This document shows positions 1 through 64,000 of a DNA stretch of 64,000 nt, piece after piece. The stretch is from Prosthecobacter debontii (GTDB taxonomy: Bacteria > Verrucomicrobiota > Verrucomicrobiia > Chthoniobacterales > Chthoniobacteraceae). The translations under genes were made by a program, and so were the position numbers. Below the pieces are notes generated by a model, which saw nothing but the letters and a program-made list of their open reading frames with translations, did not search any database and was not told the origin of the DNA. The DNA lies in assembly GCA_945905735.1 (NCBI GenBank), contig CAMDQC010000007.1, forward strand, positions 1-64,000. Direction: 5' to 3'. How positions within the stretch are numbered: position 1 is the first letter of the stretch; each line of letters starts with the position of its first letter.

Positions 1-499
1 CGTGACTGATACAGAGCGGCAACGAAACCAACGCATTTACACCGACTACCAGCACAACCGTAATCCGTTCATCGACCACCCGGAATACGCTGAGATGGTT
101 TTTAATGGCACCACACCGGCGCAGGCATGGAAGAACATCCGCTTTTCATCCATCGAACTTGGAAATCCTTTGCAGAGCGGTGACCTGGCTGATCCCGATG
201 GCGACCAACAAGTGAATCTCTTGGAATACGCCTTCAATCGTAATCCAAAGAAGGCTGACACGTCTCCCGCAGTGACATCGAGTTTCGCCGGCAATTACGT
301 CTATCTGTCCTTCCCGAAAAACAGGAACGCAACGGACGTGGTGATTTCGTGCGAAAGCTCCGGAAACCTTCAATCTTGGGATCCTGTTGCGTCGGACATT
401 GTCAGCTCTACGGTCACTGATTTCGAAACTGAACAAGTCACACTTCGCTTCCCCTCGACCACATTCCCGTTTTTCGTGAGACTTAAAGTGGTGAGGTAA
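1..499 (+). CDS. Endonuclease I family nuclease, C-terminal part (5' end outside window)
   Basis: The reading frame is open from the window edge, so the true start lies upstream. The first 35 residues carry the C-terminal signature of the endonuclease I / extracellular ribonuclease family: an R-N-x-R-I-Y-x-D-Y-Q stretch followed by NRNPFIDHPEY. Members are usually exported, metal-dependent nucleases that degrade DNA or RNA non-specifically. The remaining roughly 110 residues contain a GD-x-ADPDGD-x-x-x-LLEYAF segment and a beta-rich tail. This arrangement is common at the end of secreted Verrucomicrobiota proteins and probably serves sorting or anchoring. The catalytic histidine region is not in the window, so activity cannot be judged. 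The gene ends about 40 bases before a damaged yifB-type gene. Confidence 0.75.
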   Translation, partial: VTDTERQRNQRIYTDYQHNRNPFIDHPEYAEMVFNGTTPAQAWKNIRFSSIELGNPLQSGDLADPDGDQQVNLLEYAFNRNPKKADTSPAVTSSFAGNYVYLSFPKNRNATDVVISCESSGNLQSWDPVASDIVSSTVTDFETEQVTLRFPSTTFPFFVRLKVVR

Positions 500-540
500 A
501 AACAGCACTGGCGCCCGTGCGGCTCATGATGCAAAGCTGA

Positions 541-1485
541 AAGCGCACGGCTGGCAAGCGACTCAAAATAAGGCGGTTACGAATTGGCACTAAATTACAC
601 GCTATTCTCATCATCGGCCCGCCGGGGAGCGGCAAAAGTATGCTAAGCAAGCGCGTGCCGACGGTGCTGCCGCCGATGACGATGGAGGAGGCGATCGAGG
701 CGACCAAGATTCACAGTATTTGCGGGCTGTTGCAGGAAAAAGCGTTCGTCGCGACACGCCCATTTCGCGCGCCGCATCATACGGTGAGCGATGTCGGGCT
801 GCTCGGCGGCGGGGTGAGTCCCTCGCCCGGCGAAATCAGCATCGCGCACCACGGTGTGCTCTTTCTGGATGAGCTGCCGGAGTTCAAAAGGACGACGCTG
901 GAAGTGCTCCGGCACCCGCTGGAGGACGGGCGCGTGACCGTCACTCGCGCAGCGGGGACGGTGACCTTCCCCGCCGAGTTCATGCTCGTCGCAGCGATGA
1001 ACCCGTGCCCGTGCGGCTTCTTCGGCGACCCAAAGCGCAAGTGCCGCTGCGCGCCACAGCAGGTGGAGCGTTACCGCGAGCGCATCTCGGGCCCGCTGCT
1101 GGATCGCATTGATCTCCACGTCGAGGCTCCGGCGGTTTCTTTCGACGATCTGCGCAGCGATGAAACCGGCGAACCGAGCGCGGCAATCCGCGAGCGCGTC
1201 TTCGCCTGCCGGAAGGTGCAGCAAAAGCGGTTTGGCCCCGGAAAAGTCCGTGTGAATGCGCGCATGTCGTCGCAGCAATTCCGCAAGTATTGCACGCTAG
1301 ACAGCGACGGCGAAGGGATGCTGCGAATGGCGATGGAGCAGCTCAATTTCAGCGCCCGAGCCCACGACCGAATCCTCAAAGTAGCCCGCACCATCGCCGA
1401 CCTCGGCGGCAGCGAAGCCATCGGCGGCGAGCATGTAAGCGAGGCAATCCAATACCGCACCCTCGACCGAAAGCTCTGGGCGTAA
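541..1485 (+). pseudogene. 5'-truncated YifB/ComM-type Mg-chelatase-like AAA ATPase
   Basis: The frame after the stop at 538-540 encodes the ATPase part of a YifB/ComM family protein. The Walker A motif GPPGSGKS is at 616-639, Walker B (LFLDELPEF) follows, then the MNPCPCG cysteine motif and the Mg_chelatase C-terminal domain ending in YRTLDRKLW. Family members are about 500 residues and begin with a Lon-like domain of roughly 200 residues, which is absent here. Between the stop at 538 and Walker A there is no ATG, GTG or TTG in frame. The first ATG (640) lies just after Walker A, so no normal start would include the nucleotide-binding loop. I read this as a gene that lost its 5' third by deletion or recombination. 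ComM promotes branch migration during natural transformation in other bacteria. Confidence 0.75.
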
Positions 1486-1557
1486 GTCGCGTAGTAATCT
1501 CCTTTCTCCACCGTTGCACTCGCGGAAAGGGCCGCTACAGTCGCGACCACATTTTTC

Positions 1558-2451
1558 ATGAAATCATTCGTCTCTGTGTTGTTGGCTTTGGCTTTGAGCG
1601 CGACGGCTTTAGTCGCACAAACTCCTGCGGGCGCTCCCCCAAAGGCTACCGAACCGCCCGCTTCGGCTGCGCCGGGGAAGGAACTGGCCGTTACCCGTAT
1701 CAATGGCCCTGGCCCTGCGGGTAAAGCGGGCGCTCCTGCTACAAAGGCGGGCTATGTCCCCGAAGAAAAGGAAGCGATGAATCTTTGGAAGATCGTCTCC
1801 GAAGGCGGCTGGGTCATGATTCCGCTGGCGCTCATGAGCTTTCTCACGGTGATGCTGGTGCTCATCTTCCTACTCACTTTGCGTCGCTCGGCGATCATGA
1901 CTTCGCACTATATGAACACGGCGGATGTGCTCTTGAAGAAGCGCGATTATCTCGGGCTACTGGCAATCTCCAGCCGACACGGTGAGGCGGTCGCGGGAGT
2001 CGTGCAGCGGACGCTGGACTTCGCGACGAAGAACCCCGGCGCGAGTTTCGATGTGGTGAAGGAAGTCGCGCAGAGCGAGGGCAACGCGCAGGCGTCGGCG
2101 CTCCAGCATAAGGTGACGTATCTCTCGGACATCGGGGCGATTTCGCCGATGGTGGGGCTCTTCGGGACGGTGCTGGGGATGATCAAAAGTTTTGGCAGTC
2201 TGGGCAGCGGGGCGGTGTCGCAGAACAGGGATTGGGCGATGGCCAACGGTGTCTCCGAGGCGCTCATCGCTACGGCGGGCGGCCTCATTATCGGTATCAC
2301 GGCGTTCGCGTTTTACGCTTACTTCCGCAATAAAGTGCAGCGGTTGATTTCGGATTTGGAGGTCGCGAGTTCGCACGTCATCGGCCTCATCGCGCTGAAC
2401 TATAATAAGAAGCGCGAGCCCTCCCGCGCGGCGATGGATGATGAATTTTAG
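1558..2451 (+). CDS. exbB: MotA/TolQ/ExbB proton channel family protein
   Basis: A 297-residue inner-membrane subunit of an ExbB/TolQ-type proton-driven motor. Residues 1-20 form a signal-like hydrophobic segment, followed by an Ala/Pro-rich linker of about 55 residues. Three membrane segments follow, near residues 80-106, 180-205 and 230-252. The conserved core has the usual DIGAISPMVGLFGTVLGMI and a GGLIIGITAFAFY helix. ExbB pentamers with ExbD dimers convert proton flow into motion transmitted across the periplasm. The gene is 6 bases upstream of exbD and leads an apparent exbB-exbD-TPR-comEC transcription unit. No TonB gene is seen, so the energised partner is unknown. An exported N-terminal extension is common for ExbB in this phylum. 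Confidence 0.9.
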   Translation: MKSFVSVLLALALSATALVAQTPAGAPPKATEPPASAAPGKELAVTRINGPGPAGKAGAPATKAGYVPEEKEAMNLWKIVSEGGWVMIPLALMSFLTVMLVLIFLLTLRRSAIMTSHYMNTADVLLKKRDYLGLLAISSRHGEAVAGVVQRTLDFATKNPGASFDVVKEVAQSEGNAQASALQHKVTYLSDIGAISPMVGLFGTVLGMIKSFGSLGSGAVSQNRDWAMANGVSEALIATAGGLIIGITAFAFYAYFRNKVQRLISDLEVASSHVIGLIALNYNKKREPSRAAMDDEF

Positions 2452-2457
2452 TCAGCC

Positions 2458-2871
2458 ATGAAGTTTCGCACTCGCTCCGAGCCGCATGTGGTCGGCTTTC
2501 AGATTGCCCCGATGGTGGACGTGCTCCTCGTCTTGTTGTGCTTCTTCATTTTGACGTGGAATTTTGCCCGCAAAGAAATGGAGCTGGATGTGAAAGTGCC
2601 CGCCGCCACAAATGGCCGCGAGCCTTCGCTGGAGGTGAACCAGAGCGTCGTGAACATCAAGGCCGACGGCCAGGTGGTGATGAGTGCGAAGCCGATCAGT
2701 TACGATGATTTCCAAACGAGGATGCAGGACGCCGCGCGCTCGAACCCAGACTACTCCATCATCATTCGTGGGGACAAAGCGACGCCGTATGAGTTCATCG
2801 CGAAGGTGCTCGATATTTGTAATGGAGCGGGCATTTGGAACATCGCGTTGCCAGTCTCCAAACCCGAATGA
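2458..2871 (+). CDS. exbD: ExbD/TolR family biopolymer transport protein
   Basis: A 137-residue protein with a short cytoplasmic head, one membrane helix (near residues 18-38, starting APMVDVLLVLLCFFIL) and a periplasmic domain. The Asp in PMVDVLLVLL corresponds to the essential protonatable residue of ExbD/TolR. The periplasmic part contains the typical VNIKADGQVV and SIIIRGDKATPYEFIAKVLDIC sequence elements. It partners with the ExbB encoded just upstream. Its TGA stop overlaps the ATG of the following TPR gene (ATGA), which implies translational coupling. Confidence 0.92.
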   Translation: MKFRTRSEPHVVGFQIAPMVDVLLVLLCFFILTWNFARKEMELDVKVPAATNGREPSLEVNQSVVNIKADGQVVMSAKPISYDDFQTRMQDAARSNPDYSIIIRGDKATPYEFIAKVLDICNGAGIWNIALPVSKPE

Positions 2872-5411
2872 AACGCAGGCTCATCGCCACATGGCTCGCG
2901 GCACTGAGCGTGGGAGATTTTGCGACGCACGCGCAGGAAGGTGTGCTGAAGCCGTTCCGCCCAGAAGGGGCTCCGCAGCCCGCCAGCGAAATCCCAAAAG
3001 GCATCCCGACAAAGCCTGCGAAGCCCATCGGCGATAGCGCAGAGGAAGTGCCGAAAGGCGTCCCCATCAAACGTCCGCCAGTCGTTCCCGCTCCGGTGCC
3101 AGCGACTCGGCCCATGACGACGCCGGAGCCCGAGGGCGACATCGTCATCCGTCCGGGCGGCACCCCGACTTCGCCCGACCAAGTGCAGCTTCAATACGCG
3201 GACGGATTTTTCGCCCGGAAGATGTACCAAGACGCGACGCAGGAGTATCAGCGTTACTTGGATCAATTCCCCCGCACCGCCGCTGCCGACCGGCAAGCTG
3301 CCTACTACCGTCTCGCCGAGTCCTACCGCAACACCGGCTCCCTCAACAATGCCAAGTCAAACTACGAGACGTTGCTGAGCTCTTACCCCGACGGCGAATT
3401 CGTCGGCTACGCGGCCTATCGGCTGGGCACCATTCTTTACGAGGAAAAGGACTACCGTAGCGCGCTGCCCGTTTATCGCCGTGCCTCCGTGCGCCTTCGT
3501 CAGCCTACGCTCATCGTGGCGTCGAAGTTTTTCGTAGGTCGCTGCCTGGAAGCGACAGGGCAGAAAACCGAAGCCCGCGCGGCTTACGAAGATGTCTCCG
3601 GCATCGCTGTCGGCAACCCCTACCAAGACGCCAGCCGCCTCTCCGTGGCGCGGCTTCTCGCTGAGGGCACTCGAAAGGACGATGCGCTGAAATGGCTGCT
3701 CCCACTCGCCGCCGAGACGACGAACCCGCAGATCAAAGCCGAGGCCACAGCCCGTGCGGGCCTGCTCCAGCTCGACCTCAGCAGATTCGCAGAGGCCGAA
3801 CTCACCATCACCGCCGCCCTCACACTTCCGGAAACCGGAGCGTGGAAGGACGACCTCAGCGTCGCGCTCTACCAGCTCCTTTACGAAAAGAAGGACTACA
3901 AGGGGGCCATCGCAAAATTTGAGACCGACGGCCAGACGCTTAAGCTCGAAAACCGACTGCGCGTCCTTGTGTTCGTGGGCCGCTCCCACAGTGAACTCGG
4001 GCAAAAGCAAGAGTCGCTGAAAATCTACGAGCAGATCATCACCGACTTCCCCGCGACCACGCAAAGCCGGGACGCCGCCTACGCTCGGCTGATCATCCTT
4101 TTTGAAGCCGACGACCAGCGACTACTCGACGAGGTAAACAGATTCCTTACCGAAAACCCCGCCGCCCCACAGGTGGAAAACGTCTCGCTGATGAAGGCCG
4201 AAGTGCTGTTCACAAAAGGCGACTACGCAAATGCGGCACCCATTTACCAAGTGCTCGTCGAAAAGGGAAAGAAGCTCGCGCCCGCCATGCTCGGCGAGTG
4301 CCTCTATCGTCTCGGCGTCTCTCGCTCCCGCCTCGAGGAATACGACAAAGCGGACATCGTATTCACGCGCTTTCTTAAAGAGTTTCCCACCCACGCAAAA
4401 GTCCCCACTGCCCTCGCCGAGCGCGGAGATGCACGCAAGCAGCTCAAGCAATACAGCGCCGCGCAGAAAGACTTCGAGGAACTCACGAAGAAGCATCCCA
4501 AGGCGAAAGAGCGCGAATTTGGCCTAGAGAACCTCGCGCTCATCTACAGCCAACTCGGCGACAATGCCAAGATGGCCGAAGCCTTTGAAATCCTCCTGCG
4601 CGACTTCCCGGAGACTCCCGCCAAAGCGAAGGCGAGCCACTGGATCGGGCAGGCGGCGATGGAGGCGAAGGACTACAAGAAGGCCATCGTTTTCTTCCGC
4701 ATATCCCGCGAAGCCGACGCGAAACTCTACTTTGACCGCGACACCCTGGCAGCCATCATCTGCGCCTACAATCTCGACGACTACACGACTGTGGAGGTGG
4801 AAATCGCCACTTACAAAAAGGCCGAAGGAAAGACCGACATCCCGACGGAAATCGTCCGTGGCCTCGCGCAGAACCACTACAAGAGCGGCGCATACGGCAA
4901 GGTCGAGGAATACATCCCGGCGATTATCTTGAAGAAAGAAGCCACGCCCGACGACTTCCTCATCCTCGCTCGGGCGCGTGTGAAACTCGGCAAATTCAAA
5001 GACGCCGTGGACAGCTACAACAGCTTCCTCTCGCTCGTGAAAGACCCCGTGCCGCGTGCTGGTGGCCTGCTCGAAAAATGCGACGCGCAAATCAAAGGCG
5101 GACTGCTCGACGACGCGCGGAAGACTGCCGACGAAGGTCTGTCGTTTGCACCCGAGGGCAAGGCCAACGGCGAGTTCCGACTGCGGGCTGGCGAAGTCGA
5201 ATATGCGCGGAAGAACTACCTCGCTGCGATGAAGGTCTTCGAGGGGCTCATCGCTACGCTTCCTGACGATGAAGACGTGACGCCGCGCGCCATCGAACGC
5301 GCCGTGGAGTGCCACAAATTTCTCAGTAACGACGCCGAGGTGAAACGCCTCGAAAACCTCCTGCGGAGCCGGTTCCCCGAGTATCTGCAAAAGAAAAACA
5401 AGGCGCGCTAA
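2868..5411 (+). CDS. Large exported tetratricopeptide-repeat protein
   Basis: An 847-residue protein. I chose the ATG at 2868 because it overlaps the exbD stop as ATGA and opens a signal peptide (MKRRLIATWLAALSVGDFATHAQ). The upstream in-frame ATG at 2835 would sit inside exbD. After a Pro-rich spacer (residues 25-100) the rest is a long series of TPR-like helical pairs, for example YADGFFARKMYQDATQEYQRYL and ARARVKLGKFKDAVDSYNSF. Position behind exbB-exbD suggests a periplasmic scaffold that couples the ExbBD motor to an outer-membrane or cell-wall partner, similar in idea to CpoB/YbgF in Tol-Pal systems or to TPR partners in gliding motors. That role is inference. Confidence 0.85.
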   Translation: MKRRLIATWLAALSVGDFATHAQEGVLKPFRPEGAPQPASEIPKGIPTKPAKPIGDSAEEVPKGVPIKRPPVVPAPVPATRPMTTPEPEGDIVIRPGGTPTSPDQVQLQYADGFFARKMYQDATQEYQRYLDQFPRTAAADRQAAYYRLAESYRNTGSLNNAKSNYETLLSSYPDGEFVGYAAYRLGTILYEEKDYRSALPVYRRASVRLRQPTLIVASKFFVGRCLEATGQKTEARAAYEDVSGIAVGNPYQDASRLSVARLLAEGTRKDDALKWLLPLAAETTNPQIKAEATARAGLLQLDLSRFAEAELTITAALTLPETGAWKDDLSVALYQLLYEKKDYKGAIAKFETDGQTLKLENRLRVLVFVGRSHSELGQKQESLKIYEQIITDFPATTQSRDAAYARLIILFEADDQRLLDEVNRFLTENPAAPQVENVSLMKAEVLFTKGDYANAAPIYQVLVEKGKKLAPAMLGECLYRLGVSRSRLEEYDKADIVFTRFLKEFPTHAKVPTALAERGDARKQLKQYSAAQKDFEELTKKHPKAKEREFGLENLALIYSQLGDNAKMAEAFEILLRDFPETPAKAKASHWIGQAAMEAKDYKKAIVFFRISREADAKLYFDRDTLAAIICAYNLDDYTTVEVEIATYKKAEGKTDIPTEIVRGLAQNHYKSGAYGKVEEYIPAIILKKEATPDDFLILARARVKLGKFKDAVDSYNSFLSLVKDPVPRAGGLLEKCDAQIKGGLLDDARKTADEGLSFAPEGKANGEFRLRAGEVEYARKNYLAAMKVFEGLIATLPDDEDVTPRAIERAVECHKFLSNDAEVKRLENLLRSRFPEYLQKKNKAR

Positions 5412-5429
5412 AACGCCCCTGCACCTCCC

Positions 5430-7718
5430 ATGACGCTACGCCCGCGACTTCCATTTGCCGGGCTCGTCGTCGGCGCTATTACGGGGATTCTCACGGCGGA
5501 TTTCTGGCCGCATCCCTCGTCGTGGGCTCTTTCACTCACCGCCGTGCTCGGGCTCGCCGCGTTCTTTCGCCCGCGAGCGTGGTTAGCGATTCTCTTTGTC
5601 GCTGCGGGGTTCAATTTTCTCCACACCCTCCGCTTCCTCGAAAGCCCCGCGCACTTGCTGGCGAAGGAGTTCGCCGCCAGCCAAACCATAGACGCCGAAG
5701 GCATCGTGTGGGATGAGCCGCGCACGATGTCGGACGGTGATTCGTCATTCCTCCTCCGCGCCACCGTCCTCAGCGAGCCTCCGCGCGATGCGGGTTTTAT
5801 TCGAGTTCGCAGCGTCGGCGAATCGCCCGAGTGCGGCGACCGCGTGCGCATTCGCGGCCTCGCCCGTCGCCCGCAACCGCCGCGCAACCCTGCGGAGTTC
5901 GACCAAGCCGCATGGAGCGCAAGGCAGGGTGTCGGGCTCGAACTTTTCTGCGACGCGCCGCAGGATTTTGAAATCATCGCCAAGGCCGAGAGCCGCGCCA
6001 TCACACGCGCCGCCGCTCGCGCGCGAGTGTGGATTCGCGCGCAACTCGCTGCGGGCATCGCTGGTTCGCCGGACGAAGTCGCGCTCATCGAGAGCATGGT
6101 GCTCGGGGTGAATGCGGAGACGCCGCCGGAGATGCGCGACCTTTTTCAAAAGACCGGCACTCTGCACCTGCTCGCCGTGAGCGGGCTGAATGTCGCCATG
6201 CTCGCGGGCATCGTGCTGCGACTGCTCAAAACGTTCCGCTTCAGCCGGACTGTTGCAGTCTTCCTCACGATCCTTTGCCTTGCAGGCTACGCGCTCATCA
6301 CCGGCCTCAGCCCGAGCTGCACGCGCGCGACGATTATGGGCGCGTTCCTCCTCGTAGCGCCGTGCTTCGACCGCAGCGCCAATGCCGTGAATAGCCTTGC
6401 CGGCGCTGCATTCGCGCTGCTGGCGTGGGATACGAACCAGCTCTTCTCCGTTGGCTTTCAGCTCTCGTTCGTCATCGTATTCGTGATCTTCATCCTCGCT
6501 CGGCGCGTGCAGGATCGTGTCGTGCCGTGGGCAAATCCCGACGACTTTATCCCGCGAGAACTCTGGAGCCCGGTGCAGCGTTTTCGCGTGTGGGTGTGGC
6601 GAGCATTTGCCGCCGCTGTGGGCGTGACCGTGGCTGCTTGGCTCGGCTCGCTCCTGTTCATGGCGGGCTATTTTCACCTCATCTCGCCCGCGTCCATCGT
6701 CGCGAACTTCTTCGCCGTGCTGCTCGCGTTTTTCGTTCTCGCGCTCGGGCTTGCGTCCATCCTCTCGGCGTTCGCTCCGCCGGTTGCCGTCCTCTTTAAC
6801 CACGCGAACATCCTCTGCGCGGGCGTCCTCCTGCAAGTCGTCGCGGCTTTTGCGAAAATCCCGTTTGGCTTCGTGTACGTGGAGCTCCCGCGCCGTGGGC
6901 CTGCTCCCGCGTGCGAGATCACCGTGCTCGATATGGATGAAGGGGCCGCCGCTCACATCCGCTCAGCGCGCTCGGATTGGCTCATAGACACCGGCCACCT
7001 CCGCGACTACCCACGCACGCTCGTCCCGTATCTCCGCTCGCGCGGGATCAACCGTCTCGACTCCCTCGTGCTCACCCACGGCGATGCTGCCCACATCGGC
7101 GGCGCGAGTCCGCTGATGCGAGAATTCCCTCCTCGCAACTGGATCGAAGGCCACGCCACCGACCGCTCTCCCACACGCCGCGCGCTCCATGCCGAACTCG
7201 CAGAGTGCCAAATGGAACGCACGCTCTGGGCCGCTGGCGACTCGCAAAACATCTCCGCCGAAACACAAATTCACGTCGTTTTCCCCCCACCAGGAATCAA
7301 CCGCTCTGTCGCCGATGATAAGGCGCTCGTCCTCCTCATCACCGTCGCTGGACGCCGCGTGCTGCTCATGTCCGACGCCGGATTTTACACCGAGCAATGG
7401 CTCCTCGAACACGAGCCCACGCTGCACGCCGACATCCTCGTGAAAGGATGGCACGACCGCGAAAAGCCCGGCGACACCGACTTCATCGCCCACATCGCCC
7501 CAAAGCTCGTCATCGCCGGAAAGCCGCGCTACGGAACGCGCCCCGAGGCGCTCGCACCGTGGGCCGCATCGCTCGCGGAGAAAAACATCGCCGTTTTCCA
7601 ACAGCCTAAAACCGGGGCCATCCGCATCCGAATCCGCCAAGACGGCACAGTGGAAGCCACCGCAAACCTTCCCGGAACTCCGGCATTTTTCATCCAACCC
7701 GCGCGCCCTGTGCGGTAA
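5430..7718 (+). CDS. comEC: ComEC/Rec2 family DNA-uptake channel with degenerate C-terminal metallo-beta-lactamase-like domain
   Basis: A 762-residue polytopic protein in the order expected for ComEC: N-terminal hydrophobic segments and an OB-like DUF4131 region (residues 1-190), the Competence transmembrane domain with the family signature HLLAVSGLNVAML and LSPSCTRATIM (about 240-460), and a C-terminal metallo-beta-lactamase-like domain (about 500-750). ComEC carries single-stranded DNA across the inner membrane during natural transformation. The metal motif, normally H-x-D-x-D-H, here reads H550-G-D552-A-A554-H555, so one Asp is Ala. The usual HHGS motif further on is replaced by GWHDREKPG. 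The nuclease-like domain is therefore probably inactive. The gene starts 18 bases after the TPR gene. Confidence 0.9.
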   Translation: MTLRPRLPFAGLVVGAITGILTADFWPHPSSWALSLTAVLGLAAFFRPRAWLAILFVAAGFNFLHTLRFLESPAHLLAKEFAASQTIDAEGIVWDEPRTMSDGDSSFLLRATVLSEPPRDAGFIRVRSVGESPECGDRVRIRGLARRPQPPRNPAEFDQAAWSARQGVGLELFCDAPQDFEIIAKAESRAITRAAARARVWIRAQLAAGIAGSPDEVALIESMVLGVNAETPPEMRDLFQKTGTLHLLAVSGLNVAMLAGIVLRLLKTFRFSRTVAVFLTILCLAGYALITGLSPSCTRATIMGAFLLVAPCFDRSANAVNSLAGAAFALLAWDTNQLFSVGFQLSFVIVFVIFILARRVQDRVVPWANPDDFIPRELWSPVQRFRVWVWRAFAAAVGVTVAAWLGSLLFMAGYFHLISPASIVANFFAVLLAFFVLALGLASILSAFAPPVAVLFNHANILCAGVLLQVVAAFAKIPFGFVYVELPRRGPAPACEITVLDMDEGAAAHIRSARSDWLIDTGHLRDYPRTLVPYLRSRGINRLDSLVLTHGDAAHIGGASPLMREFPPRNWIEGHATDRSPTRRALHAELAECQMERTLWAAGDSQNISAETQIHVVFPPPGINRSVADDKALVLLITVAGRRVLLMSDAGFYTEQWLLEHEPTLHADILVKGWHDREKPGDTDFIAHIAPKLVIAGKPRYGTRPEALAPWAASLAEKNIAVFQQPKTGAIRIRIRQDGTVEATANLPGTPAFFIQPARPVR

Positions 7719-7755
7719 GGGCCACGGTCTCCCGTCTGTAGAGCGAGGTGAGCCA

Positions 7756-8634
7756 TTACAGATTCCCAAAGACCACTTCCGTGAGCTCAGGGAACTGAAA
7801 CCCAAAGCCTTCCGCCGTGGCGACTGCGGGGAGGACTCGGCGGGAGAGGAGCAGCTCGTCGGCGAACTCTCGTAGCACGAGCCGGAGCGCAACGGCGGGG
7901 GCGCGGAAAAACGCGGGGCGGCGGAGGCTGCGGGCGAATGTTTTGGTGAAGTCGGCGTTGCGGATGGGCCACGGGGCGGTGACGTTCAGCGGGCCGCGAA
8001 TGTCGAGATTGCGCGCGGCGAAGAGGAGCAGGGAGACGGCGTCCTCAATGTGAATCCACGACATCCATTGCTGCCCGTCGCCGACCGGGCCTCCGAGGCC
8101 GAGCTTGAAAATCAAACGCATCGCACCCAGCGCGCCGCCTTCGCCAAAGACGAGGCCGATGCGGGCGCGGACGACGCGGCAGAGCGGCTCGGCGGCCAGA
8201 ATCTCGGCTTCGTTGTCGGCGCAAACGTCGGCGAGGAAGCCGCTGCCGCGTGGACTTTCTTCGGTGATGTCGCGCTCGCCTTGGTTTCCGTAGTAGCCGA
8301 TGGCGCTGGCGGCGATGAGCACTTCGGGTGGCACTTGGGCGGCGCGGATTCCTTCGACGACGCGCCGCGCTCCGAGGACGCGGCTCTCGTGGATGCGCCG
8401 CTTTTTCGCAGCGGTCCAGAGCCCGGCGACGTTTTCGCCCGCGAGATGGATGATGCCGTCGCAGCCGGAAAAATCGGGCACTTTATCGAGCGAGAAACCG
8501 CGCGTCTCCACGCATCCGCCGACGGCTCGCGAGGGGTCGCGGGTGTAGGCGATGACTTCGATGCCGCTGCGCGTGGCAGCTTGGATGAGGCGTTTGCCGA
8601 CGAAGCCGGTCGCGCCGGTGATGCCGAGTTTCAT
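7756..8634 (-). CDS. TIGR01777-type NAD(P)-dependent epimerase (YfcH-like)
   Basis: A 292-residue short-chain dehydrogenase/reductase of the extended SDR class. The N-terminus has the Rossmann nucleotide motif GATGFVGKRL. GIIHLAGENVAGLWTAAKK and the ASAIGYYGNQGE segment are diagnostic for the TIGR01777/YfcH/SULA family. The C-terminal DUF1731 domain follows, with a GPLNVTAPWP element. Members are widely conserved; the substrate is not established, though a role in cell division (SulA-like) has been proposed for some. It converges on comEC with a 37-base gap that shows no clear terminator. Confidence 0.88.
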   Translation of the reverse strand: MKLGITGATGFVGKRLIQAATRSGIEVIAYTRDPSRAVGGCVETRGFSLDKVPDFSGCDGIIHLAGENVAGLWTAAKKRRIHESRVLGARRVVEGIRAAQVPPEVLIAASAIGYYGNQGERDITEESPRGSGFLADVCADNEAEILAAEPLCRVVRARIGLVFGEGGALGAMRLIFKLGLGGPVGDGQQWMSWIHIEDAVSLLLFAARNLDIRGPLNVTAPWPIRNADFTKTFARSLRRPAFFRAPAVALRLVLREFADELLLSRRVLPAVATAEGFGFQFPELTEVVFGNL

Positions 8635-8656
8635 GCCGCCGTGAGGCGTGGGTTTT

Positions 8657-9580
8657 CTAAAACTGACGGAGCCACTGATAGGGGAATTCGTCTCCAGGGC
8701 AATCGGTGGGCCAGCGTGGGGGATTGATGTTGCGATGGGGGGCGACGACGGCTTTTTGCCCGTTCACGCGACCTACGCGGGACCGGACCTCTTTGATGAG
8801 TTCGGTGAGCGCGGCTTTTTGTGGCTCGGTGGGTTTTTGGCTGTTGAAGTCGCCGACGAGGCAGATGCCGATGGAGATATTATTGAGGTAGTCGCTGTGG
8901 ACGTGGCCGCCCTGGATTTGGCGGCTCCAGCGGTTGCCGACTTCGATTTGGCCGTTGCCGGTGGAGGTGCCGTTGCCGATGACGAAGTGGTAGGCCATGC
9001 CGTTCGACATGCGGCGCACGAAGCGGTGGTAGTGCTCGAACGCCTTGGCGCTGCCCTGCCGCGTGCCGCTGTTATGGACGACGATGTAGCGCCAGCGGCC
9101 ACTGCGCACAGACGCACCGCTGATGGCGCGCTTCACCGAGCCAGTGACGTATTTGTAGGACGACCCGCCGCCAAAAATCCGGGAGAAAAGTCCACGGCTT
9201 TCTTGCTTCGGCTGAGGCTCGTCATCCCCACGGCCGATGCCGTTTTTCACCACCGACCCGATGGTCTCCTGCGGCGGGAGCTCGACGATAGGCTGCGGGC
9301 GCGGCGTAGGCGGCTGGCGGACGACGGGCGGCACGCGCGGCTCGTCCTGCGGCTTGGGCGTGAAGGGCTTCACTGTGGGCTCTTCGCGGGCTGGCTGGGG
9401 CTTGGGCTTCGGCTTGGGAGTTTCCGCATTGGTAGGCGGTGTCCACGGGATCGTGGTCATCTCCTCGCGTGCTTTTAGAAACAGGCGCTTCTTTTCCTCA
9501 TCCGTCAGCGATTGCTGCGCGGATGCACGGAAAGAAGTCAGAGCAAGAATGGCAAGCAATAGGGCTGTAGAGCGGCGCAT
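8657..9580 (-). CDS. Exported N-acetylmuramoyl-L-alanine amidase / peptidoglycan recognition family protein
   Basis: A 307-residue protein. Residues 1-22 form a Sec signal peptide (MRRSTALLLAILALTSFRASA). Residues 50-130 are a long Pro/Lys/Glu-rich spacer that could span the periplasm. The C-terminal 150 residues match the amidase_2/PGRP fold: YIVVHNSGT supplies the first zinc histidine, followed by AYHFVIGNGT, a GGHV element and IGICLVGDF. These enzymes cut the bond between muramic acid and L-alanine in peptidoglycan. The final PHRNINPPRWPTDCPG segment contains the expected C-terminal His and a DCPG motif. It lies 22 bases upstream of the YfcH-like gene on the same strand. Confidence 0.85.
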   Translation of the reverse strand: MRRSTALLLAILALTSFRASAQQSLTDEEKKRLFLKAREEMTTIPWTPPTNAETPKPKPKPQPAREEPTVKPFTPKPQDEPRVPPVVRQPPTPRPQPIVELPPQETIGSVVKNGIGRGDDEPQPKQESRGLFSRIFGGGSSYKYVTGSVKRAISGASVRSGRWRYIVVHNSGTRQGSAKAFEHYHRFVRRMSNGMAYHFVIGNGTSTGNGQIEVGNRWSRQIQGGHVHSDYLNNISIGICLVGDFNSQKPTEPQKAALTELIKEVRSRVGRVNGQKAVVAPHRNINPPRWPTDCPGDEFPYQWLRQF

Positions 9581-9656
9581 GGTGCAGTCTTATTTCAGAG
9601 GGTACCGAGAAACTCAAGCAGCGTTCTTCTCTGTGCTACTGCGAATGGGCCGCGCA

Positions 9657-9986
9657 TTACCGCAACTCCACCACCCGCTGCCCGCTTGAGAACGCTTGTT
9701 CGATAGCCGACCACTCGGCTTCGAATCGTGCCAGCAACGCCATCGTTCGGCAATTTCCAGTGCGGACCCACAACAAGCTGCCTTCATCTCCGATCCGGTT
9801 TGCGAGATGGAGGAAATCCTCATCTTTAGAGACAACCACCCGCGCCTCCTTAATCGCTCGCGCCCAAATCTCTGAATCTGGCGTCGCATCAAAGCCGATG
9901 TCCAAGACATGCACTGTGTCGGTGCCCCGAGCTGCCAGCCAACGGGCGAGCGCAGTAGGCAGTTGATTATCCACTAAGAACCTCAC
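9657..9986 (-). CDS. DUF5615 PIN-like protein (probable toxin)
   Basis: A 109-residue protein starting with GTG at 9986, which overlaps the TGA of the preceding DUF433 gene (GTGA). The N-terminal MRFLVDNQLP, the DIGFDATPDSEIWARA element and VVVSKDEDF are typical of DUF5615 proteins. These are short PIN-like nucleases with Asp residues at the expected positions (Asp6, the Asp/Glu of the middle helix, and the SKDEDF acidic cluster). Such genes usually pair with DUF433 and are regarded as toxin-antitoxin modules, but RNase activity has rarely been tested. Confidence 0.85.
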   Translation of the reverse strand: MRFLVDNQLPTALARWLAARGTDTVHVLDIGFDATPDSEIWARAIKEARVVVSKDEDFLHLANRIGDEGSLLWVRTGNCRTMALLARFEAEWSAIEQAFSSGQRVVELR

Positions 9987-10207
9987 GCCGCTGCCAGAAC
10001 GGTGTGATCGGCCAGTTTTGCCACGTAAAGCAAAGCGGCTTGGATGTCAGCGGGCTCGAGGAAGGGATAATCCGCGAGGATTTCCTCATGCGAAGCACCA
10101 GCAGCCAGCAGTTCCATCATATCCACAACGCGAAAGCGCGTCCCGCGAATGCAAGGACGCCCGCCGCATTTTCCTGATTCAACGGTGATTCGTTCGAGCA
10201 AAGACAT
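9983..10207 (-). CDS. DUF433 domain antitoxin-like protein
   Basis: A 74-residue DUF433 protein, a short winged-helix-like fold. The signature GKCGGRPCIRGTRFRVVDMMELLAAG and the EEILADYPFLEPADIQAAL helix are both clear. DUF433 proteins are the usual DNA-binding antitoxin partners of DUF5615 PIN-like proteins. The order antitoxin then toxin with a 4-base overlap supports tight co-translation. Autoregulation is expected, but I see no convincing palindrome in the 72 bases upstream. Confidence 0.87.
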   Translation of the reverse strand: MSLLERITVESGKCGGRPCIRGTRFRVVDMMELLAAGASHEEILADYPFLEPADIQAALLYVAKLADHTVLAAA

Positions 10208-10279
10208 GGTGCGAATATGCGGAGCGCAGGCACGATTCGCGAGAGAAAATTTCGGCGATTGAACTGCGTTGAGCGAACG

Positions 10280-11527
10280 CTACGCCGCAGCCTCTTCTTT
10301 CGGCACTTTCAGCGCGATCAAGACGACCGCAGCGGCGACGAGCAGCCATGCGGCCCAGGTGAAGGCGGTGCTATATCCGTGGTCCAAAACTGCGGTGTCG
10401 AGCGTCTGCGTCGCAAACCCCGCAGGCAGCGCAAACGCAGCGATGAGCGGCCCGAGCCAGCGCCCGAGGCTGCCGATGCCTGAGCTGAGCCCGAGCACGC
10501 GCCCTTGCGCGCTGCCGTGGACGTGGCGGGAAACCATCCCCGTCAGCACGGGGACGAGCAGTCCGTTCCCAAGTGCGAGCAGTGCGGTGGCTCCTAGAAA
10601 AGCGTTCGTCGTATCCGAGCGCGGGAGTAGCCAGAGGCTCACGGCGAGGATGATCGCCCCGGTGATGGCGAGTTGTTTCTCGATGTCGCGTTTCAGCAGT
10701 CGCCGCAGCAGCCCGCCTTGCACGAGCACGCCGATGACGCCCACGTAGGCGAAGGCGTATCCGATTTGTGCCTGTGTGTAATGAAGGTGGTCGCCGCAGA
10801 AGAGCGAGAAGAGCAGGTGGATAGAGGCGAAGCCCGTCGTGGAGAGCAGATTCGCGACGAGGAGCAGGATGATGAAAGTGCCGCGTCCGCCGCTGAACAC
10901 TTCGCCGAGCGGCGCTTTCTGTGCGGGGCGCAGGCGTTTTTCTTCCGTCAAAGTTTCCGGCAGCATTTTCACCACGAGCACGCCATTTACCACCGCCAGA
11001 AGCCCGGCAAAATAGAACGGTGCCGAGTGGTGCCACTGGCTCAGCAGCCCGCCCAGCGCAGGCCCGAGGACGAAGCCCAGCCCAAACGCCGCGCCGATCA
11101 TTCCCATCGCCTTGCTGCGGTCCGCCGGTGTGGTGACGTCCGCGACGCACGCTTGAGCCGCTGCGATATTACCACCGCTCGCACCATCAATAATTCGCCC
11201 GAGAAACAACATCCACGCCGAGCCCGCAGCGCCCGTGATGAAGTAACCAACCGCCGTGCCGATGATGCTCACGATGAGCACCGGCTTGCGCCCCACGCGG
11301 TCGCTCACTTTCCCCAGAATCGGTGCCATGAAAAACTGGACGAGAGAAAATATCCCCGTGAGCCATCCGAGCGCCGTGCCCGAGAGCTTGAACGGCTCGT
11401 TCTTCGCATAGACCGGCAGCACCGGGATCACGATTCCAAAGCCAATCATGCTCACGAAGATGGTGAGGAAGATCACGCCGAGTGTAGCGTGCTTGCGGCG
11501 TTTCTCGATGTCAGATGTCTGGTCCAA
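10280..11527 (-). CDS. MFS transporter, TetA/multidrug exporter-like
   Basis: A 415-residue major facilitator with 12 predicted membrane helices. Motif A between helices 2 and 3 reads GKVSDRVGRKP, motif B-like sequence is GRIIDGASGGNIAAAQA, and the antiporter motif C region reads GAAFGLGFVLGPALGG. These are features of the DHA1 drug:H+ antiporter group to which TetA belongs. The substrate cannot be read from sequence. The only start near the family N-terminus is TTG at 11527, giving MDQTSDIEKRR before the first helix. Downstream lies the DUF433/DUF5615 pair on the same strand with a 72-base gap. Confidence 0.87.
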   Translation of the reverse strand: MDQTSDIEKRRKHATLGVIFLTIFVSMIGFGIVIPVLPVYAKNEPFKLSGTALGWLTGIFSLVQFFMAPILGKVSDRVGRKPVLIVSIIGTAVGYFITGAAGSAWMLFLGRIIDGASGGNIAAAQACVADVTTPADRSKAMGMIGAAFGLGFVLGPALGGLLSQWHHSAPFYFAGLLAVVNGVLVVKMLPETLTEEKRLRPAQKAPLGEVFSGGRGTFIILLLVANLLSTTGFASIHLLFSLFCGDHLHYTQAQIGYAFAYVGVIGVLVQGGLLRRLLKRDIEKQLAITGAIILAVSLWLLPRSDTTNAFLGATALLALGNGLLVPVLTGMVSRHVHGSAQGRVLGLSSGIGSLGRWLGPLIAAFALPAGFATQTLDTAVLDHGYSTAFTWAAWLLVAAAVVLIALKVPKEEAAA

Positions 11528-11582
11528 AGCGGGCGGATAAAAGCGGTATCACACCCAGAGCGCAAACGCTGATTGCAGGGAA

Positions 11583-11629
11583 TGCCCAAAAAAGAACACG
11601 CCGCCCGGACGAATGCCCGGACGGCGTGT
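11583..11629 (-). terminator. Rho-independent terminator after the transaldolase locus
   Basis: A 13-bp stem (11596-11608 with 11617-11629, one G-T-type mismatch) around a short loop. On the minus strand it is followed by a T-rich run (11583-11595, TTCTTTTTT). It lies between the transaldolase locus and the MFS gene, so it should end transcription of the former. Confidence 0.75.
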
Positions 11630-11657
11630 ATTTTCCAACAACAACACTGAAAAAATC

Positions 11658-12436
11658 TTATGCGGCTTCTGCCGTTCGTTCCCGCGCTACTGACAGCGGG
11701 AAGCGAGTTTGTGGAGCCTCCAGCCGGAACCCGGCAGCCTTCGCATCGCGGTCAAACATCCGCACCGTATCGAGCGAAAGCGCGGCGAGGTCCGTCCCGC
11801 ACATTTCAATAGCTTTGCGCAGAATGTCGTGCGGCACGGTGACGATGTGGCAGCCGGCTTCGTTCGACTGGAAAATGTTAAACACCTCGCGAACGCTCGC
11901 CCACAGCAACTCCGCGTGCGGCAGATGGTCCATCATCCGGCGTGCGCTCTTCATGAGGGGAATCGGGTTGCATCCCGTATCCGCGATTCGGCCTGCGAAA
12001 ATCGACACCACAGCGGGCACCTCGCAGTGCAGCACACTGATGACTTCGGCGGTCTGTCGTTCCGTCAAAATGGCCGTCACATTCAGCTTCACACCCGCAT
12101 TTGCGAGGTCGTGGATCAGCTCCACCGAGCTTTCTCCACGGGGATTGGAGACGGGAATCTTCACATACACATTCCGTCCCTCTGGCTGATTTGCAGCGCC
12201 TGCCGCCGCATATCGTCGAACTCATCTGCGAACACCTCGAACGACACCGGCTTCTCCGTCACCGTGCCGAGCAGCTCTTTAGCAAAGCCCTCGTAGTCGG
12301 TGATGCCCGCCTTTTTCATCAACGTCGGATTCGTCGTCATTCCTTGAATCAAAGGATTACGATACATCTCCAGCATCCCGGCCATGTCAGCGCCGTCTGC
12401 GTAAATCTTCGTTGTTAAGTGACTCAGTGAGTTCAT
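11658..12436 (-). pseudogene. Transaldolase / fructose-6-phosphate aldolase-like gene with a frameshift
   Basis: Two overlapping minus-strand frames together make one transaldolase-family protein of about 260 residues. The first part, from ATG 12436, has the family N-terminus KIYADGADMAGML followed by QGMTTNPTLMKKAGI. The second part continues with NVYVKIPVSNPRG, whose Lys is the Schiff-base lysine position, then VKLNVTAIL and the C-terminal region up to 11658. The frames are joined if one A is added to the AA at 12172-12173. Then GGA-ATG becomes GGA-AAT-GTG and the conserved QRDGNVYVKIP sequence is restored. Without it, translation stops after GMCM, before the catalytic lysine. No classical slippery heptamer is present. 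This is either a real inactivating mutation or a single-base sequencing error. Confidence 0.8.
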
Positions 12437-12488
12437 CCGGTCTGCCAATTAAGCCGAATCCGTGCCAACCCCGGTGAGCCGATATTTT

Positions 12489-13601
12489 TTAACTCAGGAT
12501 GCTGCGCACGCACTCCTCGACGAGCTTCCAGTCCACATTCTCGCGCGGTTCCCATGCGCCGATAGCAGTGGGCAAAACGAAAAGGTTTTTCCCATCGCGG
12601 AACTTTTTGTCGGACTGCATCGCCTTGATGATCTGCTCGAACAGCCCCGGCGTCTCCGGGAAGCTCATCGGCAGCCCGGCGCGCTGAATGAGCGCGAAGA
12701 GACGCTGCGCAATCGGTTCTCCGACCATGCCGAGCTGCACGGCCATGCGTGTCGCGGCGACCATGCCGATGGCGATGGCCTCGCCGTGCGTCAGCGCATA
12801 TCCGGCGCTCAACTCTAGGCCGTGGCCGATGGTGTGGCCGAAGTTCAGCACGTTGCGGATGCCGAGTTTGTCGAACTCGTCGCGCTCCACCACGTCCGCT
12901 TTCAGTCGGCAGCATTGCGCGACGATGTCGGTGAGCGTCGCGGGGTCGAGCGCGAGGAGGCGCTCCATCGCTCCGTCTTCGAGTTCGCGGAAAAGCGACT
13001 CCGAGCACACGACGCCGTATTTTACAATCTCCGCCGTCCCGCTGCGCACCTCGCGGGCGCTCAGCGTCTTCAATACGGTGAGGTCGCAAAACACCAACCG
13101 AGGCTGGCTGAACGCGCCCATGATATTTTTCACCCCGCCGAAATTAACCGCTACTTTCCCGCCCACGCTCGAATCCACAGCGGAGAGGAGCGTCGTAGGG
13201 ATTTGCACAAACGGCACGCCGCGCCGGAAGACTGCCGCCGCGAAGCCCCCGAGATCGCCCACCACTCCGCCGCCGAGCAGGATGACGAGCGGGATGGACC
13301 CCGCATCGGGAAACTGTTCCAGCATCCCCGCGCACGCCTTGGTAAATTCATCCCAATTTTTCCCCTGCTCCGACGCCGGGATGTCGTGTCGCACCACGCG
13401 CCGAAAGCCCGCACCTTCTAGCGAAACACGCACCGTCTCGAAGTAATGCGCGCCGACCTCCGCGTTGGTGATGATGAACGCGTCGCGCTGCGTCAGGCAA
13501 TTTTCCCGCAGCGCGATGCCCAGCGTGCCCAGCGTATTTGAGCCGATGAGAATCGGATATTTTCGGGCACCAAGGTCCACCAACACGCGCGCAGTCGTCA
13601 T
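12489..13601 (-). CDS. aroB: 3-dehydroquinate synthase
   Basis: A 370-residue AroB, close to the usual family length. It converts DAHP to 3-dehydroquinate, the second step of the shikimate pathway. The NAD-binding GGGVVGDLGGFAAA, the IPTTLLSAVDSSVGGK metal/substrate region, the GTAEIVKYG motif and NFGHTIGHGLE (metal-binding His) are all present. I chose ATG 13601 because it starts MTTARVLVDLG directly before the first beta strand. The frame is open 47 residues further upstream, but that part overlaps the neighbouring pseudouridine synthase. aroE, another pathway gene, is at 16.7 kb but not in the same operon. Confidence 0.95.
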   Translation of the reverse strand: MTTARVLVDLGARKYPILIGSNTLGTLGIALRENCLTQRDAFIITNAEVGAHYFETVRVSLEGAGFRRVVRHDIPASEQGKNWDEFTKACAGMLEQFPDAGSIPLVILLGGGVVGDLGGFAAAVFRRGVPFVQIPTTLLSAVDSSVGGKVAVNFGGVKNIMGAFSQPRLVFCDLTVLKTLSAREVRSGTAEIVKYGVVCSESLFRELEDGAMERLLALDPATLTDIVAQCCRLKADVVERDEFDKLGIRNVLNFGHTIGHGLELSAGYALTHGEAIAIGMVAATRMAVQLGMVGEPIAQRLFALIQRAGLPMSFPETPGLFEQIIKAMQSDKKFRDGKNLFVLPTAIGAWEPRENVDWKLVEECVRSILS

Positions 13602-13651
13602 ACCTCCACGGTTAGCCGCAAAGCACCCCCGGCTGCAAGAGCGGGCACGCG

Positions 13652-14524
13652 CTACGAAAACAGACGCCCCAAATCCCTCGGCAGCGGCGACTCGAAGCTC
13701 AGCTCCTTCCCCGTCACCGGATGCGGGAAGCGCAGCCCGCACGAGTGCAGGCCCAGCCGCTCGGCGGGGTCTGTCCGCGCGCCGTATTTCTTATCGCCGA
13801 TGATGGGGCAGCCCACATCCGAGAGATGCACGCGGATTTGATGCCGCCGCCCCGTCTCCAGCGTCAGCGCCACGAGGCTGCGATTGTTTTTCTCCGCCAG
13901 CACCCGGAAATGCGTCACCGCATGACGCGTCACATCGCTGCGCGGCACGCTGCGGACGCGGAACGGATTCGTCTCATCGAGGTCCGACTCGAACGTCCCC
14001 TTCTCCATCGCCAACCGCCCTTCGATGATCGCCTCGTATCGCTTCTCAATCGTCTCCCAGCCGCCTTGCAGCCGCTCTTTCGCCTCCAGCGTCTTCGCAA
14101 AAACCATCAGCCCCGAAGTCTCCCGGTCCAGCCGATGCACGATCCAAATCCGCGCCTTCGAGTCCGGCTTCCCCTGCCGCACATAGTCCGTGAGTTGGAA
14201 GTAAGCCGTCTTCTCCTGCTCCGCCTCGCTCGCGATGCTCAGCAGCCCCTCCGGCTTATCAATGACGATCACCGCGCCGTCTTCAAAATACACCTTCATC
14301 CCCTTCGCCAACGTCGTCTTCGGCACCGCGAACCGGTCCGTCCGCACCGCCACCACATCCCCCTTCACGAGCGGGTGGTCAAACTGCGTCACAGGCCGCC
14401 CATTCACCGTCACCGCCTGAAATTTCAGCCAAGTGCGAATCTGTTTCTTCTTCAAATCGGGCCACGACGCGAAAAGAAACGTGAGGAGTTCGGCAGGCTG
14501 TTCAACGGTGCAAGGCTTCGGCAT
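13652..14524 (-). CDS. RluA-family RNA pseudouridine synthase
   Basis: A 290-residue protein with an N-terminal S4-like RNA-binding region (residues 1-70; FLFASWPDLKKKQIRTWL and VTVNGRPVTQ). A RluA-type catalytic domain follows. The catalytic Asp is in the HRLDRETSGLM motif. The TGRRHQIRVHL and GDKKYG motifs complete the family signature. It isomerises uridine to pseudouridine in rRNA or tRNA; the exact site cannot be deduced. It is 50 bases upstream of aroB on the same strand. Confidence 0.9.
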   Translation of the reverse strand: MPKPCTVEQPAELLTFLFASWPDLKKKQIRTWLKFQAVTVNGRPVTQFDHPLVKGDVVAVRTDRFAVPKTTLAKGMKVYFEDGAVIVIDKPEGLLSIASEAEQEKTAYFQLTDYVRQGKPDSKARIWIVHRLDRETSGLMVFAKTLEAKERLQGGWETIEKRYEAIIEGRLAMEKGTFESDLDETNPFRVRSVPRSDVTRHAVTHFRVLAEKNNRSLVALTLETGRRHQIRVHLSDVGCPIIGDKKYGARTDPAERLGLHSCGLRFPHPVTGKELSFESPLPRDLGRLFS

Positions 14525-14689
14525 CCGCGCACACTACGGAGCGCCGCCCGCCGCGTCACTCTTTTGCCTGCGAGAGATGGATAATTCGCTCGCGAACTCC
14601 GCTCCGCAGCGGCACAGGTGCGGCATGTTGCTGCTCATCAAACTCGCCATCGCTTTCCTGTGAGGCCGTTCGGCTAGTGGAGGGATGTT

Positions 14690-15094
14690 CTACCGGATGA
14701 ACACGATCTTTTCATCCCCCACCAAAGCGATGCCATCAAGCTCGTGATGGTCCGTCGAGTGGAACTCGCCGTTCACAGCTTCAGTCAGCGCGAGCCCGCA
14801 GCAATCTGCCAGCGAGATGCGCCCCCTCGCTTTTCGACGCGCCACTCCTTTCCAAAATCTCGCATCCATATCGCCCCGAATCTCTACGCCAGACGCTTCC
14901 AATTTAGAAAGCGCCGCGTCCGCCGCTGATTCTCCCTCGCTGCGCAAGATGTCATAATACACCTCGCAGGCATTGATCGCATGAGCGATGCAATTCACCT
15001 CATCGCTCAGCAACGAAGCCAGCACATGCTCACATCCGGGCTCTCCCCGGAGAAAAGCCAGCATCGCCGAAGCATCCAAAACGACCCACTTCAC
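14690..15094 (-). CDS. PIN domain ribonuclease, VapC-like toxin
   Basis: A 134-residue PIN-domain protein. It has the conserved N-terminal acidic residue in VVLDASAMLAFL, the central NACEVYYD glutamate, and C-terminal acidic residues in LADCCGLALTEA and STDHHELDG. VapC toxins cleave tRNA or rRNA and are neutralised by a small DNA-binding antitoxin. The start is GTG at 15094, overlapping the stop of the upstream small gene (GTGA). That arrangement is typical of toxin-antitoxin pairs. Confidence 0.82.
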   Translation of the reverse strand: MKWVVLDASAMLAFLRGEPGCEHVLASLLSDEVNCIAHAINACEVYYDILRSEGESAADAALSKLEASGVEIRGDMDARFWKGVARRKARGRISLADCCGLALTEAVNGEFHSTDHHELDGIALVGDEKIVFIR

Positions 15095-15297
15095 CAGCGT
15101 TCTCCAGCGGTATGTTTCTCTTCGAGGAAGTCATCCACGGTTCTCCCACTTCCGGCTAATGAACCCATAGTTTCCCTCGCTGCCGACTTTTGCTTTTCAC
15201 GGCTCCCTCTCAACTCGCGAATCAACTGCTCTACCTCGGCAATCTCCGCTGCCTGCAAATGCGGCAGTTGTTCTTTAATCGTCTCGATCGCGCTCAT
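15091..15297 (-). CDS. Small antitoxin-like protein paired with the PIN toxin
   Basis: A 68-residue protein starting MSAIETIKEQLPHL. An internal ATG (15297) was chosen because the upstream part of the frame overlaps the gltX promoter region and is Gly/Lys-rich without family-like sequence. It is predicted to be mostly helical: a first helix of the type I-E-T-I-K-E-Q-L, a central A-E-I-A-E-V-E-Q-L-I-R-E-L helix, and a C-terminal tail with R-T-V-D-D-F-L, the kind that often binds the toxin active site. I do not recognise the DNA-binding family with certainty. The assignment rests mainly on position and the 4-base overlap with the toxin gene. Confidence 0.65.
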   Translation of the reverse strand: MSAIETIKEQLPHLQAAEIAEVEQLIRELRGSREKQKSAARETMGSLAGSGRTVDDFLEEKHTAGERW

Positions 15298-15394
15298 GTG
15301 CGAAAAGTGCCCGTTCTTTACCAGAGCGTCAACCCGCTGGTTGTGGGCTTTTCTCTTCCCCCCGCCGCCGCGCTTCGGCAAGGATGGCGGTCTT

Positions 15395-16717
15395 ATGTCA
15401 GACCAAGTGAGAGTGAGATTTGCGCCATCGCCGACCGGATACCTACACGTCGGAGGGGCGCGTACGGCGTTGTTTAATTGGCTCTACGCCCGGCACACCG
15501 GCGGCGTGTTTGTCCTGCGTATTGAGGACACCGATAAGGCCCGCAATACGGACGCGGCCATGCAGGCGATCTTTGACGGGATGCGCTGGCTGGGGCTCGA
15601 CTGGGATGAAGGCCCACACGCGGGTGGCGAGCATGGGCCTTACTTCCAGAGTCAGCGCGAAGACGTGTATCTGCGCTACTTTGAGAAGCTGAAAGCGGAC
15701 GGGTATCTCTATGAGGATGGCGGCGCTTGGCGGTTCAAATTTGCGCGCAAAAAGATCGTGATGGATGACCTCGTTTGCGGGCGCGTGGAGGTGGATATGG
15801 CTCACGTCGAGACGCATCCCGACATGACGATTCGGCGCTCGGACGGCGGGTGGATTTTCCATTTCGTGAACGTCGTGGATGACATCGAGATGCGCATCAC
15901 CCACGTCATTCGCGGCGACGATCATCTCTCGAATACGCCGAAGCATTTGCAGCTCTTCGAGGCGCTCGGCGTCCAGCCACCGCGCTACGGGCACATCCCG
16001 CTCATCCTGAATCCCGACGGCTCGAAAATGAGCAAGCGCGACACGGGCAGCGCCGTCGGGTGGTATGAAGAAAACGGGTTCGCACCGGAAGCCGTCACCA
16101 ACTTCCTCTCGCTGCTCGGCTGGAACCCGAAGACGGAGCAAGAAGTCATGCCCACGGCGGAAATCGTGAGCCTCTTCGACGTAGCCGCCATCCACCGCAA
16201 AGCCGCCGTGTTCGACATCGCGAAGTGCGAGTGGATGAATCAGCAATACATCATCAAGATGCCCGTGGAGCAGCTCGCCGCCTTGGTGGAGCCCATCTTG
16301 GCGAAAGCGAATATCGCCACGACGCGCGAGACGCTTCTGCCCGTTTTGGTCCTCGTCCGCGAGCGGCTGAAGCGCCTCACCGACGCACCAAGCTGGGTAG
16401 ATTATTTCTTCACCGAGGCCGTCACTTTCGACCCCGAGGCTGTGGAAAAAGTGATGCGCAAACCCGGCGCGCTCGACCGCCTCCGCGCGCTCGATGCCGT
16501 GTATCGCACGACTGCTTGGAATGCCGTGGAACTGGAAGTCGCACTGAAAGCCGCCGCGACCGCAGCGGGCGCGAAAGTCGGCGAGTTCGTCCATCCCGCC
16601 CGCGTCGCCGCGACGGGCCGAACTGTCGGCGCGAGTCTCTACCACACGCTCGAAGTGCTGGGCCGCGAGCGCGTCTTGGCGCGGTTCGCCCGTGCGCTCG
16701 CGGAGTTTGCGGTATGA
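15395..16717 (+). CDS. gltX: Glutamate--tRNA ligase
   Basis: A 440-residue class I aminoacyl-tRNA synthetase that charges tRNA-Glu (or tRNA-Gln in organisms using the amidotransferase route). The HIGH-type signature is in RFAPSPTGYLHVGGARTALF, the KMSKS loop is SKMSKRDTGSAV, and the C-terminal anticodon-binding domain ends with GRTVGASLYHTLEVLGRERV. The start at 15395 gives MSDQVRVRFAPSPTG, the standard N-terminus. The longer open frame upstream is antisense to the toxin-antitoxin pair. It is slightly shorter than the usual 465-490 residues. Its stop overlaps the aroE start (ATGA). Confidence 0.95.
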   Translation: MSDQVRVRFAPSPTGYLHVGGARTALFNWLYARHTGGVFVLRIEDTDKARNTDAAMQAIFDGMRWLGLDWDEGPHAGGEHGPYFQSQREDVYLRYFEKLKADGYLYEDGGAWRFKFARKKIVMDDLVCGRVEVDMAHVETHPDMTIRRSDGGWIFHFVNVVDDIEMRITHVIRGDDHLSNTPKHLQLFEALGVQPPRYGHIPLILNPDGSKMSKRDTGSAVGWYEENGFAPEAVTNFLSLLGWNPKTEQEVMPTAEIVSLFDVAAIHRKAAVFDIAKCEWMNQQYIIKMPVEQLAALVEPILAKANIATTRETLLPVLVLVRERLKRLTDAPSWVDYFFTEAVTFDPEAVEKVMRKPGALDRLRALDAVYRTTAWNAVELEVALKAAATAAGAKVGEFVHPARVAATGRTVGASLYHTLEVLGRERVLARFARALAEFAV

Positions 16718-17592
16718 AGAGCGTCTATACGCTGAACGACTTGCGGCAGTGGAAAGAAGCGACTGCGGAGTGCACGCCGCCGCTGCGCCTAGCAGTCATC
16801 GGCGATCCCGTCGCGCACTCGAAGTCGCCGCAGATGCACAACCCCGCGCTGGTCGCCGCTGGCATCGCTGCCGCCTACACGCGTCTGCACATCCAGCCGG
16901 GTGAACTTGCCGAGTGTCTGCGCTTGCTGCCCGCCGCTGGGTTTATCGGCATCAACTGCACCATCCCACACAAAGCCGCCGTCCTCGCCGCCGTGGACGC
17001 GCCCGATGAAACCGCCCGCCGTGCGGGCGGCGTGAACACCGTCATCGTCCAGCCCGACGGCACCACCGCCGGGACAAGCACGGACGGCGGCGGCTTCTCC
17101 CGCGCCGTGCGCGAGTCGTTTGGCGCTTCGCTCAAAGATCTACGAATCCTCGTCCTCGGCGCAGGCGGTGGAGCGGGCCGCGCCGTCGCGATGCAGTGTG
17201 CGGCGGAAGGCTGCGTCACGCTCACGCTGGCTAACCGCACCGCCGACAAACTCCCGTCCCTCGCCGCTGAAATCGCCACATTTTACCCCGCCGAAAAACT
17301 CTCCCTGACCACCGACCTCGCCGCCGTGGACCTCATCGTCAACTGCACCGCTGTCGGCATGAAAGCGGACGACCTTTCGCCCATCGCCGCCGATCAACTC
17401 TCCGCACGCCACCTTGTCTATGACACCATCTACGTCGGCCACCGCACACCGCTCCTCCGCGCTGCCGATGCCGTTGGAGCGCGCGGTGCGAACGGACTCG
17501 CGATGCTGCTCCACCAAGGCGCGCTGGCCTTCGAGCATTGGTTCGCCCGCCCCGCACCCATCGAGGTAATGCGGGCTGGCCTCCTCGGATAA
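16714..17592 (+). CDS. aroE: Shikimate dehydrogenase (NADP+)
   Basis: A 292-residue AroE that reduces 3-dehydroshikimate to shikimate. The substrate-binding VIGDPVAHSKSPQMHN and the catalytic Lys in NCTIPHKAAVL are present, as is the Asp of AGTSTDGGG. The NADP-binding Rossmann motif is VLGAGGGAGRA. The C-terminal ANGLAMLLHQGALAFEHWF is also typical. The ATG overlaps the gltX stop, so the two genes are translationally coupled. About 25 residues precede the family core. Confidence 0.94.
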   Translation: MKSVYTLNDLRQWKEATAECTPPLRLAVIGDPVAHSKSPQMHNPALVAAGIAAAYTRLHIQPGELAECLRLLPAAGFIGINCTIPHKAAVLAAVDAPDETARRAGGVNTVIVQPDGTTAGTSTDGGGFSRAVRESFGASLKDLRILVLGAGGGAGRAVAMQCAAEGCVTLTLANRTADKLPSLAAEIATFYPAEKLSLTTDLAAVDLIVNCTAVGMKADDLSPIAADQLSARHLVYDTIYVGHRTPLLRAADAVGARGANGLAMLLHQGALAFEHWFARPAPIEVMRAGLLG

Positions 17593-17613
17593 AACAGTTC
17601 AATTTTCTCGCCT

Positions 17614-18516
17614 ATGAAAACCGCCGCCGACTTTCGCCACTTGGAAATCCCTAACGTCGCCACCTTTTCCGACACCGCCGGAGGGCTTGTGCGACTCAAG
17701 CTCGCCACGCCGCTCGCCACCGCAGAGGTCTATCTGCACGGCGGGCACATTACGAAGTTCCAGCCAGCAGGCGGTCCGCCGGTGCTGTTCCTCAGCAAAA
17801 AGAGCCTCTTCAATTCCGCGAAAGCGATCCGTGGCGGCGTGCCGGTGATCTTCCCGTGGTTCGGGGGCAAGGTCGGGCAACCCGAACTGCCCGCACATGG
17901 ATTTTCGCGGACGATGGAATGGGATGTCGAATCCCTCGCGCTCCTGCCGAGCGGCGAAGTGCAGCTCGTCCTGCGCATCGCATCCACCGACGCGACGCGC
18001 GCCCTGTGGCCGCACGACTTTATCCTGCGCCACCGCATCACCATCGGCTCCACGCTGGAGATGATTTTGGAAGCCGAGAACACCTCGCCAGCGCCATTCA
18101 CCTACGAGGACGCGCTGCACACTTACTTCACCGTGGCCGATGTGCTGGAAGTCAGCGTCGGCGGGCTACCGAGCGTGGACTACATCGACAAAGTGGACGG
18201 CGGAACACGCAAGCAGCAGGACGCTGAGCCGATCCGCATCGAGGGAGAAACCGACCGCCTTTACCTCAACACAACCTCCACTTGCACCGTGGACGATCCT
18301 TCGCTCGGGCGGCGCATCGTCGTCGAGAAATCCGGCTCCAGTTCCACCGTCGTCTGGAACCCGTGGGCGGGAAAAGGAATGTCGCTCACGGACCTCGGCG
18401 AAGAGTGGCCGAGGATGATCTGCATCGAGACAGTGAACGCCGCCGAAAACGCCATCACCCTCGCCGCCGGAGCGCGCCACGCGACACGGGCGCTCGTGCG
18501 AGTGGAGCCGCGCTGA
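17614..18516 (+). CDS. D-hexose-6-phosphate mutarotase (aldose 1-epimerase family, YeaD-like)
   Basis: A 300-residue galactose mutarotase-like beta-sandwich protein of the YeaD type, which interconverts the anomers of glucose-6-phosphate. Motifs seen are GGVPVIFPWFGGK, the catalytic-region His in LPAHGFSRTMEW, ENTSPAPFTYEDALHTYF (second His), and the late VWNPWAGKGMSLTDLG with an ICIETVN glutamate. It follows aroE by 21 bases on the same strand and may be co-transcribed. It ends 7 bases before the stop of a convergent TPR gene. Confidence 0.88.
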   Translation: MKTAADFRHLEIPNVATFSDTAGGLVRLKLATPLATAEVYLHGGHITKFQPAGGPPVLFLSKKSLFNSAKAIRGGVPVIFPWFGGKVGQPELPAHGFSRTMEWDVESLALLPSGEVQLVLRIASTDATRALWPHDFILRHRITIGSTLEMILEAENTSPAPFTYEDALHTYFTVADVLEVSVGGLPSVDYIDKVDGGTRKQQDAEPIRIEGETDRLYLNTTSTCTVDDPSLGRRIVVEKSGSSSTVVWNPWAGKGMSLTDLGEEWPRMICIETVNAAENAITLAAGARHATRALVRVEPR

Positions 18517-18523
18517 TCGAGGC

Positions 18524-19546
18524 TTACGGCTTCTCGACTTTGCGGCGCTCGCTTTCCTGCTTCGGGTCTTCGCGGAAGGGGCGCTTCTCTTTATAGAGCA
18601 TGACGCGCTCGCGCATCCCTTTGACATCTTTTGGGTGCGTCTTTTCGGCGAGCTTGGCTGCTTCTTCCTGCCACTTCACGGCTTCTTCCCAGTCGCCTGC
18701 TTCGGCGTAGGCGGCGGCGAGCGTGTCGAGGGTTGGGGCGTGCTTGTAGTCACTCTCGTGGCAGGCGTCTTTCGCATACTTCACCGCTTTGCGCCCGTCG
18801 CGGATTTTGTCGTTGGGATTGGTCGCGAGCGTCCACGCATAGTCATTTGCCGCCCCGACGTATTGCGGGGCGCGGCGGAGGACTTCCTCGAAGTCGAGCA
18901 GCGCGTCCTCCGCTTGGTTTTCCACGAGGTAAAGGTGGGCGCGGTAGAGGTAAGTCGCGGCGTTATTGGGGTCGAGGTTGATGGCCTCTTTGTAGTCGGC
19001 GAGAGCCTCCGTTTTCCGCCCTGCATCGGCGTGGGCGGAGCCGCGAAGCTGACGCGGCATCGCGCTCTTCGGTGCTAGTTTTACTGCTTGGTCGAAATCC
19101 TCAAACGCCTTCGTATCGTTGCCCGATTGCGCGTAGCAAAGCCCACGGCTGCACAGCGCCTCGACGTCTGCGGGTTTGCGTTTGATGAGTTCGCTGAAGT
19201 CGGCGATGGCCTTGTCGTATGCCTTCATCGCTTGATACGTCGCAGCTCGGAAAATGAGCGGTCGGTCGTCGTCCGGCTGAAGCTTCAGCGCCTCGGTGTA
19301 ATCCTCCACGGCCTTGGCGTATTCTTCTTTCGCAGCATGGGCAAAGCCGCGCAGGACGATGGCGGGCGCGAGTTTCGGGTTCCCCTCGATGGCTTGGGTG
19401 AGGAGCTTGATCGCGCCGTCGAAATCCCTTTTCTCAAACGCCTCCTGGCTGGCTTTGAGTATCTCCGCAGGGTCGCGTTTGATGGCGGCAGGACAGTGCA
19501 AAATTAATCCGACGAAAAAAGCAGCAAGGAGCGCGAGACGTTTCAT
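18524..19546 (-). CDS. Exported tetratricopeptide-repeat protein
   Basis: A 340-residue protein with a signal peptide (MKRLALLAAFFVGLILHCPAA). At least six TPR units follow, for example EILKASQEAFEKRDFDGAIKLL, EYAKAVEDYTEALKLQPDD and TEALADYKEAINLDPNN. A Lys/Glu-rich C-terminus closes the protein. I chose ATG 19546 because it begins the signal peptide; an upstream ATG adds 12 residues without benefit. TPR proteins act as scaffolds for protein complexes. Nothing nearby points to a particular partner. It is transcribed in the same direction as the upstream oxidoreductase, 63 bases away. Confidence 0.85.
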   Translation of the reverse strand: MKRLALLAAFFVGLILHCPAAIKRDPAEILKASQEAFEKRDFDGAIKLLTQAIEGNPKLAPAIVLRGFAHAAKEEYAKAVEDYTEALKLQPDDDRPLIFRAATYQAMKAYDKAIADFSELIKRKPADVEALCSRGLCYAQSGNDTKAFEDFDQAVKLAPKSAMPRQLRGSAHADAGRKTEALADYKEAINLDPNNAATYLYRAHLYLVENQAEDALLDFEEVLRRAPQYVGAANDYAWTLATNPNDKIRDGRKAVKYAKDACHESDYKHAPTLDTLAAAYAEAGDWEEAVKWQEEAAKLAEKTHPKDVKGMRERVMLYKEKRPFREDPKQESERRKVEKP

Positions 19547-19609
19547 AGCGCGGAATGTGGGCAGTTTGTGCGCCAGCTTCAAGGGCGCGTCGTGCTATTT
19601 TTTCAGGGG

Positions 19610-20917
19610 CTAAAGTTCGTAGCCTTTGCGGTACGTCTTGGTGACGAGCTTTTGCGCCTCCTCGGAGTTCTTGAATGCGAGCTTGGCCGTGTCCCATTCC
19701 AGCAGCTTGCCGGGAACGCGCGTGGCGATGTTGCCGAGTTGGACGGTCTCCGTGAGCGGCCCGGCGTAGTGGAAGCCGTCCGTGGTCTTGGTATTGGCGA
19801 TGATGCCGTCCACCCAGAGATGGTAATGGTTCCCGCCAGCGACCTTTTCGGGCTTGGGGAATTTGTCTGCGGGATAAAGCGACGGTATCCCGACATGCGG
19901 CAGGACCATCGTGCCGCCTTCACCGATGAAGAGACTGCCGCCGCCCGTGGGCAGCTTTTTATCCGCAGGCATCTGCGCCAGCGCCTGGTCGGGCAGGCGT
20001 CCGCCGTCGTGCCACGTCACCGCGATAGTCTTCTCGGCAGTGAATGCGGTGCCTGGGAAAACGAAGGCGACCGTCTCCGCCTTGGGCCATGTCTCGGGAT
20101 GCGGGTCTTCATTTTCCGCGCGGACGGAGACGGGCGCGGTGAGGTCGAGCGCGGAGAAAACGGGGTCGAGAATATGGCAGCCGAAGTCCCCCATCGTGCC
20201 GCCGCCAAAGTCCATCCAGTCGCGCCATTTGAACGGAGCGTAAAGGTCCGGCACGTAGTCGCGCTGCGGGGCCGGGCCGACCCACATATCCCAGTTCAGC
20301 GTCGCGGGCGGGGTCGCGACACGGTCTGCTGGGCGCGTCGCGAGGCCGGAGTATTGGTTGCCGTGATTGGCCTGCCACGAGTGGACGGCTTTGATTTTCC
20401 CGATGACTCCGCTGCGGATGATCTTCACGCCAGTGCGGTAGGCTTCGTGGCTGTGAATCTGGTTGCCCATCTGCGTGATGACACCCGTCGCATCTGCCGC
20501 GAGCCGCATCTGCCGCGCCTCATAGACCGTGTGTGTGAGCGGTTTTTGGCAATAGACGTGTTTGCCCGCGCGCATCGCAGCCAGCGAGATGGGCGCGTGC
20601 CAGTGGTCGGGCGTGCTCACCTGCACGGCGTCGAGTGTGTCGCCGAGTTTCGCGAACATCTCACGGTAATCGCCGAAGGTCGGCACGCCGGGAAATCGCT
20701 TCAGCGCATCGCCGAACCGTCCCGAGTCCACATCGCAAAAGCCGACGAACTTCACCCGCTGATGAGAGCCGATCTCCGAGAGGTCGGCGAAACCCTGTCC
20801 TTTGCAGCCGACGACGGCAACTTGGACGTGAGAGTTCGGGTTTTTCGCGCGCAGCACGGCGGGGAAAGCGAGCGCGGCAACGGTGGTTCGGCGGAGAAAA
20901 GAGCGACGTGTAATCAT
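19610..20917 (-). CDS. Tat-exported Gfo/Idh/MocA family oxidoreductase
   Basis: A 435-residue protein with a twin-arginine signal (TRRSFLRRTTVAALAFP), then a GFO/IDH/MocA NAD(P)-binding domain (VAVVGCKGQGFADLSEIG). The EKP-type catalytic motif is here CQKPLTH, and a long C-terminal dehydrogenase domain follows. These enzymes oxidise or reduce sugars, inositols and related compounds. Exported versions are very common in Verrucomicrobiota and Planctomycetota and are linked to breakdown of complex or modified carbohydrates. The substrate is unknown. It is divergent from tpsB with a 144-base gap. Confidence 0.88.
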   Translation of the reverse strand: MITRRSFLRRTTVAALAFPAVLRAKNPNSHVQVAVVGCKGQGFADLSEIGSHQRVKFVGFCDVDSGRFGDALKRFPGVPTFGDYREMFAKLGDTLDAVQVSTPDHWHAPISLAAMRAGKHVYCQKPLTHTVYEARQMRLAADATGVITQMGNQIHSHEAYRTGVKIIRSGVIGKIKAVHSWQANHGNQYSGLATRPADRVATPPATLNWDMWVGPAPQRDYVPDLYAPFKWRDWMDFGGGTMGDFGCHILDPVFSALDLTAPVSVRAENEDPHPETWPKAETVAFVFPGTAFTAEKTIAVTWHDGGRLPDQALAQMPADKKLPTGGGSLFIGEGGTMVLPHVGIPSLYPADKFPKPEKVAGGNHYHLWVDGIIANTKTTDGFHYAGPLTETVQLGNIATRVPGKLLEWDTAKLAFKNSEEAQKLVTKTYRKGYEL

Positions 20918-21061
20918 AGCGCGGGAATTACCTCCGCACTGTGGATTCCTTGGATCTCACTGCGCCTTTCTGATCGAGAGAGGCGGTGTCGGCAGATCCG
21001 CCTTGTTTCTACCCGCGAATCTTCGCAACCTCCTGCTGCGGCGTTTGCTGAGCGTCGCTTC

Positions 21062-22948
21062 ATGCCGCTTCGTCGCCTTATATCCGCTATTCTTTGTGCC
21101 CACATCGCCGCGCAACTCGTGGCATCGGGGCAAGAGCTACAGTTGCGACGAATCGAACCGCCCCTCCCGACTGCATTGGGGATGACTGAGGAAATGCTGC
21201 TCGTTCCCGATGAACTTCCGCTCCTTCCGGACATGGCAGCGCCGGGGAAACCCGCGCCGTTCCGAATGCGCCTTGCACCCGAGCAAGTTGTGCCGGTTTT
21301 GCCGCCGCTTGAGTTTGGGGTAGGGGAGACCGCGTTGACGATCGTGGTGAAGCGGTTTGAGTTCGCGGGCCACACTGTCTTTCCTACGCGCGAATTGGCG
21401 AGACTCGTCGCTCTATATACCAACCGGAAAATCACGAGCGACGAGTTGGAATCCGCGCGGGTGGCAATCACGAAGCATTACATCGACGCAGGCTACATCA
21501 GCTCCGGTGCACTACTGCCCGATCAGGATGTGACGGGAGACGTCGTCCGTTTTCAGATCGTGGAAGGGCGGCTGAAGGAAGTCGATTTGCACGGGAACTT
21601 TTGGTTCCGAGACCACTGGCTGCGGCGGCAATTGGCGCGAGCGGCGGGGAATCCGGTGAACTTCAACCAACTCAAAACCGGTCTGCAGTTACTACGGCAG
21701 AATCCTAGCATCACACAGATCAACGCGGAGCTAAAACCGGGGCTCGAACCGGGCGAGAGCGTCCTCCACGTCACCGTAAAAGAGAGGCATCCCTTTCGCG
21801 CCGGGCTCGTGCTCGGAAATCAACGCCCGCCCAGCGTGGGTGAAGGCTTTGGCGAGATTCGCGCGGAGATGTTGAACCTCACCGGCCACAACGATCCACT
21901 CGAACTTCGATGGGGCGCACTCCGCTGGATGCGGGATGGCACTGTCGAGTTTGGCGAAGCGGACAACCTCTTCGGACGCTACGAATTCCCGATCTCGCCG
22001 TGGGGTGCGACGGTCGCGGTTCACGCCGGGAGAAACGACGCGAGCATCGTCGATGAAACATTCGCCGCGCTCGGCATCACCAGCAAATCCGAGGAATTCG
22101 GGCTCACGCTTCGCCAGCCGATCATTGAGACCCTGAACGACACCGTCGCCCTCACCGCCGGAGCCGAGCGCAAACACAGCGAGACGTATCTGCTGGGGAA
22201 ACTCTTCACCTTTTCCCCCGGCGCAATTGAGGGCGAGACGGACGTTTTTGCATGGCGGTTCGGCGTGGAATGGGTGCATCGCAGCCAGCTCGAAGTGCTC
22301 TCCGTGCGCTCGACGTTGAGCCTTGGCCAATACCGTTTGGACTCCACGCGCTACGACCCCGCGCTGGTCTCCGGCACGTCGTCGGGGCTTGGCAGCGGGT
22401 TCGACCCCGAGATTCCCGACAGCAAATTCTTTTCGTGGCTCGGGCAGGCGCAATACATGCACCGAATTTTCGACGACGGCAAACCGCCCGCCGAGCCCGA
22501 GCAAGGCGCAGTGCGGCTTTTGCGGGAGTCGCTGCTCGTCATCCGGGCCAACGCGCAACTCAGCGATGAGCCGCTTCTTTCCCCCGAACAGTTCAGCCTC
22601 GGTGGTCTGCACAGCGTGCGCGGCTACCGCGAAAACCAACTCCTGCGCGACAACGGAGTCTTCGCATCCATCGAACTGCGCGTGCCGCTGAAGCTGCGCA
22701 AAGACGGCACGCAAATCGTGACGCTCGCGCCGTTCATCGACTGGGGCACCGGCTGGGACGTGAACAAACTCGAAGACCACAACGAGACAATCTGGAGCGC
22801 CGGCCTCGGTCTCATCGTGAACCCCACGAAGCACGTCCATGCCACCGTCCATTGGGGCCGCCCGTTCGTGCGCCTCGCCGAGAGCGCCGGCGAGCGCAGT
22901 CTGCAAGACGCAGGCTGGCACTTCACGGTGTCTTACGACGCATTTTGA
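21062..22948 (+). CDS. TpsB: ShlB/FhaC/HecB-family outer-membrane transporter
   Basis: A 628-residue two-partner secretion transporter of the Omp85 superfamily. Residues 1-23 form a signal peptide. A POTRA region starts near residue 91 (LTIVVKRFEFAGHTVFP) and runs through VRFQIVEGRLKEVDLHGN and the second POTRA to about 250. A 16-strand barrel follows with the conserved VRGY at residues 519-522 and a terminal Phe suited to BAM insertion. TpsB proteins recognise the N-terminal TPS domain of a partner exoprotein in the periplasm and export it. The ATG at 21062 starts the signal peptide; the frame is open far upstream only because it is antisense to the oxidoreductase gene. The partner tpsA lies tail-to-tail with it, 2 bases away. 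Confidence 0.92.
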   Translation: MPLRRLISAILCAHIAAQLVASGQELQLRRIEPPLPTALGMTEEMLLVPDELPLLPDMAAPGKPAPFRMRLAPEQVVPVLPPLEFGVGETALTIVVKRFEFAGHTVFPTRELARLVALYTNRKITSDELESARVAITKHYIDAGYISSGALLPDQDVTGDVVRFQIVEGRLKEVDLHGNFWFRDHWLRRQLARAAGNPVNFNQLKTGLQLLRQNPSITQINAELKPGLEPGESVLHVTVKERHPFRAGLVLGNQRPPSVGEGFGEIRAEMLNLTGHNDPLELRWGALRWMRDGTVEFGEADNLFGRYEFPISPWGATVAVHAGRNDASIVDETFAALGITSKSEEFGLTLRQPIIETLNDTVALTAGAERKHSETYLLGKLFTFSPGAIEGETDVFAWRFGVEWVHRSQLEVLSVRSTLSLGQYRLDSTRYDPALVSGTSSGLGSGFDPEIPDSKFFSWLGQAQYMHRIFDDGKPPAEPEQGAVRLLRESLLVIRANAQLSDEPLLSPEQFSLGGLHSVRGYRENQLLRDNGVFASIELRVPLKLRKDGTQIVTLAPFIDWGTGWDVNKLEDHNETIWSAGLGLIVNPTKHVHATVHWGRPFVRLAESAGERSLQDAGWHFTVSYDAF

Positions 22949-22950
22949 GT

Positions 22951-25845
22951 TTAGCGCAGGTCTTCGGGCGCGGGAGGGAGGCCGCCGCGTCCGATGACGA
23001 GGAAGCTGCTCAGCTCCGAGCTGAGGCGCATGGGGCAGCGTTCGGAGAGGCGAATGTTAATGTCGAGGAAGCCGCTGGGCAGCGCTGTGAGGGCGTTGGC
23101 GAGTTGGGCGTCGGGGCTCTGGATGTCAATGGTGCCTTGCACGCTGGCCTCGGAGGAAGCGGTGATGACGCTCTCGGATGCGAGGAACGTATCGGAGATG
23201 AGGACGATATTTCCCCCGGCACCGAGGATGGCGTTCGCGCTGATGAGGCTGTGGTCGAGGATGACGAATTGCGGGTCAATGAAGACGTCGCCGCCGTTGA
23301 GCCCGGCTTCGGCGAGGATGGTGGAATCTTGCAGGGTGATGCGTTGCGGGGCGATGAGGCGGATGGAGCCCGCGTCGCTGAGGGCGGAGCGGACGGTGAT
23401 GCTGCTGCCGCCGCTGAGGGCGATAGCCGTGGCGGAGGTGAGTTCGACGCTGCCCGCTGCGCCTGTGCGGGCGGCGGCGGCTTCGATGGTGGAGGTGTCG
23501 GAGAGTGTGATGTTTCCTGCCTCGACGAAGACGCTGCCGCCTGCGCCGGGCCCGGCGGTGGTGGCGGAGATGCTACCGCCTGCGAGCGAGAGCGTGCCGA
23601 AGTGGGCACGGATGGTGCCTCCTTTTCCGCCTGCGGTGGTGGAGTTACTGGCGGCGAGGAGTCCGGTGAAAAGATCGGTGGTGCCGGGGGAGAAAAATGC
23701 GGAGCGGGCCGTGACATTGACGTCCCCGCCGTCGCCGGGGCCGAAGGTGGCTGCGGAGATGCGTCCGCCGTCCGCGAGGGTGAGCGTGTCGGCGTCGAGT
23801 GATACGGTGCCGCCTGCGCCGGGCTGTGTGGGGGAGACGCTCTCGGAGAGGATGCCGGTGCCTTGGCGGCTGGCTCCGTTGCTGATGAATACTTGACCCG
23901 CGCGGACGCGGACATCGCCCGCTGCGCCCGATCCGAAGGTGCTGGCGGAGATGCGGCCTCCGGTGCGGATGGTGAGTTCTTCCGCGCCGACGAAGACATC
24001 GCCGCCGTCGCCGCCGAGGCCGAAGGATTGGCTCTCGGTGCCGATGACGCTGGGGAGTCGGCCGCCGGCGAGCGTGAGTTCACGGGCATGCACGGAGACG
24101 TCGCCGCCTGCGCCGAGCCCGGCGGTGTTGGATGTGATTTGCCCGCCGGCGGCGACGGTGATGCGCTCGCTGAGGACGCGGACATTTCCACCAATCCCGG
24201 ATTTTCCGAGCGCGGAATCTGCGGCGATGCCTGTGAAAGATTCGGCTCCGTCGCGGGCGATCGTGAGGTCGCGTGCGGCAATGGTGACATCGCCCGCGCG
24301 GCCGGGTCCAGTGATGCGGGAGGTGATGAGGCTGCCGTCGCGGATGGTGAGTGTGTCGGCGCGGACGGCGATGCTGCCGCCGAGAGTTTGGCGGTCGGGG
24401 GAGTCGTTGTTGGCGAAGATGCCGGTGCCGCGTGAGGCGCTCTTTCCGTTGAGCGCGGCGAGGGTGGCGACGACGGCGATATTGCCGCCCGAGCCGCTGC
24501 CGGTGGTGTTGGCCTCAATGCGTGCGCCGCTTTCGATGCGAAGGGTTTTGGCGGCGACGGTGACGTTTCCGCCGTGTCCATCGCTGGCGGTGCTGGAGGC
24601 GATGCTTGCGCCGTGGAGGAGGGCGAGTTCCCCGGCTCGGACTCGGACGTTTCCGCCGCGCCCGCCGCGCCCGCTGGCGTGGGGCAGGATTGTGTTGGCG
24701 GCGATGGTGGTGTTTCCGCCCATGCGTAGCTCGCGTGAGACGGCGACATCCACGGCTCCGGCGCGGCCCGCGCCTTCGGTGTTGGCGGTGATGCGCCCAG
24801 TCTCCGTGAGGGTGAGTCGTCCGGCGCGAATGCTGACGCGGCCTGCGGCGGCGGTCGGCTCGGTGGTGTTGGTGGCCACGCTGCCGAGGAATCCCTCGCT
24901 GCCGATGTGGATGGCTCCAGAGTTTGCCTTCACCGTGCCTGCGGTGCCGCGCCCGCTGGTCTGCGTGCCGATGCTGGAGAGGCGGAGGTCTATGCGGCCG
25001 GGGACGGCGAGGGTGAGCGCGACGCCGGTTCCTTCACCCTTCGTGGTGGAGCTGATGGTGGATTGGCTGAGCGTAAGCTTGGGGGCGCGGATGGTGATGC
25101 CGCCGCCTTGTTCGTCGCTGGTATCTATGGACGCATCATCCATCGAGATGCCCGATGCGCCTCGCCGCCGTGGGCCTGTGGCGGTGAGCTTGCCATTGAG
25201 GGCGACATCGCCTTTCGCGGCGACGCTGGTGAGGATGGTTTGGCCGCCGGGGGCCTTGATGGCTGCACGGTCTGGGGTGGAGCCGCCATTGTCGTCCTTG
25301 CTTCCTTTTTTGATGTGAATGTCGCCGCCGATAGCGGTGAAAGCGTGGCATGGTTTGATCGCTAAATTCGTGCTGGAAATCTCGATGGAGCGTGGCGCGT
25401 TGGTGAGGAAACCGAAGCTGCTGAGGGCTGCGGAAGTGACGCTGTCGGACGTGATAGGCGCCGTGGCGTGAAGGGTCGTGCCGTCTGCGAAGGTGAAGTG
25501 ATCGGCGGTGGTGACGGCGAAGGAGCCGTCGATATTCACGGTGGCTTTTGGGCCAAACGTGATGCCGTTCGGATTCATCAAATAGAAGTTCGCGCCGGGG
25601 ATGGTGGAGCGCAGTGTGCCTTTTATCTCAGAGCGAGTGTTGCCGGTGACGCGGGCGAAGACGGAGGAGATGGTGCCGCTCTGTGTTTGGGTGAAAGTGG
25701 TGGTGTCGCCGTCGCCGATATTGAACTCGGAGAAGGCGTGAAAAAGGTTCCCGCCGTGCCGCTTGCCGTAGGTGTCGGGGATGACCACGTCTGCCGCGAA
25801 TGTGGCCGCGGGGGCGGCGATTAGGAGCAGGAAGCGGCGGAGCAT
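22951..25845 (-). CDS. TpsA: filamentous-hemagglutinin-type two-partner secretion exoprotein
   Basis: A 964-residue secreted protein. It has a signal peptide (MLRRFLLLIAAPAATFA) and the TPS/haemagglutination domain with NPNGI at residues 91-95 followed by a GGSF-like IDGSFAVTTAD. Then about 700 residues of beta-helix repeats rich in Gly, Ala, Ser and Thr recur as GAGGDV-x-V-x-A-x-x-LTL. The C-terminus has a lone Cys near 936 and SSFLVIGRGGLPPAP at about 946-960. That tail closely resembles the C-terminal signature of cyanobacterial TPS exoproteins. Exported through TpsB, such proteins act as adhesins or surface fibres. Its start is 5 bases after the stop of the beta-strand-repeat gene, so the two are one transcription unit. 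Confidence 0.92.
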   Translation of the reverse strand: MLRRFLLLIAAPAATFAADVVIPDTYGKRHGGNLFHAFSEFNIGDGDTTTFTQTQSGTISSVFARVTGNTRSEIKGTLRSTIPGANFYLMNPNGITFGPKATVNIDGSFAVTTADHFTFADGTTLHATAPITSDSVTSAALSSFGFLTNAPRSIEISSTNLAIKPCHAFTAIGGDIHIKKGSKDDNGGSTPDRAAIKAPGGQTILTSVAAKGDVALNGKLTATGPRRRGASGISMDDASIDTSDEQGGGITIRAPKLTLSQSTISSTTKGEGTGVALTLAVPGRIDLRLSSIGTQTSGRGTAGTVKANSGAIHIGSEGFLGSVATNTTEPTAAAGRVSIRAGRLTLTETGRITANTEGAGRAGAVDVAVSRELRMGGNTTIAANTILPHASGRGGRGGNVRVRAGELALLHGASIASSTASDGHGGNVTVAAKTLRIESGARIEANTTGSGSGGNIAVVATLAALNGKSASRGTGIFANNDSPDRQTLGGSIAVRADTLTIRDGSLITSRITGPGRAGDVTIAARDLTIARDGAESFTGIAADSALGKSGIGGNVRVLSERITVAAGGQITSNTAGLGAGGDVSVHARELTLAGGRLPSVIGTESQSFGLGGDGGDVFVGAEELTIRTGGRISASTFGSGAAGDVRVRAGQVFISNGASRQGTGILSESVSPTQPGAGGTVSLDADTLTLADGGRISAATFGPGDGGDVNVTARSAFFSPGTTDLFTGLLAASNSTTAGGKGGTIRAHFGTLSLAGGSISATTAGPGAGGSVFVEAGNITLSDTSTIEAAAARTGAAGSVELTSATAIALSGGSSITVRSALSDAGSIRLIAPQRITLQDSTILAEAGLNGGDVFIDPQFVILDHSLISANAILGAGGNIVLISDTFLASESVITASSEASVQGTIDIQSPDAQLANALTALPSGFLDINIRLSERCPMRLSSELSSFLVIGRGGLPPAPEDLR

Positions 25846-25850
25846 TTATA

Positions 25851-28139
25851 CTAGAACGTGAAAAATAGCAGGTCGCCAGCGAGTGGCCCGCCGACGCTGC
25901 GCAGGTCGCGGGAGGTGTTGGCGGCGCTGATGGCGGCGATTTTTGCCGCCGAGGTGCCGAGTTGAAAGACGCCCCCAATCGAGCCGCCGAGGACGGCATT
26001 CGTATGCGCGATGGCGTTGTTTGTGCCGACGGTTTTTCCGCTGAATGCTGCGGAGGAAAGCGAGATTTTCCCGATAGCTCCGCCGCCGTTGATCGCGGTA
26101 TCCACGTTCGGTCCGGTGCCGTAGGGATTTCCAAAAACACCGTCGGTCCCACGGGAGATGCCGGCAGCGATGATGGAGCCGGTCATCACTCCGTAGATGG
26201 AGATGTCACCGATGAATGTGCCAGAGGAAATGACCGACGCATCGAGATTTGAGGTGGTGCCGGAGGTGCCGATTCTCATCGCACCGATGGAGCCTTTCGC
26301 GGTGATGGTGCTGCGGATCATCGAGCCCGCGCTGCCTGCGCCTTTGAGCGTGATGGAGCCGATGTTGCCTTCGCTTTGGACGTTGGTTTTTGTCATCCCG
26401 CCTGTTGTCGCGACGATTTCACCGATGCCGCCGGGCTTTGTGGCGGTGATGCGGGCGTCGATGGCGTTGGCATCTACAAATTTGAGCGCCTGAACTTTTG
26501 TGATGGTCGTGGCGGTGAGCGAGCCGCTGAAGTTGCCCGTGCTGGTGAAAGTGCCGATGGAGCCTAGCGCGTTGACGGTCCCGGTGAACGAGCCGACGCG
26601 AATATCGACCAGCGGAGACGCGGTGAGGCTGGTAAGCGTGACGGTGCCGCCTAGAGCGACACCTCCCACATCGAGATGCGAGCCCGCGACGGTGAACCGC
26701 GTCTTTACGTAGCCAGCGGAGAGCGAGGCTGCGGTGGCGAATCCGCCGACATCAAATGTGTCCACGAAGCCTTCGATGGCGGTGCCGATGGAGTTCCACT
26801 TCCCGTTGAGCACGGTGATGAGATTGACGTTTGCGGAGGTGAGCACGCCGACGTTGAATTTGTCCACTTCCAGCACGGCCCGATTGTCGCCACGGACGAC
26901 GATGAACTTATCGATGCTCTGCGTCGTTTTGATCACGCCGGGGAAGTTCCACTCGCGCGCGGAGAGCGTGCCGAGCCCGCCGCCGCCGAAGCCGCCGGGT
27001 GTGCCGTCGCCCGTAATATCAATCGTCACGCCCGCGCCGAGCACGTCGCGGAAGGTGATGTTGGGGTTGTTATTATAGGTGTCGGGCGTGGTGGTATCCG
27101 TGGTGATGTCGTAGGGCAGGCCGGAGCCAAACTTGAGGATCGTGTTTGGATTCACGTCGAACATCGTGACGCTGACCGCCTTGCCAGGGATGTCGAGGTC
27201 GGGCGTGACGTCCGCGACTCCATCGCCAAAGACGATGTGCCTATTGAGCTGAATCGAGCCGATATGTGCGGAGGAACCGTCGCCGATAATTTTTGCAAGC
27301 TGGGTCGGCAATGGGCGCGAGATGCTGCCGACGGTGAGGACGCTGGTGAGGTCGGTTTGCCGCAGGGTGATTGAGGCGAGATTGCTCCCGCCGGGGACAT
27401 ACTCGACATCCGCGTAGCCGGGGCCGGTGAGCGTGGTGGTGACTCCGCGAAACTCTACGCTGCCAGCGCCGACGGTGATCGCGCCGGTGAAAGTGCTGGC
27501 GTTGTTTACCAAGACGAGCTTCCCGCCGCCGGTAAGCGCGGGGAAGCCGGCGAGCGCCCCATCATTGATGAAGCCCGTGAGGTTCAGCGTCTTCGTGGCG
27601 GGGACGCTAAAGCCCATGAGACTGCTGAAGGTGAAGTCTCGCGCGGAACTTACGGAGTTGAGCACTTCCAGAGTCCCTCCATCGGCCATGTACACGTCGC
27701 CCGACAATGCGCCGAGATTCCCGTCGCTGCTGATTTTGAGCGTGCCGCCGGTGAGATAGACGCCGCCGGTGAAGTAGTTCCTCGCGGTGAGCGTGAAGTC
27801 GCCCAAGTCTTGAGTGACGCTGCCGGAGCCGACGAGGGTGAGGCCGATGGTCAAAGGAGCAGCGCCGAGGTGCTGCACTCCGCTCGCGCCGATAGCGACG
27901 CTGTTTCCGGTGATGGAATAAGGCTGAGTGTTGGCACTAAAAATGATGCTGTAGGTGCTGCCGGAAACGGTGTCATTGATGAGAGCGGAGCCCACTCCGG
28001 TGTCGTCAAAGAAGAGCGTATCGCCAGTCAAAGGTGCGATACCGCCGCTCCAATTCGCACCGATAGCCCAGTGCGAATCGAATGCTCCTGTCCATGTGAT
28101 GTTGGCGGGGGCGATGCGAGTTTCGAGAGTCTCTATCAT
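25851..28139 (-). CDS. Beta-strand-repeat surface protein with LEPR-XLL-like N-terminus
   Basis: A 762-residue Gly/Thr/Ser-rich protein. It starts MIETLETRIAPANI, which resembles the LEPR-XLL motif found at the N-terminus of giant surface proteins of Verrucomicrobiota and Planctomycetota. No ordinary Sec signal peptide is present. Residues 15-230 contain autotransporter-like strand repeats (ITWTGAFDSHWAIGANWSGG and FTGGVYLTGGTLKISSDG-type sequence). The second half has repeated short I-G-x-I/F-T-x-x-G-x-F units predicted to form a beta-helix. There is no C-terminal barrel, so it is not a classical autotransporter. It immediately precedes tpsA and probably works at the surface with it; export route and function are unknown. 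Confidence 0.8.
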   Translation of the reverse strand: MIETLETRIAPANITWTGAFDSHWAIGANWSGGIAPLTGDTLFFDDTGVGSALINDTVSGSTYSIIFSANTQPYSITGNSVAIGASGVQHLGAAPLTIGLTLVGSGSVTQDLGDFTLTARNYFTGGVYLTGGTLKISSDGNLGALSGDVYMADGGTLEVLNSVSSARDFTFSSLMGFSVPATKTLNLTGFINDGALAGFPALTGGGKLVLVNNASTFTGAITVGAGSVEFRGVTTTLTGPGYADVEYVPGGSNLASITLRQTDLTSVLTVGSISRPLPTQLAKIIGDGSSAHIGSIQLNRHIVFGDGVADVTPDLDIPGKAVSVTMFDVNPNTILKFGSGLPYDITTDTTTPDTYNNNPNITFRDVLGAGVTIDITGDGTPGGFGGGGLGTLSAREWNFPGVIKTTQSIDKFIVVRGDNRAVLEVDKFNVGVLTSANVNLITVLNGKWNSIGTAIEGFVDTFDVGGFATAASLSAGYVKTRFTVAGSHLDVGGVALGGTVTLTSLTASPLVDIRVGSFTGTVNALGSIGTFTSTGNFSGSLTATTITKVQALKFVDANAIDARITATKPGGIGEIVATTGGMTKTNVQSEGNIGSITLKGAGSAGSMIRSTITAKGSIGAMRIGTSGTTSNLDASVISSGTFIGDISIYGVMTGSIIAAGISRGTDGVFGNPYGTGPNVDTAINGGGAIGKISLSSAAFSGKTVGTNNAIAHTNAVLGGSIGGVFQLGTSAAKIAAISAANTSRDLRSVGGPLAGDLLFFTF

Positions 28140-28261
28140 AATATGGTGATTATGATGGATGTCTTGTGCTACGGTTTATTAGTACTTAAATAATAAATAT
28201 TACGTATAAAAAATCCGCCGATACGGTGCAGGTCGCGGGATATGGCTGTTGAGGTGATGGA

Positions 28262-28290
28262 CGTCCTTGGCCATCGCGCTGCCAAGGACG
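28262..28290. terminator. 10-bp perfect inverted repeat between the DUF928 and beta-repeat genes
   Basis: CGTCCTTGGC at 28262-28271 is the exact reverse complement of GCCAAGGACG at 28281-28290, with a 9-base loop. It lies about 80 bases downstream of the DUF928 stop on the minus strand. There is no T-run, so it may be a factor-assisted terminator, an mRNA-stabilising hairpin or a protein-binding site. The rest of the 229-base gap (28140-28368) is notably AT-rich at 28170-28215 and could contain the promoter of the beta-repeat/tpsA unit. Confidence 0.5.
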
Positions 28291-28368
28291 AAGCGCGGAG
28301 TCGGACGTGAGAGTGGAGGTAGGCGATACGGCTTTGAGAGTGTCGATCATACTCCTTGTGAGGCGCGG

Positions 28369-29082
28369 TTATTTTTTCCGCTCGAATTCAGCGGCAGTTT
28401 TCAGCCCCGCTTGCTGGAGTAAATCGGCGCGTGTGGCCCGCAGCGCGGCGTCTTTTGGAGCGGCGTCGATCTGGTCCGAAAGCGAGGAGAGCGCGTCGTA
28501 CCACACGCCTTTCGCGGCGTACGTTGCGGATTTGTCCGCACCCGCTTTCTCCAGTTCGGCGGAGAGTTCGGGAGTGGGTGGCATCATTTGGACGACTCCG
28601 CTGGCGACGAGGTCTTGCGAACGGTTCTTCGCGTCGGGCACGAGGGCGACGCTCCATTTATACGCGACCCCGGGCTCCAGTGAGATTTTCTGCCGGGCGA
28701 GCTGGATACGGTGGATGCCTGCGCCGCCGTCTTTTTGCTCTGCGAGTGCAGTGCCCACTTTCAGCAGCGGCTTTGGGCTCTTCGGATCGACAAGGGTCAA
28801 CTCGAACCGCACGGCCACATCCTTCGGCGCAGGGCCGGACTGAAACCAAAACAGCGATGGCTGGGCTTGCGTGGTCATGGCGACGTGGTCCGGCGTAAGC
28901 ACTAAGAGCGTGGGCAGCTTCGCGCCGCCAGTGCGCGAACCGCCATCTCCATCGGTGCGTACACCCGTGGCTGAGGATGGTGGCGGGGTGTATTTCAAGA
29001 GCGTGCGCTTTGGCTTGGGCGCAGCGGGCTCTTGGGCAAATGCGGTGGCGGTGATGAGTGCGACGAGAATAGTGGCTTTCAT
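28369..29082 (-). CDS. Exported DUF928 family protein
   Basis: A 237-residue protein with a signal peptide (MKATILVALITATAFA), a short Pro/Lys-rich linker, then a DUF928 domain. Diagnostic pieces are LLVLTPDHVAMTTQAQPSLFWFQSG, KVGTALAEQKDGGAGIHRIQLA and YKWSVALVPDAKNRSQDLVASG. DUF928 has no known biochemical function. It is found mainly in cyanobacteria and is often encoded near CHASE2 and CHAT proteins. I chose ATG 29082 because it opens the signal peptide and overlaps the upstream cyclase stop as ATGA. The last 60 residues (WYDALSSLSDQIDAAPKD) look helical. It is the third gene of the CHAT-CHASE2-DUF928 unit. Confidence 0.87.
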   Translation of the reverse strand: MKATILVALITATAFAQEPAAPKPKRTLLKYTPPPSSATGVRTDGDGGSRTGGAKLPTLLVLTPDHVAMTTQAQPSLFWFQSGPAPKDVAVRFELTLVDPKSPKPLLKVGTALAEQKDGGAGIHRIQLARQKISLEPGVAYKWSVALVPDAKNRSQDLVASGVVQMMPPTPELSAELEKAGADKSATYAAKGVWYDALSSLSDQIDAAPKDAALRATRADLLQQAGLKTAAEFERKK

Positions 29083-31034
29083 TTTACGGCTGGTTCTTTG
29101 CTGGATGAGATAACGCTGTGGACAATCACTTGGTCGGCTTTCCCCTTCAAGCTCAGCGGCCCCAGCAGGCGAGTAACGTAACCCCCGTGGAGTCGCTGGC
29201 AAGTGGCATCACTGATGAGGATCGTACATTCCGTCCCTGCCGTATCGTTGCCTACATCCTTGCCCGCGCCCTCCAGCCTCGCAGCGGTATTCACCGTGTC
29301 CCCGAGGACGGTGAACTCCAGCCGCTCCTTACTCCCCACGCTTCCTAGGACGAGTGAGCCCGTGTGAATCCCAATCCGCATCGCCGTCGTCGGACGCCCC
29401 TCCGCGCGCCATACCTCATTGAGCCTCGCCAGCTCCGCCCTCATGGCCAGCGCGCACTCCACGGCGCTCTTGGCGTCGAGGTCCATTTCCGCCTCCGTCT
29501 TCCGCCCGACGGGAATCCCGAACACGCCCATGATTGCGTCGCCGATAAATTTGTCGATGATCCCGCCCGAGATATCCACGCGGGAAGCGATGCCGTCGAA
29601 GTAATCGTTCATCCAGTCCATGAGTGTTGCGGGGTCCATCCTTTCGGACGTTGTCGAAAACCCTTTAAGGTCTGTAAACAGAACCGTTGCCACGAGTCGC
29701 TGAGGCTTCAGTCTCCCTCCATCCACGAACTGCTCCCGGCTGTCCATCAGCGCATCCACCACAGCAGCCGAAACGTGCCGCGAGAAAATCGACTTCATCA
29801 TCCCGCGTTCCATGCTTTCCAAATACGCCACCAGCGAAGTCACCAGCGTCGCTGCCACCGCGCACGCCAGCATCGGCGCAGCGATCGGAATCCACATCCG
29901 TTGCGAAAGGCCGAATGACCCTGTGAAGTACAAACCCGCCAGCGCCAGTGAAAGCGTTGGCGCAACCTTCCACGGCGAAATCAGCAGTAGCCCAACGACC
30001 CCGCCGAGCAGCGCCGCACCTGCAATCCACAACACCTCCGCCCATTCCGGCCACCACGAAATCGGAGCGACTCCATCCAGCGCCGCGTTCAAGAGCTGAT
30101 GCGTCATCATGATATGCTGCTCCACGCCTCGCAAATTGTTGTCCACGGGCGTCGGCTTGCTGTCTTTGATGCTCTCCATCACCGCCGCCAAGAAAACAAT
30201 CTTCCCCTTCAGCGCTCCCTTCGGAATCTCACCCCGCAACACCTGCCCTGCACTGTAGTCGTAGGGCGTATTTTGCCGGTCCAAATCCCGCACATTGAGA
30301 AATCGGCGCGGAGCTTGAAAATCACACAGATACTCGTAGTCCGGCGGCTCCACCCCCGCATAGCCGCCGGCGCTCCCCGTCAGCCGTGGGATCACCGTCT
30401 TGCCCAGGCGCATCACCTCATTTCCATCCGGCCCAAGCACGAAATCATACGGCACTTTTACCTCCCGCAAATAGGCCAACGTGACCGCTAGACTCAGACT
30501 GGGAACCGGCTCCTCCAGCTTATGCTCCCCGATCAACAGCCCGCGCCGAAACACCCCATCGAAATCCTTCGGCAAATTGTTCGTCGCCACTCGGTCCGGC
30601 TCCTCATCTAGCGAGGGCGGCCCCGCGAAATAATCCAGCCTCGTGATCCCCACCACGCGCTTCAGCTTCTTCAGCGCTGCGTCCAGCTCCGGAAAGCCCG
30701 CCTTGTCTCGCGGCTCTGGAAGATTTCGATAAAGATCCATCCCGATCACCACCGGATCCAGCGCATCAATGCCCCGCAGCACTTCCGCCAGCTCCCTATC
30801 GCTCAGCGGATAGCCATACGTTTTCAGGTCATCTTCCGTTATGCCGATCAGCACGATTCGGTCGTCCTTCGACTCCAAAAGCGTTCGCCCTTTCACTAAA
30901 TGATCATACATCAGCAACTCCGGCACCTGCAGCCAGCCCTGCGCTCTCACGATCAGAACCGCCGCGAGCACCACCGCGCTGATGAGCACACACGCGACCC
31001 GTGGACGCAGAAGATATTTGCGGAGCGTTTTCAC
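29079..31034 (-). CDS. CHASE2-domain class III adenylate cyclase
   Basis: A 651-residue sensor enzyme starting with GTG 31034, which overlaps the stop of the CHAT gene (GTGA). Layout: membrane helix at about 13-32, a periplasmic CHASE2 sensor domain at about 40-330 (LLMYDHLVKGRTLL, RIVLIGITEDDL), three membrane helices at about 335-430, and a C-terminal cyclase domain. The catalytic set looks complete: metal Asp455 (FTDLKGF) and Asp499 (FIGD), adenine-type Lys495 and Thr575, and Asn582/Arg586 in VNTAAR. That pattern predicts cAMP rather than cGMP as product. It would report an extracytoplasmic stimulus, plausibly the state of the neighbouring exported proteins. Confidence 0.92.
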   Translation of the reverse strand: MKTLRKYLLRPRVACVLISAVVLAAVLIVRAQGWLQVPELLMYDHLVKGRTLLESKDDRIVLIGITEDDLKTYGYPLSDRELAEVLRGIDALDPVVIGMDLYRNLPEPRDKAGFPELDAALKKLKRVVGITRLDYFAGPPSLDEEPDRVATNNLPKDFDGVFRRGLLIGEHKLEEPVPSLSLAVTLAYLREVKVPYDFVLGPDGNEVMRLGKTVIPRLTGSAGGYAGVEPPDYEYLCDFQAPRRFLNVRDLDRQNTPYDYSAGQVLRGEIPKGALKGKIVFLAAVMESIKDSKPTPVDNNLRGVEQHIMMTHQLLNAALDGVAPISWWPEWAEVLWIAGAALLGGVVGLLLISPWKVAPTLSLALAGLYFTGSFGLSQRMWIPIAAPMLACAVAATLVTSLVAYLESMERGMMKSIFSRHVSAAVVDALMDSREQFVDGGRLKPQRLVATVLFTDLKGFSTTSERMDPATLMDWMNDYFDGIASRVDISGGIIDKFIGDAIMGVFGIPVGRKTEAEMDLDAKSAVECALAMRAELARLNEVWRAEGRPTTAMRIGIHTGSLVLGSVGSKERLEFTVLGDTVNTAARLEGAGKDVGNDTAGTECTILISDATCQRLHGGYVTRLLGPLSLKGKADQVIVHSVISSSKEPAVK

Positions 31035-33277
31035 AGCCAGTTTCCGATGACAAGATACGGTGCCCAATAGCACGGGTGCGCGTAGCGCGGGTCGGCGATC
31101 AGGCGGCGCTGCGCGGCTTGGAGCGCGAGGGCTTTTGTCGTTCCGCCCGGCGCATTCAGTCCCGTGTAAAAATCCGCGACCAGCTCCGCAGACGCTTGAT
31201 CGTTCACACACCACAGTGTCGCGAATGCCGCGCGGGCACCTGCTTTCACAGCCACGCCGCCGAGGCCGAGTGCCGCCCGGTCGTCGCCGGCGGCGGTCTG
31301 GCAGGCGCTCAGCGTGAGTAATTCGAGCGGCTTATCCGCAAGCTGTCCGGGGCGGATGAGGCGCTCCAAATCATCGAGCGTCAGCTTGTCGGAATGCGTG
31401 AGAACGAAGCTCTTGCGCACGTCCGCGTCGATACGACCGTGGGATGCGATGTGGACGATGGTGAACGGTTCGCCGCTGAACTTCTCTGTCACCCGTGCTT
31501 TCACGAACTCACGGTTCATGAGCTGTTCGCGCTGCGGATACAGCTTCCCGAGTTGGTCCACCTCGACTTGCACCGCGGGCAACGGCGGGAATTTCTGCAC
31601 ACCCTCGGTGAGTCCGCTGATCATCATGCGTGGTGCGCGGAGGCCCCTCGCGCCGGACTCCATCAACTCCAAGCCCGGCGTCACGGCGATGGCGTATCTC
31701 TCGATGAGGAACCCTTCGCCGTCGTGCAGCGCCGCCATCGGGATCGTGCGCAACGCTCCATCCGGGACAAAAACGAGCGTATTGATCCCGCTCGATTTCA
31801 GCATCGGCTCCACCGGCGCGATGAGCAGCGTGTGGAGTTGCCGCGCTTGTTCGAGGAACTCGTTCGTCGTTCGGTTTTCGAGGTTCAATCGGAAGCTCCG
31901 CACTTTCTCCGTCAACTCCACATCGCCGATTGGCGCTTGGTATCGCTCGATGCGGCCCGCAAGGCTCAGCAGCAGCTCCGTGCGCTTCTCCAGCGGGAGA
32001 ATGTAGAGCACCGCCGCAGTCTTCGAAAGGTTCTCCACTCCACGCTGCTTCGCGCGCAAAAGGTTCACGCAATCATCCTGAAAATAGTCCTCCAGCTCCG
32101 CAGACTTCAGCGACTCCGCCGTGGTTCTCGCCTCACGCAGCACGGACTGCAACTCCGCGCCCTTCAGCCCATCCGCACGTTGAAGCAAAAGGTCCGAAAG
32201 CTCGTAATAGATCGCCCCGACTGCCTGCCGGTACGACGAACCGGCGTTGCGATTCCCGTAGCGGATCGCCACATCGTTGCGGATGGATTCGAGCGCCGCA
32301 ATAGCCCGGCGATACGCTTCGGTTGCGGCATCGCGCTCACCCATCTTCCCGAGGATGCGGCCCGACTGCCACTGCCAGCGATACTGCAACTCCGCCACCT
32401 GCAAACGCTGCGCCAGAGCCAGCGCCCGGCGAGTGAGCGCCAGCCCCTCTGGCAGCTTCCGCTCCGTTTCATACAGCGCACCTTGATGCCCCAGCGCCCA
32501 GGAAAGTGCGTGCTCATCGCCCTGCCCCGTCGCCATTTTCGCCGCCTCCGCGTCGAGTTCCAGCGCCCGCTTGCGAAGGAGATTGTCATGCTCAGGAGCT
32601 TCATTAAAAAGCCGCTCGCACGACTTCGCCAGCCCGAGCAATAGGAAAATCCGCTCATGCCCCGTCGGCAGCGCCCGGGCCGCTTTCACTGCGGAATCGA
32701 GCGCCGTTTTTGCCTTCGCAAACTCCTGCGCACCGAGCCACGCGTCCACGAGATTTCGCCGCGCTCTGGCGGCGAGTTCGCCCTTGCCCATCGCCGCCGC
32801 TTCACCAAACGCAGCCGCCGCTCCCGCATGGTCGCCGGTCCCATTCAGTAAAATGCCGAGGTCGTTTTGCACCTGAGCGATCAGCGTAAAAGCGCGGAGC
32901 TTTCGCGCCGCGTTCAACGCCTGCCGCAGCAATGGCTCAGCCTCCGCAGCCTGCCGTGAATACATCAGCGCCGCACCACGCGCCGCCTGCACTTCCGCGA
33001 TGCGAATACCGGATTTTGCCAGCGCCTCCGCGGCGTCCAGCGTTTCCAGCGCGACACGATTTTGCCCCAGCTCCCGCAATGCACGAACGCGGGCGAGCAG
33101 CGCCGCGATTTTCGCATCGCCATTCACACCCTGCGCGGACTTTTCCCACTCGCTCGCCTCCGTTGCGAAATCACACCGTTCCCTCGCCGCCCGCGCAGCG
33201 CCATCGTCCGCCCAAGTGGGTGCAGCCACCGAAAGAACGGCACCGATCACTGTTCGGAAGAACATACGTGAAGACAT
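31031..33277 (-). CDS. Exported TPR-CHAT caspase-like protease
   Basis: A 748-residue protein. ATG 33277 was chosen because it opens a signal peptide (MSSRMFFRTVIGAVLSVAAPTWA). Residues 30-400 are TPR-like helical repeats, for example RVALETLDAAEALAKSG and ERDAATEAYRRAIAAL. The C-terminal 300 residues are a CHAT domain, a caspase-fold peptidase. The catalytic dyad is His613 in IASHG and Cys659 in LSACQTAAGD, both present. The C-terminus YWAPYLVIGNWL is also characteristic. CHAT peptidases act in programmed proteolysis, and cytoplasmic ones (for example in type III CRISPR craspase) need activation. This one appears to be exported. It is the first gene of a unit with the CHASE2 cyclase and DUF928 gene. 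Confidence 0.92.
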   Translation of the reverse strand: MSSRMFFRTVIGAVLSVAAPTWADDGAARAARERCDFATEASEWEKSAQGVNGDAKIAALLARVRALRELGQNRVALETLDAAEALAKSGIRIAEVQAARGAALMYSRQAAEAEPLLRQALNAARKLRAFTLIAQVQNDLGILLNGTGDHAGAAAAFGEAAAMGKGELAARARRNLVDAWLGAQEFAKAKTALDSAVKAARALPTGHERIFLLLGLAKSCERLFNEAPEHDNLLRKRALELDAEAAKMATGQGDEHALSWALGHQGALYETERKLPEGLALTRRALALAQRLQVAELQYRWQWQSGRILGKMGERDAATEAYRRAIAALESIRNDVAIRYGNRNAGSSYRQAVGAIYYELSDLLLQRADGLKGAELQSVLREARTTAESLKSAELEDYFQDDCVNLLRAKQRGVENLSKTAAVLYILPLEKRTELLLSLAGRIERYQAPIGDVELTEKVRSFRLNLENRTTNEFLEQARQLHTLLIAPVEPMLKSSGINTLVFVPDGALRTIPMAALHDGEGFLIERYAIAVTPGLELMESGARGLRAPRMMISGLTEGVQKFPPLPAVQVEVDQLGKLYPQREQLMNREFVKARVTEKFSGEPFTIVHIASHGRIDADVRKSFVLTHSDKLTLDDLERLIRPGQLADKPLELLTLSACQTAAGDDRAALGLGGVAVKAGARAAFATLWCVNDQASAELVADFYTGLNAPGGTTKALALQAAQRRLIADPRYAHPCYWAPYLVIGNWL

Positions 33278-33377
33278 GCTGCGTCGTGTCCCACCGAGTC
33301 GCGCAGGCGTCAATCTCAAAGCCGGGCTCTGCGCTCGCGGCTTGCCCTCGCCGCATTCCTCCGCCATTTCCAGCGAG

Positions 33378-34279
<902 letters not shown>

Positions 34280-34319
34280 CTTGCAGCCGCACCGCCGCTA
34301 GATACCGCCGCCTCTTTTT

Positions 34320-35495
34320 ATGCCTACGCCTGAAGAACAGCTCGAACTACTCAAGCGCGGGGCCGCGCAAATCATCTCGGAGCAAGACCTGCTCGCGAAG
34401 CTGAAGCTCGGTCGTCCGCTCAACGTCAAACTTGGCGTGGACCCGACTGCGCCCGACATCCATCTCGGCTTCACCGTGGGCCTCACGAAGCTCCGGCAGT
34501 TCCAAGACCTCGGGCATCAAGCCATCCTCATCATCGGCGATTTCACCGCGATGATCGGCGACCCATCGGGCCGCTCGAAGACCCGCAAGCAGCTCACGCA
34601 CGACGACGTGATGCGGAATGCGACGACGTTCAAAGAGCAGGCGTTCAAAATCCTCGACGCTGCGAAGACGCGTGTCGTCTTCAATGGCGAGTGGTTTGAA
34701 ATGATGACCTTTGATCAAGTGATGAAGCTCAACTCCCGCGTGACGATGCAGCAGATGCTCCAGCGCGAGGATTTCAAAAAGCGCATTGATGAAAAGGAGC
34801 CCGTCTTCCTCCACGAAATCCAATACCCCATCATGCAGGGCTGGGATTCCGTGATGATCAAAGCCGACATCGAACTCGGCGGCACCGACCAGCTTTTCAA
34901 CTGCCTCGTAGGCCGCGACCTCCAGCGCGAGGAAGGCCAGCCGCAGCAAGTCGTCTTCCTCCTCCCGCTGCTCGAAGGGCTCGACGGCGTGAACAAAATG
35001 TCCAAGAGCCTCGGCAACTACGTCGGCCTCGCGGAGCCGCCGGAGATCATGTTCGGCAAGCTCATGAGCATCACCGACACGCTCATGGCGCGTTACTACG
35101 ACTTGCTCCTCTGCGAGAGCGTCCCCGCCGACTTGCACCCGATGGAGGCGAAGAAGCAACTCGCCGCCCGCATCGTCGCGCGCTACCACGGCGAGGAAGC
35201 CGGGAAGCGCGGGCGCGATGATTTCGAGTCCCGCTTTTCGAAAAAAGACCTCTCCACCGTCGAGCTGCCTGCCCTCCCGCTCGCCGGCCTCGCGCCCGAC
35301 ATCGTCAGCATCGTCAGCGCCGCGTACAGCGTGTGTTTTCAAATCGCCAAGTCTCGCGGCGACGCCCGCCGCCTCGTGGAGCAAGGGAGCATCCAGCTCG
35401 ATGGGGAAAAAGTGAGCGACCCAAAAGCAACGCCCGCATTCGCCGCAGGCCAAGTGCTGAAGCTCGATAAGACGCGCAGCGTGCGGCTGGCGTAA
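34320..35495 (+). CDS. tyrS: Tyrosine--tRNA ligase
   Basis: A 391-residue class I synthetase of the TyrRS-beta (TyrZ) type. The HIGH signature is PDIHLGFTVGL, followed by IIGDFTAMIGDPSGRS. The tyrosine-binding region includes QGWDSVMIKADIELGGTDQ, and the KMSKS loop is NKMSKSLGN. A C-terminal S4 RNA-binding domain (RRLVEQGSIQLDGEKV) completes the protein. It attaches tyrosine to tRNA-Tyr. The ATG at 34320 directly precedes the conserved N-terminus. It stands alone downstream of lpxA and the heptamer repeat. Confidence 0.95.
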   Translation: MPTPEEQLELLKRGAAQIISEQDLLAKLKLGRPLNVKLGVDPTAPDIHLGFTVGLTKLRQFQDLGHQAILIIGDFTAMIGDPSGRSKTRKQLTHDDVMRNATTFKEQAFKILDAAKTRVVFNGEWFEMMTFDQVMKLNSRVTMQQMLQREDFKKRIDEKEPVFLHEIQYPIMQGWDSVMIKADIELGGTDQLFNCLVGRDLQREEGQPQQVVFLLPLLEGLDGVNKMSKSLGNYVGLAEPPEIMFGKLMSITDTLMARYYDLLLCESVPADLHPMEAKKQLAARIVARYHGEEAGKRGRDDFESRFSKKDLSTVELPALPLAGLAPDIVSIVSAAYSVCFQIAKSRGDARRLVEQGSIQLDGEKVSDPKATPAFAAGQVLKLDKTRSVRLA

Positions 35496-35503
35496 AATGG
35501 GAG

Positions 35504-35523
35504 CGGCGGCACTCCTGCCGCCG
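35504..35523. terminator. GC-rich hairpin just after tyrS
   Basis: CGGCGGCA (35504-35511) and TGCCGCCG (35516-35523) form a perfect 8-bp stem with a 4-base loop, 8 bases after the tyrS stop. No T-run follows. It is probably a termination or mRNA-stabilising structure, or a dispersed GC-rich palindrome. Confidence 0.45.
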
Positions 35524-35597
35524 ATAGGTCGCATGGTCCCGGTAGCCGCTGCAAGTGGCGCAACTGTCGGCGAATGAGAACCGGGCACTGCCCGAGG

Positions 35598-35642
35598 GAG
35601 ACTAATCAGTCTGTCCCCGTCGTAAGCTCCCCGTCGTAATCC
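35598..35642 (-). repeat. Intergenic repeat, copy A of three
   Basis: On the minus strand it reads GGATTACGACGGGG-AGCTTACGACGGGG-ACAGACTGATTAGTCTC: the common repeat with an internal duplication of its ACGACGGGG half. It begins 6 bases after the stop of the small membrane-protein gene. Copies B (36077-36106) and C (36694-36723) sit at the same position relative to the next two genes. Confidence 0.8.
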
Positions 35643-35648
35643 ATAAGA

Positions 35649-36023
35649 TCATCCTCGCGATGGCTGACGCGATTCCCCTCGCGCCTTCCGTTTCTGAATC
35701 AAGTCCCCGACGATGAAACTGCACGCGAAGAGAACTGCGATGTTGGCGAGGAGGGAGCGCCAGTAAAAGCCGGGATAAAGCAAATCCGGGTTCGAGCGTT
35801 CTGAGCTCTGGGCGAAGGGCAGGCCGACAACCCAGAACGTTTTCGGAAACCCGACTTCGTATGCGTCCGGGGTGCCGGACTTGGGATCGGGAGGGTTATG
35901 GGTAAAGAAATACGAGCTGACGTTGACCGCGATCAAAAGGCCGAACGCCACGAGGAATCCGGTGAAGAAGTGTCTGTTGAACGTGAACGTAAGCAGGCCG
36001 GATGGTTTCGTGTCGGGATTCAT
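35649..36023 (-). CDS. Small two-helix membrane protein, unknown function
   Basis: A 124-residue protein without recognised domains. It has two hydrophobic helices, near residues 18-40 (HFFTGFLVAFGLLIAVNVSSYFF) and 88-108 (WRSLLANIAVLFACSFIVG). A hydrophilic loop of about 45 residues separates them, probably on the outside given the Lys/Arg-rich ends (QKRKARGESRQ). It is the last of three small minus-strand genes that are each followed by the same 30-base repeat. No function can be assigned. Confidence 0.65.
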   Translation of the reverse strand: MNPDTKPSGLLTFTFNRHFFTGFLVAFGLLIAVNVSSYFFTHNPPDPKSGTPDAYEVGFPKTFWVVGLPFAQSSERSNPDLLYPGFYWRSLLANIAVLFACSFIVGDLIQKRKARGESRQPSRG

Positions 36024-36076
36024 CGGTCAGGCGGGTGAGAGTGCGAATTTGGAGCGTGGTTTCATTTTTTGGCGAG

Positions 36077-36106
36077 GAGAATAATCAGTCTATCCCCGTC
36101 GTAATC
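36077..36106 (-). repeat. Intergenic repeat, copy B of three
   Basis: Minus strand GGATTACGACGGGGATAGACTGATTATTCTC. It differs from copy C by one base in the core (ATAGACTG instead of ACAGACTG). It begins 8 bases after the stop of the DUF1579-like gene. Confidence 0.8.
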
Positions 36107-36114
36107 CGCGCGGG

Positions 36115-36636
36115 CTACTGCCGCACGGCCTTGCCCTCTAGGTGGAAGTAAATTTTTCCGTCGGAGCCGGTGACGAGGACTTTCGACTCAAAAGTGTTCT
36201 CGCCCGTGAAACGATAGGTCGCCGTGATGCCCAGGCCGTTGCCGAGATCCCCCTTCCATGTGAGCGTTTTCGTGGCGGCGTCCCACTCGCCGGTGGTTTC
36301 GTTCACTGCGCCGTTCGATCCGAAGAACCAGTGCCGGTAGCTCTGGCGCACCGTGTCGTAGAGGAAAACGCCGAGGTTCGTGTTGCCGTCCGAAGCCTCG
36401 CCGTGCCATTCGAGGATCCTGCCGCCGTGCTTCCACTCGGCGCTGTCGTTGCCGGTGAGCTTGTGCTCCTCCGGTGTCCACTCGGATTTGAAGACCGTGG
36501 CCTCCATGCGCCACTTGCCGCGGAGCCGGTCGAGGACGGCCTTCTTGTCCGCGGGCACCGGCGGAGTGGCGGCGCGGAGCGGGGAGACTGCGGTGAAGAG
36601 CGCGAGGAGCGCGAGAGTGAGGATGCGTGTTTTCAT
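36115..36636 (-). CDS. Exported DUF1579-like (lipocalin-fold) protein
   Basis: A 173-residue protein with a signal peptide (MKTRILTLALLALFTAVSPLRA). The beta-rich domain resembles the DUF1579 family: LRGKWRMEATVFKSEW near the start, GRILEWHGEASDG in the middle, and GEWDAATKTLTWKGDLGNG followed by TYRFTGENTFESKVLV. Family members look like small lipocalin-type barrels of unknown ligand and are frequent in Verrucomicrobiota and Planctomycetota. It is followed by intergenic repeat copy B. Confidence 0.65.
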   Translation of the reverse strand: MKTRILTLALLALFTAVSPLRAATPPVPADKKAVLDRLRGKWRMEATVFKSEWTPEEHKLTGNDSAEWKHGGRILEWHGEASDGNTNLGVFLYDTVRQSYRHWFFGSNGAVNETTGEWDAATKTLTWKGDLGNGLGITATYRFTGENTFESKVLVTGSDGKIYFHLEGKAVRQ

Positions 36637-36693
36637 GGGTTGTGTGGTGTGTGTGTTTTGTCCGGTTACTTTTCGGCACGGATTTCCTTTGAT

Positions 36694-36723
36694 GAGAATA
36701 ATCAGTCTGTCCCCGTCGTAATC
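36694..36723 (-). repeat. Intergenic repeat, copy C of three
   Basis: Minus strand GATTACGACGGGGACAGACTGATTATTCTC. It starts within the TGA stop of the lipoprotein gene (36722-36724). The three copies at 35.6, 36.1 and 36.7 kb therefore each follow a gene end within 0-8 bases. Confidence 0.8.
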
Positions 36724-37090
36724 ATTTGTTGAAAGGCGTTTCCATAATCATCGCGCCATCCCCTTTCACGGTGAGCATACCGGCCTGAAAGATGACCTCG
36801 AACTTTTTCGTGCCCGCCGGGACCGGCGAATGAATGGTTTTGTCCACGAGCACCTGCTCGCGGTTGATCACGACTTCGTGGCCGGTGATATGCAGAACAA
36901 ATTTATCCTCCTCTGTTTTTGCGAAGGTGGCCGGTCTGTCCGCGATGAGATGAATCTCGCGGCCTCCGTTGCTCAAGGTGAGTTCGGATTTGACGCTGCT
37001 GGTGGCGATGTTGGCCTTCGGTTTGCAGCCCGCGGCGGCGAACAGCGTGCAGCAGGCGAGGATGATGAGGTGTGTGTGTTTTGTTTTCAT
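36722..37090 (-). CDS. Small lipoprotein, unknown function
   Basis: A 122-residue protein starting MKTKHTHLIILACCTLF with a lipobox-like AAAGC, so the Cys after the signal peptide is probably lipidated. The mature part is beta-rich (SELTLSNGGREIHLIADRP, VINREQVLVDKTIHSPVPAGT) without a family I recognise. ATG 37090 overlaps the stop of the kinase gene (ATGA). The two are therefore co-translated, and the lipoprotein may belong to the kinase/sigma pathway. An in-frame start 30 bases upstream is less likely. Confidence 0.75.
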   Translation of the reverse strand: MKTKHTHLIILACCTLFAAAGCKPKANIATSSVKSELTLSNGGREIHLIADRPATFAKTEEDKFVLHITGHEVVINREQVLVDKTIHSPVPAGTKKFEVIFQAGMLTVKGDGAMIMETPFNK

Positions 37091-39042
37091 GGTTTGTTCT
37101 TGGGTTGCGCTTTTTTCCATTCGGTGGTGGCGATGCCGGTGCCGCCGGTTTTCAGATTGTGAGCCACGGTTGTCACCCGCAGCCCGCTTAGCCCGTTGGC
37201 CGGCAGGTTGTCCACGTCAGCGGTTCCCCAGTGGATGGTTTCCTCATTCGGTTCGAGAACCCCAAGTCCGAGGCCGCGCGCGCCGACCACGGCGTCCAGC
37301 GCCTCCGGCAGAGCGATGCCGCCGGTGGATCCGGTTCCCGCTTCCGAAACGAGTTCGATCCGCCACCTCCGGAAAGGGCCGTCCTTCTGCTCCGGTTCAC
37401 GCGACCAGCGAAATGTCCCTGCAATTGGTCCTTCCCCGGCAAGAACGTACGCGCAATGGGGAGGAACGGGCACGGTGGCGTTGTCCTTCCGTGTCACAAT
37501 TTCCAAGAACGCCACCTGCCCCGCGGGAACGGTGAACTCCGCACCGATGCCATTCGTGATTGTGCCGAGCGGCGGCACGGATGCGGACCCCAATTGCTTG
37601 CTGTAATTGGCAGACACCGTGCGGTCGCCGGGCGCCTGCAAGACTTTCGCCGGATCCATCACGGTGCGGACGATGCACACGATGAGCAGCAGCCCGCCCC
37701 ACACGCCGACCTGCTTCCACCAGTCGCGCCACCACGCCGGATCGCGCGGCACTTTCCCCTGATCCTCGCGCCCGATGCGCCACAGCGCTCCGAACGTGAT
37801 GCCGGCGACGACCACGGCGAAGAACGACCACGAGAAAAAGTTGATTCCCGTCTGGAAACCCGACGGCCCGCTTTCGCGGGTGTAGAGCGGATCGAGCGCG
37901 CCTACGGTGATGATCTTCGTCAGTCCTGCGGCGCTCCCCGAATGGTTCGCATGGAAGCTGAAGCCGAAGGAGATCCCGACGAGCATGAGCAGCACGAGGA
38001 AAGCGGAGAGCAGGTGACGGGGCGACGGCTTTGGGGCAGCGGTCGCCGGGGAATTGTCAGCCGACTTCAGAGCGGGCGGCTGTGGCACAGCCGGGGACTG
38101 GGGTGCCACGGGCTTGCCCGTCACCTTCTCCACATCATCCCGCACCTGGCTCGCGTGCTGGTAGCGGCGATCCGGTTCCCGCTCCAGCGCGTGCAGCACG
38201 ATTTCGTCGAAGCGCACATCGACCTGCGCCTTCTGCGACGGCAGCTCGTAGCGGCCCACGGGCGTCTCGCCGGTGAGCATTTCGTAGATGACCACGCCGA
38301 GCGAATACAGGTCCGCGCGATGGTCCACCGTCTCGGGCTTGTCCATCTGCTCCGGGGCCATGTAGCGCAGCGTGCCGAGCGCCGTGCCGGAGAGCGTGAG
38401 TGTCATGTCGAGCGGTTCGCGGCGCAGGAGTTTCGCAAGGCCGAAGTCGGCGATCTTCACGCGGCCCTTTTTGTCGATGAGCAGATTCTCGGGCTTGATG
38501 TCGCGATGGACGAGGCCTTCCTCGTGCGCGTATTGGAGCGCGTCGCAAATCTTCGGCACGATGGCCAGCGCCTCGGCGGACGTGAGCTTCCGCGCCTGGA
38601 AAAGCTGGCGCAGGTTCGCGCCGTCCACGAACTCCATGATGATGTAGTAAAGGCTGCCCGTTTCGCCGAAGTCGTAAACGTTCACGATGTTCGGGTGGTT
38701 GAGCTTTGCGAGCGAGCGCGCCTCGCGGCGGAAACGCTCGACGAAATCCGGCGAAAACGCATCGGCGGGCGGGAGGATCTTCAGCGCGACCACGCGGTCC
38801 AGCACGATCTGCCGGGCCTTGTACACGACGCCCATGCCGCCCTGCCCGAGCAGGGCGATGATTTCAAATTGCGGCAGCGCCTTTGCGACCTCTGCGGCAT
38901 CGCCGATGTCGATGATGTCGCCGGGGATGCCCTCCGGTGGCGCGGCGGCGGCGTTGAGAAGGCATCGCGGGCAAAGTCCCTGCGGCGCGTTGGGAGGGAG
39001 CGGGGCGTTGCATTGCGGGCACTGGCGTAAGGTTTCGTTCAT
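37087..39042 (-). CDS. Membrane-anchored serine/threonine protein kinase with zinc ribbon
   Basis: A 651-residue Hanks-type kinase. Residues 8-28 form a zinc ribbon (CPQC and CPRC). The kinase domain (about 58-320) has the Gly loop GQGGMGVVYKA, the ATP lysine in VVALKILPP, catalytic HRDIKPENLL, DFGLAK and an APEQ substrate motif. After a Pro-rich linker come membrane helices near 345-365, about 405-425 and 450-465. An extracytoplasmic beta-rich sensor of about 180 residues closes the protein. Together with the adjacent ECF sigma factor it forms the kinase-sigma pair common in Verrucomicrobiota. Phosphorylation of the sigma factor is an inference. Confidence 0.92.
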   Translation of the reverse strand: MNETLRQCPQCNAPLPPNAPQGLCPRCLLNAAAAPPEGIPGDIIDIGDAAEVAKALPQFEIIALLGQGGMGVVYKARQIVLDRVVALKILPPADAFSPDFVERFRREARSLAKLNHPNIVNVYDFGETGSLYYIIMEFVDGANLRQLFQARKLTSAEALAIVPKICDALQYAHEEGLVHRDIKPENLLIDKKGRVKIADFGLAKLLRREPLDMTLTLSGTALGTLRYMAPEQMDKPETVDHRADLYSLGVVIYEMLTGETPVGRYELPSQKAQVDVRFDEIVLHALEREPDRRYQHASQVRDDVEKVTGKPVAPQSPAVPQPPALKSADNSPATAAPKPSPRHLLSAFLVLLMLVGISFGFSFHANHSGSAAGLTKIITVGALDPLYTRESGPSGFQTGINFFSWSFFAVVVAGITFGALWRIGREDQGKVPRDPAWWRDWWKQVGVWGGLLLIVCIVRTVMDPAKVLQAPGDRTVSANYSKQLGSASVPPLGTITNGIGAEFTVPAGQVAFLEIVTRKDNATVPVPPHCAYVLAGEGPIAGTFRWSREPEQKDGPFRRWRIELVSEAGTGSTGGIALPEALDAVVGARGLGLGVLEPNEETIHWGTADVDNLPANGLSGLRVTTVAHNLKTGGTGIATTEWKKAQPKNKP

Positions 39043-39108
39043 GGCGTGAGTGGTGTTCGTCCGTTACATAAGAATCACCGGGCCGGCGGTTGCGGATTAT
39101 TTTGCGGA

Positions 39109-39825
39109 TTATTCACTGAGGGCGGAAAACAGGTGCGCGAGTTCGTCATCAATGTCGGCTGCGAGGGGGACGGTTTCGGCGATTTCCGCCCGCAACAATT
39201 CGCGGTAGCGGTGGCGCAGACGGTGGGCGGCGGCTTTCACGGCGCTCACGCTCGTGCCGAGGCGGGCTGCGATTTCCGCGAGCGGCGCGGCATCGCCGAG
39301 GATGGTCGCTTTCAACTCCTCGAAGGCACGCGCTTTTCCCTGCGTCTCAAACTCGGCCTGGAGCCGCGAGAGCACGCGTTCGAGGAGCTGGAGCGCCCAG
39401 CTCCGGTCAAAGAGCCTCTCCGCGCCAGCGCCGTCCACCGGCTCGGCGGCGTACCGCTGCTCGGCGGTGAGGGCGTCGAAAGACACGACCCCGCCGCCGC
39501 CGCGTTTCTGTGCGCGGGCGCGGTCCCATTCGTTTGCCAGAAAGTGTTTCATCGCCGTGAGCAGCCACGAGCGGAACTTCCCGCGCTCGCGCCCGACATC
39601 CCCGAGCCAGCCCTTCTCGATCAGGCGGGCAAAAAACTCCTGGGTCAAATCCTCCGCATCATGGGGCGCGTTCCCCTGCCTGCGGACGTAGGCATAAAGC
39701 GGGTACCAGTATCCCCGGCACAACTCCGCCAGCGCCCGCTCCCCGCCTTTCCCTGCGCCGCCCGCCGCGAGCACGACGCTCCAGCGGGTAGTGGCGAAAT
39801 ACGGCGCGGCGTCGCGGGTGGTCAT
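39109..39825 (-). CDS. ECF-family RNA polymerase sigma factor
   Basis: A 238-residue sigma-70 factor with regions 2 and 4 only. Region 2 includes YWYPLYAYVRRQGNAPHDAEDLTQEFFARLI. Region 4 ends in LAEIAARLGTSVSAVKAAAHRLRHRYRELLR, a helix-turn-helix for the -35 element. The long linker and N-terminal FATTRWSVVLAA match the ECF type associated with Ser/Thr kinases rather than anti-sigma factors. It is 66 bases upstream of the kinase gene, same strand. Target genes are unknown. Confidence 0.9.
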   Translation of the reverse strand: MTTRDAAPYFATTRWSVVLAAGGAGKGGERALAELCRGYWYPLYAYVRRQGNAPHDAEDLTQEFFARLIEKGWLGDVGRERGKFRSWLLTAMKHFLANEWDRARAQKRGGGGVVSFDALTAEQRYAAEPVDGAGAERLFDRSWALQLLERVLSRLQAEFETQGKARAFEELKATILGDAAPLAEIAARLGTSVSAVKAAAHRLRHRYRELLRAEIAETVPLAADIDDELAHLFSALSE

Positions 39826-39952
39826 GCACCCCGGCTATCATGCCCGTGCGTAACTGCACGATTTTTTTGCCCCGGCTTTGGGAAATGTCGATCCAAGCGG
39901 CGCGCTTCTAGGCGCGCTTGCTTCCACGGCGGCGACCGTGCAGCTTGCGGCG

Positions 39953-41683
39953 ATGCAGCCCTCGGGGTCTCCGCACATTTCTACGCCCCGGCTTTTTCGC
40001 CTCTTCCTTTGGATGCACTGGCGGGCTTTTCGCGCCCGGCTGACGAAGTCGAACAAGGAGTCTCCGCTGCTGGCGTGGGTGCTTGCGGCGTTCATCTTGG
40101 GCTACTTGCTGTTCGGTTATTGGTTGTTCAAGGGCGGGCTCGACTACCTCTACAAATTCCCCCTCGTGGGCAGTGCGCTGGCGGATCGGATTCTGTTTCT
40201 CATCTTCGGGTTTTTCTTCGTGATGCTCGCGGTGTCGAATCTCATCATCGGCTACTCGACGCTGTTTAAAAATCCCGAGGCGCAGTGGTTCCTCTCGCTG
40301 CCGGTGCGGCATCGCGATGTGTATCGGTGGAAGTTTGTCGAGGCGCTCGCCATCTCGTCTTGGGCGCTCGTGTTCCTCAGCGCGCCGATGCTGACGGCGT
40401 TTGGCGTGGTGCATGATGTGCCGTGGAATTTCTACGTGCAGGTGGCGCTGGGCTACGTGCCGTTCGTCATCATCCCGGCGGTCGCGGGGTCGTGGGCGAT
40501 CCTGCTGCTCGTTCGGGTGCTGTCGCGAACGTGGGTAAAGAAGGCGCTCATCGCGCTCGGTGTGGTGGTGATGCTCTCGATCATTTTTGGCATCAAACCC
40601 GTGACTGAGGATGATGCTGCGGGCGTGCAGGAGGCGCTGCTTTTCCCCAAGCTGATGAAGGGCACGGCACTGATGACGAGTGGATTTCTCCCCAGCTCGT
40701 GGCTGGCCAAAGCGGTGCATTCTTGGAGCGTGGATGGGCTTTGGAAAGATGGGCTGTTTTACTTCATGCTGCTCTCCAGTTGGGCGCTCATGGGGCTGTT
40801 TCTCGCGTTCGACGGTGCGGGGCGCATCTACTATGGGAGCTGGTCGGCGGCGCTCAGCTCCCGCGCGGAACGCAGCCAGCGCGAGGCCGTCGCCAAGCGC
40901 CAGCGCACGCGGCGCCGGACGTTCCTCGGCTGGGTGCAGGAGAAATTGCGCCCTCTCTCGCCGAAGACCGTCGCGCTGGTGTTCAAAGACATCCGCATCT
41001 TCTGGCGCGACCCGGCGCAGTGGTCGCAGTTCATGATTTTCTTCGGCCTGCTCTGCATCTACGTGGCGAATCTGCGCAACGTCGCCGCAGAGTTTAAGGA
41101 CCCGTATTGGGAGACGATCATCAGCTTCCTCAACCTCGCCGCCAGCGCGCTCACACTGAGCACGCTCACAACGCGATTTGTGTATCCCATGTTCAGCCTC
41201 GAAGGCCGCCGCATCTGGATTCTCGGGATGTCTCCCGTCGGGCTCAAGCGCGTCATTTTACAGAAGTTCTGGATGAGCTTCATCGTCACGTCGGGCATCA
41301 CGATGGCCCTGATGATTGTGTCGTCCGTCATGCTGAAGTTCCCTGCATGGCGCGTGGTGTATTTTGCCGGCGCCATCGGGATGATGAGCGCCGCCCTCAG
41401 CGGCCTTAGCGTGGGCCTCGGCGCGCTTTTCCCGAATTTCAAAGAGGAGAATCCCTCGAAGATCGTCAGCAGCTTCGGCGGGACGCTTTGCCTCGTCATC
41501 AGCTTTATTTACAACGCCATCTTCGTCACGCTCCTCGCGCTGCCGGAGTTTTTCCGCGTCAAAAACAGCCCGTTTTTGTTCCCGGCATGGTTCACCCCCG
41601 CCATCGCGGCGGTCGTGAGCCTTGTGCTGGTCTTCGTTCCCATGATTCTTGCGACTCGGAGAGTGAAAACGCTGGAAATGTAG
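39953..41683 (+). CDS. ABC-2-like multipass membrane protein (putative export permease)
   Basis: About 576 residues, with some 12 hydrophobic helices such as LLAWVLAAFILGYLLFGYWLF, RILFLIFGFFFVMLAV and VVYFAGAIGMMSAALSGLSVGLG. The arrangement resembles membrane subunits of bacterial ABC exporters annotated as putative ABC exporter domains, including a cytoplasmic loop with SSRAERSQREAVAKRQRTRRR. No ATPase gene is adjacent, so any transport role needs a partner elsewhere. I chose ATG 39953 (MQPSGSPHIS). An upstream TTG at 39878 keeps the frame open but has no better ribosome-binding site. It is divergent from the sigma factor gene. Confidence 0.7.
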   Translation: MQPSGSPHISTPRLFRLFLWMHWRAFRARLTKSNKESPLLAWVLAAFILGYLLFGYWLFKGGLDYLYKFPLVGSALADRILFLIFGFFFVMLAVSNLIIGYSTLFKNPEAQWFLSLPVRHRDVYRWKFVEALAISSWALVFLSAPMLTAFGVVHDVPWNFYVQVALGYVPFVIIPAVAGSWAILLLVRVLSRTWVKKALIALGVVVMLSIIFGIKPVTEDDAAGVQEALLFPKLMKGTALMTSGFLPSSWLAKAVHSWSVDGLWKDGLFYFMLLSSWALMGLFLAFDGAGRIYYGSWSAALSSRAERSQREAVAKRQRTRRRTFLGWVQEKLRPLSPKTVALVFKDIRIFWRDPAQWSQFMIFFGLLCIYVANLRNVAAEFKDPYWETIISFLNLAASALTLSTLTTRFVYPMFSLEGRRIWILGMSPVGLKRVILQKFWMSFIVTSGITMALMIVSSVMLKFPAWRVVYFAGAIGMMSAALSGLSVGLGALFPNFKEENPSKIVSSFGGTLCLVISFIYNAIFVTLLALPEFFRVKNSPFLFPAWFTPAIAAVVSLVLVFVPMILATRRVKTLEM

Positions 41684-41721
41684 AGCCGCATTTGGTTTAA
41701 GAATCGCGCTGCTCCGCTACC

Positions 41722-42324
41722 ATGCCCAACGACCGTCCGCGCGAACAATTACTCGACCTTGCCGAAGGCGATCCGCTTTCAACTGAACATCTGGATGAAC
41801 AAGTCCAGAAAGCTCAGGACGAGCTTGCGTCCCTACGCAAACGCCAAGACCTCATCGAGCGCCAAAAGCGCGACCTCGAAGAGATGAGCAAGCGGCAAGA
41901 CCAGTTCCAAACGGGTCGCGCCGAAACCGTCGAAAAGCTCACCCGCGCCGTCGTCGTCCTAGAGCGCGAGAAATACGAGGCCCAGCGCCGAGTGGAGACG
42001 CTGGAGGCGATTGACGATTCGTTCAAAGGCCACCTCGGGCTCCTCGAAAACATCGACCCGAAAATTTGGGAAGGGCTCGACCTCAACAAAGAACTCACCC
42101 GCGCCCTCAGCGCCGTGGACGACGCCCGCACCGAGTACAGCAAGAGCTACCCGAAGATCGCCTCCGAGTCGGCGGGCGACTATTCCGCTCCGCACAACGA
42201 CAACGCCGCAAGCGATGGCGGCGAGCGGGATTTGAAGGATTGGTTCATGATGGGCCTCGCCTTCACCGGCCCGCTCATCCTCGCCATCATCCTCGCCGCT
42301 GTCGTCATCGCCTCCCGCAAATAA
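41722..42324 (+). CDS. Coiled-coil protein with C-terminal membrane anchor
   Basis: A 200-residue protein. Residues 20-100 form a highly charged helix with heptad character (QKAQDELASLRKRQDLIERQ), predicted as a coiled coil. Residues 172-196 are a single membrane helix (FMMGLAFTGPLILAIILAAVVIA) close to the C-terminus. No enzyme motif is seen. Tail-anchored coiled-coil proteins often organise membranes or complexes. It lies 5 bases upstream of another small tail-anchored protein gene, so the two may act together. Family not recognised. Confidence 0.7.
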   Translation: MPNDRPREQLLDLAEGDPLSTEHLDEQVQKAQDELASLRKRQDLIERQKRDLEEMSKRQDQFQTGRAETVEKLTRAVVVLEREKYEAQRRVETLEAIDDSFKGHLGLLENIDPKIWEGLDLNKELTRALSAVDDARTEYSKSYPKIASESAGDYSAPHNDNAASDGGERDLKDWFMMGLAFTGPLILAIILAAVVIASRK

Positions 42325-42329
42325 ACACC

Positions 42330-42704
42330 ATGGCCCGCGACAACGACCGCAACAAGAAGCGCCCCGAGCCGTCTGCGATTTCCGACCGCCAAAAGCGCCT
42401 CGCCGAAGAAGACGCCCGCATCAAAGCCGAAGAAGCCCGGCTCCGGCAGATGCTCCAGGCCGCGCCCGCGAAGCGCGAAGAACTCATCAAAAAGCAACGC
42501 GACGATCTCATCGAACGCAAATCCCGAGTCGTTCACCTTGATGGTCCCATCGAGCGGCGGTTCGACGGCATCACCGGTCCTCGCACGACGAGGTCTCGCC
42601 GGGCACCCAGAGGCCACACCTTCAGCCAGCTCTTCTGCCTCCTCCTCTTCATCATCCTGTGCATCGCACTCTACTACGCCTTTCGCACCATCAGCGCGGG
42701 GTAA
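42330..42704 (+). CDS. Small charged protein with C-terminal membrane helix
   Basis: A 124-residue protein with a strongly basic/acidic N-terminal helix (SDRQKRLAEEDARIKAEEAR), a basic middle segment, and one C-terminal membrane helix (LFCLLLFIILCIALYYAF). The topology is like that of the preceding gene, from which it is separated by 5 bases. No known domain is recognised. The ATG at 42330 is the first start after the upstream stop. It is followed by a short tandem-repeat hairpin. Confidence 0.68.
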   Translation: MARDNDRNKKRPEPSAISDRQKRLAEEDARIKAEEARLRQMLQAAPAKREELIKKQRDDLIERKSRVVHLDGPIERRFDGITGPRTTRSRRAPRGHTFSQLFCLLLFIILCIALYYAFRTISAG

Positions 42705-42707
42705 AAG

Positions 42708-42769
42708 GAATGACGAATGACGAATGACGAAATTGGGGCGTCATTCATCATTCGTCCTTCGTCATTTCC
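42708..42769. repeat. GAATGAC heptamer repeats facing inverted copies (hairpin element)
   Basis: The left arm (42708-42732) has about three GAATGAC units. The right arm (42739-42768) has the complementary GTCATTC/ATCATTC/GTCCTTC units. The arms pair over about 23 bases with two mismatches and a small loop. It fills the gap between the small membrane-protein gene and ogt. It also creates an artificial in-frame extension of the ogt reading frame. Confidence 0.85.
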
Positions 42770-42770
42770 A

Positions 42771-43196
42771 ATGCACACCATCACCGTCGGCCCCCTCACC
42801 ATCACCGCCACACTCGACGAAAACGGACACCTCACCGCCGTCACACTCCCCGAAAAAGTCCCCGCCGGGCTCCACTCCGCGCACCTCGCCGAAGCCCTCC
42901 GCCAGCTAGGAAAATACACGCTCGCATTCCCAAAAAGCGGCCCCTTCGTACTCAAGGTATGGGACCGCTTGCGCACGATCCCGTGGGGCCAAGCCCTCAC
43001 CTACGGCGAACTCGCTACCCAGCTCGGCAACCCACGCGGCAGCCGCGCCGTCGGCCAAGCCTGCGGCAAAAATCGCCTCCTCCTCATCGTCCCCTGCCAC
43101 CGTATCGTCGCCGAAGCCGGCCTCGGCGGCTTCGCCCTCGGCCTAGAGTGGAAAGCCGCCCTCCTCGCCCTAGAGACCGAATCGCGCTGCGATTAA
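42771..43196 (+). CDS. ogt: Methylated-DNA--protein-cysteine methyltransferase
   Basis: A 141-residue alkyltransferase that removes alkyl groups from O6-alkylguanine by transfer to its own Cys. The active site is VPCHRIVAEAGLGGFALG, with the helix-turn-helix GELATQLGNPRGSRAVGQA and the arginine finger region in place. The C-terminal GLEWKAALLALE is typical. I chose ATG 42771 (MHTITVGPLTIT); the earlier ATG at 42717 lies in the tandem repeat. The N-terminal domain is short, about 55 residues, as in minimal MGMTs. Confidence 0.9.
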   Translation: MHTITVGPLTITATLDENGHLTAVTLPEKVPAGLHSAHLAEALRQLGKYTLAFPKSGPFVLKVWDRLRTIPWGQALTYGELATQLGNPRGSRAVGQACGKNRLLLIVPCHRIVAEAGLGGFALGLEWKAALLALETESRCD

Positions 43197-43213
43197 TCGA
43201 GCAAAAAGTGCAG

Positions 43214-43702
43214 CTACTTCAGCCGTTCCGCCGCGCCGGGCTCGCTCTCCCAGATCATTTTGCCGTCGGCAAATGCGGCGGCGATTTCAGTGCCGTCGAG
43301 CGCTCTCGATTTGGAGGTGACGAGGCCACTGGTCGTACCGCGCCAGACTTCTTTCGTCTGCCAGATGACGAGGGTCTCGCCTTTCACGAAGCGGGTTGTG
43401 ATTCCTTTTCCCGCAACCGCGCCTTTGGGCGGGACGGGTGAGGCTTTCAACTCGGGGCTCTTTTCGCGGACGATCGGGCCGCTGCCGGGCTCGCTCTCCC
43501 AGACGATCTTCGCGCCGTCAAACGCGGCGGCTAGGTCCTTGCCGTTCGCGGAGATCGTGGCCGCGCGGAGCGGGTTCGTAGTGCGGCCTTGCCAAACGAT
43601 GGCTCCGTTCCAAGTGACGACGGCCTCGCCATTCACGGATGAAGTGGCGAGTTCACCTGCCAGTGCGGAGGTGGCGAAGAGGAGCGCGGCGAGCCAGCGC
43701 AT
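43214..43702 (-). CDS. Exported protein with two tandem copies of one domain
   Basis: A 162-residue protein with a signal peptide (MRWLAALLFATSALA). The mature part has two similar halves of about 65 residues. The first contains GEAVVTWNGAIVWQGRTT, DLAAAFDGAKIVWESEPG. The second contains GETLVIWQTKEVWRGTTS, EIAAAFADGKMIWESEPG. This points to an internal duplication. Function unknown. Its ATG lies immediately after the pdhB stop, so it is co-transcribed with pdhAB. Confidence 0.7.
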   Translation of the reverse strand: MRWLAALLFATSALAGELATSSVNGEAVVTWNGAIVWQGRTTNPLRAATISANGKDLAAAFDGAKIVWESEPGSGPIVREKSPELKASPVPPKGAVAGKGITTRFVKGETLVIWQTKEVWRGTTSGLVTSKSRALDGTEIAAAFADGKMIWESEPGAAERLK

Positions 43703-44677
43703 CTAGCAAATGCTCAGCACTTTGGCGACGATGTCGAGGGGCCGTGGGAGCTGTTTGCGCTCAAGCTCGGGCGAGTAGATCGCGGGCGCGTCGATGGAGC
43801 TGATGCGGAGAACGGGGGCGTCGAGATCGTCGAAGCATTTCTCCATGAGGATGCTGGAAATCTGCGCGCCGACGCCGCAGAACGGTTTGTTTTCCTCGAT
43901 GAGCACAGCGCGGTGCGTCTTGCGAACGCTGGCGAGAATCGCTTCTTCGTCCAGCGGGCGGATGCTGCGGAGATCGATGACTTCGGCGCTGATGTTGTGC
44001 TCGGCGGCGAGGATTTCGGCGGCTCGCAGGGCGGTGAGCGCGGCGCGTCCGTGGGCGATGAGCGTGATGTCGGTGCCCTCGCGTTTCACGTCGGCCTTGC
44101 CGAGCGGGATGAGGTATTCCTCCTCAGGCACTTCCCATTTTTCGCCGTAAAGGAGCGTGTTCTCCATGAACATCACGGGGTCATTATCGCGGATGGCGGT
44201 CTTCATCAGTCCCTTCGCATCGTAGGCGGTTGCAGGGCAGACGACCTTCAGGCCGGGGACGTTCGCGAGGAAGTTTTCGTGTGTGTGCGAGTGCGTCGCG
44301 CCGACGTTCGTGCCGCCATTCGCGGGGCCACGGATGACGATGGGGCAGTTGATAAGCCCGCCGCTCATGTAGCGGACTTGCGCGGCGTTGTTGATGATTT
44401 GGTCCCACGCGACGGTGGCGAAGCTCCAAAACATCAGCTCCATGACAGGCCGGATGCCGAGCATGGAAGCGCCGATGCCCATGCCGATGAACGCGGCCTC
44501 CGAGATCGGCGTATCCATCACGCGCTTGTCGCCCCACTTCTTCCAGAGGCCCTTGGTGACTTTGTAAGCGCCGTCGTACTGCGCGACTTCCTCGCCCATG
44601 AGGACGACGTTTTCATCGCGAGCAAGTTCTTCGTCAAAGGCTTGATTGAGTGCGTCGCGGTATTCGATAAGTGCCAT
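43703..44677 (-). CDS. pdhB: Pyruvate dehydrogenase E1 component, beta subunit
   Basis: A 324-residue transketolase-like E1-beta. The N-terminal ALIEYRDALNQAFDEELARDENVVLMGEEVA-type region is clear. So are GMGIGASMLGIRPVMELMFW, GATHSHTHENFLANVPGLKVV and the C-terminal LIEENKPFCGVGAQI and ISSIDAPAIYSPELE. With E1-alpha it decarboxylates pyruvate using thiamine diphosphate and acylates lipoyl-E2. The gene starts 53 bases after the pdhA stop. E2 and E3 genes are not in the window. Confidence 0.92.
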   Translation of the reverse strand: MALIEYRDALNQAFDEELARDENVVLMGEEVAQYDGAYKVTKGLWKKWGDKRVMDTPISEAAFIGMGIGASMLGIRPVMELMFWSFATVAWDQIINNAAQVRYMSGGLINCPIVIRGPANGGTNVGATHSHTHENFLANVPGLKVVCPATAYDAKGLMKTAIRDNDPVMFMENTLLYGEKWEVPEEEYLIPLGKADVKREGTDITLIAHGRAALTALRAAEILAAEHNISAEVIDLRSIRPLDEEAILASVRKTHRAVLIEENKPFCGVGAQISSILMEKCFDDLDAPVLRISSIDAPAIYSPELERKQLPRPLDIVAKVLSIC

Positions 44678-44730
44678 GTGTTAGAAAAGATGGTGGGTTT
44701 TGCGTTGAGGCTAAAACTTCGCTTCAGCGC

Positions 44731-45828
44731 TTAATCATTGAAAAAATGCTTCCCCGTCCGGCCCGCTTCCGTCTGGCGGTCCACTTCGTAGTACACGTCT
44801 TCGGTGATGCTCGAAACCTCTGGATACGGGCTTTCGTCGGCGAAGACGGCGCTTTGGGCGGCTTCGGCTTTGATGCCTTCTTCGAGGGTGTCGAACTGCT
44901 CTTCCGTCAGCACGCCTTCGGCGATGAGCTTGGCTTTGAAGACGTTGATCGGGTCGTGGTTCTTTTTGTAAAAATCAATCTCCTCGCGCTCCCGGTAGCC
45001 GCCGACGACGTTGTGCTTCGCGTCGGCGGTGGAGTGGCCGTAGTAGCGGTAAGTATCAATCTCCAGCATCGTCGGGCGGCTCTCGTTGTGGGCGCGCTCC
45101 ATCGCCACTTGGACGCTGGCGCGGACTTCGTAGATGTCGGTGCCCGCGCATTGTGCCCACTCCATATTGAAGCCCGCCGCGCGCTCGGCGAGGCAGCTCT
45201 TAAATGCGCTGCTGCGTTCCAAGCTCGTGCCCATGCTGTAGCCGTTGTTTTCGATGATATAAATGACGGGCAGATTGAAGAGCGACGCCATGTTCAGGCT
45301 CTCGTAGAGGCAGCCTTGGTTCACCGCGCCGTCGCCCATGAAGCACATCGCCGCACCCTTCACGCCTTTGTATTTCAGCGCGTAAGCGAGCCCGAGGCCG
45401 AGCGGCGTTTGCCCGCCGACGATGCCATGTCCGCCCCAGTAATTCTTGTCCGGCGCGAAAAAGTGCATCGATCCGCCTTTGCCCTTCGAGCAGCCCGTGG
45501 CTTTGCCAAAAAGCTCCGCCATGCACTCGTTCATATTCATCCCGACTCCGAGCGCGTGCCCGTGGTTGCGGTAGGCTGTGATCATGTGGTCGTCGTCGCC
45601 CATCAGAGAAGCGCAACCCGTGGCGATGGCTTCTTGCCCATTATAGACGTGGAGGAAGCCCCCCATTTTGCCCGCAGAATACTGCCGCACCGATTCATTC
45701 TCGAAGCACCGGATGCGCACCATATCTGTGAGGAGCTTGAGTTTCTGCTCGGCAGAAAGGCGGGCGTTGATGGGGGACTTGCCGAAGTCCGTTTTAGAAA
45801 TGTCCGTGGATTTTGCAGAAGTAGCCAT
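44731..45828 (-). CDS. pdhA: Pyruvate dehydrogenase E1 component, alpha subunit
   Basis: A 365-residue E1-alpha. The thiamine diphosphate motif is GDGAVNQG, followed about 30 residues later by ENNGYSMG. The conserved YRNHGHALGVG, KGGSMHFF and RYYGHSTAD segments are present. The phosphorylation-loop region YRYYGHS lies at its usual place. It carries out the decarboxylating step with E1-beta encoded next. Residues 1-30 are an Ala/Ser/Lys-rich extension. A 154-base region upstream (45829-45982), toward the NagZ-like gene on the same strand, probably holds the pdhA promoter. Confidence 0.93.
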   Translation of the reverse strand: MATSAKSTDISKTDFGKSPINARLSAEQKLKLLTDMVRIRCFENESVRQYSAGKMGGFLHVYNGQEAIATGCASLMGDDDHMITAYRNHGHALGVGMNMNECMAELFGKATGCSKGKGGSMHFFAPDKNYWGGHGIVGGQTPLGLGLAYALKYKGVKGAAMCFMGDGAVNQGCLYESLNMASLFNLPVIYIIENNGYSMGTSLERSSAFKSCLAERAAGFNMEWAQCAGTDIYEVRASVQVAMERAHNESRPTMLEIDTYRYYGHSTADAKHNVVGGYREREEIDFYKKNHDPINVFKAKLIAEGVLTEEQFDTLEEGIKAEAAQSAVFADESPYPEVSSITEDVYYEVDRQTEAGRTGKHFFND

Positions 45829-45982
45829 AGTTCAGTGAATAGTGAAGTCGCCCCGAGCAGGAATACCCAAAAACGACTCTCGGATGTTACGAGTTGGCGC
45901 AAATCGCGCAACCTTCGATTCATCCATGTCGCAAATTCTGCGCCGACACCCGGCCACGTGTCGAATTTTTATTCCGCCACGC

Positions 45983-47110
45983 TCAGTAAATTTCCACCGG
46001 AGAACGCTTCCCATCCTCGGGGCTCCGCTGTGCCGCAGCAGCAGCGCCGAGAGTCGCGATGCGGAGGTCCATCACCTCGGCGTCGCGACGGCGGAACTCC
46101 GCTTCCTCCCACGGTTCGGGCGGGGAGAGTTTTGCTTTGAACGCCGCCATATTCGCAAGCGCACGGTCGAGTTCCGCAGTGGGCACACCCGCGAGATAGC
46201 CGTGCGCCTTTTCCACCATCTCCACGCGGTGACAGATCATCGCCAAGTCATTGCCAGCCGTGATCGCGCGGTGGATGACTTGCTCCAGCCCGCTATCGCC
46301 TGTGCCGTAGGGATTTAGGATTGCGCCCATGTCGAGATCGTCCGTCATCACCAGCCCACGGAAGCCGTGCTCTCCGCGCAGGAGGTCCTTGATGATGCGC
46401 GGAGAAAGCGAAGTCGGCACCCCGGAGTCATCCAGCGCGGGATAGAAAGCGTGGCCGATCATCATCGAATCCACTGGGCTCGCGCTCGTTGGCGACGCGA
46501 AGTGCCGGAACACCGCCAGTTCGTTCGCATCCAGCTCCGCGCGGGAAAAAGGCACCGTCGGCAACTCATGGTGTGCATCCGCCGGGCAGCGCGAGTAGCC
46601 GGGGAAATGCTTGCCACACGACTGTACCCCCGCCGCCCGCATCGCATCGTTAAAGAGCGCCGCGTTGCGAATCACATGTGCTGCGTCGTTCCCGTAGCAG
46701 CGCCCGCGCAGCGAGTTGTCCGCATCATCGTCGAACGAAATATCGAGCACCGGGCAAAGGTCCAAATTGAACCCAAACATGCGCAGCAGCCGCCCCGTGA
46801 TCCGCCCATGCGCGGCGATGAGCGCCGCATCGTCTTTGTCGCGGAGTTGGTTCGCATTCGGCGGTTCGTTGCCGATGAGTTTGAGCCGCGAGACGCGCCC
46901 GCCTTCTTGGTCGATGGTGATAATCGGCGGCGTATCCGATACCTCGCGCAAGTCGTCGCACAGCTTCCGCAGTTGCGCCGCCGTCTGGATATTGCGCCCA
47001 AACAAAATGAACGCCCCCGGCTGAATCCGCCGGAACGTCGCCGCCGTCTCCGCATCGAGCACGGGACCGGGCACGCCGGTCATCAGCAGTTGGCCGAGGC
47101 TCGTCCCCAT
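45983..47110 (-). CDS. Glycoside hydrolase family 3 protein, beta-N-acetylhexosaminidase (NagZ-like)
   Basis: A 375-residue GH3 protein of the single-domain NagZ type. It has the GRNIQTAAQLRKLC N-terminal region and IDQEGGRVSRL. The KHFPGYSRCPADAHHELP loop supplies the Lys-His pair and the acid/base His of NagZ enzymes. The catalytic nucleophile Asp is in VMTDDLDMGAI. NagZ removes N-acetylglucosamine from peptidoglycan fragments during recycling. It lies 4 bases after the stop of the ThuA-domain gene and may be part of the cobW-SBP-thuA-nagZ unit. Confidence 0.87.
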   Translation of the reverse strand: MGTSLGQLLMTGVPGPVLDAETAATFRRIQPGAFILFGRNIQTAAQLRKLCDDLREVSDTPPIITIDQEGGRVSRLKLIGNEPPNANQLRDKDDAALIAAHGRITGRLLRMFGFNLDLCPVLDISFDDDADNSLRGRCYGNDAAHVIRNAALFNDAMRAAGVQSCGKHFPGYSRCPADAHHELPTVPFSRAELDANELAVFRHFASPTSASPVDSMMIGHAFYPALDDSGVPTSLSPRIIKDLLRGEHGFRGLVMTDDLDMGAILNPYGTGDSGLEQVIHRAITAGNDLAMICHRVEMVEKAHGYLAGVPTAELDRALANMAAFKAKLSPPEPWEEAEFRRRDAEVMDLRIATLGAAAAAQRSPEDGKRSPVEIY

Positions 47111-47114
47111 CGGG

Positions 47115-48080
47115 CTACTTCTTTCCCTTCGGATCGAGGTTTGCGGACAGCTCTTCTTCCGTCAGTTTGCTCTCCACGCCGCTCGCTGGGACTTCGGCTT
47201 TTGCGCTCCACACGATTGCGTTGAGGACGAGTTTGCGTTGGTCAGGGTTGGCCCAGCCGGAGTGAAAATGGCCGCCGGTGAAGCCGAAGCCGCGCCCGCC
47301 GTCTTCGCGCTCTACGGCCCATGCGACGTGTTGGGGTTGTTTGAGTTCGAGGACCGCTTTTTTTTGCTCGGGATTTCCTGCGTGTGGGCCCTCGCCGCGT
47401 TTGGTGGTTTCTTCGGGGGCGAGTGCGCTGAGGATTGGGGTGACGCCTTTCATCCCTCGTTGGAAGCGCATGTGGTAGTACCATTCGTCGTTGGTGCTGA
47501 AGGGCTTCACGCCGTTGCTGATCGGGTGTTTGGGGAACTCGCTGAAGTTGGCCGTCCAGTGCGGGTTCACGCTCCACCATTGCTCAAAGTAGCCGCCGAG
47601 CCAGTTGAGAAATTCGGGGGAGCCTTTGCCTTTGGAGCCTCGGTCGGCGGGGGGCGGGGTCTTCACGGGTTTGCCGTCTGGGCCGGGTGCGGCGTCGGGC
47701 CAGTTGGTCTTTTCGTAGGCGGGCTCGACGGCGTAATGGAGGGCGACAAAGCCGCAGCCGCGTTTCATTTCTTTGTCGAGCTGGGTGAGGCGGTCGCCGG
47801 AGACTGCGGGGTGCCCGCCACCGCCGTCGGAGTAAATGAGGATGGTGCTCGCCGCCGCCATTTCTTCGGCGCTGGGCCATTCGGCGTTGAGCTTCACTTT
47901 TACGGCGACGCGGTCGGCTGCGCCTTGCTCTAGGCACTTGGCGAGGAGCTGTACTCCAGCGTTGTGCTCGTGCTGGCCGGGCCCGTGGGAGGGCTTGCCT
48001 GCGATGAGGAGCACGTTCTTTTTGTCGGCAGCGAAACCGAGAGTGGAAATGGCGAGTGAGAGCAGAAAGGTAAGTTTCAT
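47115..48080 (-). CDS. Exported ThuA-like domain protein
   Basis: A 321-residue protein with a signal peptide (MKLTFLLSLAISTLGFAA) and a ThuA domain: NVLLIAGKPSHGPGQHEHNAG, ILIYSDGGGGHPAVSG, CGFVALHYAVEP, and FSTNDEWYYHMRF with GFTGGHFHSGWANP near the end. ThuA-like proteins adopt a glutamine-amidotransferase-like fold and are tied to carbohydrate use. They are very abundant in Verrucomicrobiota and Planctomycetota, but the chemistry is not settled. ATG 48080 starts the signal peptide; the frame upstream overlaps the solute-binding protein gene. Confidence 0.88.
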   Translation of the reverse strand: MKLTFLLSLAISTLGFAADKKNVLLIAGKPSHGPGQHEHNAGVQLLAKCLEQGAADRVAVKVKLNAEWPSAEEMAAASTILIYSDGGGGHPAVSGDRLTQLDKEMKRGCGFVALHYAVEPAYEKTNWPDAAPGPDGKPVKTPPPADRGSKGKGSPEFLNWLGGYFEQWWSVNPHWTANFSEFPKHPISNGVKPFSTNDEWYYHMRFQRGMKGVTPILSALAPEETTKRGEGPHAGNPEQKKAVLELKQPQHVAWAVEREDGGRGFGFTGGHFHSGWANPDQRKLVLNAIVWSAKAEVPASGVESKLTEEELSANLDPKGKK

Positions 48081-48120
48081 GTGCTCCAGATGGAGAATCC
48101 GCCCCGCGAGTGCAAGCAGA

Positions 48121-49713
48121 CTATTTCCCCAGCCTCGCAAGCTCCGCCGCCTTCTGGTAATTTGCGCGGAACTGATCCGACAACTCTTTCGCAAGCTGCA
48201 CCTGCCGAATCTTCGGCGCGTCCTTTGCCAGCGCGTCTTTGATACGCCCTTTCGCCGCATCGTAATTCACCGCTTCCACATCCTCGAATGCTGCCAGCGC
48301 CTCCGGCGGAAATGTGCCCGTCGCCTCGCGAGCGGCGATCAGCGCGGCCCATGCGTGGGTCAGCTCTGGGTGCGTATCCACGCACATCACGCGGACGATA
48401 AACGCAATCGAGCTAAACAGGCTGCCCGTCTTTTTCCCATCGTAGGTAAAGTCCTTCGCGGCCACATACGGCAGCACGTCTGGGTCGCTCCGCAACTCGC
48501 GGAACTCCTCCCCGTAGAGCGACGGCAGTGTGGGCAGGCGCCGGAGCGCGTGCGTCTTCGGGCCGCCCGGCGCACCGACTTTCCAGCCCCATATTTTTTG
48601 CCCATCGCCCAGCACGTATTCGATGAATGCGCTCGCGATTTTTTTGTTCGGCGCACCTCGCAGCAGGGCGATGGGGTCCACGCCGAAGCTCGTGCCGCCC
48701 TGCGCGTCCGAGTATCCGATGCGCGAGCTTCCATCCGCACGCCGTACGGCCTCGCTCTGGTAGCGCCCGTAGAAATCAATGGTCATCCCCGCCGCCGCCT
48801 CGCCCGCTTCCACATCGAGCGAAATTTTCGCCGACGAATCGCTGAAATACCGCGAGTTTGCACCGATGCGCTGGAGCAGCCGCACGGCCCGCTGCCAGCC
48901 CGCCGCATTATCCGCGCCCGCCTCTTTCATCTGTTGCTGGATAAGCATTTCAAACGCCTTGTTCGCCGAGCTGCTCTGCATCGGATTGGCCAGCGCGAGA
49001 CTGCGAAAATACCGCGCATCCGCGATGTCCGCCCACCGGCGCGGCGGCTCCACGCCCAGCGTCGCGATGCGGTCGCGGTTAAACGCGATTCCAAACGCCC
49101 CAATCGCCGAGCCCACCCAGCGCCCGCCTTCATCGTAGTAAGGCTCGCCGCCCACCGTCGGCTCGATGGGTTTCCCTTTCCCAAATAGCTCCGGGTGCGC
49201 CGCGACATACCCGCAATCCACGAGAAATCCCTGCCCCGCCGAGCCGATGAAATCGAACGACCCACCGCCAAAAAACACATCCATCCCCGAAGTCACCTCC
49301 GACGCCAGAAACGCTCTGCGCGCGCTCTGCGCGGGCGTGTCGTCCTCCGGCGTCGCGTCGAGGACGAGCTTTGCGTCCACGAATCCCGACTCCACGTCCT
49401 TGCTCCACGCCCGGCCCAGAGTCTTCTCCCAGTGGTATTGAAACGCCGCTTTATACTGCCCGGAAATATACCGCCCGATCTCGCTCGTCCCGCCCGGCGT
49501 GCGAAAATCCACCGTCACCGTGCGTCCCGTTTTTTGCTGATACCACTCGCGAAAACCGCGCCCAAACTCCGAGCGGATCGCCTCGTTGTGCGGGGTGATG
49601 ACGACCACCGAATCCTGCCCCTTCAGCACGAGCCCATCGCCACGCGGTCGCAGCACGATAGGGCCAACGACGAGGACGGCGAGGGCGACTAAAAGTGGCC
49701 AAGGACGCGACAT
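48121..49713 (-). CDS. Orphan extracellular solute-binding protein (iron/Fe3+-type ABC family)
   Basis: A 530-residue protein with an N-terminal hydrophobic anchor or signal (PLLVALAVLVVGPIVL). It resembles periplasmic iron- or metal-binding proteins: VVVITPHNEAIRSEFGRGF near the start, FGGGSFDFIGSAGQGFLVD, AFGIAFNRDRIATLGVEPPR, and GADNAAGWQRAVRLLQRIGANS. It is longer than usual (about 340 residues) because of a helical C-terminal extension of about 130 residues. No permease or ATPase gene is adjacent. It is 9 bases downstream of the CobW-type GTPase, so a link to metal handling is plausible but not shown. Confidence 0.78.
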   Translation of the reverse strand: MSRPWPLLVALAVLVVGPIVLRPRGDGLVLKGQDSVVVITPHNEAIRSEFGRGFREWYQQKTGRTVTVDFRTPGGTSEIGRYISGQYKAAFQYHWEKTLGRAWSKDVESGFVDAKLVLDATPEDDTPAQSARRAFLASEVTSGMDVFFGGGSFDFIGSAGQGFLVDCGYVAAHPELFGKGKPIEPTVGGEPYYDEGGRWVGSAIGAFGIAFNRDRIATLGVEPPRRWADIADARYFRSLALANPMQSSSANKAFEMLIQQQMKEAGADNAAGWQRAVRLLQRIGANSRYFSDSSAKISLDVEAGEAAAGMTIDFYGRYQSEAVRRADGSSRIGYSDAQGGTSFGVDPIALLRGAPNKKIASAFIEYVLGDGQKIWGWKVGAPGGPKTHALRRLPTLPSLYGEEFRELRSDPDVLPYVAAKDFTYDGKKTGSLFSSIAFIVRVMCVDTHPELTHAWAALIAAREATGTFPPEALAAFEDVEAVNYDAAKGRIKDALAKDAPKIRQVQLAKELSDQFRANYQKAAELARLGK

Positions 49714-49722
49714 GCCACCGTG

Positions 49723-50676
49723 CTACGCCAAGCAGCCGTCGAGTTGCTTGCGGATGACTTCTTCCTTGAGGTTTTTGCCGATGAATACGAGCTGGCTCTC
49801 TCGCTTCTCGCCCTTTTCCCACAGCCGATCCCACAGGAGCGTGAAGCGGTTGTTGACTCCGTGAAAGATGGCGCGACGCGGGTTGCCAGCGATGTTGAGG
49901 AAGCCTTTGCTGCGGTAGATTTGCTCTTTCTCGGACATCGTTTGGACGAAAAACTCGAGCTTCTCGATGACGAACGGTTTCTCGTAGGCGTAAGAGAACG
50001 AGTTCACGTCGTGGTGATGCCGGTTACGCATCTCGTTCAGGAAATCCGGGTCCACGGCGAGCTTTCGGTCGAGGTCAAAGGCGTGCATGTCGAGCAGCTC
50101 TTTGATGTTCGCCTGCGACTGGCTGGTGCGGATGATTTGGCAGTGCTCGTTGAGCCCTTTGATGATGCCTTCGACCTTCGTGAGCTGCGCCTCGTCCACG
50201 AGGTCTATTTTGTTCAGGAGCACGTAGTCGGCATTCACGATTTGCTCCCTCGCGGTGTCCTGCGATGCGATGTGTTTCTCCACTTGCTCGGCATCCACGA
50301 CGGTGATGATGGAGTCGAGCATCACATGCTGCTGGAGCTGCGGGATATTGAGAAAAGTCTGCGCCACCGGCTGCGGGTCTGCCGCGCCAGTCGTCTCGAT
50401 GAGGATGTAGTCGAAGCCTCCGCGCTTGATGAGCTTCTTCACGCCCTCCACGAGGTCTTTGCGCACGGAGCAGCACAGGCAACCGTTGCTCAGCTCCAAG
50501 ATGTCGTCCTTCGTCTTCTCCACGAGCGCGCCATCAATGCCGATCTTGCCCATTTCATTGACGATGACGGCGAACTTGTAGCCGTGCTGCTGCTTGAGGA
50601 TGTAGTTTAAGAGAGTCGTCTTCCCCGCGCCGAGGAAGCCGGTGAGGATGGTGACTGGAATGCGTTTTTGGCTCAT
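49723..50676 (-). CDS. CobW/COG0523 family metallochaperone GTPase
   Basis: A 317-residue G3E GTPase. It has the P-loop in [17 protein letters not shown], the metal-binding CXCC motif in [12 protein letters not shown], and the base-recognition motif [10 protein letters not shown]. The C-terminal CobW_C domain contains [19 protein letters not shown] and [21 protein letters not shown]. Members deliver zinc, cobalt or other metals to target proteins. The specific metal is unknown. It is the first gene of a minus-strand unit with a solute-binding protein. Confidence 0.9.
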
Positions 50677-50697
50677 AGAAAGATGGAATAGTTGCTG

Positions 50698-50735
50698 AAA
50701 ACGAAACTGGCGGCTGGGAGATAATCTCCAAGCCG
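50698..50735 (-). terminator. Terminator after the rpmB unit
   Basis: ACTGGCGGCT (50706-50715) pairs exactly with AGCCGCCAGT at 50731-50740, with a second inner stem GGAG/CTCC. On the minus strand it is followed by TTCGTTTT. It should end transcription of rpmB and the small downstream gene. Confidence 0.75.
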
Positions 50736-50760
50736 CCAGTATGAAAGGTTCGTTGCCGAA

Positions 50761-50967
50761 TTAACGCTTTTTGCGGAGCATCGGGAGGCCCGTGCGCTCG
50801 TTCTCGATGACTTCCATGTTTGCAGGAACTGCATCAAGGCCGCCCTCGGGCTTCACTTCACCGGCGAAGAAATAAAGTGTGACTTCCTGACCGCCCTTTA
50901 GCTTTTGAAGGCGATTGTGAAGGTAGTAAGTTTTTTTCGATTTTTTGGAAATAACGGAGAATGCCAT
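50761..50967 (-). CDS. Small conserved protein downstream of rpmB, unknown function
   Basis: A 68-residue basic protein. It starts MAFSVISKKSKKTYYLHNRL and contains TLYFFAGEVKPEGGLDAVP and ENERTGLPMLRKKR. The pattern K-T-YYLH, YFF, ENERTG-LP-L-KKK recurs in small uncharacterised proteins of several phyla, as far as I recall. It lies 63 bases downstream of rpmB and shares a terminator with it, so it is probably expressed with the ribosomal protein. Its charge would suit RNA or ribosome binding; that is inference. Confidence 0.7.
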   Translation of the reverse strand: MAFSVISKKSKKTYYLHNRLQKLKGGQEVTLYFFAGEVKPEGGLDAVPANMEVIENERTGLPMLRKKR

Positions 50968-51029
50968 GTCTGTATTTTTAGTAGTGGTTTGGTTAAGAGA
51001 AATGTGTGAGTCGGTAGATTACCGATTAC

Positions 51030-51296
51030 TTACGCAACAATGCCAGCCTTTTTTAGCGTGGAATAAGCTCCATTCTTATTGATGGTCTTCATCGCGCGGG
51101 CCGTGAGCTTCACGGTGACGAACTTATTCAGCTCTGGCACCCAGATGCGCTTGGTCCGCAGATTGGGCAGAAAGTAGCGCGGCGTAATCGCGGTAACGTG
51201 CTGACCGATGCCGCCTTTCTTCTTGGCTAGACCGCGGCGGTGAATCTTGTTGCCCCGGATGGGCTTGGCTCCTGTGATGTCGCAAATTCGGCTCAT
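51030..51296 (-). CDS. rpmB: 50S ribosomal protein L28
   Basis: An 88-residue ribosomal protein L28. The start at 51296 gives the conserved SRICDITGAKPIRGNK. KKGGIGQHVTAITPRYF and the RKIW-like RIWVPEL segment follow, then the C-terminal VTVKLTARAMKTINKNGAY. The frame is open 25 residues upstream but without family sequence. It is not followed by rpmG; a small unrelated conserved gene takes that place. Confidence 0.95.
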   Translation of the reverse strand: MSRICDITGAKPIRGNKIHRRGLAKKKGGIGQHVTAITPRYFLPNLRTKRIWVPELNKFVTVKLTARAMKTINKNGAYSTLKKAGIVA

Positions 51297-51469
51297 AAAA
51301 AATATCGTAGAAAACTGGATGTGGTTTTGAAAAGGGGCGCGGAAGATGGGGAGGATGCTCGGCCCGGTCAAGGGGATTCTCGTCTTTTTTCTGACCGCCT
51401 GGATTTCGACGTATCGTCGGGAGCGAGCTTCCGCTTTCCAAGCTCCAAATCTCCGCTACAACACACCGC

Positions 51470-52018
51470 ATGAGACGCATCCTGCCTTTCGCCATCCTCA
51501 CCACCATCGTAGCCGTCGCCACCGCGCAAAGCCCCGTCCCGCCGCCCACGCCGGGCGACGACGGCAAAGTCGCGCCCGGAAAAGTGGCGGCCAATAAACC
51601 CATCTGGCGCGTCAATTTACCCGGCGGAACCTACGAGCTGATCGTCGGCGCAATCGTCAGCGTGAGCAGCCACGAATACGTCATCGAGCCCGGCACCACG
51701 CGAGTCACCGAGGTGAATGTGGACACCACCGGCCAGCTCAACGTCCGTTTTTACTACATCGAATCCGGCATGGCCGCGCCTCCCGGTGGAATCGGCGGCG
51801 CGACCTTCGACAAAGTGAAGAGCCTCGTGAACGAAGCCGGCGAACGCACGGGCACTTCGGACCTGTGGAAAAATGTGCGCAAATCCTACCCCACGACGAC
51901 CCACGCTCGCACCGTCGAATACCGCGTGAGCAGCAAAGACAGCCTCAACAAAATCTTCTCCAGCGCCTCAAAATGCCTGCGAACAGGACGCGAAGACGAG
52001 CTGAAGGTTTCGGACTGA
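51470..52018 (+). CDS. Exported hypothetical protein
   Basis: A 182-residue protein with a signal peptide (MRRILPFAILTTIVAVATA), a Pro/Gly linker (PVPPPTPGDDGKVAPGK), and a beta-rich domain with WRVNLPGGTYELIVGAIVSVSSHEY and TEVNVDTTGQLNVRFYYIES. No recognised family. It is divergent from rpmB, with a 173-base gap, and convergent with ribF 6 bases away. Function cannot be assigned. Confidence 0.68.
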   Translation: MRRILPFAILTTIVAVATAQSPVPPPTPGDDGKVAPGKVAANKPIWRVNLPGGTYELIVGAIVSVSSHEYVIEPGTTRVTEVNVDTTGQLNVRFYYIESGMAAPPGGIGGATFDKVKSLVNEAGERTGTSDLWKNVRKSYPTTTHARTVEYRVSSKDSLNKIFSSASKCLRTGREDELKVSD

Positions 52019-52024
52019 TCCGGC

Positions 52025-52939
52025 TCAAACTCGCGCGGCTGCTGCGTCGGCTGCGATTTGCGCTTTGAGGGCGTCGAGCGATGCGAACTTTTGCTCGGGG
52101 CGGATGAAGTGGCGGAAGTGGACTTCGAGGTCTGCGCCGTAGAGGTCGCTGGTGAAGTCGAAGAGGTGAACTTCCAGCAGTCGCTCTTTGTCAGCGTCCT
52201 GCACGGTGGGGCGGAGGCCGATGTTCGCGACGCCGGGGATGCGCTTGTTTCCTAGCTCGGCGGTGACGGCATAGACGCCGTTCGGCGGGAGTTGTTCGTT
52301 TTCCGGGCGGATATTCGCGGTGGGAAATCCGATGGTGCGGCCTAGTTGGTTGCCCGCGATGACGGTGCCGAAAAGACTGAATTCGCGCCCAAGCAAACGC
52401 TGCGCTGTGGGCAAGTCGCCGCTTTGGATCGCAGCGCGGATAGCGGTGCTACTCACGGGCTGTCCGGCGATGGCGACGCTCGGGGTGCCGCTGGCGGTAA
52501 AGCCGAGTTGCGGGCCGAGCGCGGTGAGCAGCGCGAGGTTGCCAGCGCGGCCTTTGCCAAAGGCCCAGTCTTCGCCGACGCAGATTTGCCGCAGCGGACA
52601 GGCGGCGGCGAGTTGCTGGATAAAGTCGGCGGGCTCGGTGGCTGCGAATGCCTTATCGAAAGGAATGACGAGCGTGTGTTCGACGCCAAGCGCTTTGAGA
52701 ATACGCAGCTTGTGGCGCGTGGAGGTGAGCAGCGGCGAAGCGTTGCCGGGGCGCAGGACGCTGGTGGGATGCGGGTCGAAGGTGAGCACGACGGCACTGC
52801 CGTTGTTCTTCGCCGCAAACTCAAGCGCGCTAGAAATGACGGCGCGGTGCCCGAGATGCACGCCGTCGAATACGCCCGCCGCGATTGCGATTGGGCCGGG
52901 AAGAGCGGCAAGGTCGGCGATGGCGGTGAGGGTGTTCAC
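52025..52939 (-). CDS. ribF: Bifunctional riboflavin kinase / FAD synthetase
   Basis: A 304-residue RibF that makes FMN and then FAD. The adenylyltransferase part has GVFDGVHLGHRAVI and LTFDPHPTSVLRP, plus CVGEDWAFGKGRAGN. The flavokinase part begins with GRTIGFPTANI and includes NGVYAVTAELGNKRIPGVANIG. The start is GTG at 52939, the only one before the conserved N-terminus. It is the last gene of the nusA-infB-rbfA-nrnA-truB-ribF unit, 5 bases after truB. Confidence 0.94.
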   Translation of the reverse strand: MNTLTAIADLAALPGPIAIAAGVFDGVHLGHRAVISSALEFAAKNNGSAVVLTFDPHPTSVLRPGNASPLLTSTRHKLRILKALGVEHTLVIPFDKAFAATEPADFIQQLAAACPLRQICVGEDWAFGKGRAGNLALLTALGPQLGFTASGTPSVAIAGQPVSSTAIRAAIQSGDLPTAQRLLGREFSLFGTVIAGNQLGRTIGFPTANIRPENEQLPPNGVYAVTAELGNKRIPGVANIGLRPTVQDADKERLLEVHLFDFTSDLYGADLEVHFRHFIRPEQKFASLDALKAQIAADAAAARV

Positions 52940-52944
52940 GCACT

Positions 52945-53676
52945 CTACGCCCCACGCAGGATGCTGACTTGCGGGAGCGTCAGGATTTTTTTGAGCACTT
53001 CGTCAACGTCGCCGTTTTTCAGCGCGTCCACGGTGACGGCTCCTTCGACAGAAAACTTGCCGCTTTTCGTCCGGCGGAGGGCGCGGAGGTGGGCTCCGCA
53101 GCCGAGGGATTCGCCGATGTCGTGGGCGTAGGTGCGGACATAGAAGCCTTTGGAGCAGACGACGCGGAAATCAATTTCCGGCATCCGTACGCTTTGGATT
53201 TCGTGGGCGTACACATGGACGAAGCGCGGCTCGCGTTCGACGACTTGGCCTTTGCGGGCGAGCTTGTAGAGCGGGACGCCGTTCTTTTTGATCGCGGAAA
53301 CCATCGGCGGGATTTGGTAAAAATCGCCGTGGAATTTTGCAAAGGCAGCGTCGAGTTCGTCGCGGGAAATCTCGGGCACGGGTTTGGTTTCCGTGATTTC
53401 GCCGTCGGCGTCTTGACTGTCGGTGACTTCGCCCAGTTTCATCGTGCCGACGTATTCTTTGTCTTCGGCCATGATGAGGTCTTGGATTTTGGTCCCTTTG
53501 CCGATGGTGAGAATGAGCAGCCCGGTGGCCAGCGGGTCGAGTGTCCCGCAATGGCCGACTTTATCCACGCCCATGCTGCGCAGGGCGCGGCGGGCGATGG
53601 CGACGACATCGTGGGATGTCATGTCGGGTGCTTTATCTACGAGGAGGACGCCGTCAATTTGCCGCGAGTTGTTCAT
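52945..53676 (-). CDS. truB: tRNA pseudouridine(55) synthase
   Basis: A 243-residue TruB that makes pseudouridine 55 in the T-loop of tRNA. The catalytic Asp lies in VGHCGTLDPLATGLL; QIDGVLLVDKAPDMTSHDVV and GKGTKIQDLIMAEDKEY are also typical. ATG 53676 overlaps the end of nrnA by 23 bases in another frame; a TTG one codon earlier is also possible. The C-terminal domain is short. Confidence 0.94.
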   Translation of the reverse strand: MNNSRQIDGVLLVDKAPDMTSHDVVAIARRALRSMGVDKVGHCGTLDPLATGLLILTIGKGTKIQDLIMAEDKEYVGTMKLGEVTDSQDADGEITETKPVPEISRDELDAAFAKFHGDFYQIPPMVSAIKKNGVPLYKLARKGQVVEREPRFVHVYAHEIQSVRMPEIDFRVVCSKGFYVRTYAHDIGESLGCGAHLRALRRTKSGKFSVEGAVTVDALKNGDVDEVLKKILTLPQVSILRGA

Positions 53677-54640
53677 CAATTGCTGTAAGGACTTTTTGTT
53701 TTGCTGCTTCGAGAGGGCCGCTCATGCGGATACCGGCTGCGAGCGTGTGACCGCCGCCGCCAAAGAGTTGTGCGACTTTGCAGACGTCGGTGAGCGCGGC
53801 GTCTTTGGAGCGGAGCGAGACGCGGACGCGGCCATCTTCGAGTTCCTCGAAAAACGCGGCGACGACCACGCCTTGCACGGCGCGGATGGTATCAATGAGC
53901 CCTTCATTATCCTCGGGTAGCACGCCGAGCCCGGTGCTGACGGCTTGCGTGAGCGAGAAGCTGGCGACGCGGTCGGCGCTGGTGAAAGTGAGGTTGTTCA
54001 GCAGCGATTTGAGCAGCTCAATGCGGCGGCGCGGGTAGCTCTCGTAGATGCGCTGCGACAGTTCGCCGACTCGGACGCCGAGCTTCACGAGTTCCGCGCC
54101 GATTTCGTACGTGCGGGCGGTGGTGCTGGGATACTGGAAGCTGCCGGTGTCGGTGCTGATGGCGACGTAAAGATTGTCGGCCATCGCGGCGGTGAGCGGC
54201 AGTCCGCATTGGCTGAAAAGCTCGAACAAAATCTGCCCGGTCGCGGGCGAGCTAGAGTCTATAAAGTTGAGGTCGGCGTAGCGCGGGTTGCTGATGTGGT
54301 GGTCAATGTTCACCCACAAATCCGCGTGCGCGACGGACGCCAAGCACGAGCCGGCACGGTCCTTCACGGCGGTATCGAGCACGATAGCGACATCGAACTT
54401 CTGCGGCTCGGCGCTGGGTTTCGAGACGTGTTCGTTGCCGGGTAAAAAGGTGAACTTTTCCAGACAGCCGTCTTCATTCCACAGCGTCACGTCTTTGCCG
54501 AGTTGCTGGAGGCAAAGCCCCATCGCCAGCGTGCAGCCGAGCGCATCGCCATCAGGGCGAATGTGGGACATGACGACGAAGCGTTGCTTCGTGCGGAGCA
54601 GGTCGGCGATTTGGGTGAGTGTGCAGTTTTCGGTGCTCAT
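53654..54640 (-). CDS. nrnA: DHH-family phosphoesterase, NrnA-like (nanoRNase / pAp phosphatase)
   Basis: A 328-residue DHH/DHHA1 protein. Metal motifs are SHIRPDGDALG, VLDTAVKD and NIDHHISNP, followed by TDTGSFQYPSTT. The DHHA1 domain ends in GGGGHTLAAGIRMSG. Homologues degrade 2-5-nt RNA and dephosphorylate pAp. ATG 54640 (MSTENCTLTQIAD) is chosen because the 14 residues encoded upstream are produced by the GTCCATT-type tandem repeat. It sits in its classical place between rbfA and truB. Confidence 0.9.
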   Translation of the reverse strand: MSTENCTLTQIADLLRTKQRFVVMSHIRPDGDALGCTLAMGLCLQQLGKDVTLWNEDGCLEKFTFLPGNEHVSKPSAEPQKFDVAIVLDTAVKDRAGSCLASVAHADLWVNIDHHISNPRYADLNFIDSSSPATGQILFELFSQCGLPLTAAMADNLYVAISTDTGSFQYPSTTARTYEIGAELVKLGVRVGELSQRIYESYPRRRIELLKSLLNNLTFTSADRVASFSLTQAVSTGLGVLPEDNEGLIDTIRAVQGVVVAAFFEELEDGRVRVSLRSKDAALTDVCKVAQLFGGGGHTLAAGIRMSGPLEAAKQKVLTAIDEQLAAN

Positions 54641-54647
54641 TGGTAGA

Positions 54648-54731
54648 TTGTCCATTTCGTCCATTGGGTCCACTTTGTCCATTTGTGCGACGCTCGATGG
54701 ACAAAATAGACGCGATGGACTGAATGGACTT
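54648..54731. repeat. Nine-base TTGTCCATT-type repeats facing inverted copies
   Basis: The left arm (54648-54683) has four roughly 9-base units of the type TTGTCCATT. The right arm (54697-54731) has ATGGACAAA-type complementary units, with about 13 bases between. It occupies the gap between rbfA and nrnA, within an operon, and could form a hairpin in the mRNA. It artificially extends the nrnA reading frame. Confidence 0.83.
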
Positions 54732-54737
54732 TATCGC

Positions 54738-55112
54738 TCATCCCTCCAGCGCCTTCTTCTCCTCCTCGGTCAAATCGGGGATGCCGAGTTCGTCGAGAAT
54801 CTGCATGACGCGGTCGCCGCGTGGGCCGGCGGTGTCGAGTTTGAAGTGCAAGTTGGGCGTGAATTTCATCGTCACTCGCTTGCCGATTTCCGCCTGCAAG
54901 TGCCGCGCCTTTGCGTTCAGCGCGCGGACGGCTTTGTGGCCTTCGGCGTCGGTGCCGATGACGCCGACGTATGCGTGCGCTTGCTTGAGGTCGGGTGTGA
55001 CATCGACCTCCTGAATGGTCACGAGCTTCGCGTCGAACGTGAACTCTTTTCGGACTAGATCGCTGAGCTCGCGGTGGATGAGCTCATTGACTCGGGCAAT
55101 GCGGTTTTTCAA
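54738..55112 (-). CDS. rbfA: 30S ribosome-binding factor RbfA
   Basis: A 124-residue KH-like protein needed for 16S rRNA 5' end maturation. It has the family N-terminus NRIARVNELIHRELSDLVRKE, then VTIQEVDVTPDLKQAHAYVGVIG and the late FKLDTAGPRGDRVMQIL. No ATG exists near the conserved start. TTG at 55112 gives a normal length and lies 5 bases after the infB stop. The frame is open further upstream inside infB. It ends with a charged EEEKKALEG. Confidence 0.9.
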   Translation of the reverse strand: MKNRIARVNELIHRELSDLVRKEFTFDAKLVTIQEVDVTPDLKQAHAYVGVIGTDAEGHKAVRALNAKARHLQAEIGKRVTMKFTPNLHFKLDTAGPRGDRVMQILDELGIPDLTEEEKKALEG

Positions 55113-55117
55113 ATGGC

Positions 55118-57298
55118 TTAAAGCGTCTGCGCGAACTTCTCCAAAATGTAGCACTGGATGATGTCGCCGGGTTCGTATTCGTCGTAATCGCCGAGTTTGA
55201 TACCGCACTCGACGCCGCTGCGGACTTCTTTCACGTCGTCCTGGAAGCGGCGCAGCGTGGCGATGCCGCCGTCGTAAATCGGCTGGCGATTGCGCAGCAC
55301 ACGAGCGCGGGCGGTGCGCTGGATGCGACCGTCGTTCACGTAGCAGCCTGCGACGACGCCCTTGGTGAGGTCGAATACTTGCTTCACCTGCGCGTGGCCG
55401 ATGACTTGTTCGCGGCTCTCCGGGGCGAGCATTCCGGCCATCGCTTCTTTCACCTGATCGATGAGTTCGTAGATGATCGAGAACAGCTTAATCTGGACGC
55501 CTTCACGCTTGGCGGCGTTCGAGGCGTTGTTTTCCACCTTCGTGCAAAAGCCGATGACAATCGCGTTGCTGGCGGCTGCGAGAAGGACGTCGTTTTCCGA
55601 AATCGGGCCGACTGCGGCGTGGACAAAATTGACATCCACTTTGCGGCTTTCGATTTGGTTGAGCGAATTGATGATCGCCTCCATCGAGCCCTGCACGTCG
55701 CCTTTGACGATGACGTTGAGCACGGGTTTTTGCCCCTCGGCGATGGTGTCGAATAGGCTCTCCAGCGTTGCGCGCTTGGGCGAGGTGAGCTTGCCGAGGC
55801 GCTTCTTTTCTAGCCGCTCGGTGCTGAGTTGCTGGGCTTCCTTCTCGCTCTTCATCACGATGAGTTCGTCGCCTGCGTTCGGCATTCCGCTAAAGCCGAT
55901 GACCTTCGCGGGAGTCGCGGGGCCGGCTTCCTTCATGTTCTTGCCGAACTCGTCCACGAGCGCCTTCACCTTGCCGGAGAAGTCGCCGCAGATGAACGAA
56001 TCGCCTACCCGGAGTTTGCCCATTTTCACGATAGCCGTCGCCGTCGGGCCGCGTCCTTGCTCGATCTGCGCCTCCACCACCGAGGCCCTTGCAGGCACGC
56101 GCTCGCTGGCTTTCAGTTCCAGCATTTCGGTTTCCAAAACGATGGACTCCAGCAGGTTATCCATGCCAGTTCCCTTCAGCGCGGAAACAGGACACATGAT
56201 CGTGTCGCCGCCCCAATCTTCCGGCGCGAGGCCCTTCTCTTGGAGCTGACCTTTCACCTTGTCCACGTTCGCGGAATTCATGTCGATCTTGGTGATCGCT
56301 ACGATGATTTTCACCTTCGCCGCCTTGGCGTGCGCCAGAGCTTCCATCGTCTGCGGCATCGGCCCATCCGTTGCGTCTACGACGAGGACAACGATATCCG
56401 TGACGCTTGCACCGCGTGCCCGCATCTGCGTGAACGCGGCATGGCCCGGTGTGTCGAGGAAAGTGATGGTGTGCTCTTTGCCGTCCGCCGTCTTGCGTTT
56501 CACGCAATACGCGCCGATGTGCTGGGTGATGCCACCCGATTCGCCCGCTGCGACGCGCGTCTTGCGAACTGCGTCCATGAGCGTCGTCTTGCCGTGATCG
56601 ACGTGGCCCATGAAAACGACCACGGGTGGCCGTGGGACCAGTTCTTCCGGCGTAGCTTTTTCGATCTCTTTGGCTTTGGGGGCCGGTGGTGGCTCGATTT
56701 TCTTTTCTTCTTTGTGAACGCCGCCGCCTTTTTCGCGCTTTTCGCGCTCATACTTCCAGCCGTGGGCTTCGCAAACCTTCAGGATCACGTCCACGTCCAC
56801 GTTCTGATTCTGGTTCGCAAAAATGCGCATTCCCATCAGGTCTTTGATGATCTGGAAAGGCTTCAGGTTCATCGCCGCCGCGAGATCTTTTACCGAGATC
56901 GGCGGCTTCACATGCAGTAGCTTTTCGCCGCTATCGCTGACTTCGGCGGTGGCGTTTACCGGCATCGGTGGCGGCGCGACGGGGGCAGGCTCTGGCGTGG
57001 GGGCGACTTCGGGGGCCATGATGCGCGAGATGGTCGGCATGATTGCACGGCTTCCCGCTGTGATCGGCTTGCGGGCCAGCTTGGGCTGTGGCTTGGTTTT
57101 GCCCTGTTCGTCAATCAAGGAGACGACTTCTCCCTTCGGTTTCTCGATCTTTTTCTTGGCCGGCTTTTCCTCTTCCTTTGCAGGCTTCTTCGGTTCCTCC
57201 ACAGGTGCGGCTTTTCGGCCTGTGATGGGTTTGAGCAGCGGCGGACGTTTAGCCGGTGCTGGCTTGGCGCTGTCGGAATTGGTTTTCTTGTTCGGCAT
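55118..57298 (-). CDS. infB: Translation initiation factor IF-2
   Basis: A 726-residue IF-2. The N-terminal 140 residues are Lys/Pro/Glu-rich and disordered, followed by an IF2_N domain ([22 protein letters not shown]). The GTPase has G1 [10 protein letters not shown]3 DTPGH and G4 TKID. G4 is more often NKID in this family, but Thr occurs at this position in other translation-type GTPases. Domains II-IV end with [13 protein letters not shown]-2 brings initiator fMet-tRNA to the ribosome. It is 32 bases downstream of nusA. Confidence 0.95.
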
Positions 57299-57330
57299 GA
57301 AATTGGAAATAGTTCGTTCTCATGGCTCCA

Positions 57331-58578
57331 CTATTGGGAAGCCGCGTTTTGTGCGTTGGCGACGATTTTTTCGGCAGTCGCCGCATCAATCCCAATCGCC
57401 CCCACGATGTCGTCCGCAGAGAGTCCGTCGAGGAGGTCCACGGAAGTCATCCCTGCATTAACGAGTTTTTCTGCTACAGCCGGGACGATCCCTAATTTTG
57501 CAGCAAGGTCCGCCGCCGCGCCGGAGAGGCTGGCTTGGAATTTCTGCTTCACGGAAGTATCTTCCTGAATGTTGATCTCCCAGCCTGTGAGACGCGCCGT
57601 GAGGCGTGCGTTTTGGCCACGCTTACCGATGGCGAGCGAGAGTTGATCGTTGTCCACGCGGACTTCGACGGCCTTCTTTTTCTCTTCCAGCCAGAGGTCT
57701 TTGATCTTCGCAGGCTTCAGCGCCTCGGAGACGAATTCCTTCACGTCTGCGGACCAGCGGATGATGTCCACCTTCTCGTTATTTAGCTCGCGGACGATGT
57801 TTTTCACCCGCGCGCCCTTCATGCCGACGCACGCGCCGACAGGGTCCACTTTTTCGTTTGCAGACCAGACGGCGACCTTCGTGCGAAAGCCTGCCTCGCG
57901 AGCCACGGACTTGATTTCCACGGTTTTATCGGCGATTTCCGCCACTTCCGTCTCGAAAAGGCGGCGCACGAAATTCGGGTGCGAGCGCGACAAGATAATT
58001 TCCGGCCCGCGCGCTCCATTATCCACCGCGACGACGTAAGCACGAATCCGGTCGCCAATGGCATAATCCTCCGACTGCACCCGCTCGCGATTGGGCAAAA
58101 TTGCCTCAAACTTCCCGAGGTCCACCTTTACATCCTGCCGCTCAAAACCGCGCACGATACCTGAGACAATCTCCCCGGCGCGGTCGCGAAACTCGTCATA
58201 AATCATCTGCTTCTCCGCCTGTCGGATGCGCTGCATGATGGCCTGTCGAGCCGTCTGCGCGCCGATGCGACCGAGGTCTTTCGGCGTCACATCAATCCAC
58301 ACTTCATCACCGACTACGGCATCCGCCTTCAGGGCTTGTGCCTTGGCGAGCTGGATTTCGTCGTGCTTATCTTGCACGCGGTCCACCACCTTGAGCTGTG
58401 CGCGAGCGACGACGACGCCGGTCTTCGGGTCCATTGTGAGTTCCAGGTTGCGCCCTGCCTCCACGGATTTCTTTGCAGCAGAGAGAAGGGCCGTCTGTAC
58501 AGCCTCTATGAGGATCTCGCGTTTGATCCCTTTGTCCTTCTCGAAATGTTCGAGCATGGCGATGAATTCAGCGTTCAT
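57331..58578 (-). CDS. nusA: Transcription elongation/termination factor NusA
   Basis: A 415-residue NusA. The N-terminal domain starts MNAEFIAMLEHFEKDKGI; an S1 domain (about 140-205; GIVRGFERQDVKVDLG) and two KH domains (GACVGMKGARVKNIV; LAIGKRGQNARL) follow. A C-terminal helix-hairpin-helix reads GLSADDIVGAIGIDAATAEKIV. NusA binds RNA polymerase and controls pausing, termination and antitermination. It leads the nusA-infB operon. rimP, usually upstream, is not there: a tolC-like gene and a terminator precede it. Confidence 0.95.
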   Translation of the reverse strand: MNAEFIAMLEHFEKDKGIKREILIEAVQTALLSAAKKSVEAGRNLELTMDPKTGVVVARAQLKVVDRVQDKHDEIQLAKAQALKADAVVGDEVWIDVTPKDLGRIGAQTARQAIMQRIRQAEKQMIYDEFRDRAGEIVSGIVRGFERQDVKVDLGKFEAILPNRERVQSEDYAIGDRIRAYVVAVDNGARGPEIILSRSHPNFVRRLFETEVAEIADKTVEIKSVAREAGFRTKVAVWSANEKVDPVGACVGMKGARVKNIVRELNNEKVDIIRWSADVKEFVSEALKPAKIKDLWLEEKKKAVEVRVDNDQLSLAIGKRGQNARLTARLTGWEINIQEDTSVKQKFQASLSGAAADLAAKLGIVPAVAEKLVNAGMTSVDLLDGLSADDIVGAIGIDAATAEKIVANAQNAASQ

Positions 58579-58611
58579 GGCGTTGTAGTTTTTCGGTGCT
58601 TGTTTCCAGAG

Positions 58612-58655
58612 AACAAAAAAAGTGGCCCTTCAAAGGATTTTGAAGGCCCACTTCG
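58612..58655 (-). terminator. Terminator after the tolC-like gene
   Basis: An imperfect stem (AGTGG-CCCTTCAA with TTGAAGG-CCACT, one mismatch) around a GGATT loop. On the minus strand it is followed by CTTTTTTT. It separates the marR-tolC unit from nusA; the nusA promoter should lie just downstream. Confidence 0.72.
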
Positions 58656-58744
58656 GTTGTCTTGCCGGAGTTGTTACGGGCAAGTTAGTAATTCCGATAG
58701 ACTGGTGTCAAGCCGGGGTTTCTTGGGCACGCCAAGGGTTCACC

Positions 58745-60187
58745 TCACTCGTCGATCCGCAATTCCGCCTTCCCTGCCCGCAATCTGAGCTTTGCCTTCT
58801 CGCGGGCGGGGTCTTTGAAAGTGTCGTCGTACACCGTGTCGGCACCGGTCGCGCGGTCAAACTCGGCGAGTGCCACATTATAGTCGTACCGGGCCTGGAG
58901 TTCGGTGGTGCGGGCGCGGGTGAGGGCAACGCGGGCGTCGAGCACGTCGAGCTGCGTGCCTGCTCCGGCGGCGAGCCGTTCTTTGGCAAGACGCAGAGCT
59001 TCATCGGCTTGCTCGACGGTTTTTAACTGACTGGCGATCAGCTCTTTGGCCTCTCTCAGGCGTGCAAACGCACGGTGGACTTCGAGTTCGACTTGCTGAA
59101 GGGCGTCCTGCTGGCGGACGCGGGCGGTGCCCAGCTTGGCCTGCGCTTGGATGACTTTGCCCTCGGTCGCTCCAGCGTCGAAGAGGTTCCACGAGCCTTG
59201 CAGCCCGAAGTACCAGCCGTTGACCTCTTTGGAAATGTCGTCGGTCAGCCGGGAGTTGCGCAGCTCGTAGCCCGCGTTGGCCTCAAGGCGTGGTTTATCG
59301 CCAGCGCGGGCGATGGTGACTTGCTCAGTTTCGTTGCGGACGTTGCGCTCCTGCACTTTGAGAAGTGCGCGTCGGCTCTTGGCTGTGACGAGTGCTTTTT
59401 CCACGCTCCAGCCGTGCTCCACCATGCGGAGTTCGCCGTAGGCGTCGAACGGCGGGCGGGCGTTTTTCGGCTGTGCGACGCCGCTCGTTTTCGCGAGGTC
59501 GAGTAGCGCGAGAAGGTGGTTATTTTTCGCGCGAATCAGCTCGGGCTTTGCATTGGCGAGCTCCACCTCGGCGCGGAGGACGTTGAACTTGGGCACGGTG
59601 CCCGCGTCAAATCGGTTCTTCTGATCCTTCAGCTCTTCTGTGAGGAGCGTGATGCTCTCTTCGGCGACGTGGATGAGTTCGCGATTGAGGAGGACTGCGT
59701 AAAATTGCTGGCGGACTTTGGCGATGACGCTCTCCACGGTATCGCGGAGCGAAAGGTGGACGGCATCCGTCGTATTCCGCGCGATGGTGATGGCAGATTT
59801 CACCTGCCCGCCGGAGTAAAGAAGCTGCCGTGTCTCGATGGCAAAGCGCCATGATTTATCACCCCCACGATTAAAGTCCGAAGACGAGGCCCCGAAGCTC
59901 CCGAAGCTGCTGAGATTGCGGCTCGACTGCTCCAAAAGCTCCTTGCTTTCCTGCCGGTAAGTCCCTGTGGCAGAGACGGTAGGTAGCGCTTCCGAGCGGA
60001 CTTCCAGATACTGCCCGCGCGTCCGCTGGATGTCGTAGAGCGCCTCGCGAATGAGCGGGTTATTCTTCAGTGCAAAATCCACGGCGCGCTGGAGTGTCAC
60101 CTCGCCGCTCAGGGTCGCGCCGGGTTTTTGCGCAGCTTCCGCCGGGCACGCCAGCCATGCCGCCAGCAGGAGCAAAAAGCCGCGCAT
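58745..60187 (-). CDS. TolC-family outer-membrane efflux channel
   Basis: A 480-residue TolC/OMF protein with a signal peptide (MRGFLLLLAAWLACPAEA). The family start LTLQ-like VTLQRAVDFALKNNPLIREAL is followed by two long helical OEP repeats, ending AGTQLDVLDARVALTRARTTELQARYDYNVALAEFDRATG. TolC channels work with inner-membrane pumps and adaptor proteins; none is encoded here. ATG 60187 overlaps the marR stop (TGATG), so the regulator and channel are coupled. The frame extends upstream into marR, but the signal peptide marks the true start. Confidence 0.92.
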   Translation of the reverse strand: MRGFLLLLAAWLACPAEAAQKPGATLSGEVTLQRAVDFALKNNPLIREALYDIQRTRGQYLEVRSEALPTVSATGTYRQESKELLEQSSRNLSSFGSFGASSSDFNRGGDKSWRFAIETRQLLYSGGQVKSAITIARNTTDAVHLSLRDTVESVIAKVRQQFYAVLLNRELIHVAEESITLLTEELKDQKNRFDAGTVPKFNVLRAEVELANAKPELIRAKNNHLLALLDLAKTSGVAQPKNARPPFDAYGELRMVEHGWSVEKALVTAKSRRALLKVQERNVRNETEQVTIARAGDKPRLEANAGYELRNSRLTDDISKEVNGWYFGLQGSWNLFDAGATEGKVIQAQAKLGTARVRQQDALQQVELEVHRAFARLREAKELIASQLKTVEQADEALRLAKERLAAGAGTQLDVLDARVALTRARTTELQARYDYNVALAEFDRATGADTVYDDTFKDPAREKAKLRLRAGKAELRIDE

Positions 60188-60573
60188 CACTGCGGACAGT
60201 GCGGGAATATTTTTTCGTAAATGGTCAGCCACGTCGTTTGTTCTTCCGGTTCTAAATGGTCCATGAGCCCGACCAGCGTCGTCGCCATGTCGTTCCGGAC
60301 GCGCTGGACGAGTTGCTCGCCCAGCGGCGTGATGTGAACCAAAATCTTTCGGCGGTCTTTGGGTTCATGGCCGCGACGGACGTATCCCAATTTCTCCAGC
60401 CGGTCCACAATTCCCGTCGCCGCCGCCGTGGTGTGCCGCATCCGTTCGGCCACCGCCGTCATCGTAAGTGGCTCTGGCTCTAAAGCTAAGAAGCAAAGGA
60501 GGAGGTATTGAGGGAAGGAAACATTCCCCCGCGAAAGCTCCTTCGAGAGATTCAGCACGAAAGAACGCTGCAT
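60187..60573 (-). CDS. MarR-family transcriptional regulator
   Basis: A 128-residue winged-helix regulator. It has LTMTAVAERMRHTTAAATGIVDRLEKLGYVRR for the recognition region and DRRKILVHITPLG for the wing. MarR proteins usually repress their own operon and neighbouring efflux genes until a small ligand binds. It is slightly short at the N-terminus, because no start codon exists in frame upstream of ATG 60573. The operator-like palindrome at 60658-60691 fits autoregulation of marR-tolC. Confidence 0.9.
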   Translation of the reverse strand: MQRSFVLNLSKELSRGNVSFPQYLLLCFLALEPEPLTMTAVAERMRHTTAAATGIVDRLEKLGYVRRGHEPKDRRKILVHITPLGEQLVQRVRNDMATTLVGLMDHLEPEEQTTWLTIYEKIFPHCPQ

Positions 60574-60657
60574 GGTGGTGAAAATGTCGGCGAGACGCTC
60601 GGCATTGGCCCTCTTTTGAGGATCGGCGGTAATTGATGTCGTGGATAGTAAATGGCA

Positions 60658-60691
60658 TTGACGTTAAGGCCGATAAGTAATCGGTCAACGT
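60658..60691 (-). promoter_or_regulatory. Candidate MarR operator: nested inverted repeat
   Basis: The core CCGAT-AAGTA-ATCGG (60670-60684) is a perfect 5-bp palindrome with a 5-base centre. It is flanked by outer arms TTGAC (60658-60662) and GTCAA (60684-60688), and by ACGTT/AACGT (60661-60665, 60687-60691). It lies 85 bases upstream of marR and overlaps the end of hisA. Size and TTGAC arms suit a MarR dimer site; it is a prediction. Confidence 0.5.
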
Positions 60692-61428
60692 TGCACTAAT
60701 TTTCTTATACGCCCCGCCACATCCCGCAGACTCACCGCGCCATCATAAATCGCCTTGCCGATGATGCACCCGTAGAGCCCCGGCATCTCGTTTGCCTGGA
60801 CCACATCCTTTGCGGTGCCGATGCCTCCGCTCAGGATCACCTGCCCGCCGAGGGCCGTCACCGCAGCATTCACCCGCTCCGTCTCGCTGAAGTTTGGCCC
60901 CGCCAGCATCCCGTCCGTAGCGATGTCGGTGTAAATAATCGTGCTCGCCCCCGCCGTGATCGCATTTACCGCCAACTCCAGCGCGCTTTGTCCCGTCTCC
61001 TGCGTCCACCCCTTCACACTCACGATTCCGCCTTTCGCATCAATCCCCACCGCGATCCGCTCGCGGCCAAACTCCTTCGCCATATCGCGCACAAACTCCA
61101 GCGACTCCGCCGCCTTCGTCCCCAAAATAACCCGCGAAACCCCCGCATCCAGAGCCCGCCGGATCGCCGCCGCATCGCGAATCCCACCGCCCAGCTCGCA
61201 CGGGATCGTGACCGCCGAAGTGATCGCGCGGACCGAGTCCAGATTCCGCTGCTCGCCAGAAAACGCCGCATCCAAATCAACCAGATGCAGCCAGTCGCCG
61301 CCCTCATCCTGCCACTTCCGCGCAAAGGCCGCAGGGTCACTGGAATACACGGTTTTCTGGTCCGCCTTACCTTGGCGCAACCGCACCACCTCGCCGGACA
61401 TCAAATCAATTGCTGGAAAAAGAAGCAT
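60685..61428 (-). CDS. hisA: Phosphoribosylformimino-5-aminoimidazole carboxamide ribotide isomerase
   Basis: A 247-residue HisA (ProFAR isomerase), the fourth step of histidine synthesis, an Amadori rearrangement. The catalytic Asp pair is in LFPAIDLMSGEVVRL and IYTDIATDGML. The phosphate-binding motifs ELGGGIRDAAAI and ILSGGIGTAKDV are present. Length is normal. No other his gene is adjacent. It is divergent from the ferredoxin gene, with a 138-base gap. Confidence 0.94.
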   Translation of the reverse strand: MLLFPAIDLMSGEVVRLRQGKADQKTVYSSDPAAFARKWQDEGGDWLHLVDLDAAFSGEQRNLDSVRAITSAVTIPCELGGGIRDAAAIRRALDAGVSRVILGTKAAESLEFVRDMAKEFGRERIAVGIDAKGGIVSVKGWTQETGQSALELAVNAITAGASTIIYTDIATDGMLAGPNFSETERVNAAVTALGGQVILSGGIGTAKDVVQANEMPGLYGCIIGKAIYDGAVSLRDVAGRIRKLVQR

Positions 61429-61566
61429 CGCAGCGAGAAAGCGGAATTCCCCGGCAGAAACAAGTTCCGCCGACTAAAAATAATTCTTCACACAACCTGC
61501 TTGCCTTTCCATCGCCCGATCCATAAACGCGAGGGCTACAGTTAAACCTCACATCAAAACATCATT

Positions 61567-61803
61567 ATGGCCGATAAAAATAATAAAGTACCCGAAAACG
61601 TCCCAGGAGCCTGGTACGTCGATAACGAACTCTGCACACCCTGCCGCGTCTGCTTGGACGAGGCAGCCGACCTGCTGAAATATAACGCCGACGAATCGAA
61701 GGTGTTCTTCTTCAAGCAGCCCGAAGGTGCCGACGAACTCGCCCACGCTGCATCTGCTCGCGACGTCTGCCCACAAGCAGCCATCGCGGAAGACGGCGAA
61801 TAA
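61567..61803 (+). CDS. Single-cluster [4Fe-4S] ferredoxin
   Basis: A 78-residue ferredoxin of the one-cluster type. The ligands are Cys in LCTPCRVC and the later VCPQAAI. The spacing CxxCxxC plus CP matches the fourth-Cys pattern of monocluster ferredoxins. FFFKQPEGADELAHAASARDVCP is typical of the family. It carries electrons between redox enzymes; the partner is unknown. A strong terminator follows at once, so it is a separate unit from argH. Confidence 0.9.
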   Translation: MADKNNKVPENVPGAWYVDNELCTPCRVCLDEAADLLKYNADESKVFFFKQPEGADELAHAASARDVCPQAAIAEDGE

Positions 61804-61821
61804 ACCGCTCATTTTTTCACT

Positions 61822-61865
61822 CAACACCCCAATCGCCTTCACGGGCGGTTGGGGTGTTGCTTTGT
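61822..61865 (+). terminator. Strong rho-independent terminator after the ferredoxin gene
   Basis: A 16-bp stem, CAACACCCCAATCGCC with GGCGGTTGGGGTGTTG, one G-T pair, and a 6-base loop (TTCACG). CTTTGT follows. It starts 18 bases after the ferredoxin stop. Confidence 0.88.
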
Positions 61866-61948
61866 ACCGCGATAAAGCGCAGGGAAGCACGTCTTCTCGC
61901 ACTTTTGCCGTGATTTTTCCCACGCTGGGCCGCTACGGTCGCGGCCTT

Positions 61949-63313
61949 ATGTGGAAAGGCAGATTTCAGGAACAGACCGCCGAGTTGTTACAGACCTTCA
62001 GTGAGAGCATCAGCTTTGACTGGCGGCTATGGCGTCACGACATCGAGGGCTCCATCGCGCACAGCGCTGCGCTGGTGAAAGCAGGGCTGCTCACCGCCGA
62101 GGAGCGCGCCCAGATTGTCGCCGGGCTACGGGAGATCGGGGCGGAAATTGAGGCGGGGAAATTCGAGTTCAAACTCGCGCTCGAAGACATCCACATGAAC
62201 ATCGAGGCCGAGCTGACTCGCCGCATCGGCGCACCCGGCGCGAAGCTCCACACGGCGCGTTCGCGGAACGACCAAGTCGCCACGGACCTCCGCCTTTATC
62301 TCCGCGATGAATGCGACGCGATCAGCGCCGGGCTGCGGGAACTTCAAGGGGCGCTCGTCGAGCTGGCGGAGCGGGAGCAAGACGTCATCATCCCCGGCTA
62401 CACGCATCTCCAGCGGGCGCAGCCGGTGTCTTTTGCCCACCACCTTCTCGCCTATGTGGAGATGCTCGACCGCGACCACGGGCGCGTCGCCGATGCGCGG
62501 AAACGCATGAACGTTTTGCCCCTCGGCAGCGGCGCGATTGCAGGCTCCACCATCCTCATTGACCGCGCGTATGTCGCCGAGCTGCTGGGCTTCGACGGCG
62601 TGACGCAAAACTCCATGGACGCCGTGAGCGACCGCGACTTCGCCGTGGAGCTACTCAGCGCTCTGGCGCTCGTCGCCACGCATCTCTCGCGCTTGAGTGA
62701 GGACGTGATTTTGTGGGCCTCCAGCGAGTTCAAATTCATCCACATCAGCGACGCCTACACGACCGGCAGCTCCCTCATGCCGCAGAAGAAGAACCCCGAT
62801 GTCGCCGAGCTGACGCGGGGAAAAACGGGGCGCGTTTTCGGCAATCTCGTGTCCCTTTTGACCACGCTCAAAGGGCTCCCCATGACCTACAATCGCGACA
62901 TGCAGGAGGACAAAGAGCCCGTCTTCGACAGCGTGGATACTATCAGGGCCTCGCTCGCCGTTTTCTCCGGCATGATGCGCGGCGTGCGGGCCAACCGCGC
63001 CGCCTGCGCCGCCGCCGTCGCCGACCCGATGCTGCTCGCCACGGACCTCGCCGATTACCTTGTGAATCGCGGCGTCCCCTTCCGCCATGCGCATGAGTTC
63101 GTGGGCAAAGCCGTCGCCCTCTGCACCCAGCGCGGGTGCGACCTCCCGCAGCTCACGCTTGCGGATTACCAAGCGATTTCGCCCGCGTATCAGGCCGATC
63201 TTTTCGACTGCTTCCGGCTGGAAACCGCGATGCTCGCCCGCCAAGCCATCGGCGCACCCTCGCCCGCCAATGTCGCCGCGCAACTTGCCCGCTGGAAGGT
63301 CATGCTCGGCTGA
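61949..63313 (+). CDS. argH: Argininosuccinate lyase
   Basis: A 454-residue ArgH that splits argininosuccinate into arginine and fumarate. The family signature with the catalytic Ser loop is GSSLMPQKKNPDVAELTRGK. TARSRNDQVATDLRL and the His of GYTHLQRAQPVSFAHH are also present. ATG 61949 (MWKGRFQEQTAELL) is the usual start; the open frame upstream runs through the terminator. It is independent of the ferredoxin gene. Confidence 0.95.
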   Translation: MWKGRFQEQTAELLQTFSESISFDWRLWRHDIEGSIAHSAALVKAGLLTAEERAQIVAGLREIGAEIEAGKFEFKLALEDIHMNIEAELTRRIGAPGAKLHTARSRNDQVATDLRLYLRDECDAISAGLRELQGALVELAEREQDVIIPGYTHLQRAQPVSFAHHLLAYVEMLDRDHGRVADARKRMNVLPLGSGAIAGSTILIDRAYVAELLGFDGVTQNSMDAVSDRDFAVELLSALALVATHLSRLSEDVILWASSEFKFIHISDAYTTGSSLMPQKKNPDVAELTRGKTGRVFGNLVSLLTTLKGLPMTYNRDMQEDKEPVFDSVDTIRASLAVFSGMMRGVRANRAACAAAVADPMLLATDLADYLVNRGVPFRHAHEFVGKAVALCTQRGCDLPQLTLADYQAISPAYQADLFDCFRLETAMLARQAIGAPSPANVAAQLARWKVMLG

Positions 63314-63382
63314 GCGGTCGCTAAGGTTTTTCGCCATCCCGTATTATCCCGCCGCGCACACCGCGCACCTATTCCAAAACAT

Positions 63383-64000
63383 ATGAAAATACTCCTGTCT
63401 TTAGCCCTTTCACTTCTCATCCTACCCGCGTTCGCCGCGACGCCGTTTCCCGATTCCGTCAAAATCAACGGCTTCGTCGTCGGCTGCCAAGCGTGGACCT
63501 TCAACAGGTTCTCGGTCTTCGAGGCCATCGAGAAAACCAAACAGACCGGCGCAAAGGTCATCGAGTTTTTCCCCGGCCAGAAGCTCTCCAAGGAAGAGCC
63601 AACGATCAAGTTCAGCCACGACGCTCCCAAAGAAGTCTGGGAAAAAGTCGCCGCCAAACTCAAGGAAACCGACATCACGCCCGTCGCTTACGGGGTCGTC
63701 GGCCTCTCCAAAAAAGTCGAAGACAGCCGCAAAGTATTCGAGTTCGCCAAGTTCTTCGGCATTCGCGTCATCAACACCGAATCGGTGGACGCCATTGATG
63801 CCTTCGAGCCCTTGGTCAAAGAATACGACATCAAAGTCGGCTTCCACGATCACCCCATGAGGCCCAACGACCCAGGCTACAAGCTGTGGGACCCCAACTA
63901 CATTCTCTCCCTTGTCAAAGACCGCGACATCCGCATCGGCGCCTGTGCAGACACCGGCCACTGGGTCCGCAGCAACCTTAAGCCCGTCGATTGCATCCGC
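63383..64000 (+). CDS. Exported sugar phosphate isomerase/epimerase-like protein (3' end outside window)
   Basis: At least 206 residues, open to the window edge. A signal peptide (MKILLSLALSLLILPAFAA) is followed by a xylose-isomerase-like TIM barrel. It has GFVVGCQAWTFNRFSVFEAIEK at the first strand, AKVIEFFPGQKLS at the second, TPVAYGVVGLSKK, then VGFHDHPMRPND and IGACADTGHWVRSN with the metal-binding His and Asp residues. Such exported epimerase-like proteins are common in Verrucomicrobiota beside Gfo/Idh/MocA enzymes. The substrate is unknown. It starts 70 bases after argH. Confidence 0.8.
   Translation, partial: MKILLSLALSLLILPAFAATPFPDSVKINGFVVGCQAWTFNRFSVFEAIEKTKQTGAKVIEFFPGQKLSKEEPTIKFSHDAPKEVWEKVAAKLKETDITPVAYGVVGLSKKVEDSRKVFEFAKFFGIRVINTESVDAIDAFEPLVKEYDIKVGFHDHPMRPNDPGYKLWDPNYILSLVKDRDIRIGACADTGHWVRSNLKPVDCIR

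What the first reader, a model, noticed from the sequence alone, without database searches (positions are those of the whole stretch)
21062..33277. A six-gene surface system: TpsB, TpsA, beta-repeat protein, DUF928, CHASE2 adenylate cyclase and exported CHAT protease
Seen: CHAT, CHASE2-cyclase and DUF928 genes overlap by 4 bases each, and the beta-repeat and tpsA genes are 5 bases apart on the same strand. tpsB faces tpsA. Five of the six proteins carry export signals or membrane anchors. Known: TPS exports adhesin-like proteins; CHAT is a caspase-fold protease; CHASE2 is a periplasmic sensor; DUF928 is uncharacterised. Inference: the unit links export of a surface fibre to proteolysis outside the cytoplasm and a cAMP signal inside. 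I recall similar neighbours in cyanobacteria but no described mechanism.
Basis: partly seen in the sequence, partly recalled or inferred. Interest (0 to 1): 0.85.

Follow-up and report, generated by a model that had tools for sequence, protein, structure and literature searches.

The report
Surface-fibre export with periplasmic protease-sensor module
Neighbouring genes for a secreted surface fibre, a caspase-like protease, a small periplasmic protein of unknown function (DUF928) and a membrane sensor recur together across about seven bacterial phyla, so they are very probably one undescribed surface-signalling system and not a chance cluster.

Summary
In detail: all six genes and their spacings are as described. 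The proposed refutation test (neighbourhood statistics) came out strongly in favour. CHAT, CHASE2-cyclase, DUF928 and TpsB/TpsA recur together in Verrucomicrobiota, Pseudomonadota, Nitrospirota, Acidobacteriota and Rokubacteria. In evenly drawn cyanobacteria 53 of 80 DUF928 genes lie within 3 kb of a CHASE2 gene, against 1.0 expected.

Its best solved match is MtxA, a magnetobacterial orphan that also sits next to a CHASE2-adenylate cyclase. DUF928 is therefore probably a periplasmic partner of CHASE2 sensors. (2) The CHASE2 output is exchangeable (cyclase, histidine kinase, GGDEF, GGDEF-EAL, CHAT), so cAMP is not the constant. (3) The TpsA proteins form a subfamily with a C-terminal cap (invariant Cys, SSFxxxGRGGLP), absent from 15 control TPS proteins. 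(4) TPS and CHAT are fused in one frame in two cyanobacteria. (5) The beta-repeat protein is a lineage-specific extra.

Best mechanism, partly inferred: the TpsA tail stays in the periplasm; CHAT acts on it, as LapG does on CdrA; DUF928-CHASE2 reports the envelope state inward. Cleavage of TpsA is untested. No description was found in open-access papers.

The parts
21062..22948 (+). tpsB: POTRA_2 + ShlB/FhaC barrel outer-membrane transporter, convergent with tpsA
22951..25845 (-). tpsA: TPS-domain exoprotein (964 aa) of the capped subfamily
22963..23100 (-). TpsA C-terminal cap (residues 916-961): ERC937-x8-SSFLVIGR953GGLPPAP; found by a profile trained on cyanobacterial TpsA only
   Evidence: (E 2.5e-9)
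25851..28139 (-). beta-strand-repeat protein, no Sec signal; lineage-specific accessory, not core
28369..29082 (-). DUF928 protein: signal peptide + Ig-like sandwich + TPR-like helices
29079..31034 (-). CHASE2 sensor with C-terminal class III nucleotide cyclase domain (GTG start, overlaps CHAT stop)
31031..33277 (-). exported TPR-CHAT protease; His613/Cys659 dyad and Asp693 (numbered from the Met at 33277) invariant in relatives

Best explanation
The locus is one copy of a conserved envelope system. Shown by comparison: TpsB/TpsA, a TPR-CHAT protein with an intact His/Cys dyad and a signal peptide, a DUF928 protein and a CHASE2 sensor travel together. Inferred: TpsB threads the TpsA fibre to the surface while the capped C-terminus stays in the periplasm as an anchor. 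In about half of the family a second Cys at the very C-terminus would close a disulfide loop, as in HxuA/HMW1 and CdrA; the window's copy is the short, lone-Cys form. The periplasmic, separase-like CHAT protease acts on that tail and sets whether the fibre stays anchored, matures or is shed. DUF928, an Ig-TPR adaptor, binds the CHASE2 ectodomain and carries the state of the tail or of CHAT to it, and the cytoplasmic output (here a class III cyclase, so probably cAMP) follows. My estimates: one functional unit 0.9; DUF928 as direct CHASE2 partner 0.7; CHAT acting on the TpsA tail 0.4; signal direction as described 0.4.
For: Unit: 17 of 39 non-cyanobacterial DUF928 loci hold CHAT + CHASE2 + TPS genes although many contigs are short. 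Nine searched genomes have exactly one CHAT gene, and in all nine it lies in the DUF928 locus. In the phylum DUF928 is in 5 of 388 genomes; all five have CHAT (40/388) and TPS (58/388). Where TpsA is not beside DUF928 it is often elsewhere in the genome with the same cap. TPS+CHAT in one frame: L054, L090. DUF928-CHASE2: 53 of 80 copies within 3 kb vs 1.0 expected in 14 cyanobacterial genomes; DUF928 model pLDDT 91.6 best matches MtxA 4z29, E 2e-4, whose gene is followed by a CHASE2-adenylate cyclase gene (PMC4439547). Cap: profile trained on 9 cyanobacterial TpsA finds 23 distinct non-cyanobacterial family members at E<1e-4 and none of 15 TPS proteins from genomes without DUF928; Cys in 35/35, Arg in 27/35; terminal second Cys in 16 of 33 complete members. 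CHAT dyad invariant; model matches Csx29 and separase. Precedent: LapG cleaves the periplasmic tail of the TPS adhesin CdrA (PMC5422565; Cys hook PMC11898600).
Against: No experiment. The cap may be conserved by common descent of the TpsA subfamily or as an anchor alone. The Arg is not universal (S, K, I, W, H occur), so it is a weak candidate P1. Half the family, the window's copy included, lacks the second Cys. Several cyanobacterial DUF928-CHASE2 pairs have no CHAT or TPS nearby. Deleting mtxA gave no phenotype (PMC4439547). Divergent CHAT domains also occur N-terminal to CHASE2, apparently inside the cell, so CHAT need not always act outside.
Confidence: 0.45

Rival explanations
1. CHASE2-DUF928 is the core: an all-purpose periplasmic sensor cassette that is placed beside many outputs and cargoes. 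CHAT and TPS are frequent co-residents, regulated together but not substrates of one another.
For: In cyanobacteria CHASE2 is near 29 of 35 DUF928 loci but CHAT near 9 and TPS near 10; outputs vary; MtxA sits beside CHASE2-cyclase and no TPS link is described (PMC4439547).
Against: Outside cyanobacteria CHAT (26/39) and TPS/TpsB (22/39) are nearly as frequent as CHASE2 (27/39); TPS-CHAT fusions; the shared TpsA cap.
Confidence: 0.35
2. CHAT cleaves some other envelope or foreign protein, and the unit is a stress, predation or defence sensor in which the TPS fibre is the antenna.
For: Related TPR-CHAT proteins act in defence (Csx29 in Craspase, PMC9729208); the fold also matches the transmembrane anti-sigma factor DdvA.
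Against: No PADLOC model matches CHAT, DUF928 or TpsA; only general class III cyclase (PycC) models match the CHASE2 protein. Housekeeping neighbours, no mobile-element context seen.
Confidence: 0.12
3. Independent genes brought together by chance or by hitchhiking.
For: CHASE2 and CHAT are multi-copy in cyanobacteria.
Against: Recurrence across phyla, about fifty-fold excess of DUF928-CHASE2 adjacency, gene fusions, and a single CHAT per genome lying in the locus.
Confidence: 0.03

Closest known systems
CdrA/CdrB with LapG/LapD (Pseudomonas aeruginosa)
   Same: TPS adhesin with a C-terminal periplasmic anchor, a periplasmic cysteine protease and a cyclic-nucleotide-linked membrane sensor
   Different: The protease is CHAT (caspase/separase fold) and not LapG; the sensor is CHASE2 with its own cyclase or other output and not an effector that reads c-di-GMP; DUF928 has no counterpart there; cleavage is unproven here
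MtxA with CHASE2-adenylate cyclase (Magnetospirillum)
   Same: Signal peptide, Ig-like + TPR-like fold, gene beside a CHASE2-adenylate cyclase
   Different: No detectable sequence similarity; MtxA has an extra N-terminal region; no TPS or CHAT partner described
HMW1 / HxuA type TPS adhesins
   Same: C-terminal tail kept in the periplasm by a disulfide loop; about half of the capped family has a matching terminal Cys pair
   Different: The window's TpsA has only the cap Cys near its C-terminus; the cap sequence is specific to this family
Csx29 (Craspase TPR-CHAT) and separase
   Same: TPR/helical N-part plus caspase-like dyad; among the best structural matches of the CHAT model
   Different: Those are intracellular; here a signal peptide predicts export, and regulator and substrate differ

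Membership tests
Two-partner secretion (type Vb) | TpsA with N-terminal TPS domain after a signal peptide | tested here: met
   TPS 113 bits at residues 27-219; signal peptide by eye
Two-partner secretion (type Vb) | TpsB with POTRA domain(s) and barrel, gene adjacent | tested here: met
   stops 2 bp apart
CHAT peptidase | CHAT profile match with intact His/Cys dyad | tested here: met
CHAT peptidase | proteolytic activity | not testable with these tools
   needs purified protein
CHASE2 receptor with class III adenylate cyclase | CHASE2 plus cyclase domain above the curated cut-offs | tested here: met
CHASE2 receptor with class III adenylate cyclase | makes cAMP rather than cGMP | not testable with these tools
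   Lys and Thr at the usual specificity positions by eye and from memory (sequence); assay needed
MtxA-type Ig-TPR protein | Ig-like domain followed by TPR-like helices | tested here: met
   description in PMC4439547
MtxA-type Ig-TPR protein | sequence homology to MtxA | tested here: not met
   sequence searches of PDB chains do not find 4z29; similarity is at fold level only
Lap-type adhesin release | LapG-family protease and LapD-type c-di-GMP effector | tested here: not met
   protease is CHAT and sensor is CHASE2: it may work like Lap but is not a member
Lap-type adhesin release | protease cleaves the adhesin's periplasmic tail | not tested
   only the conserved cap and the fusions point to it
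Disulfide-hook TPS anchor (HMW1/HxuA) | paired Cys near the C-terminus | tested here: not met
   for the window's TpsA (Cys 166 and 937 only); met in 16 of 33 complete family members
Known anti-phage defence system | system-specific PADLOC models | tested here: not met
   only general PycC cyclase models match

The most novel reading that the evidence does not exclude
A widespread, undescribed envelope system in which a separase-like protease outside the cytoplasm controls the anchor of a TPS surface fibre, and an Ig-TPR/CHASE2 receptor with exchangeable outputs reports fibre status to the cell. DUF928 and the magnetobacterial orphan MtxA are the same kind of receptor subunit.
Probability: 0.4. 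Interest if true: 0.85.

Novelty: new variant of a known kind. Interest (0 to 1): 0.73.

Why it matters
It gives a testable role to two uncharacterised families (DUF928, MtxA-like), a natural context and candidate substrate for exported CHAT proteases, and a possible analogue, built from unrelated parts, of second-messenger-linked adhesin release. Modular outputs on one receptor pair would show how bacteria rewire surface sensing.

Tried and rejected
Recent transfer from cyanobacteria: in the DUF928 tree cyanobacterial and named verrucomicrobial sequences form separate groups (support 89 and 86) and the window groups with Chthoniobacteraceae, so it is not recent (quick tree). Defence system: no supporting PADLOC match. 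Arg-specific cleavage at GR by analogy with separase: left open; the separase P1 residue D2151 is Lys in Csx29 (PMC9729208), no sequence alignment of this CHAT to separase or Csx29 was obtained, and the Arg is not universal. Beta-repeat gene as a core part: rejected (4 loci). The CHAT-CHASE2 fusions of cyanobacteria keep a His motif, but a Cys motif was not found by pattern, so their activity is unknown. The first DUF928 alignment was too divergent for a collection scan; a closer subset worked, so that locus set is biased towards relatives of these sequences; the evenly drawn cyanobacterial sample is free of that bias. A paper on DdvA was sought and not held.
Full report
1. Observation. All six genes are present as described. 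Pfam places ShlB+POTRA_2, TPS, DUF928, CHASE2+class III cyclase and TPR+CHAT in them; the beta-repeat protein matches only a beta-strand repeat model. CHAT, CHASE2 and DUF928 overlap by 4 bases each (GTGA 31031-31034, ATGA 29079-29082), the beta gene and tpsA are 5 bp apart, and tpsB and tpsA converge with 2 bp between. The window lies in a 5.19 Mb genome of 258 contigs among housekeeping genes such as IF-2 and NusA. DUF928 and CHAT occur once in that genome, TPS twice, CHASE2 four times. An independent Chthoniobacteraceae genome (L035) has the same six genes in the same arrangement, with DUF928 92% identical.

2. Neighbourhood test. A scan of one genome per species with a DUF928 profile gave 68 loci in Verrucomicrobiota, Pseudomonadota, Thermodesulfobacteriota, Nitrospirota, Acidobacteriota, Rokubacteria, Myxococcota and Cyanobacteriota. 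With profiles grown from the window's proteins, CHASE2 is within 8 kb of DUF928 in 56 of 74 loci and CHAT in 35; outside cyanobacteria the numbers are CHASE2 27, CHAT 26, TPS 20 and TpsB 17 of 39, many contigs being short. The order CHAT, CHASE2-cyclase, DUF928 with an adjacent TpsB/TpsA pair recurs in Verrucomicrobiota, Pseudomonadota, Nitrospirota, Acidobacteriota and Rokubacteria. In nine genomes with a single CHAT gene, that gene is in the DUF928 locus. In 388 genomes of the phylum DUF928 is found in 5, and all 5 have both CHAT (40/388) and TPS (58/388). As a less biased test, 80 DUF928 copies in 14 of 59 evenly drawn cyanobacteria were compared with all 116 CHASE2 domains of those genomes: 53 copies lie within 3 kb of one, 1.0 expected at random. 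In the tree cyanobacterial and verrucomicrobial DUF928 fall apart, so the association is old and not a recent transfer (quick tree).

3. DUF928 and CHASE2. The DUF928 model is confident (mean pLDDT 91.6, 71 sequences) and shows a beta-sandwich followed by TPR-like helices. The best solved match is the C-terminal part of MtxA (4z29, E 2e-4, TM 0.56 by target length). The MtxA paper describes an Ig-like plus TPR fold, reports homologues only in five close organisms, finds no phenotype for the deletion, and states that mtxA is followed by a gene with adenylate cyclase and CHASE2 similarity (PMC4439547). Sequence searches do not join DUF928 and MtxA; fold and genome context do. The partner CHASE2 proteins carry different outputs: cyclase, HisKA-HATPase, GGDEF, GGDEF-EAL, N-terminal CHAT, AAA_35. 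The constant element is therefore DUF928 with the CHASE2 ectodomain. Direct binding is inferred.

4. TpsA. Family members share a C-terminal cap. A profile trained on nine cyanobacterial caps finds the window's cap (E 2.5e-9) and 23 distinct non-cyanobacterial members in all at E<1e-4, but none of 15 TPS proteins from genomes without DUF928 and none of six other, dissimilar TPS proteins in genomes with it; four family-like members score weakly or not at all (L047, L021, L107, L126). The cap Cys is present in 35 of 35 and the Arg in 27 of 35. Sixteen of 33 complete members have a further Cys within ten residues of the C-terminus, and 15 of these have no Cys between residue 130 and the cap. That matches the disulfide loop that holds HxuA/HMW1 tails in the periplasm (PMC5422565) and the Cys hook proposed for CdrA (PMC11898600). 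The other 17, the window's included, have a lone cap Cys and mostly a shorter tail.

5. CHAT. The dyad is invariant in the 35 CHAT domains of DUF928 loci, and most with a complete 5' end carry a signal peptide by a simple heuristic. The model (pLDDT 87.6) matches Csx29/Craspase, the anti-sigma factor DdvA and separase. In L054 and L090 one open frame has the TPS domain at the N-terminus and an intact CHAT domain at the C-terminus, with no cap motif.

6. Mechanism. Shown: co-occurrence, fusions, the cap, the dyad, the predicted folds. Inferred: the TpsA tail is periplasmic; CHAT acts on it; DUF928 relays to CHASE2; the cyclase makes cAMP. The closest working analogy is CdrA-LapG (PMC6156197, PMC5422565), but protease and sensor families differ, so this is at most 'works like' and not a member. 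The main rival is a general CHASE2-DUF928 sensor beside co-regulated but otherwise separate TPS and CHAT genes; cyanobacterial loci without CHAT or TPS fit it well.

7. Novelty. Open-access full-text searches found one paper that mentions DUF928 and none that joins CHASE2, CHAT and TPS as one system. Subscription papers were not searchable.

Noticed in passing
L054:1-4985 (-), L090:1341-7166 (+): TPS secretion domain and CHAT protease domain in a single open frame; L054 also has seven FG-GAP repeats between them.
   Followed up: partly
L067:4285-6687, L071:7548-9890, L087:7473-9899: CHASE2 proteins with a divergent N-terminal CHAT domain and no obvious signal peptide; His motif kept, Cys motif not found by pattern.
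   Followed up: partly
G000:C83 (L022:6964-18273): The genome's second TPS protein is a giant (about 3770 aa) without the cap, ending ...IEVLGYGGGEGPSPR; a relative of the same length exists (G398:C31).
   Followed up: no
window 33000-34181 (+): Hexapeptide-repeat frame with an LpxA-type C-terminal domain, divergent from the CHAT gene and overlapping its 5' end as called; the true start is probably further in.
   Followed up: no
window 34347-35588 (-): 413-aa open frame with no Pfam match; among the loci scanned its relatives are seen only beside the same locus in L035.
   Followed up: no
L041:7326-8866, L014:3752-5351, L078:5934-10669: Tandem DUF928 genes (two or three copies) in one locus.
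   Followed up: no
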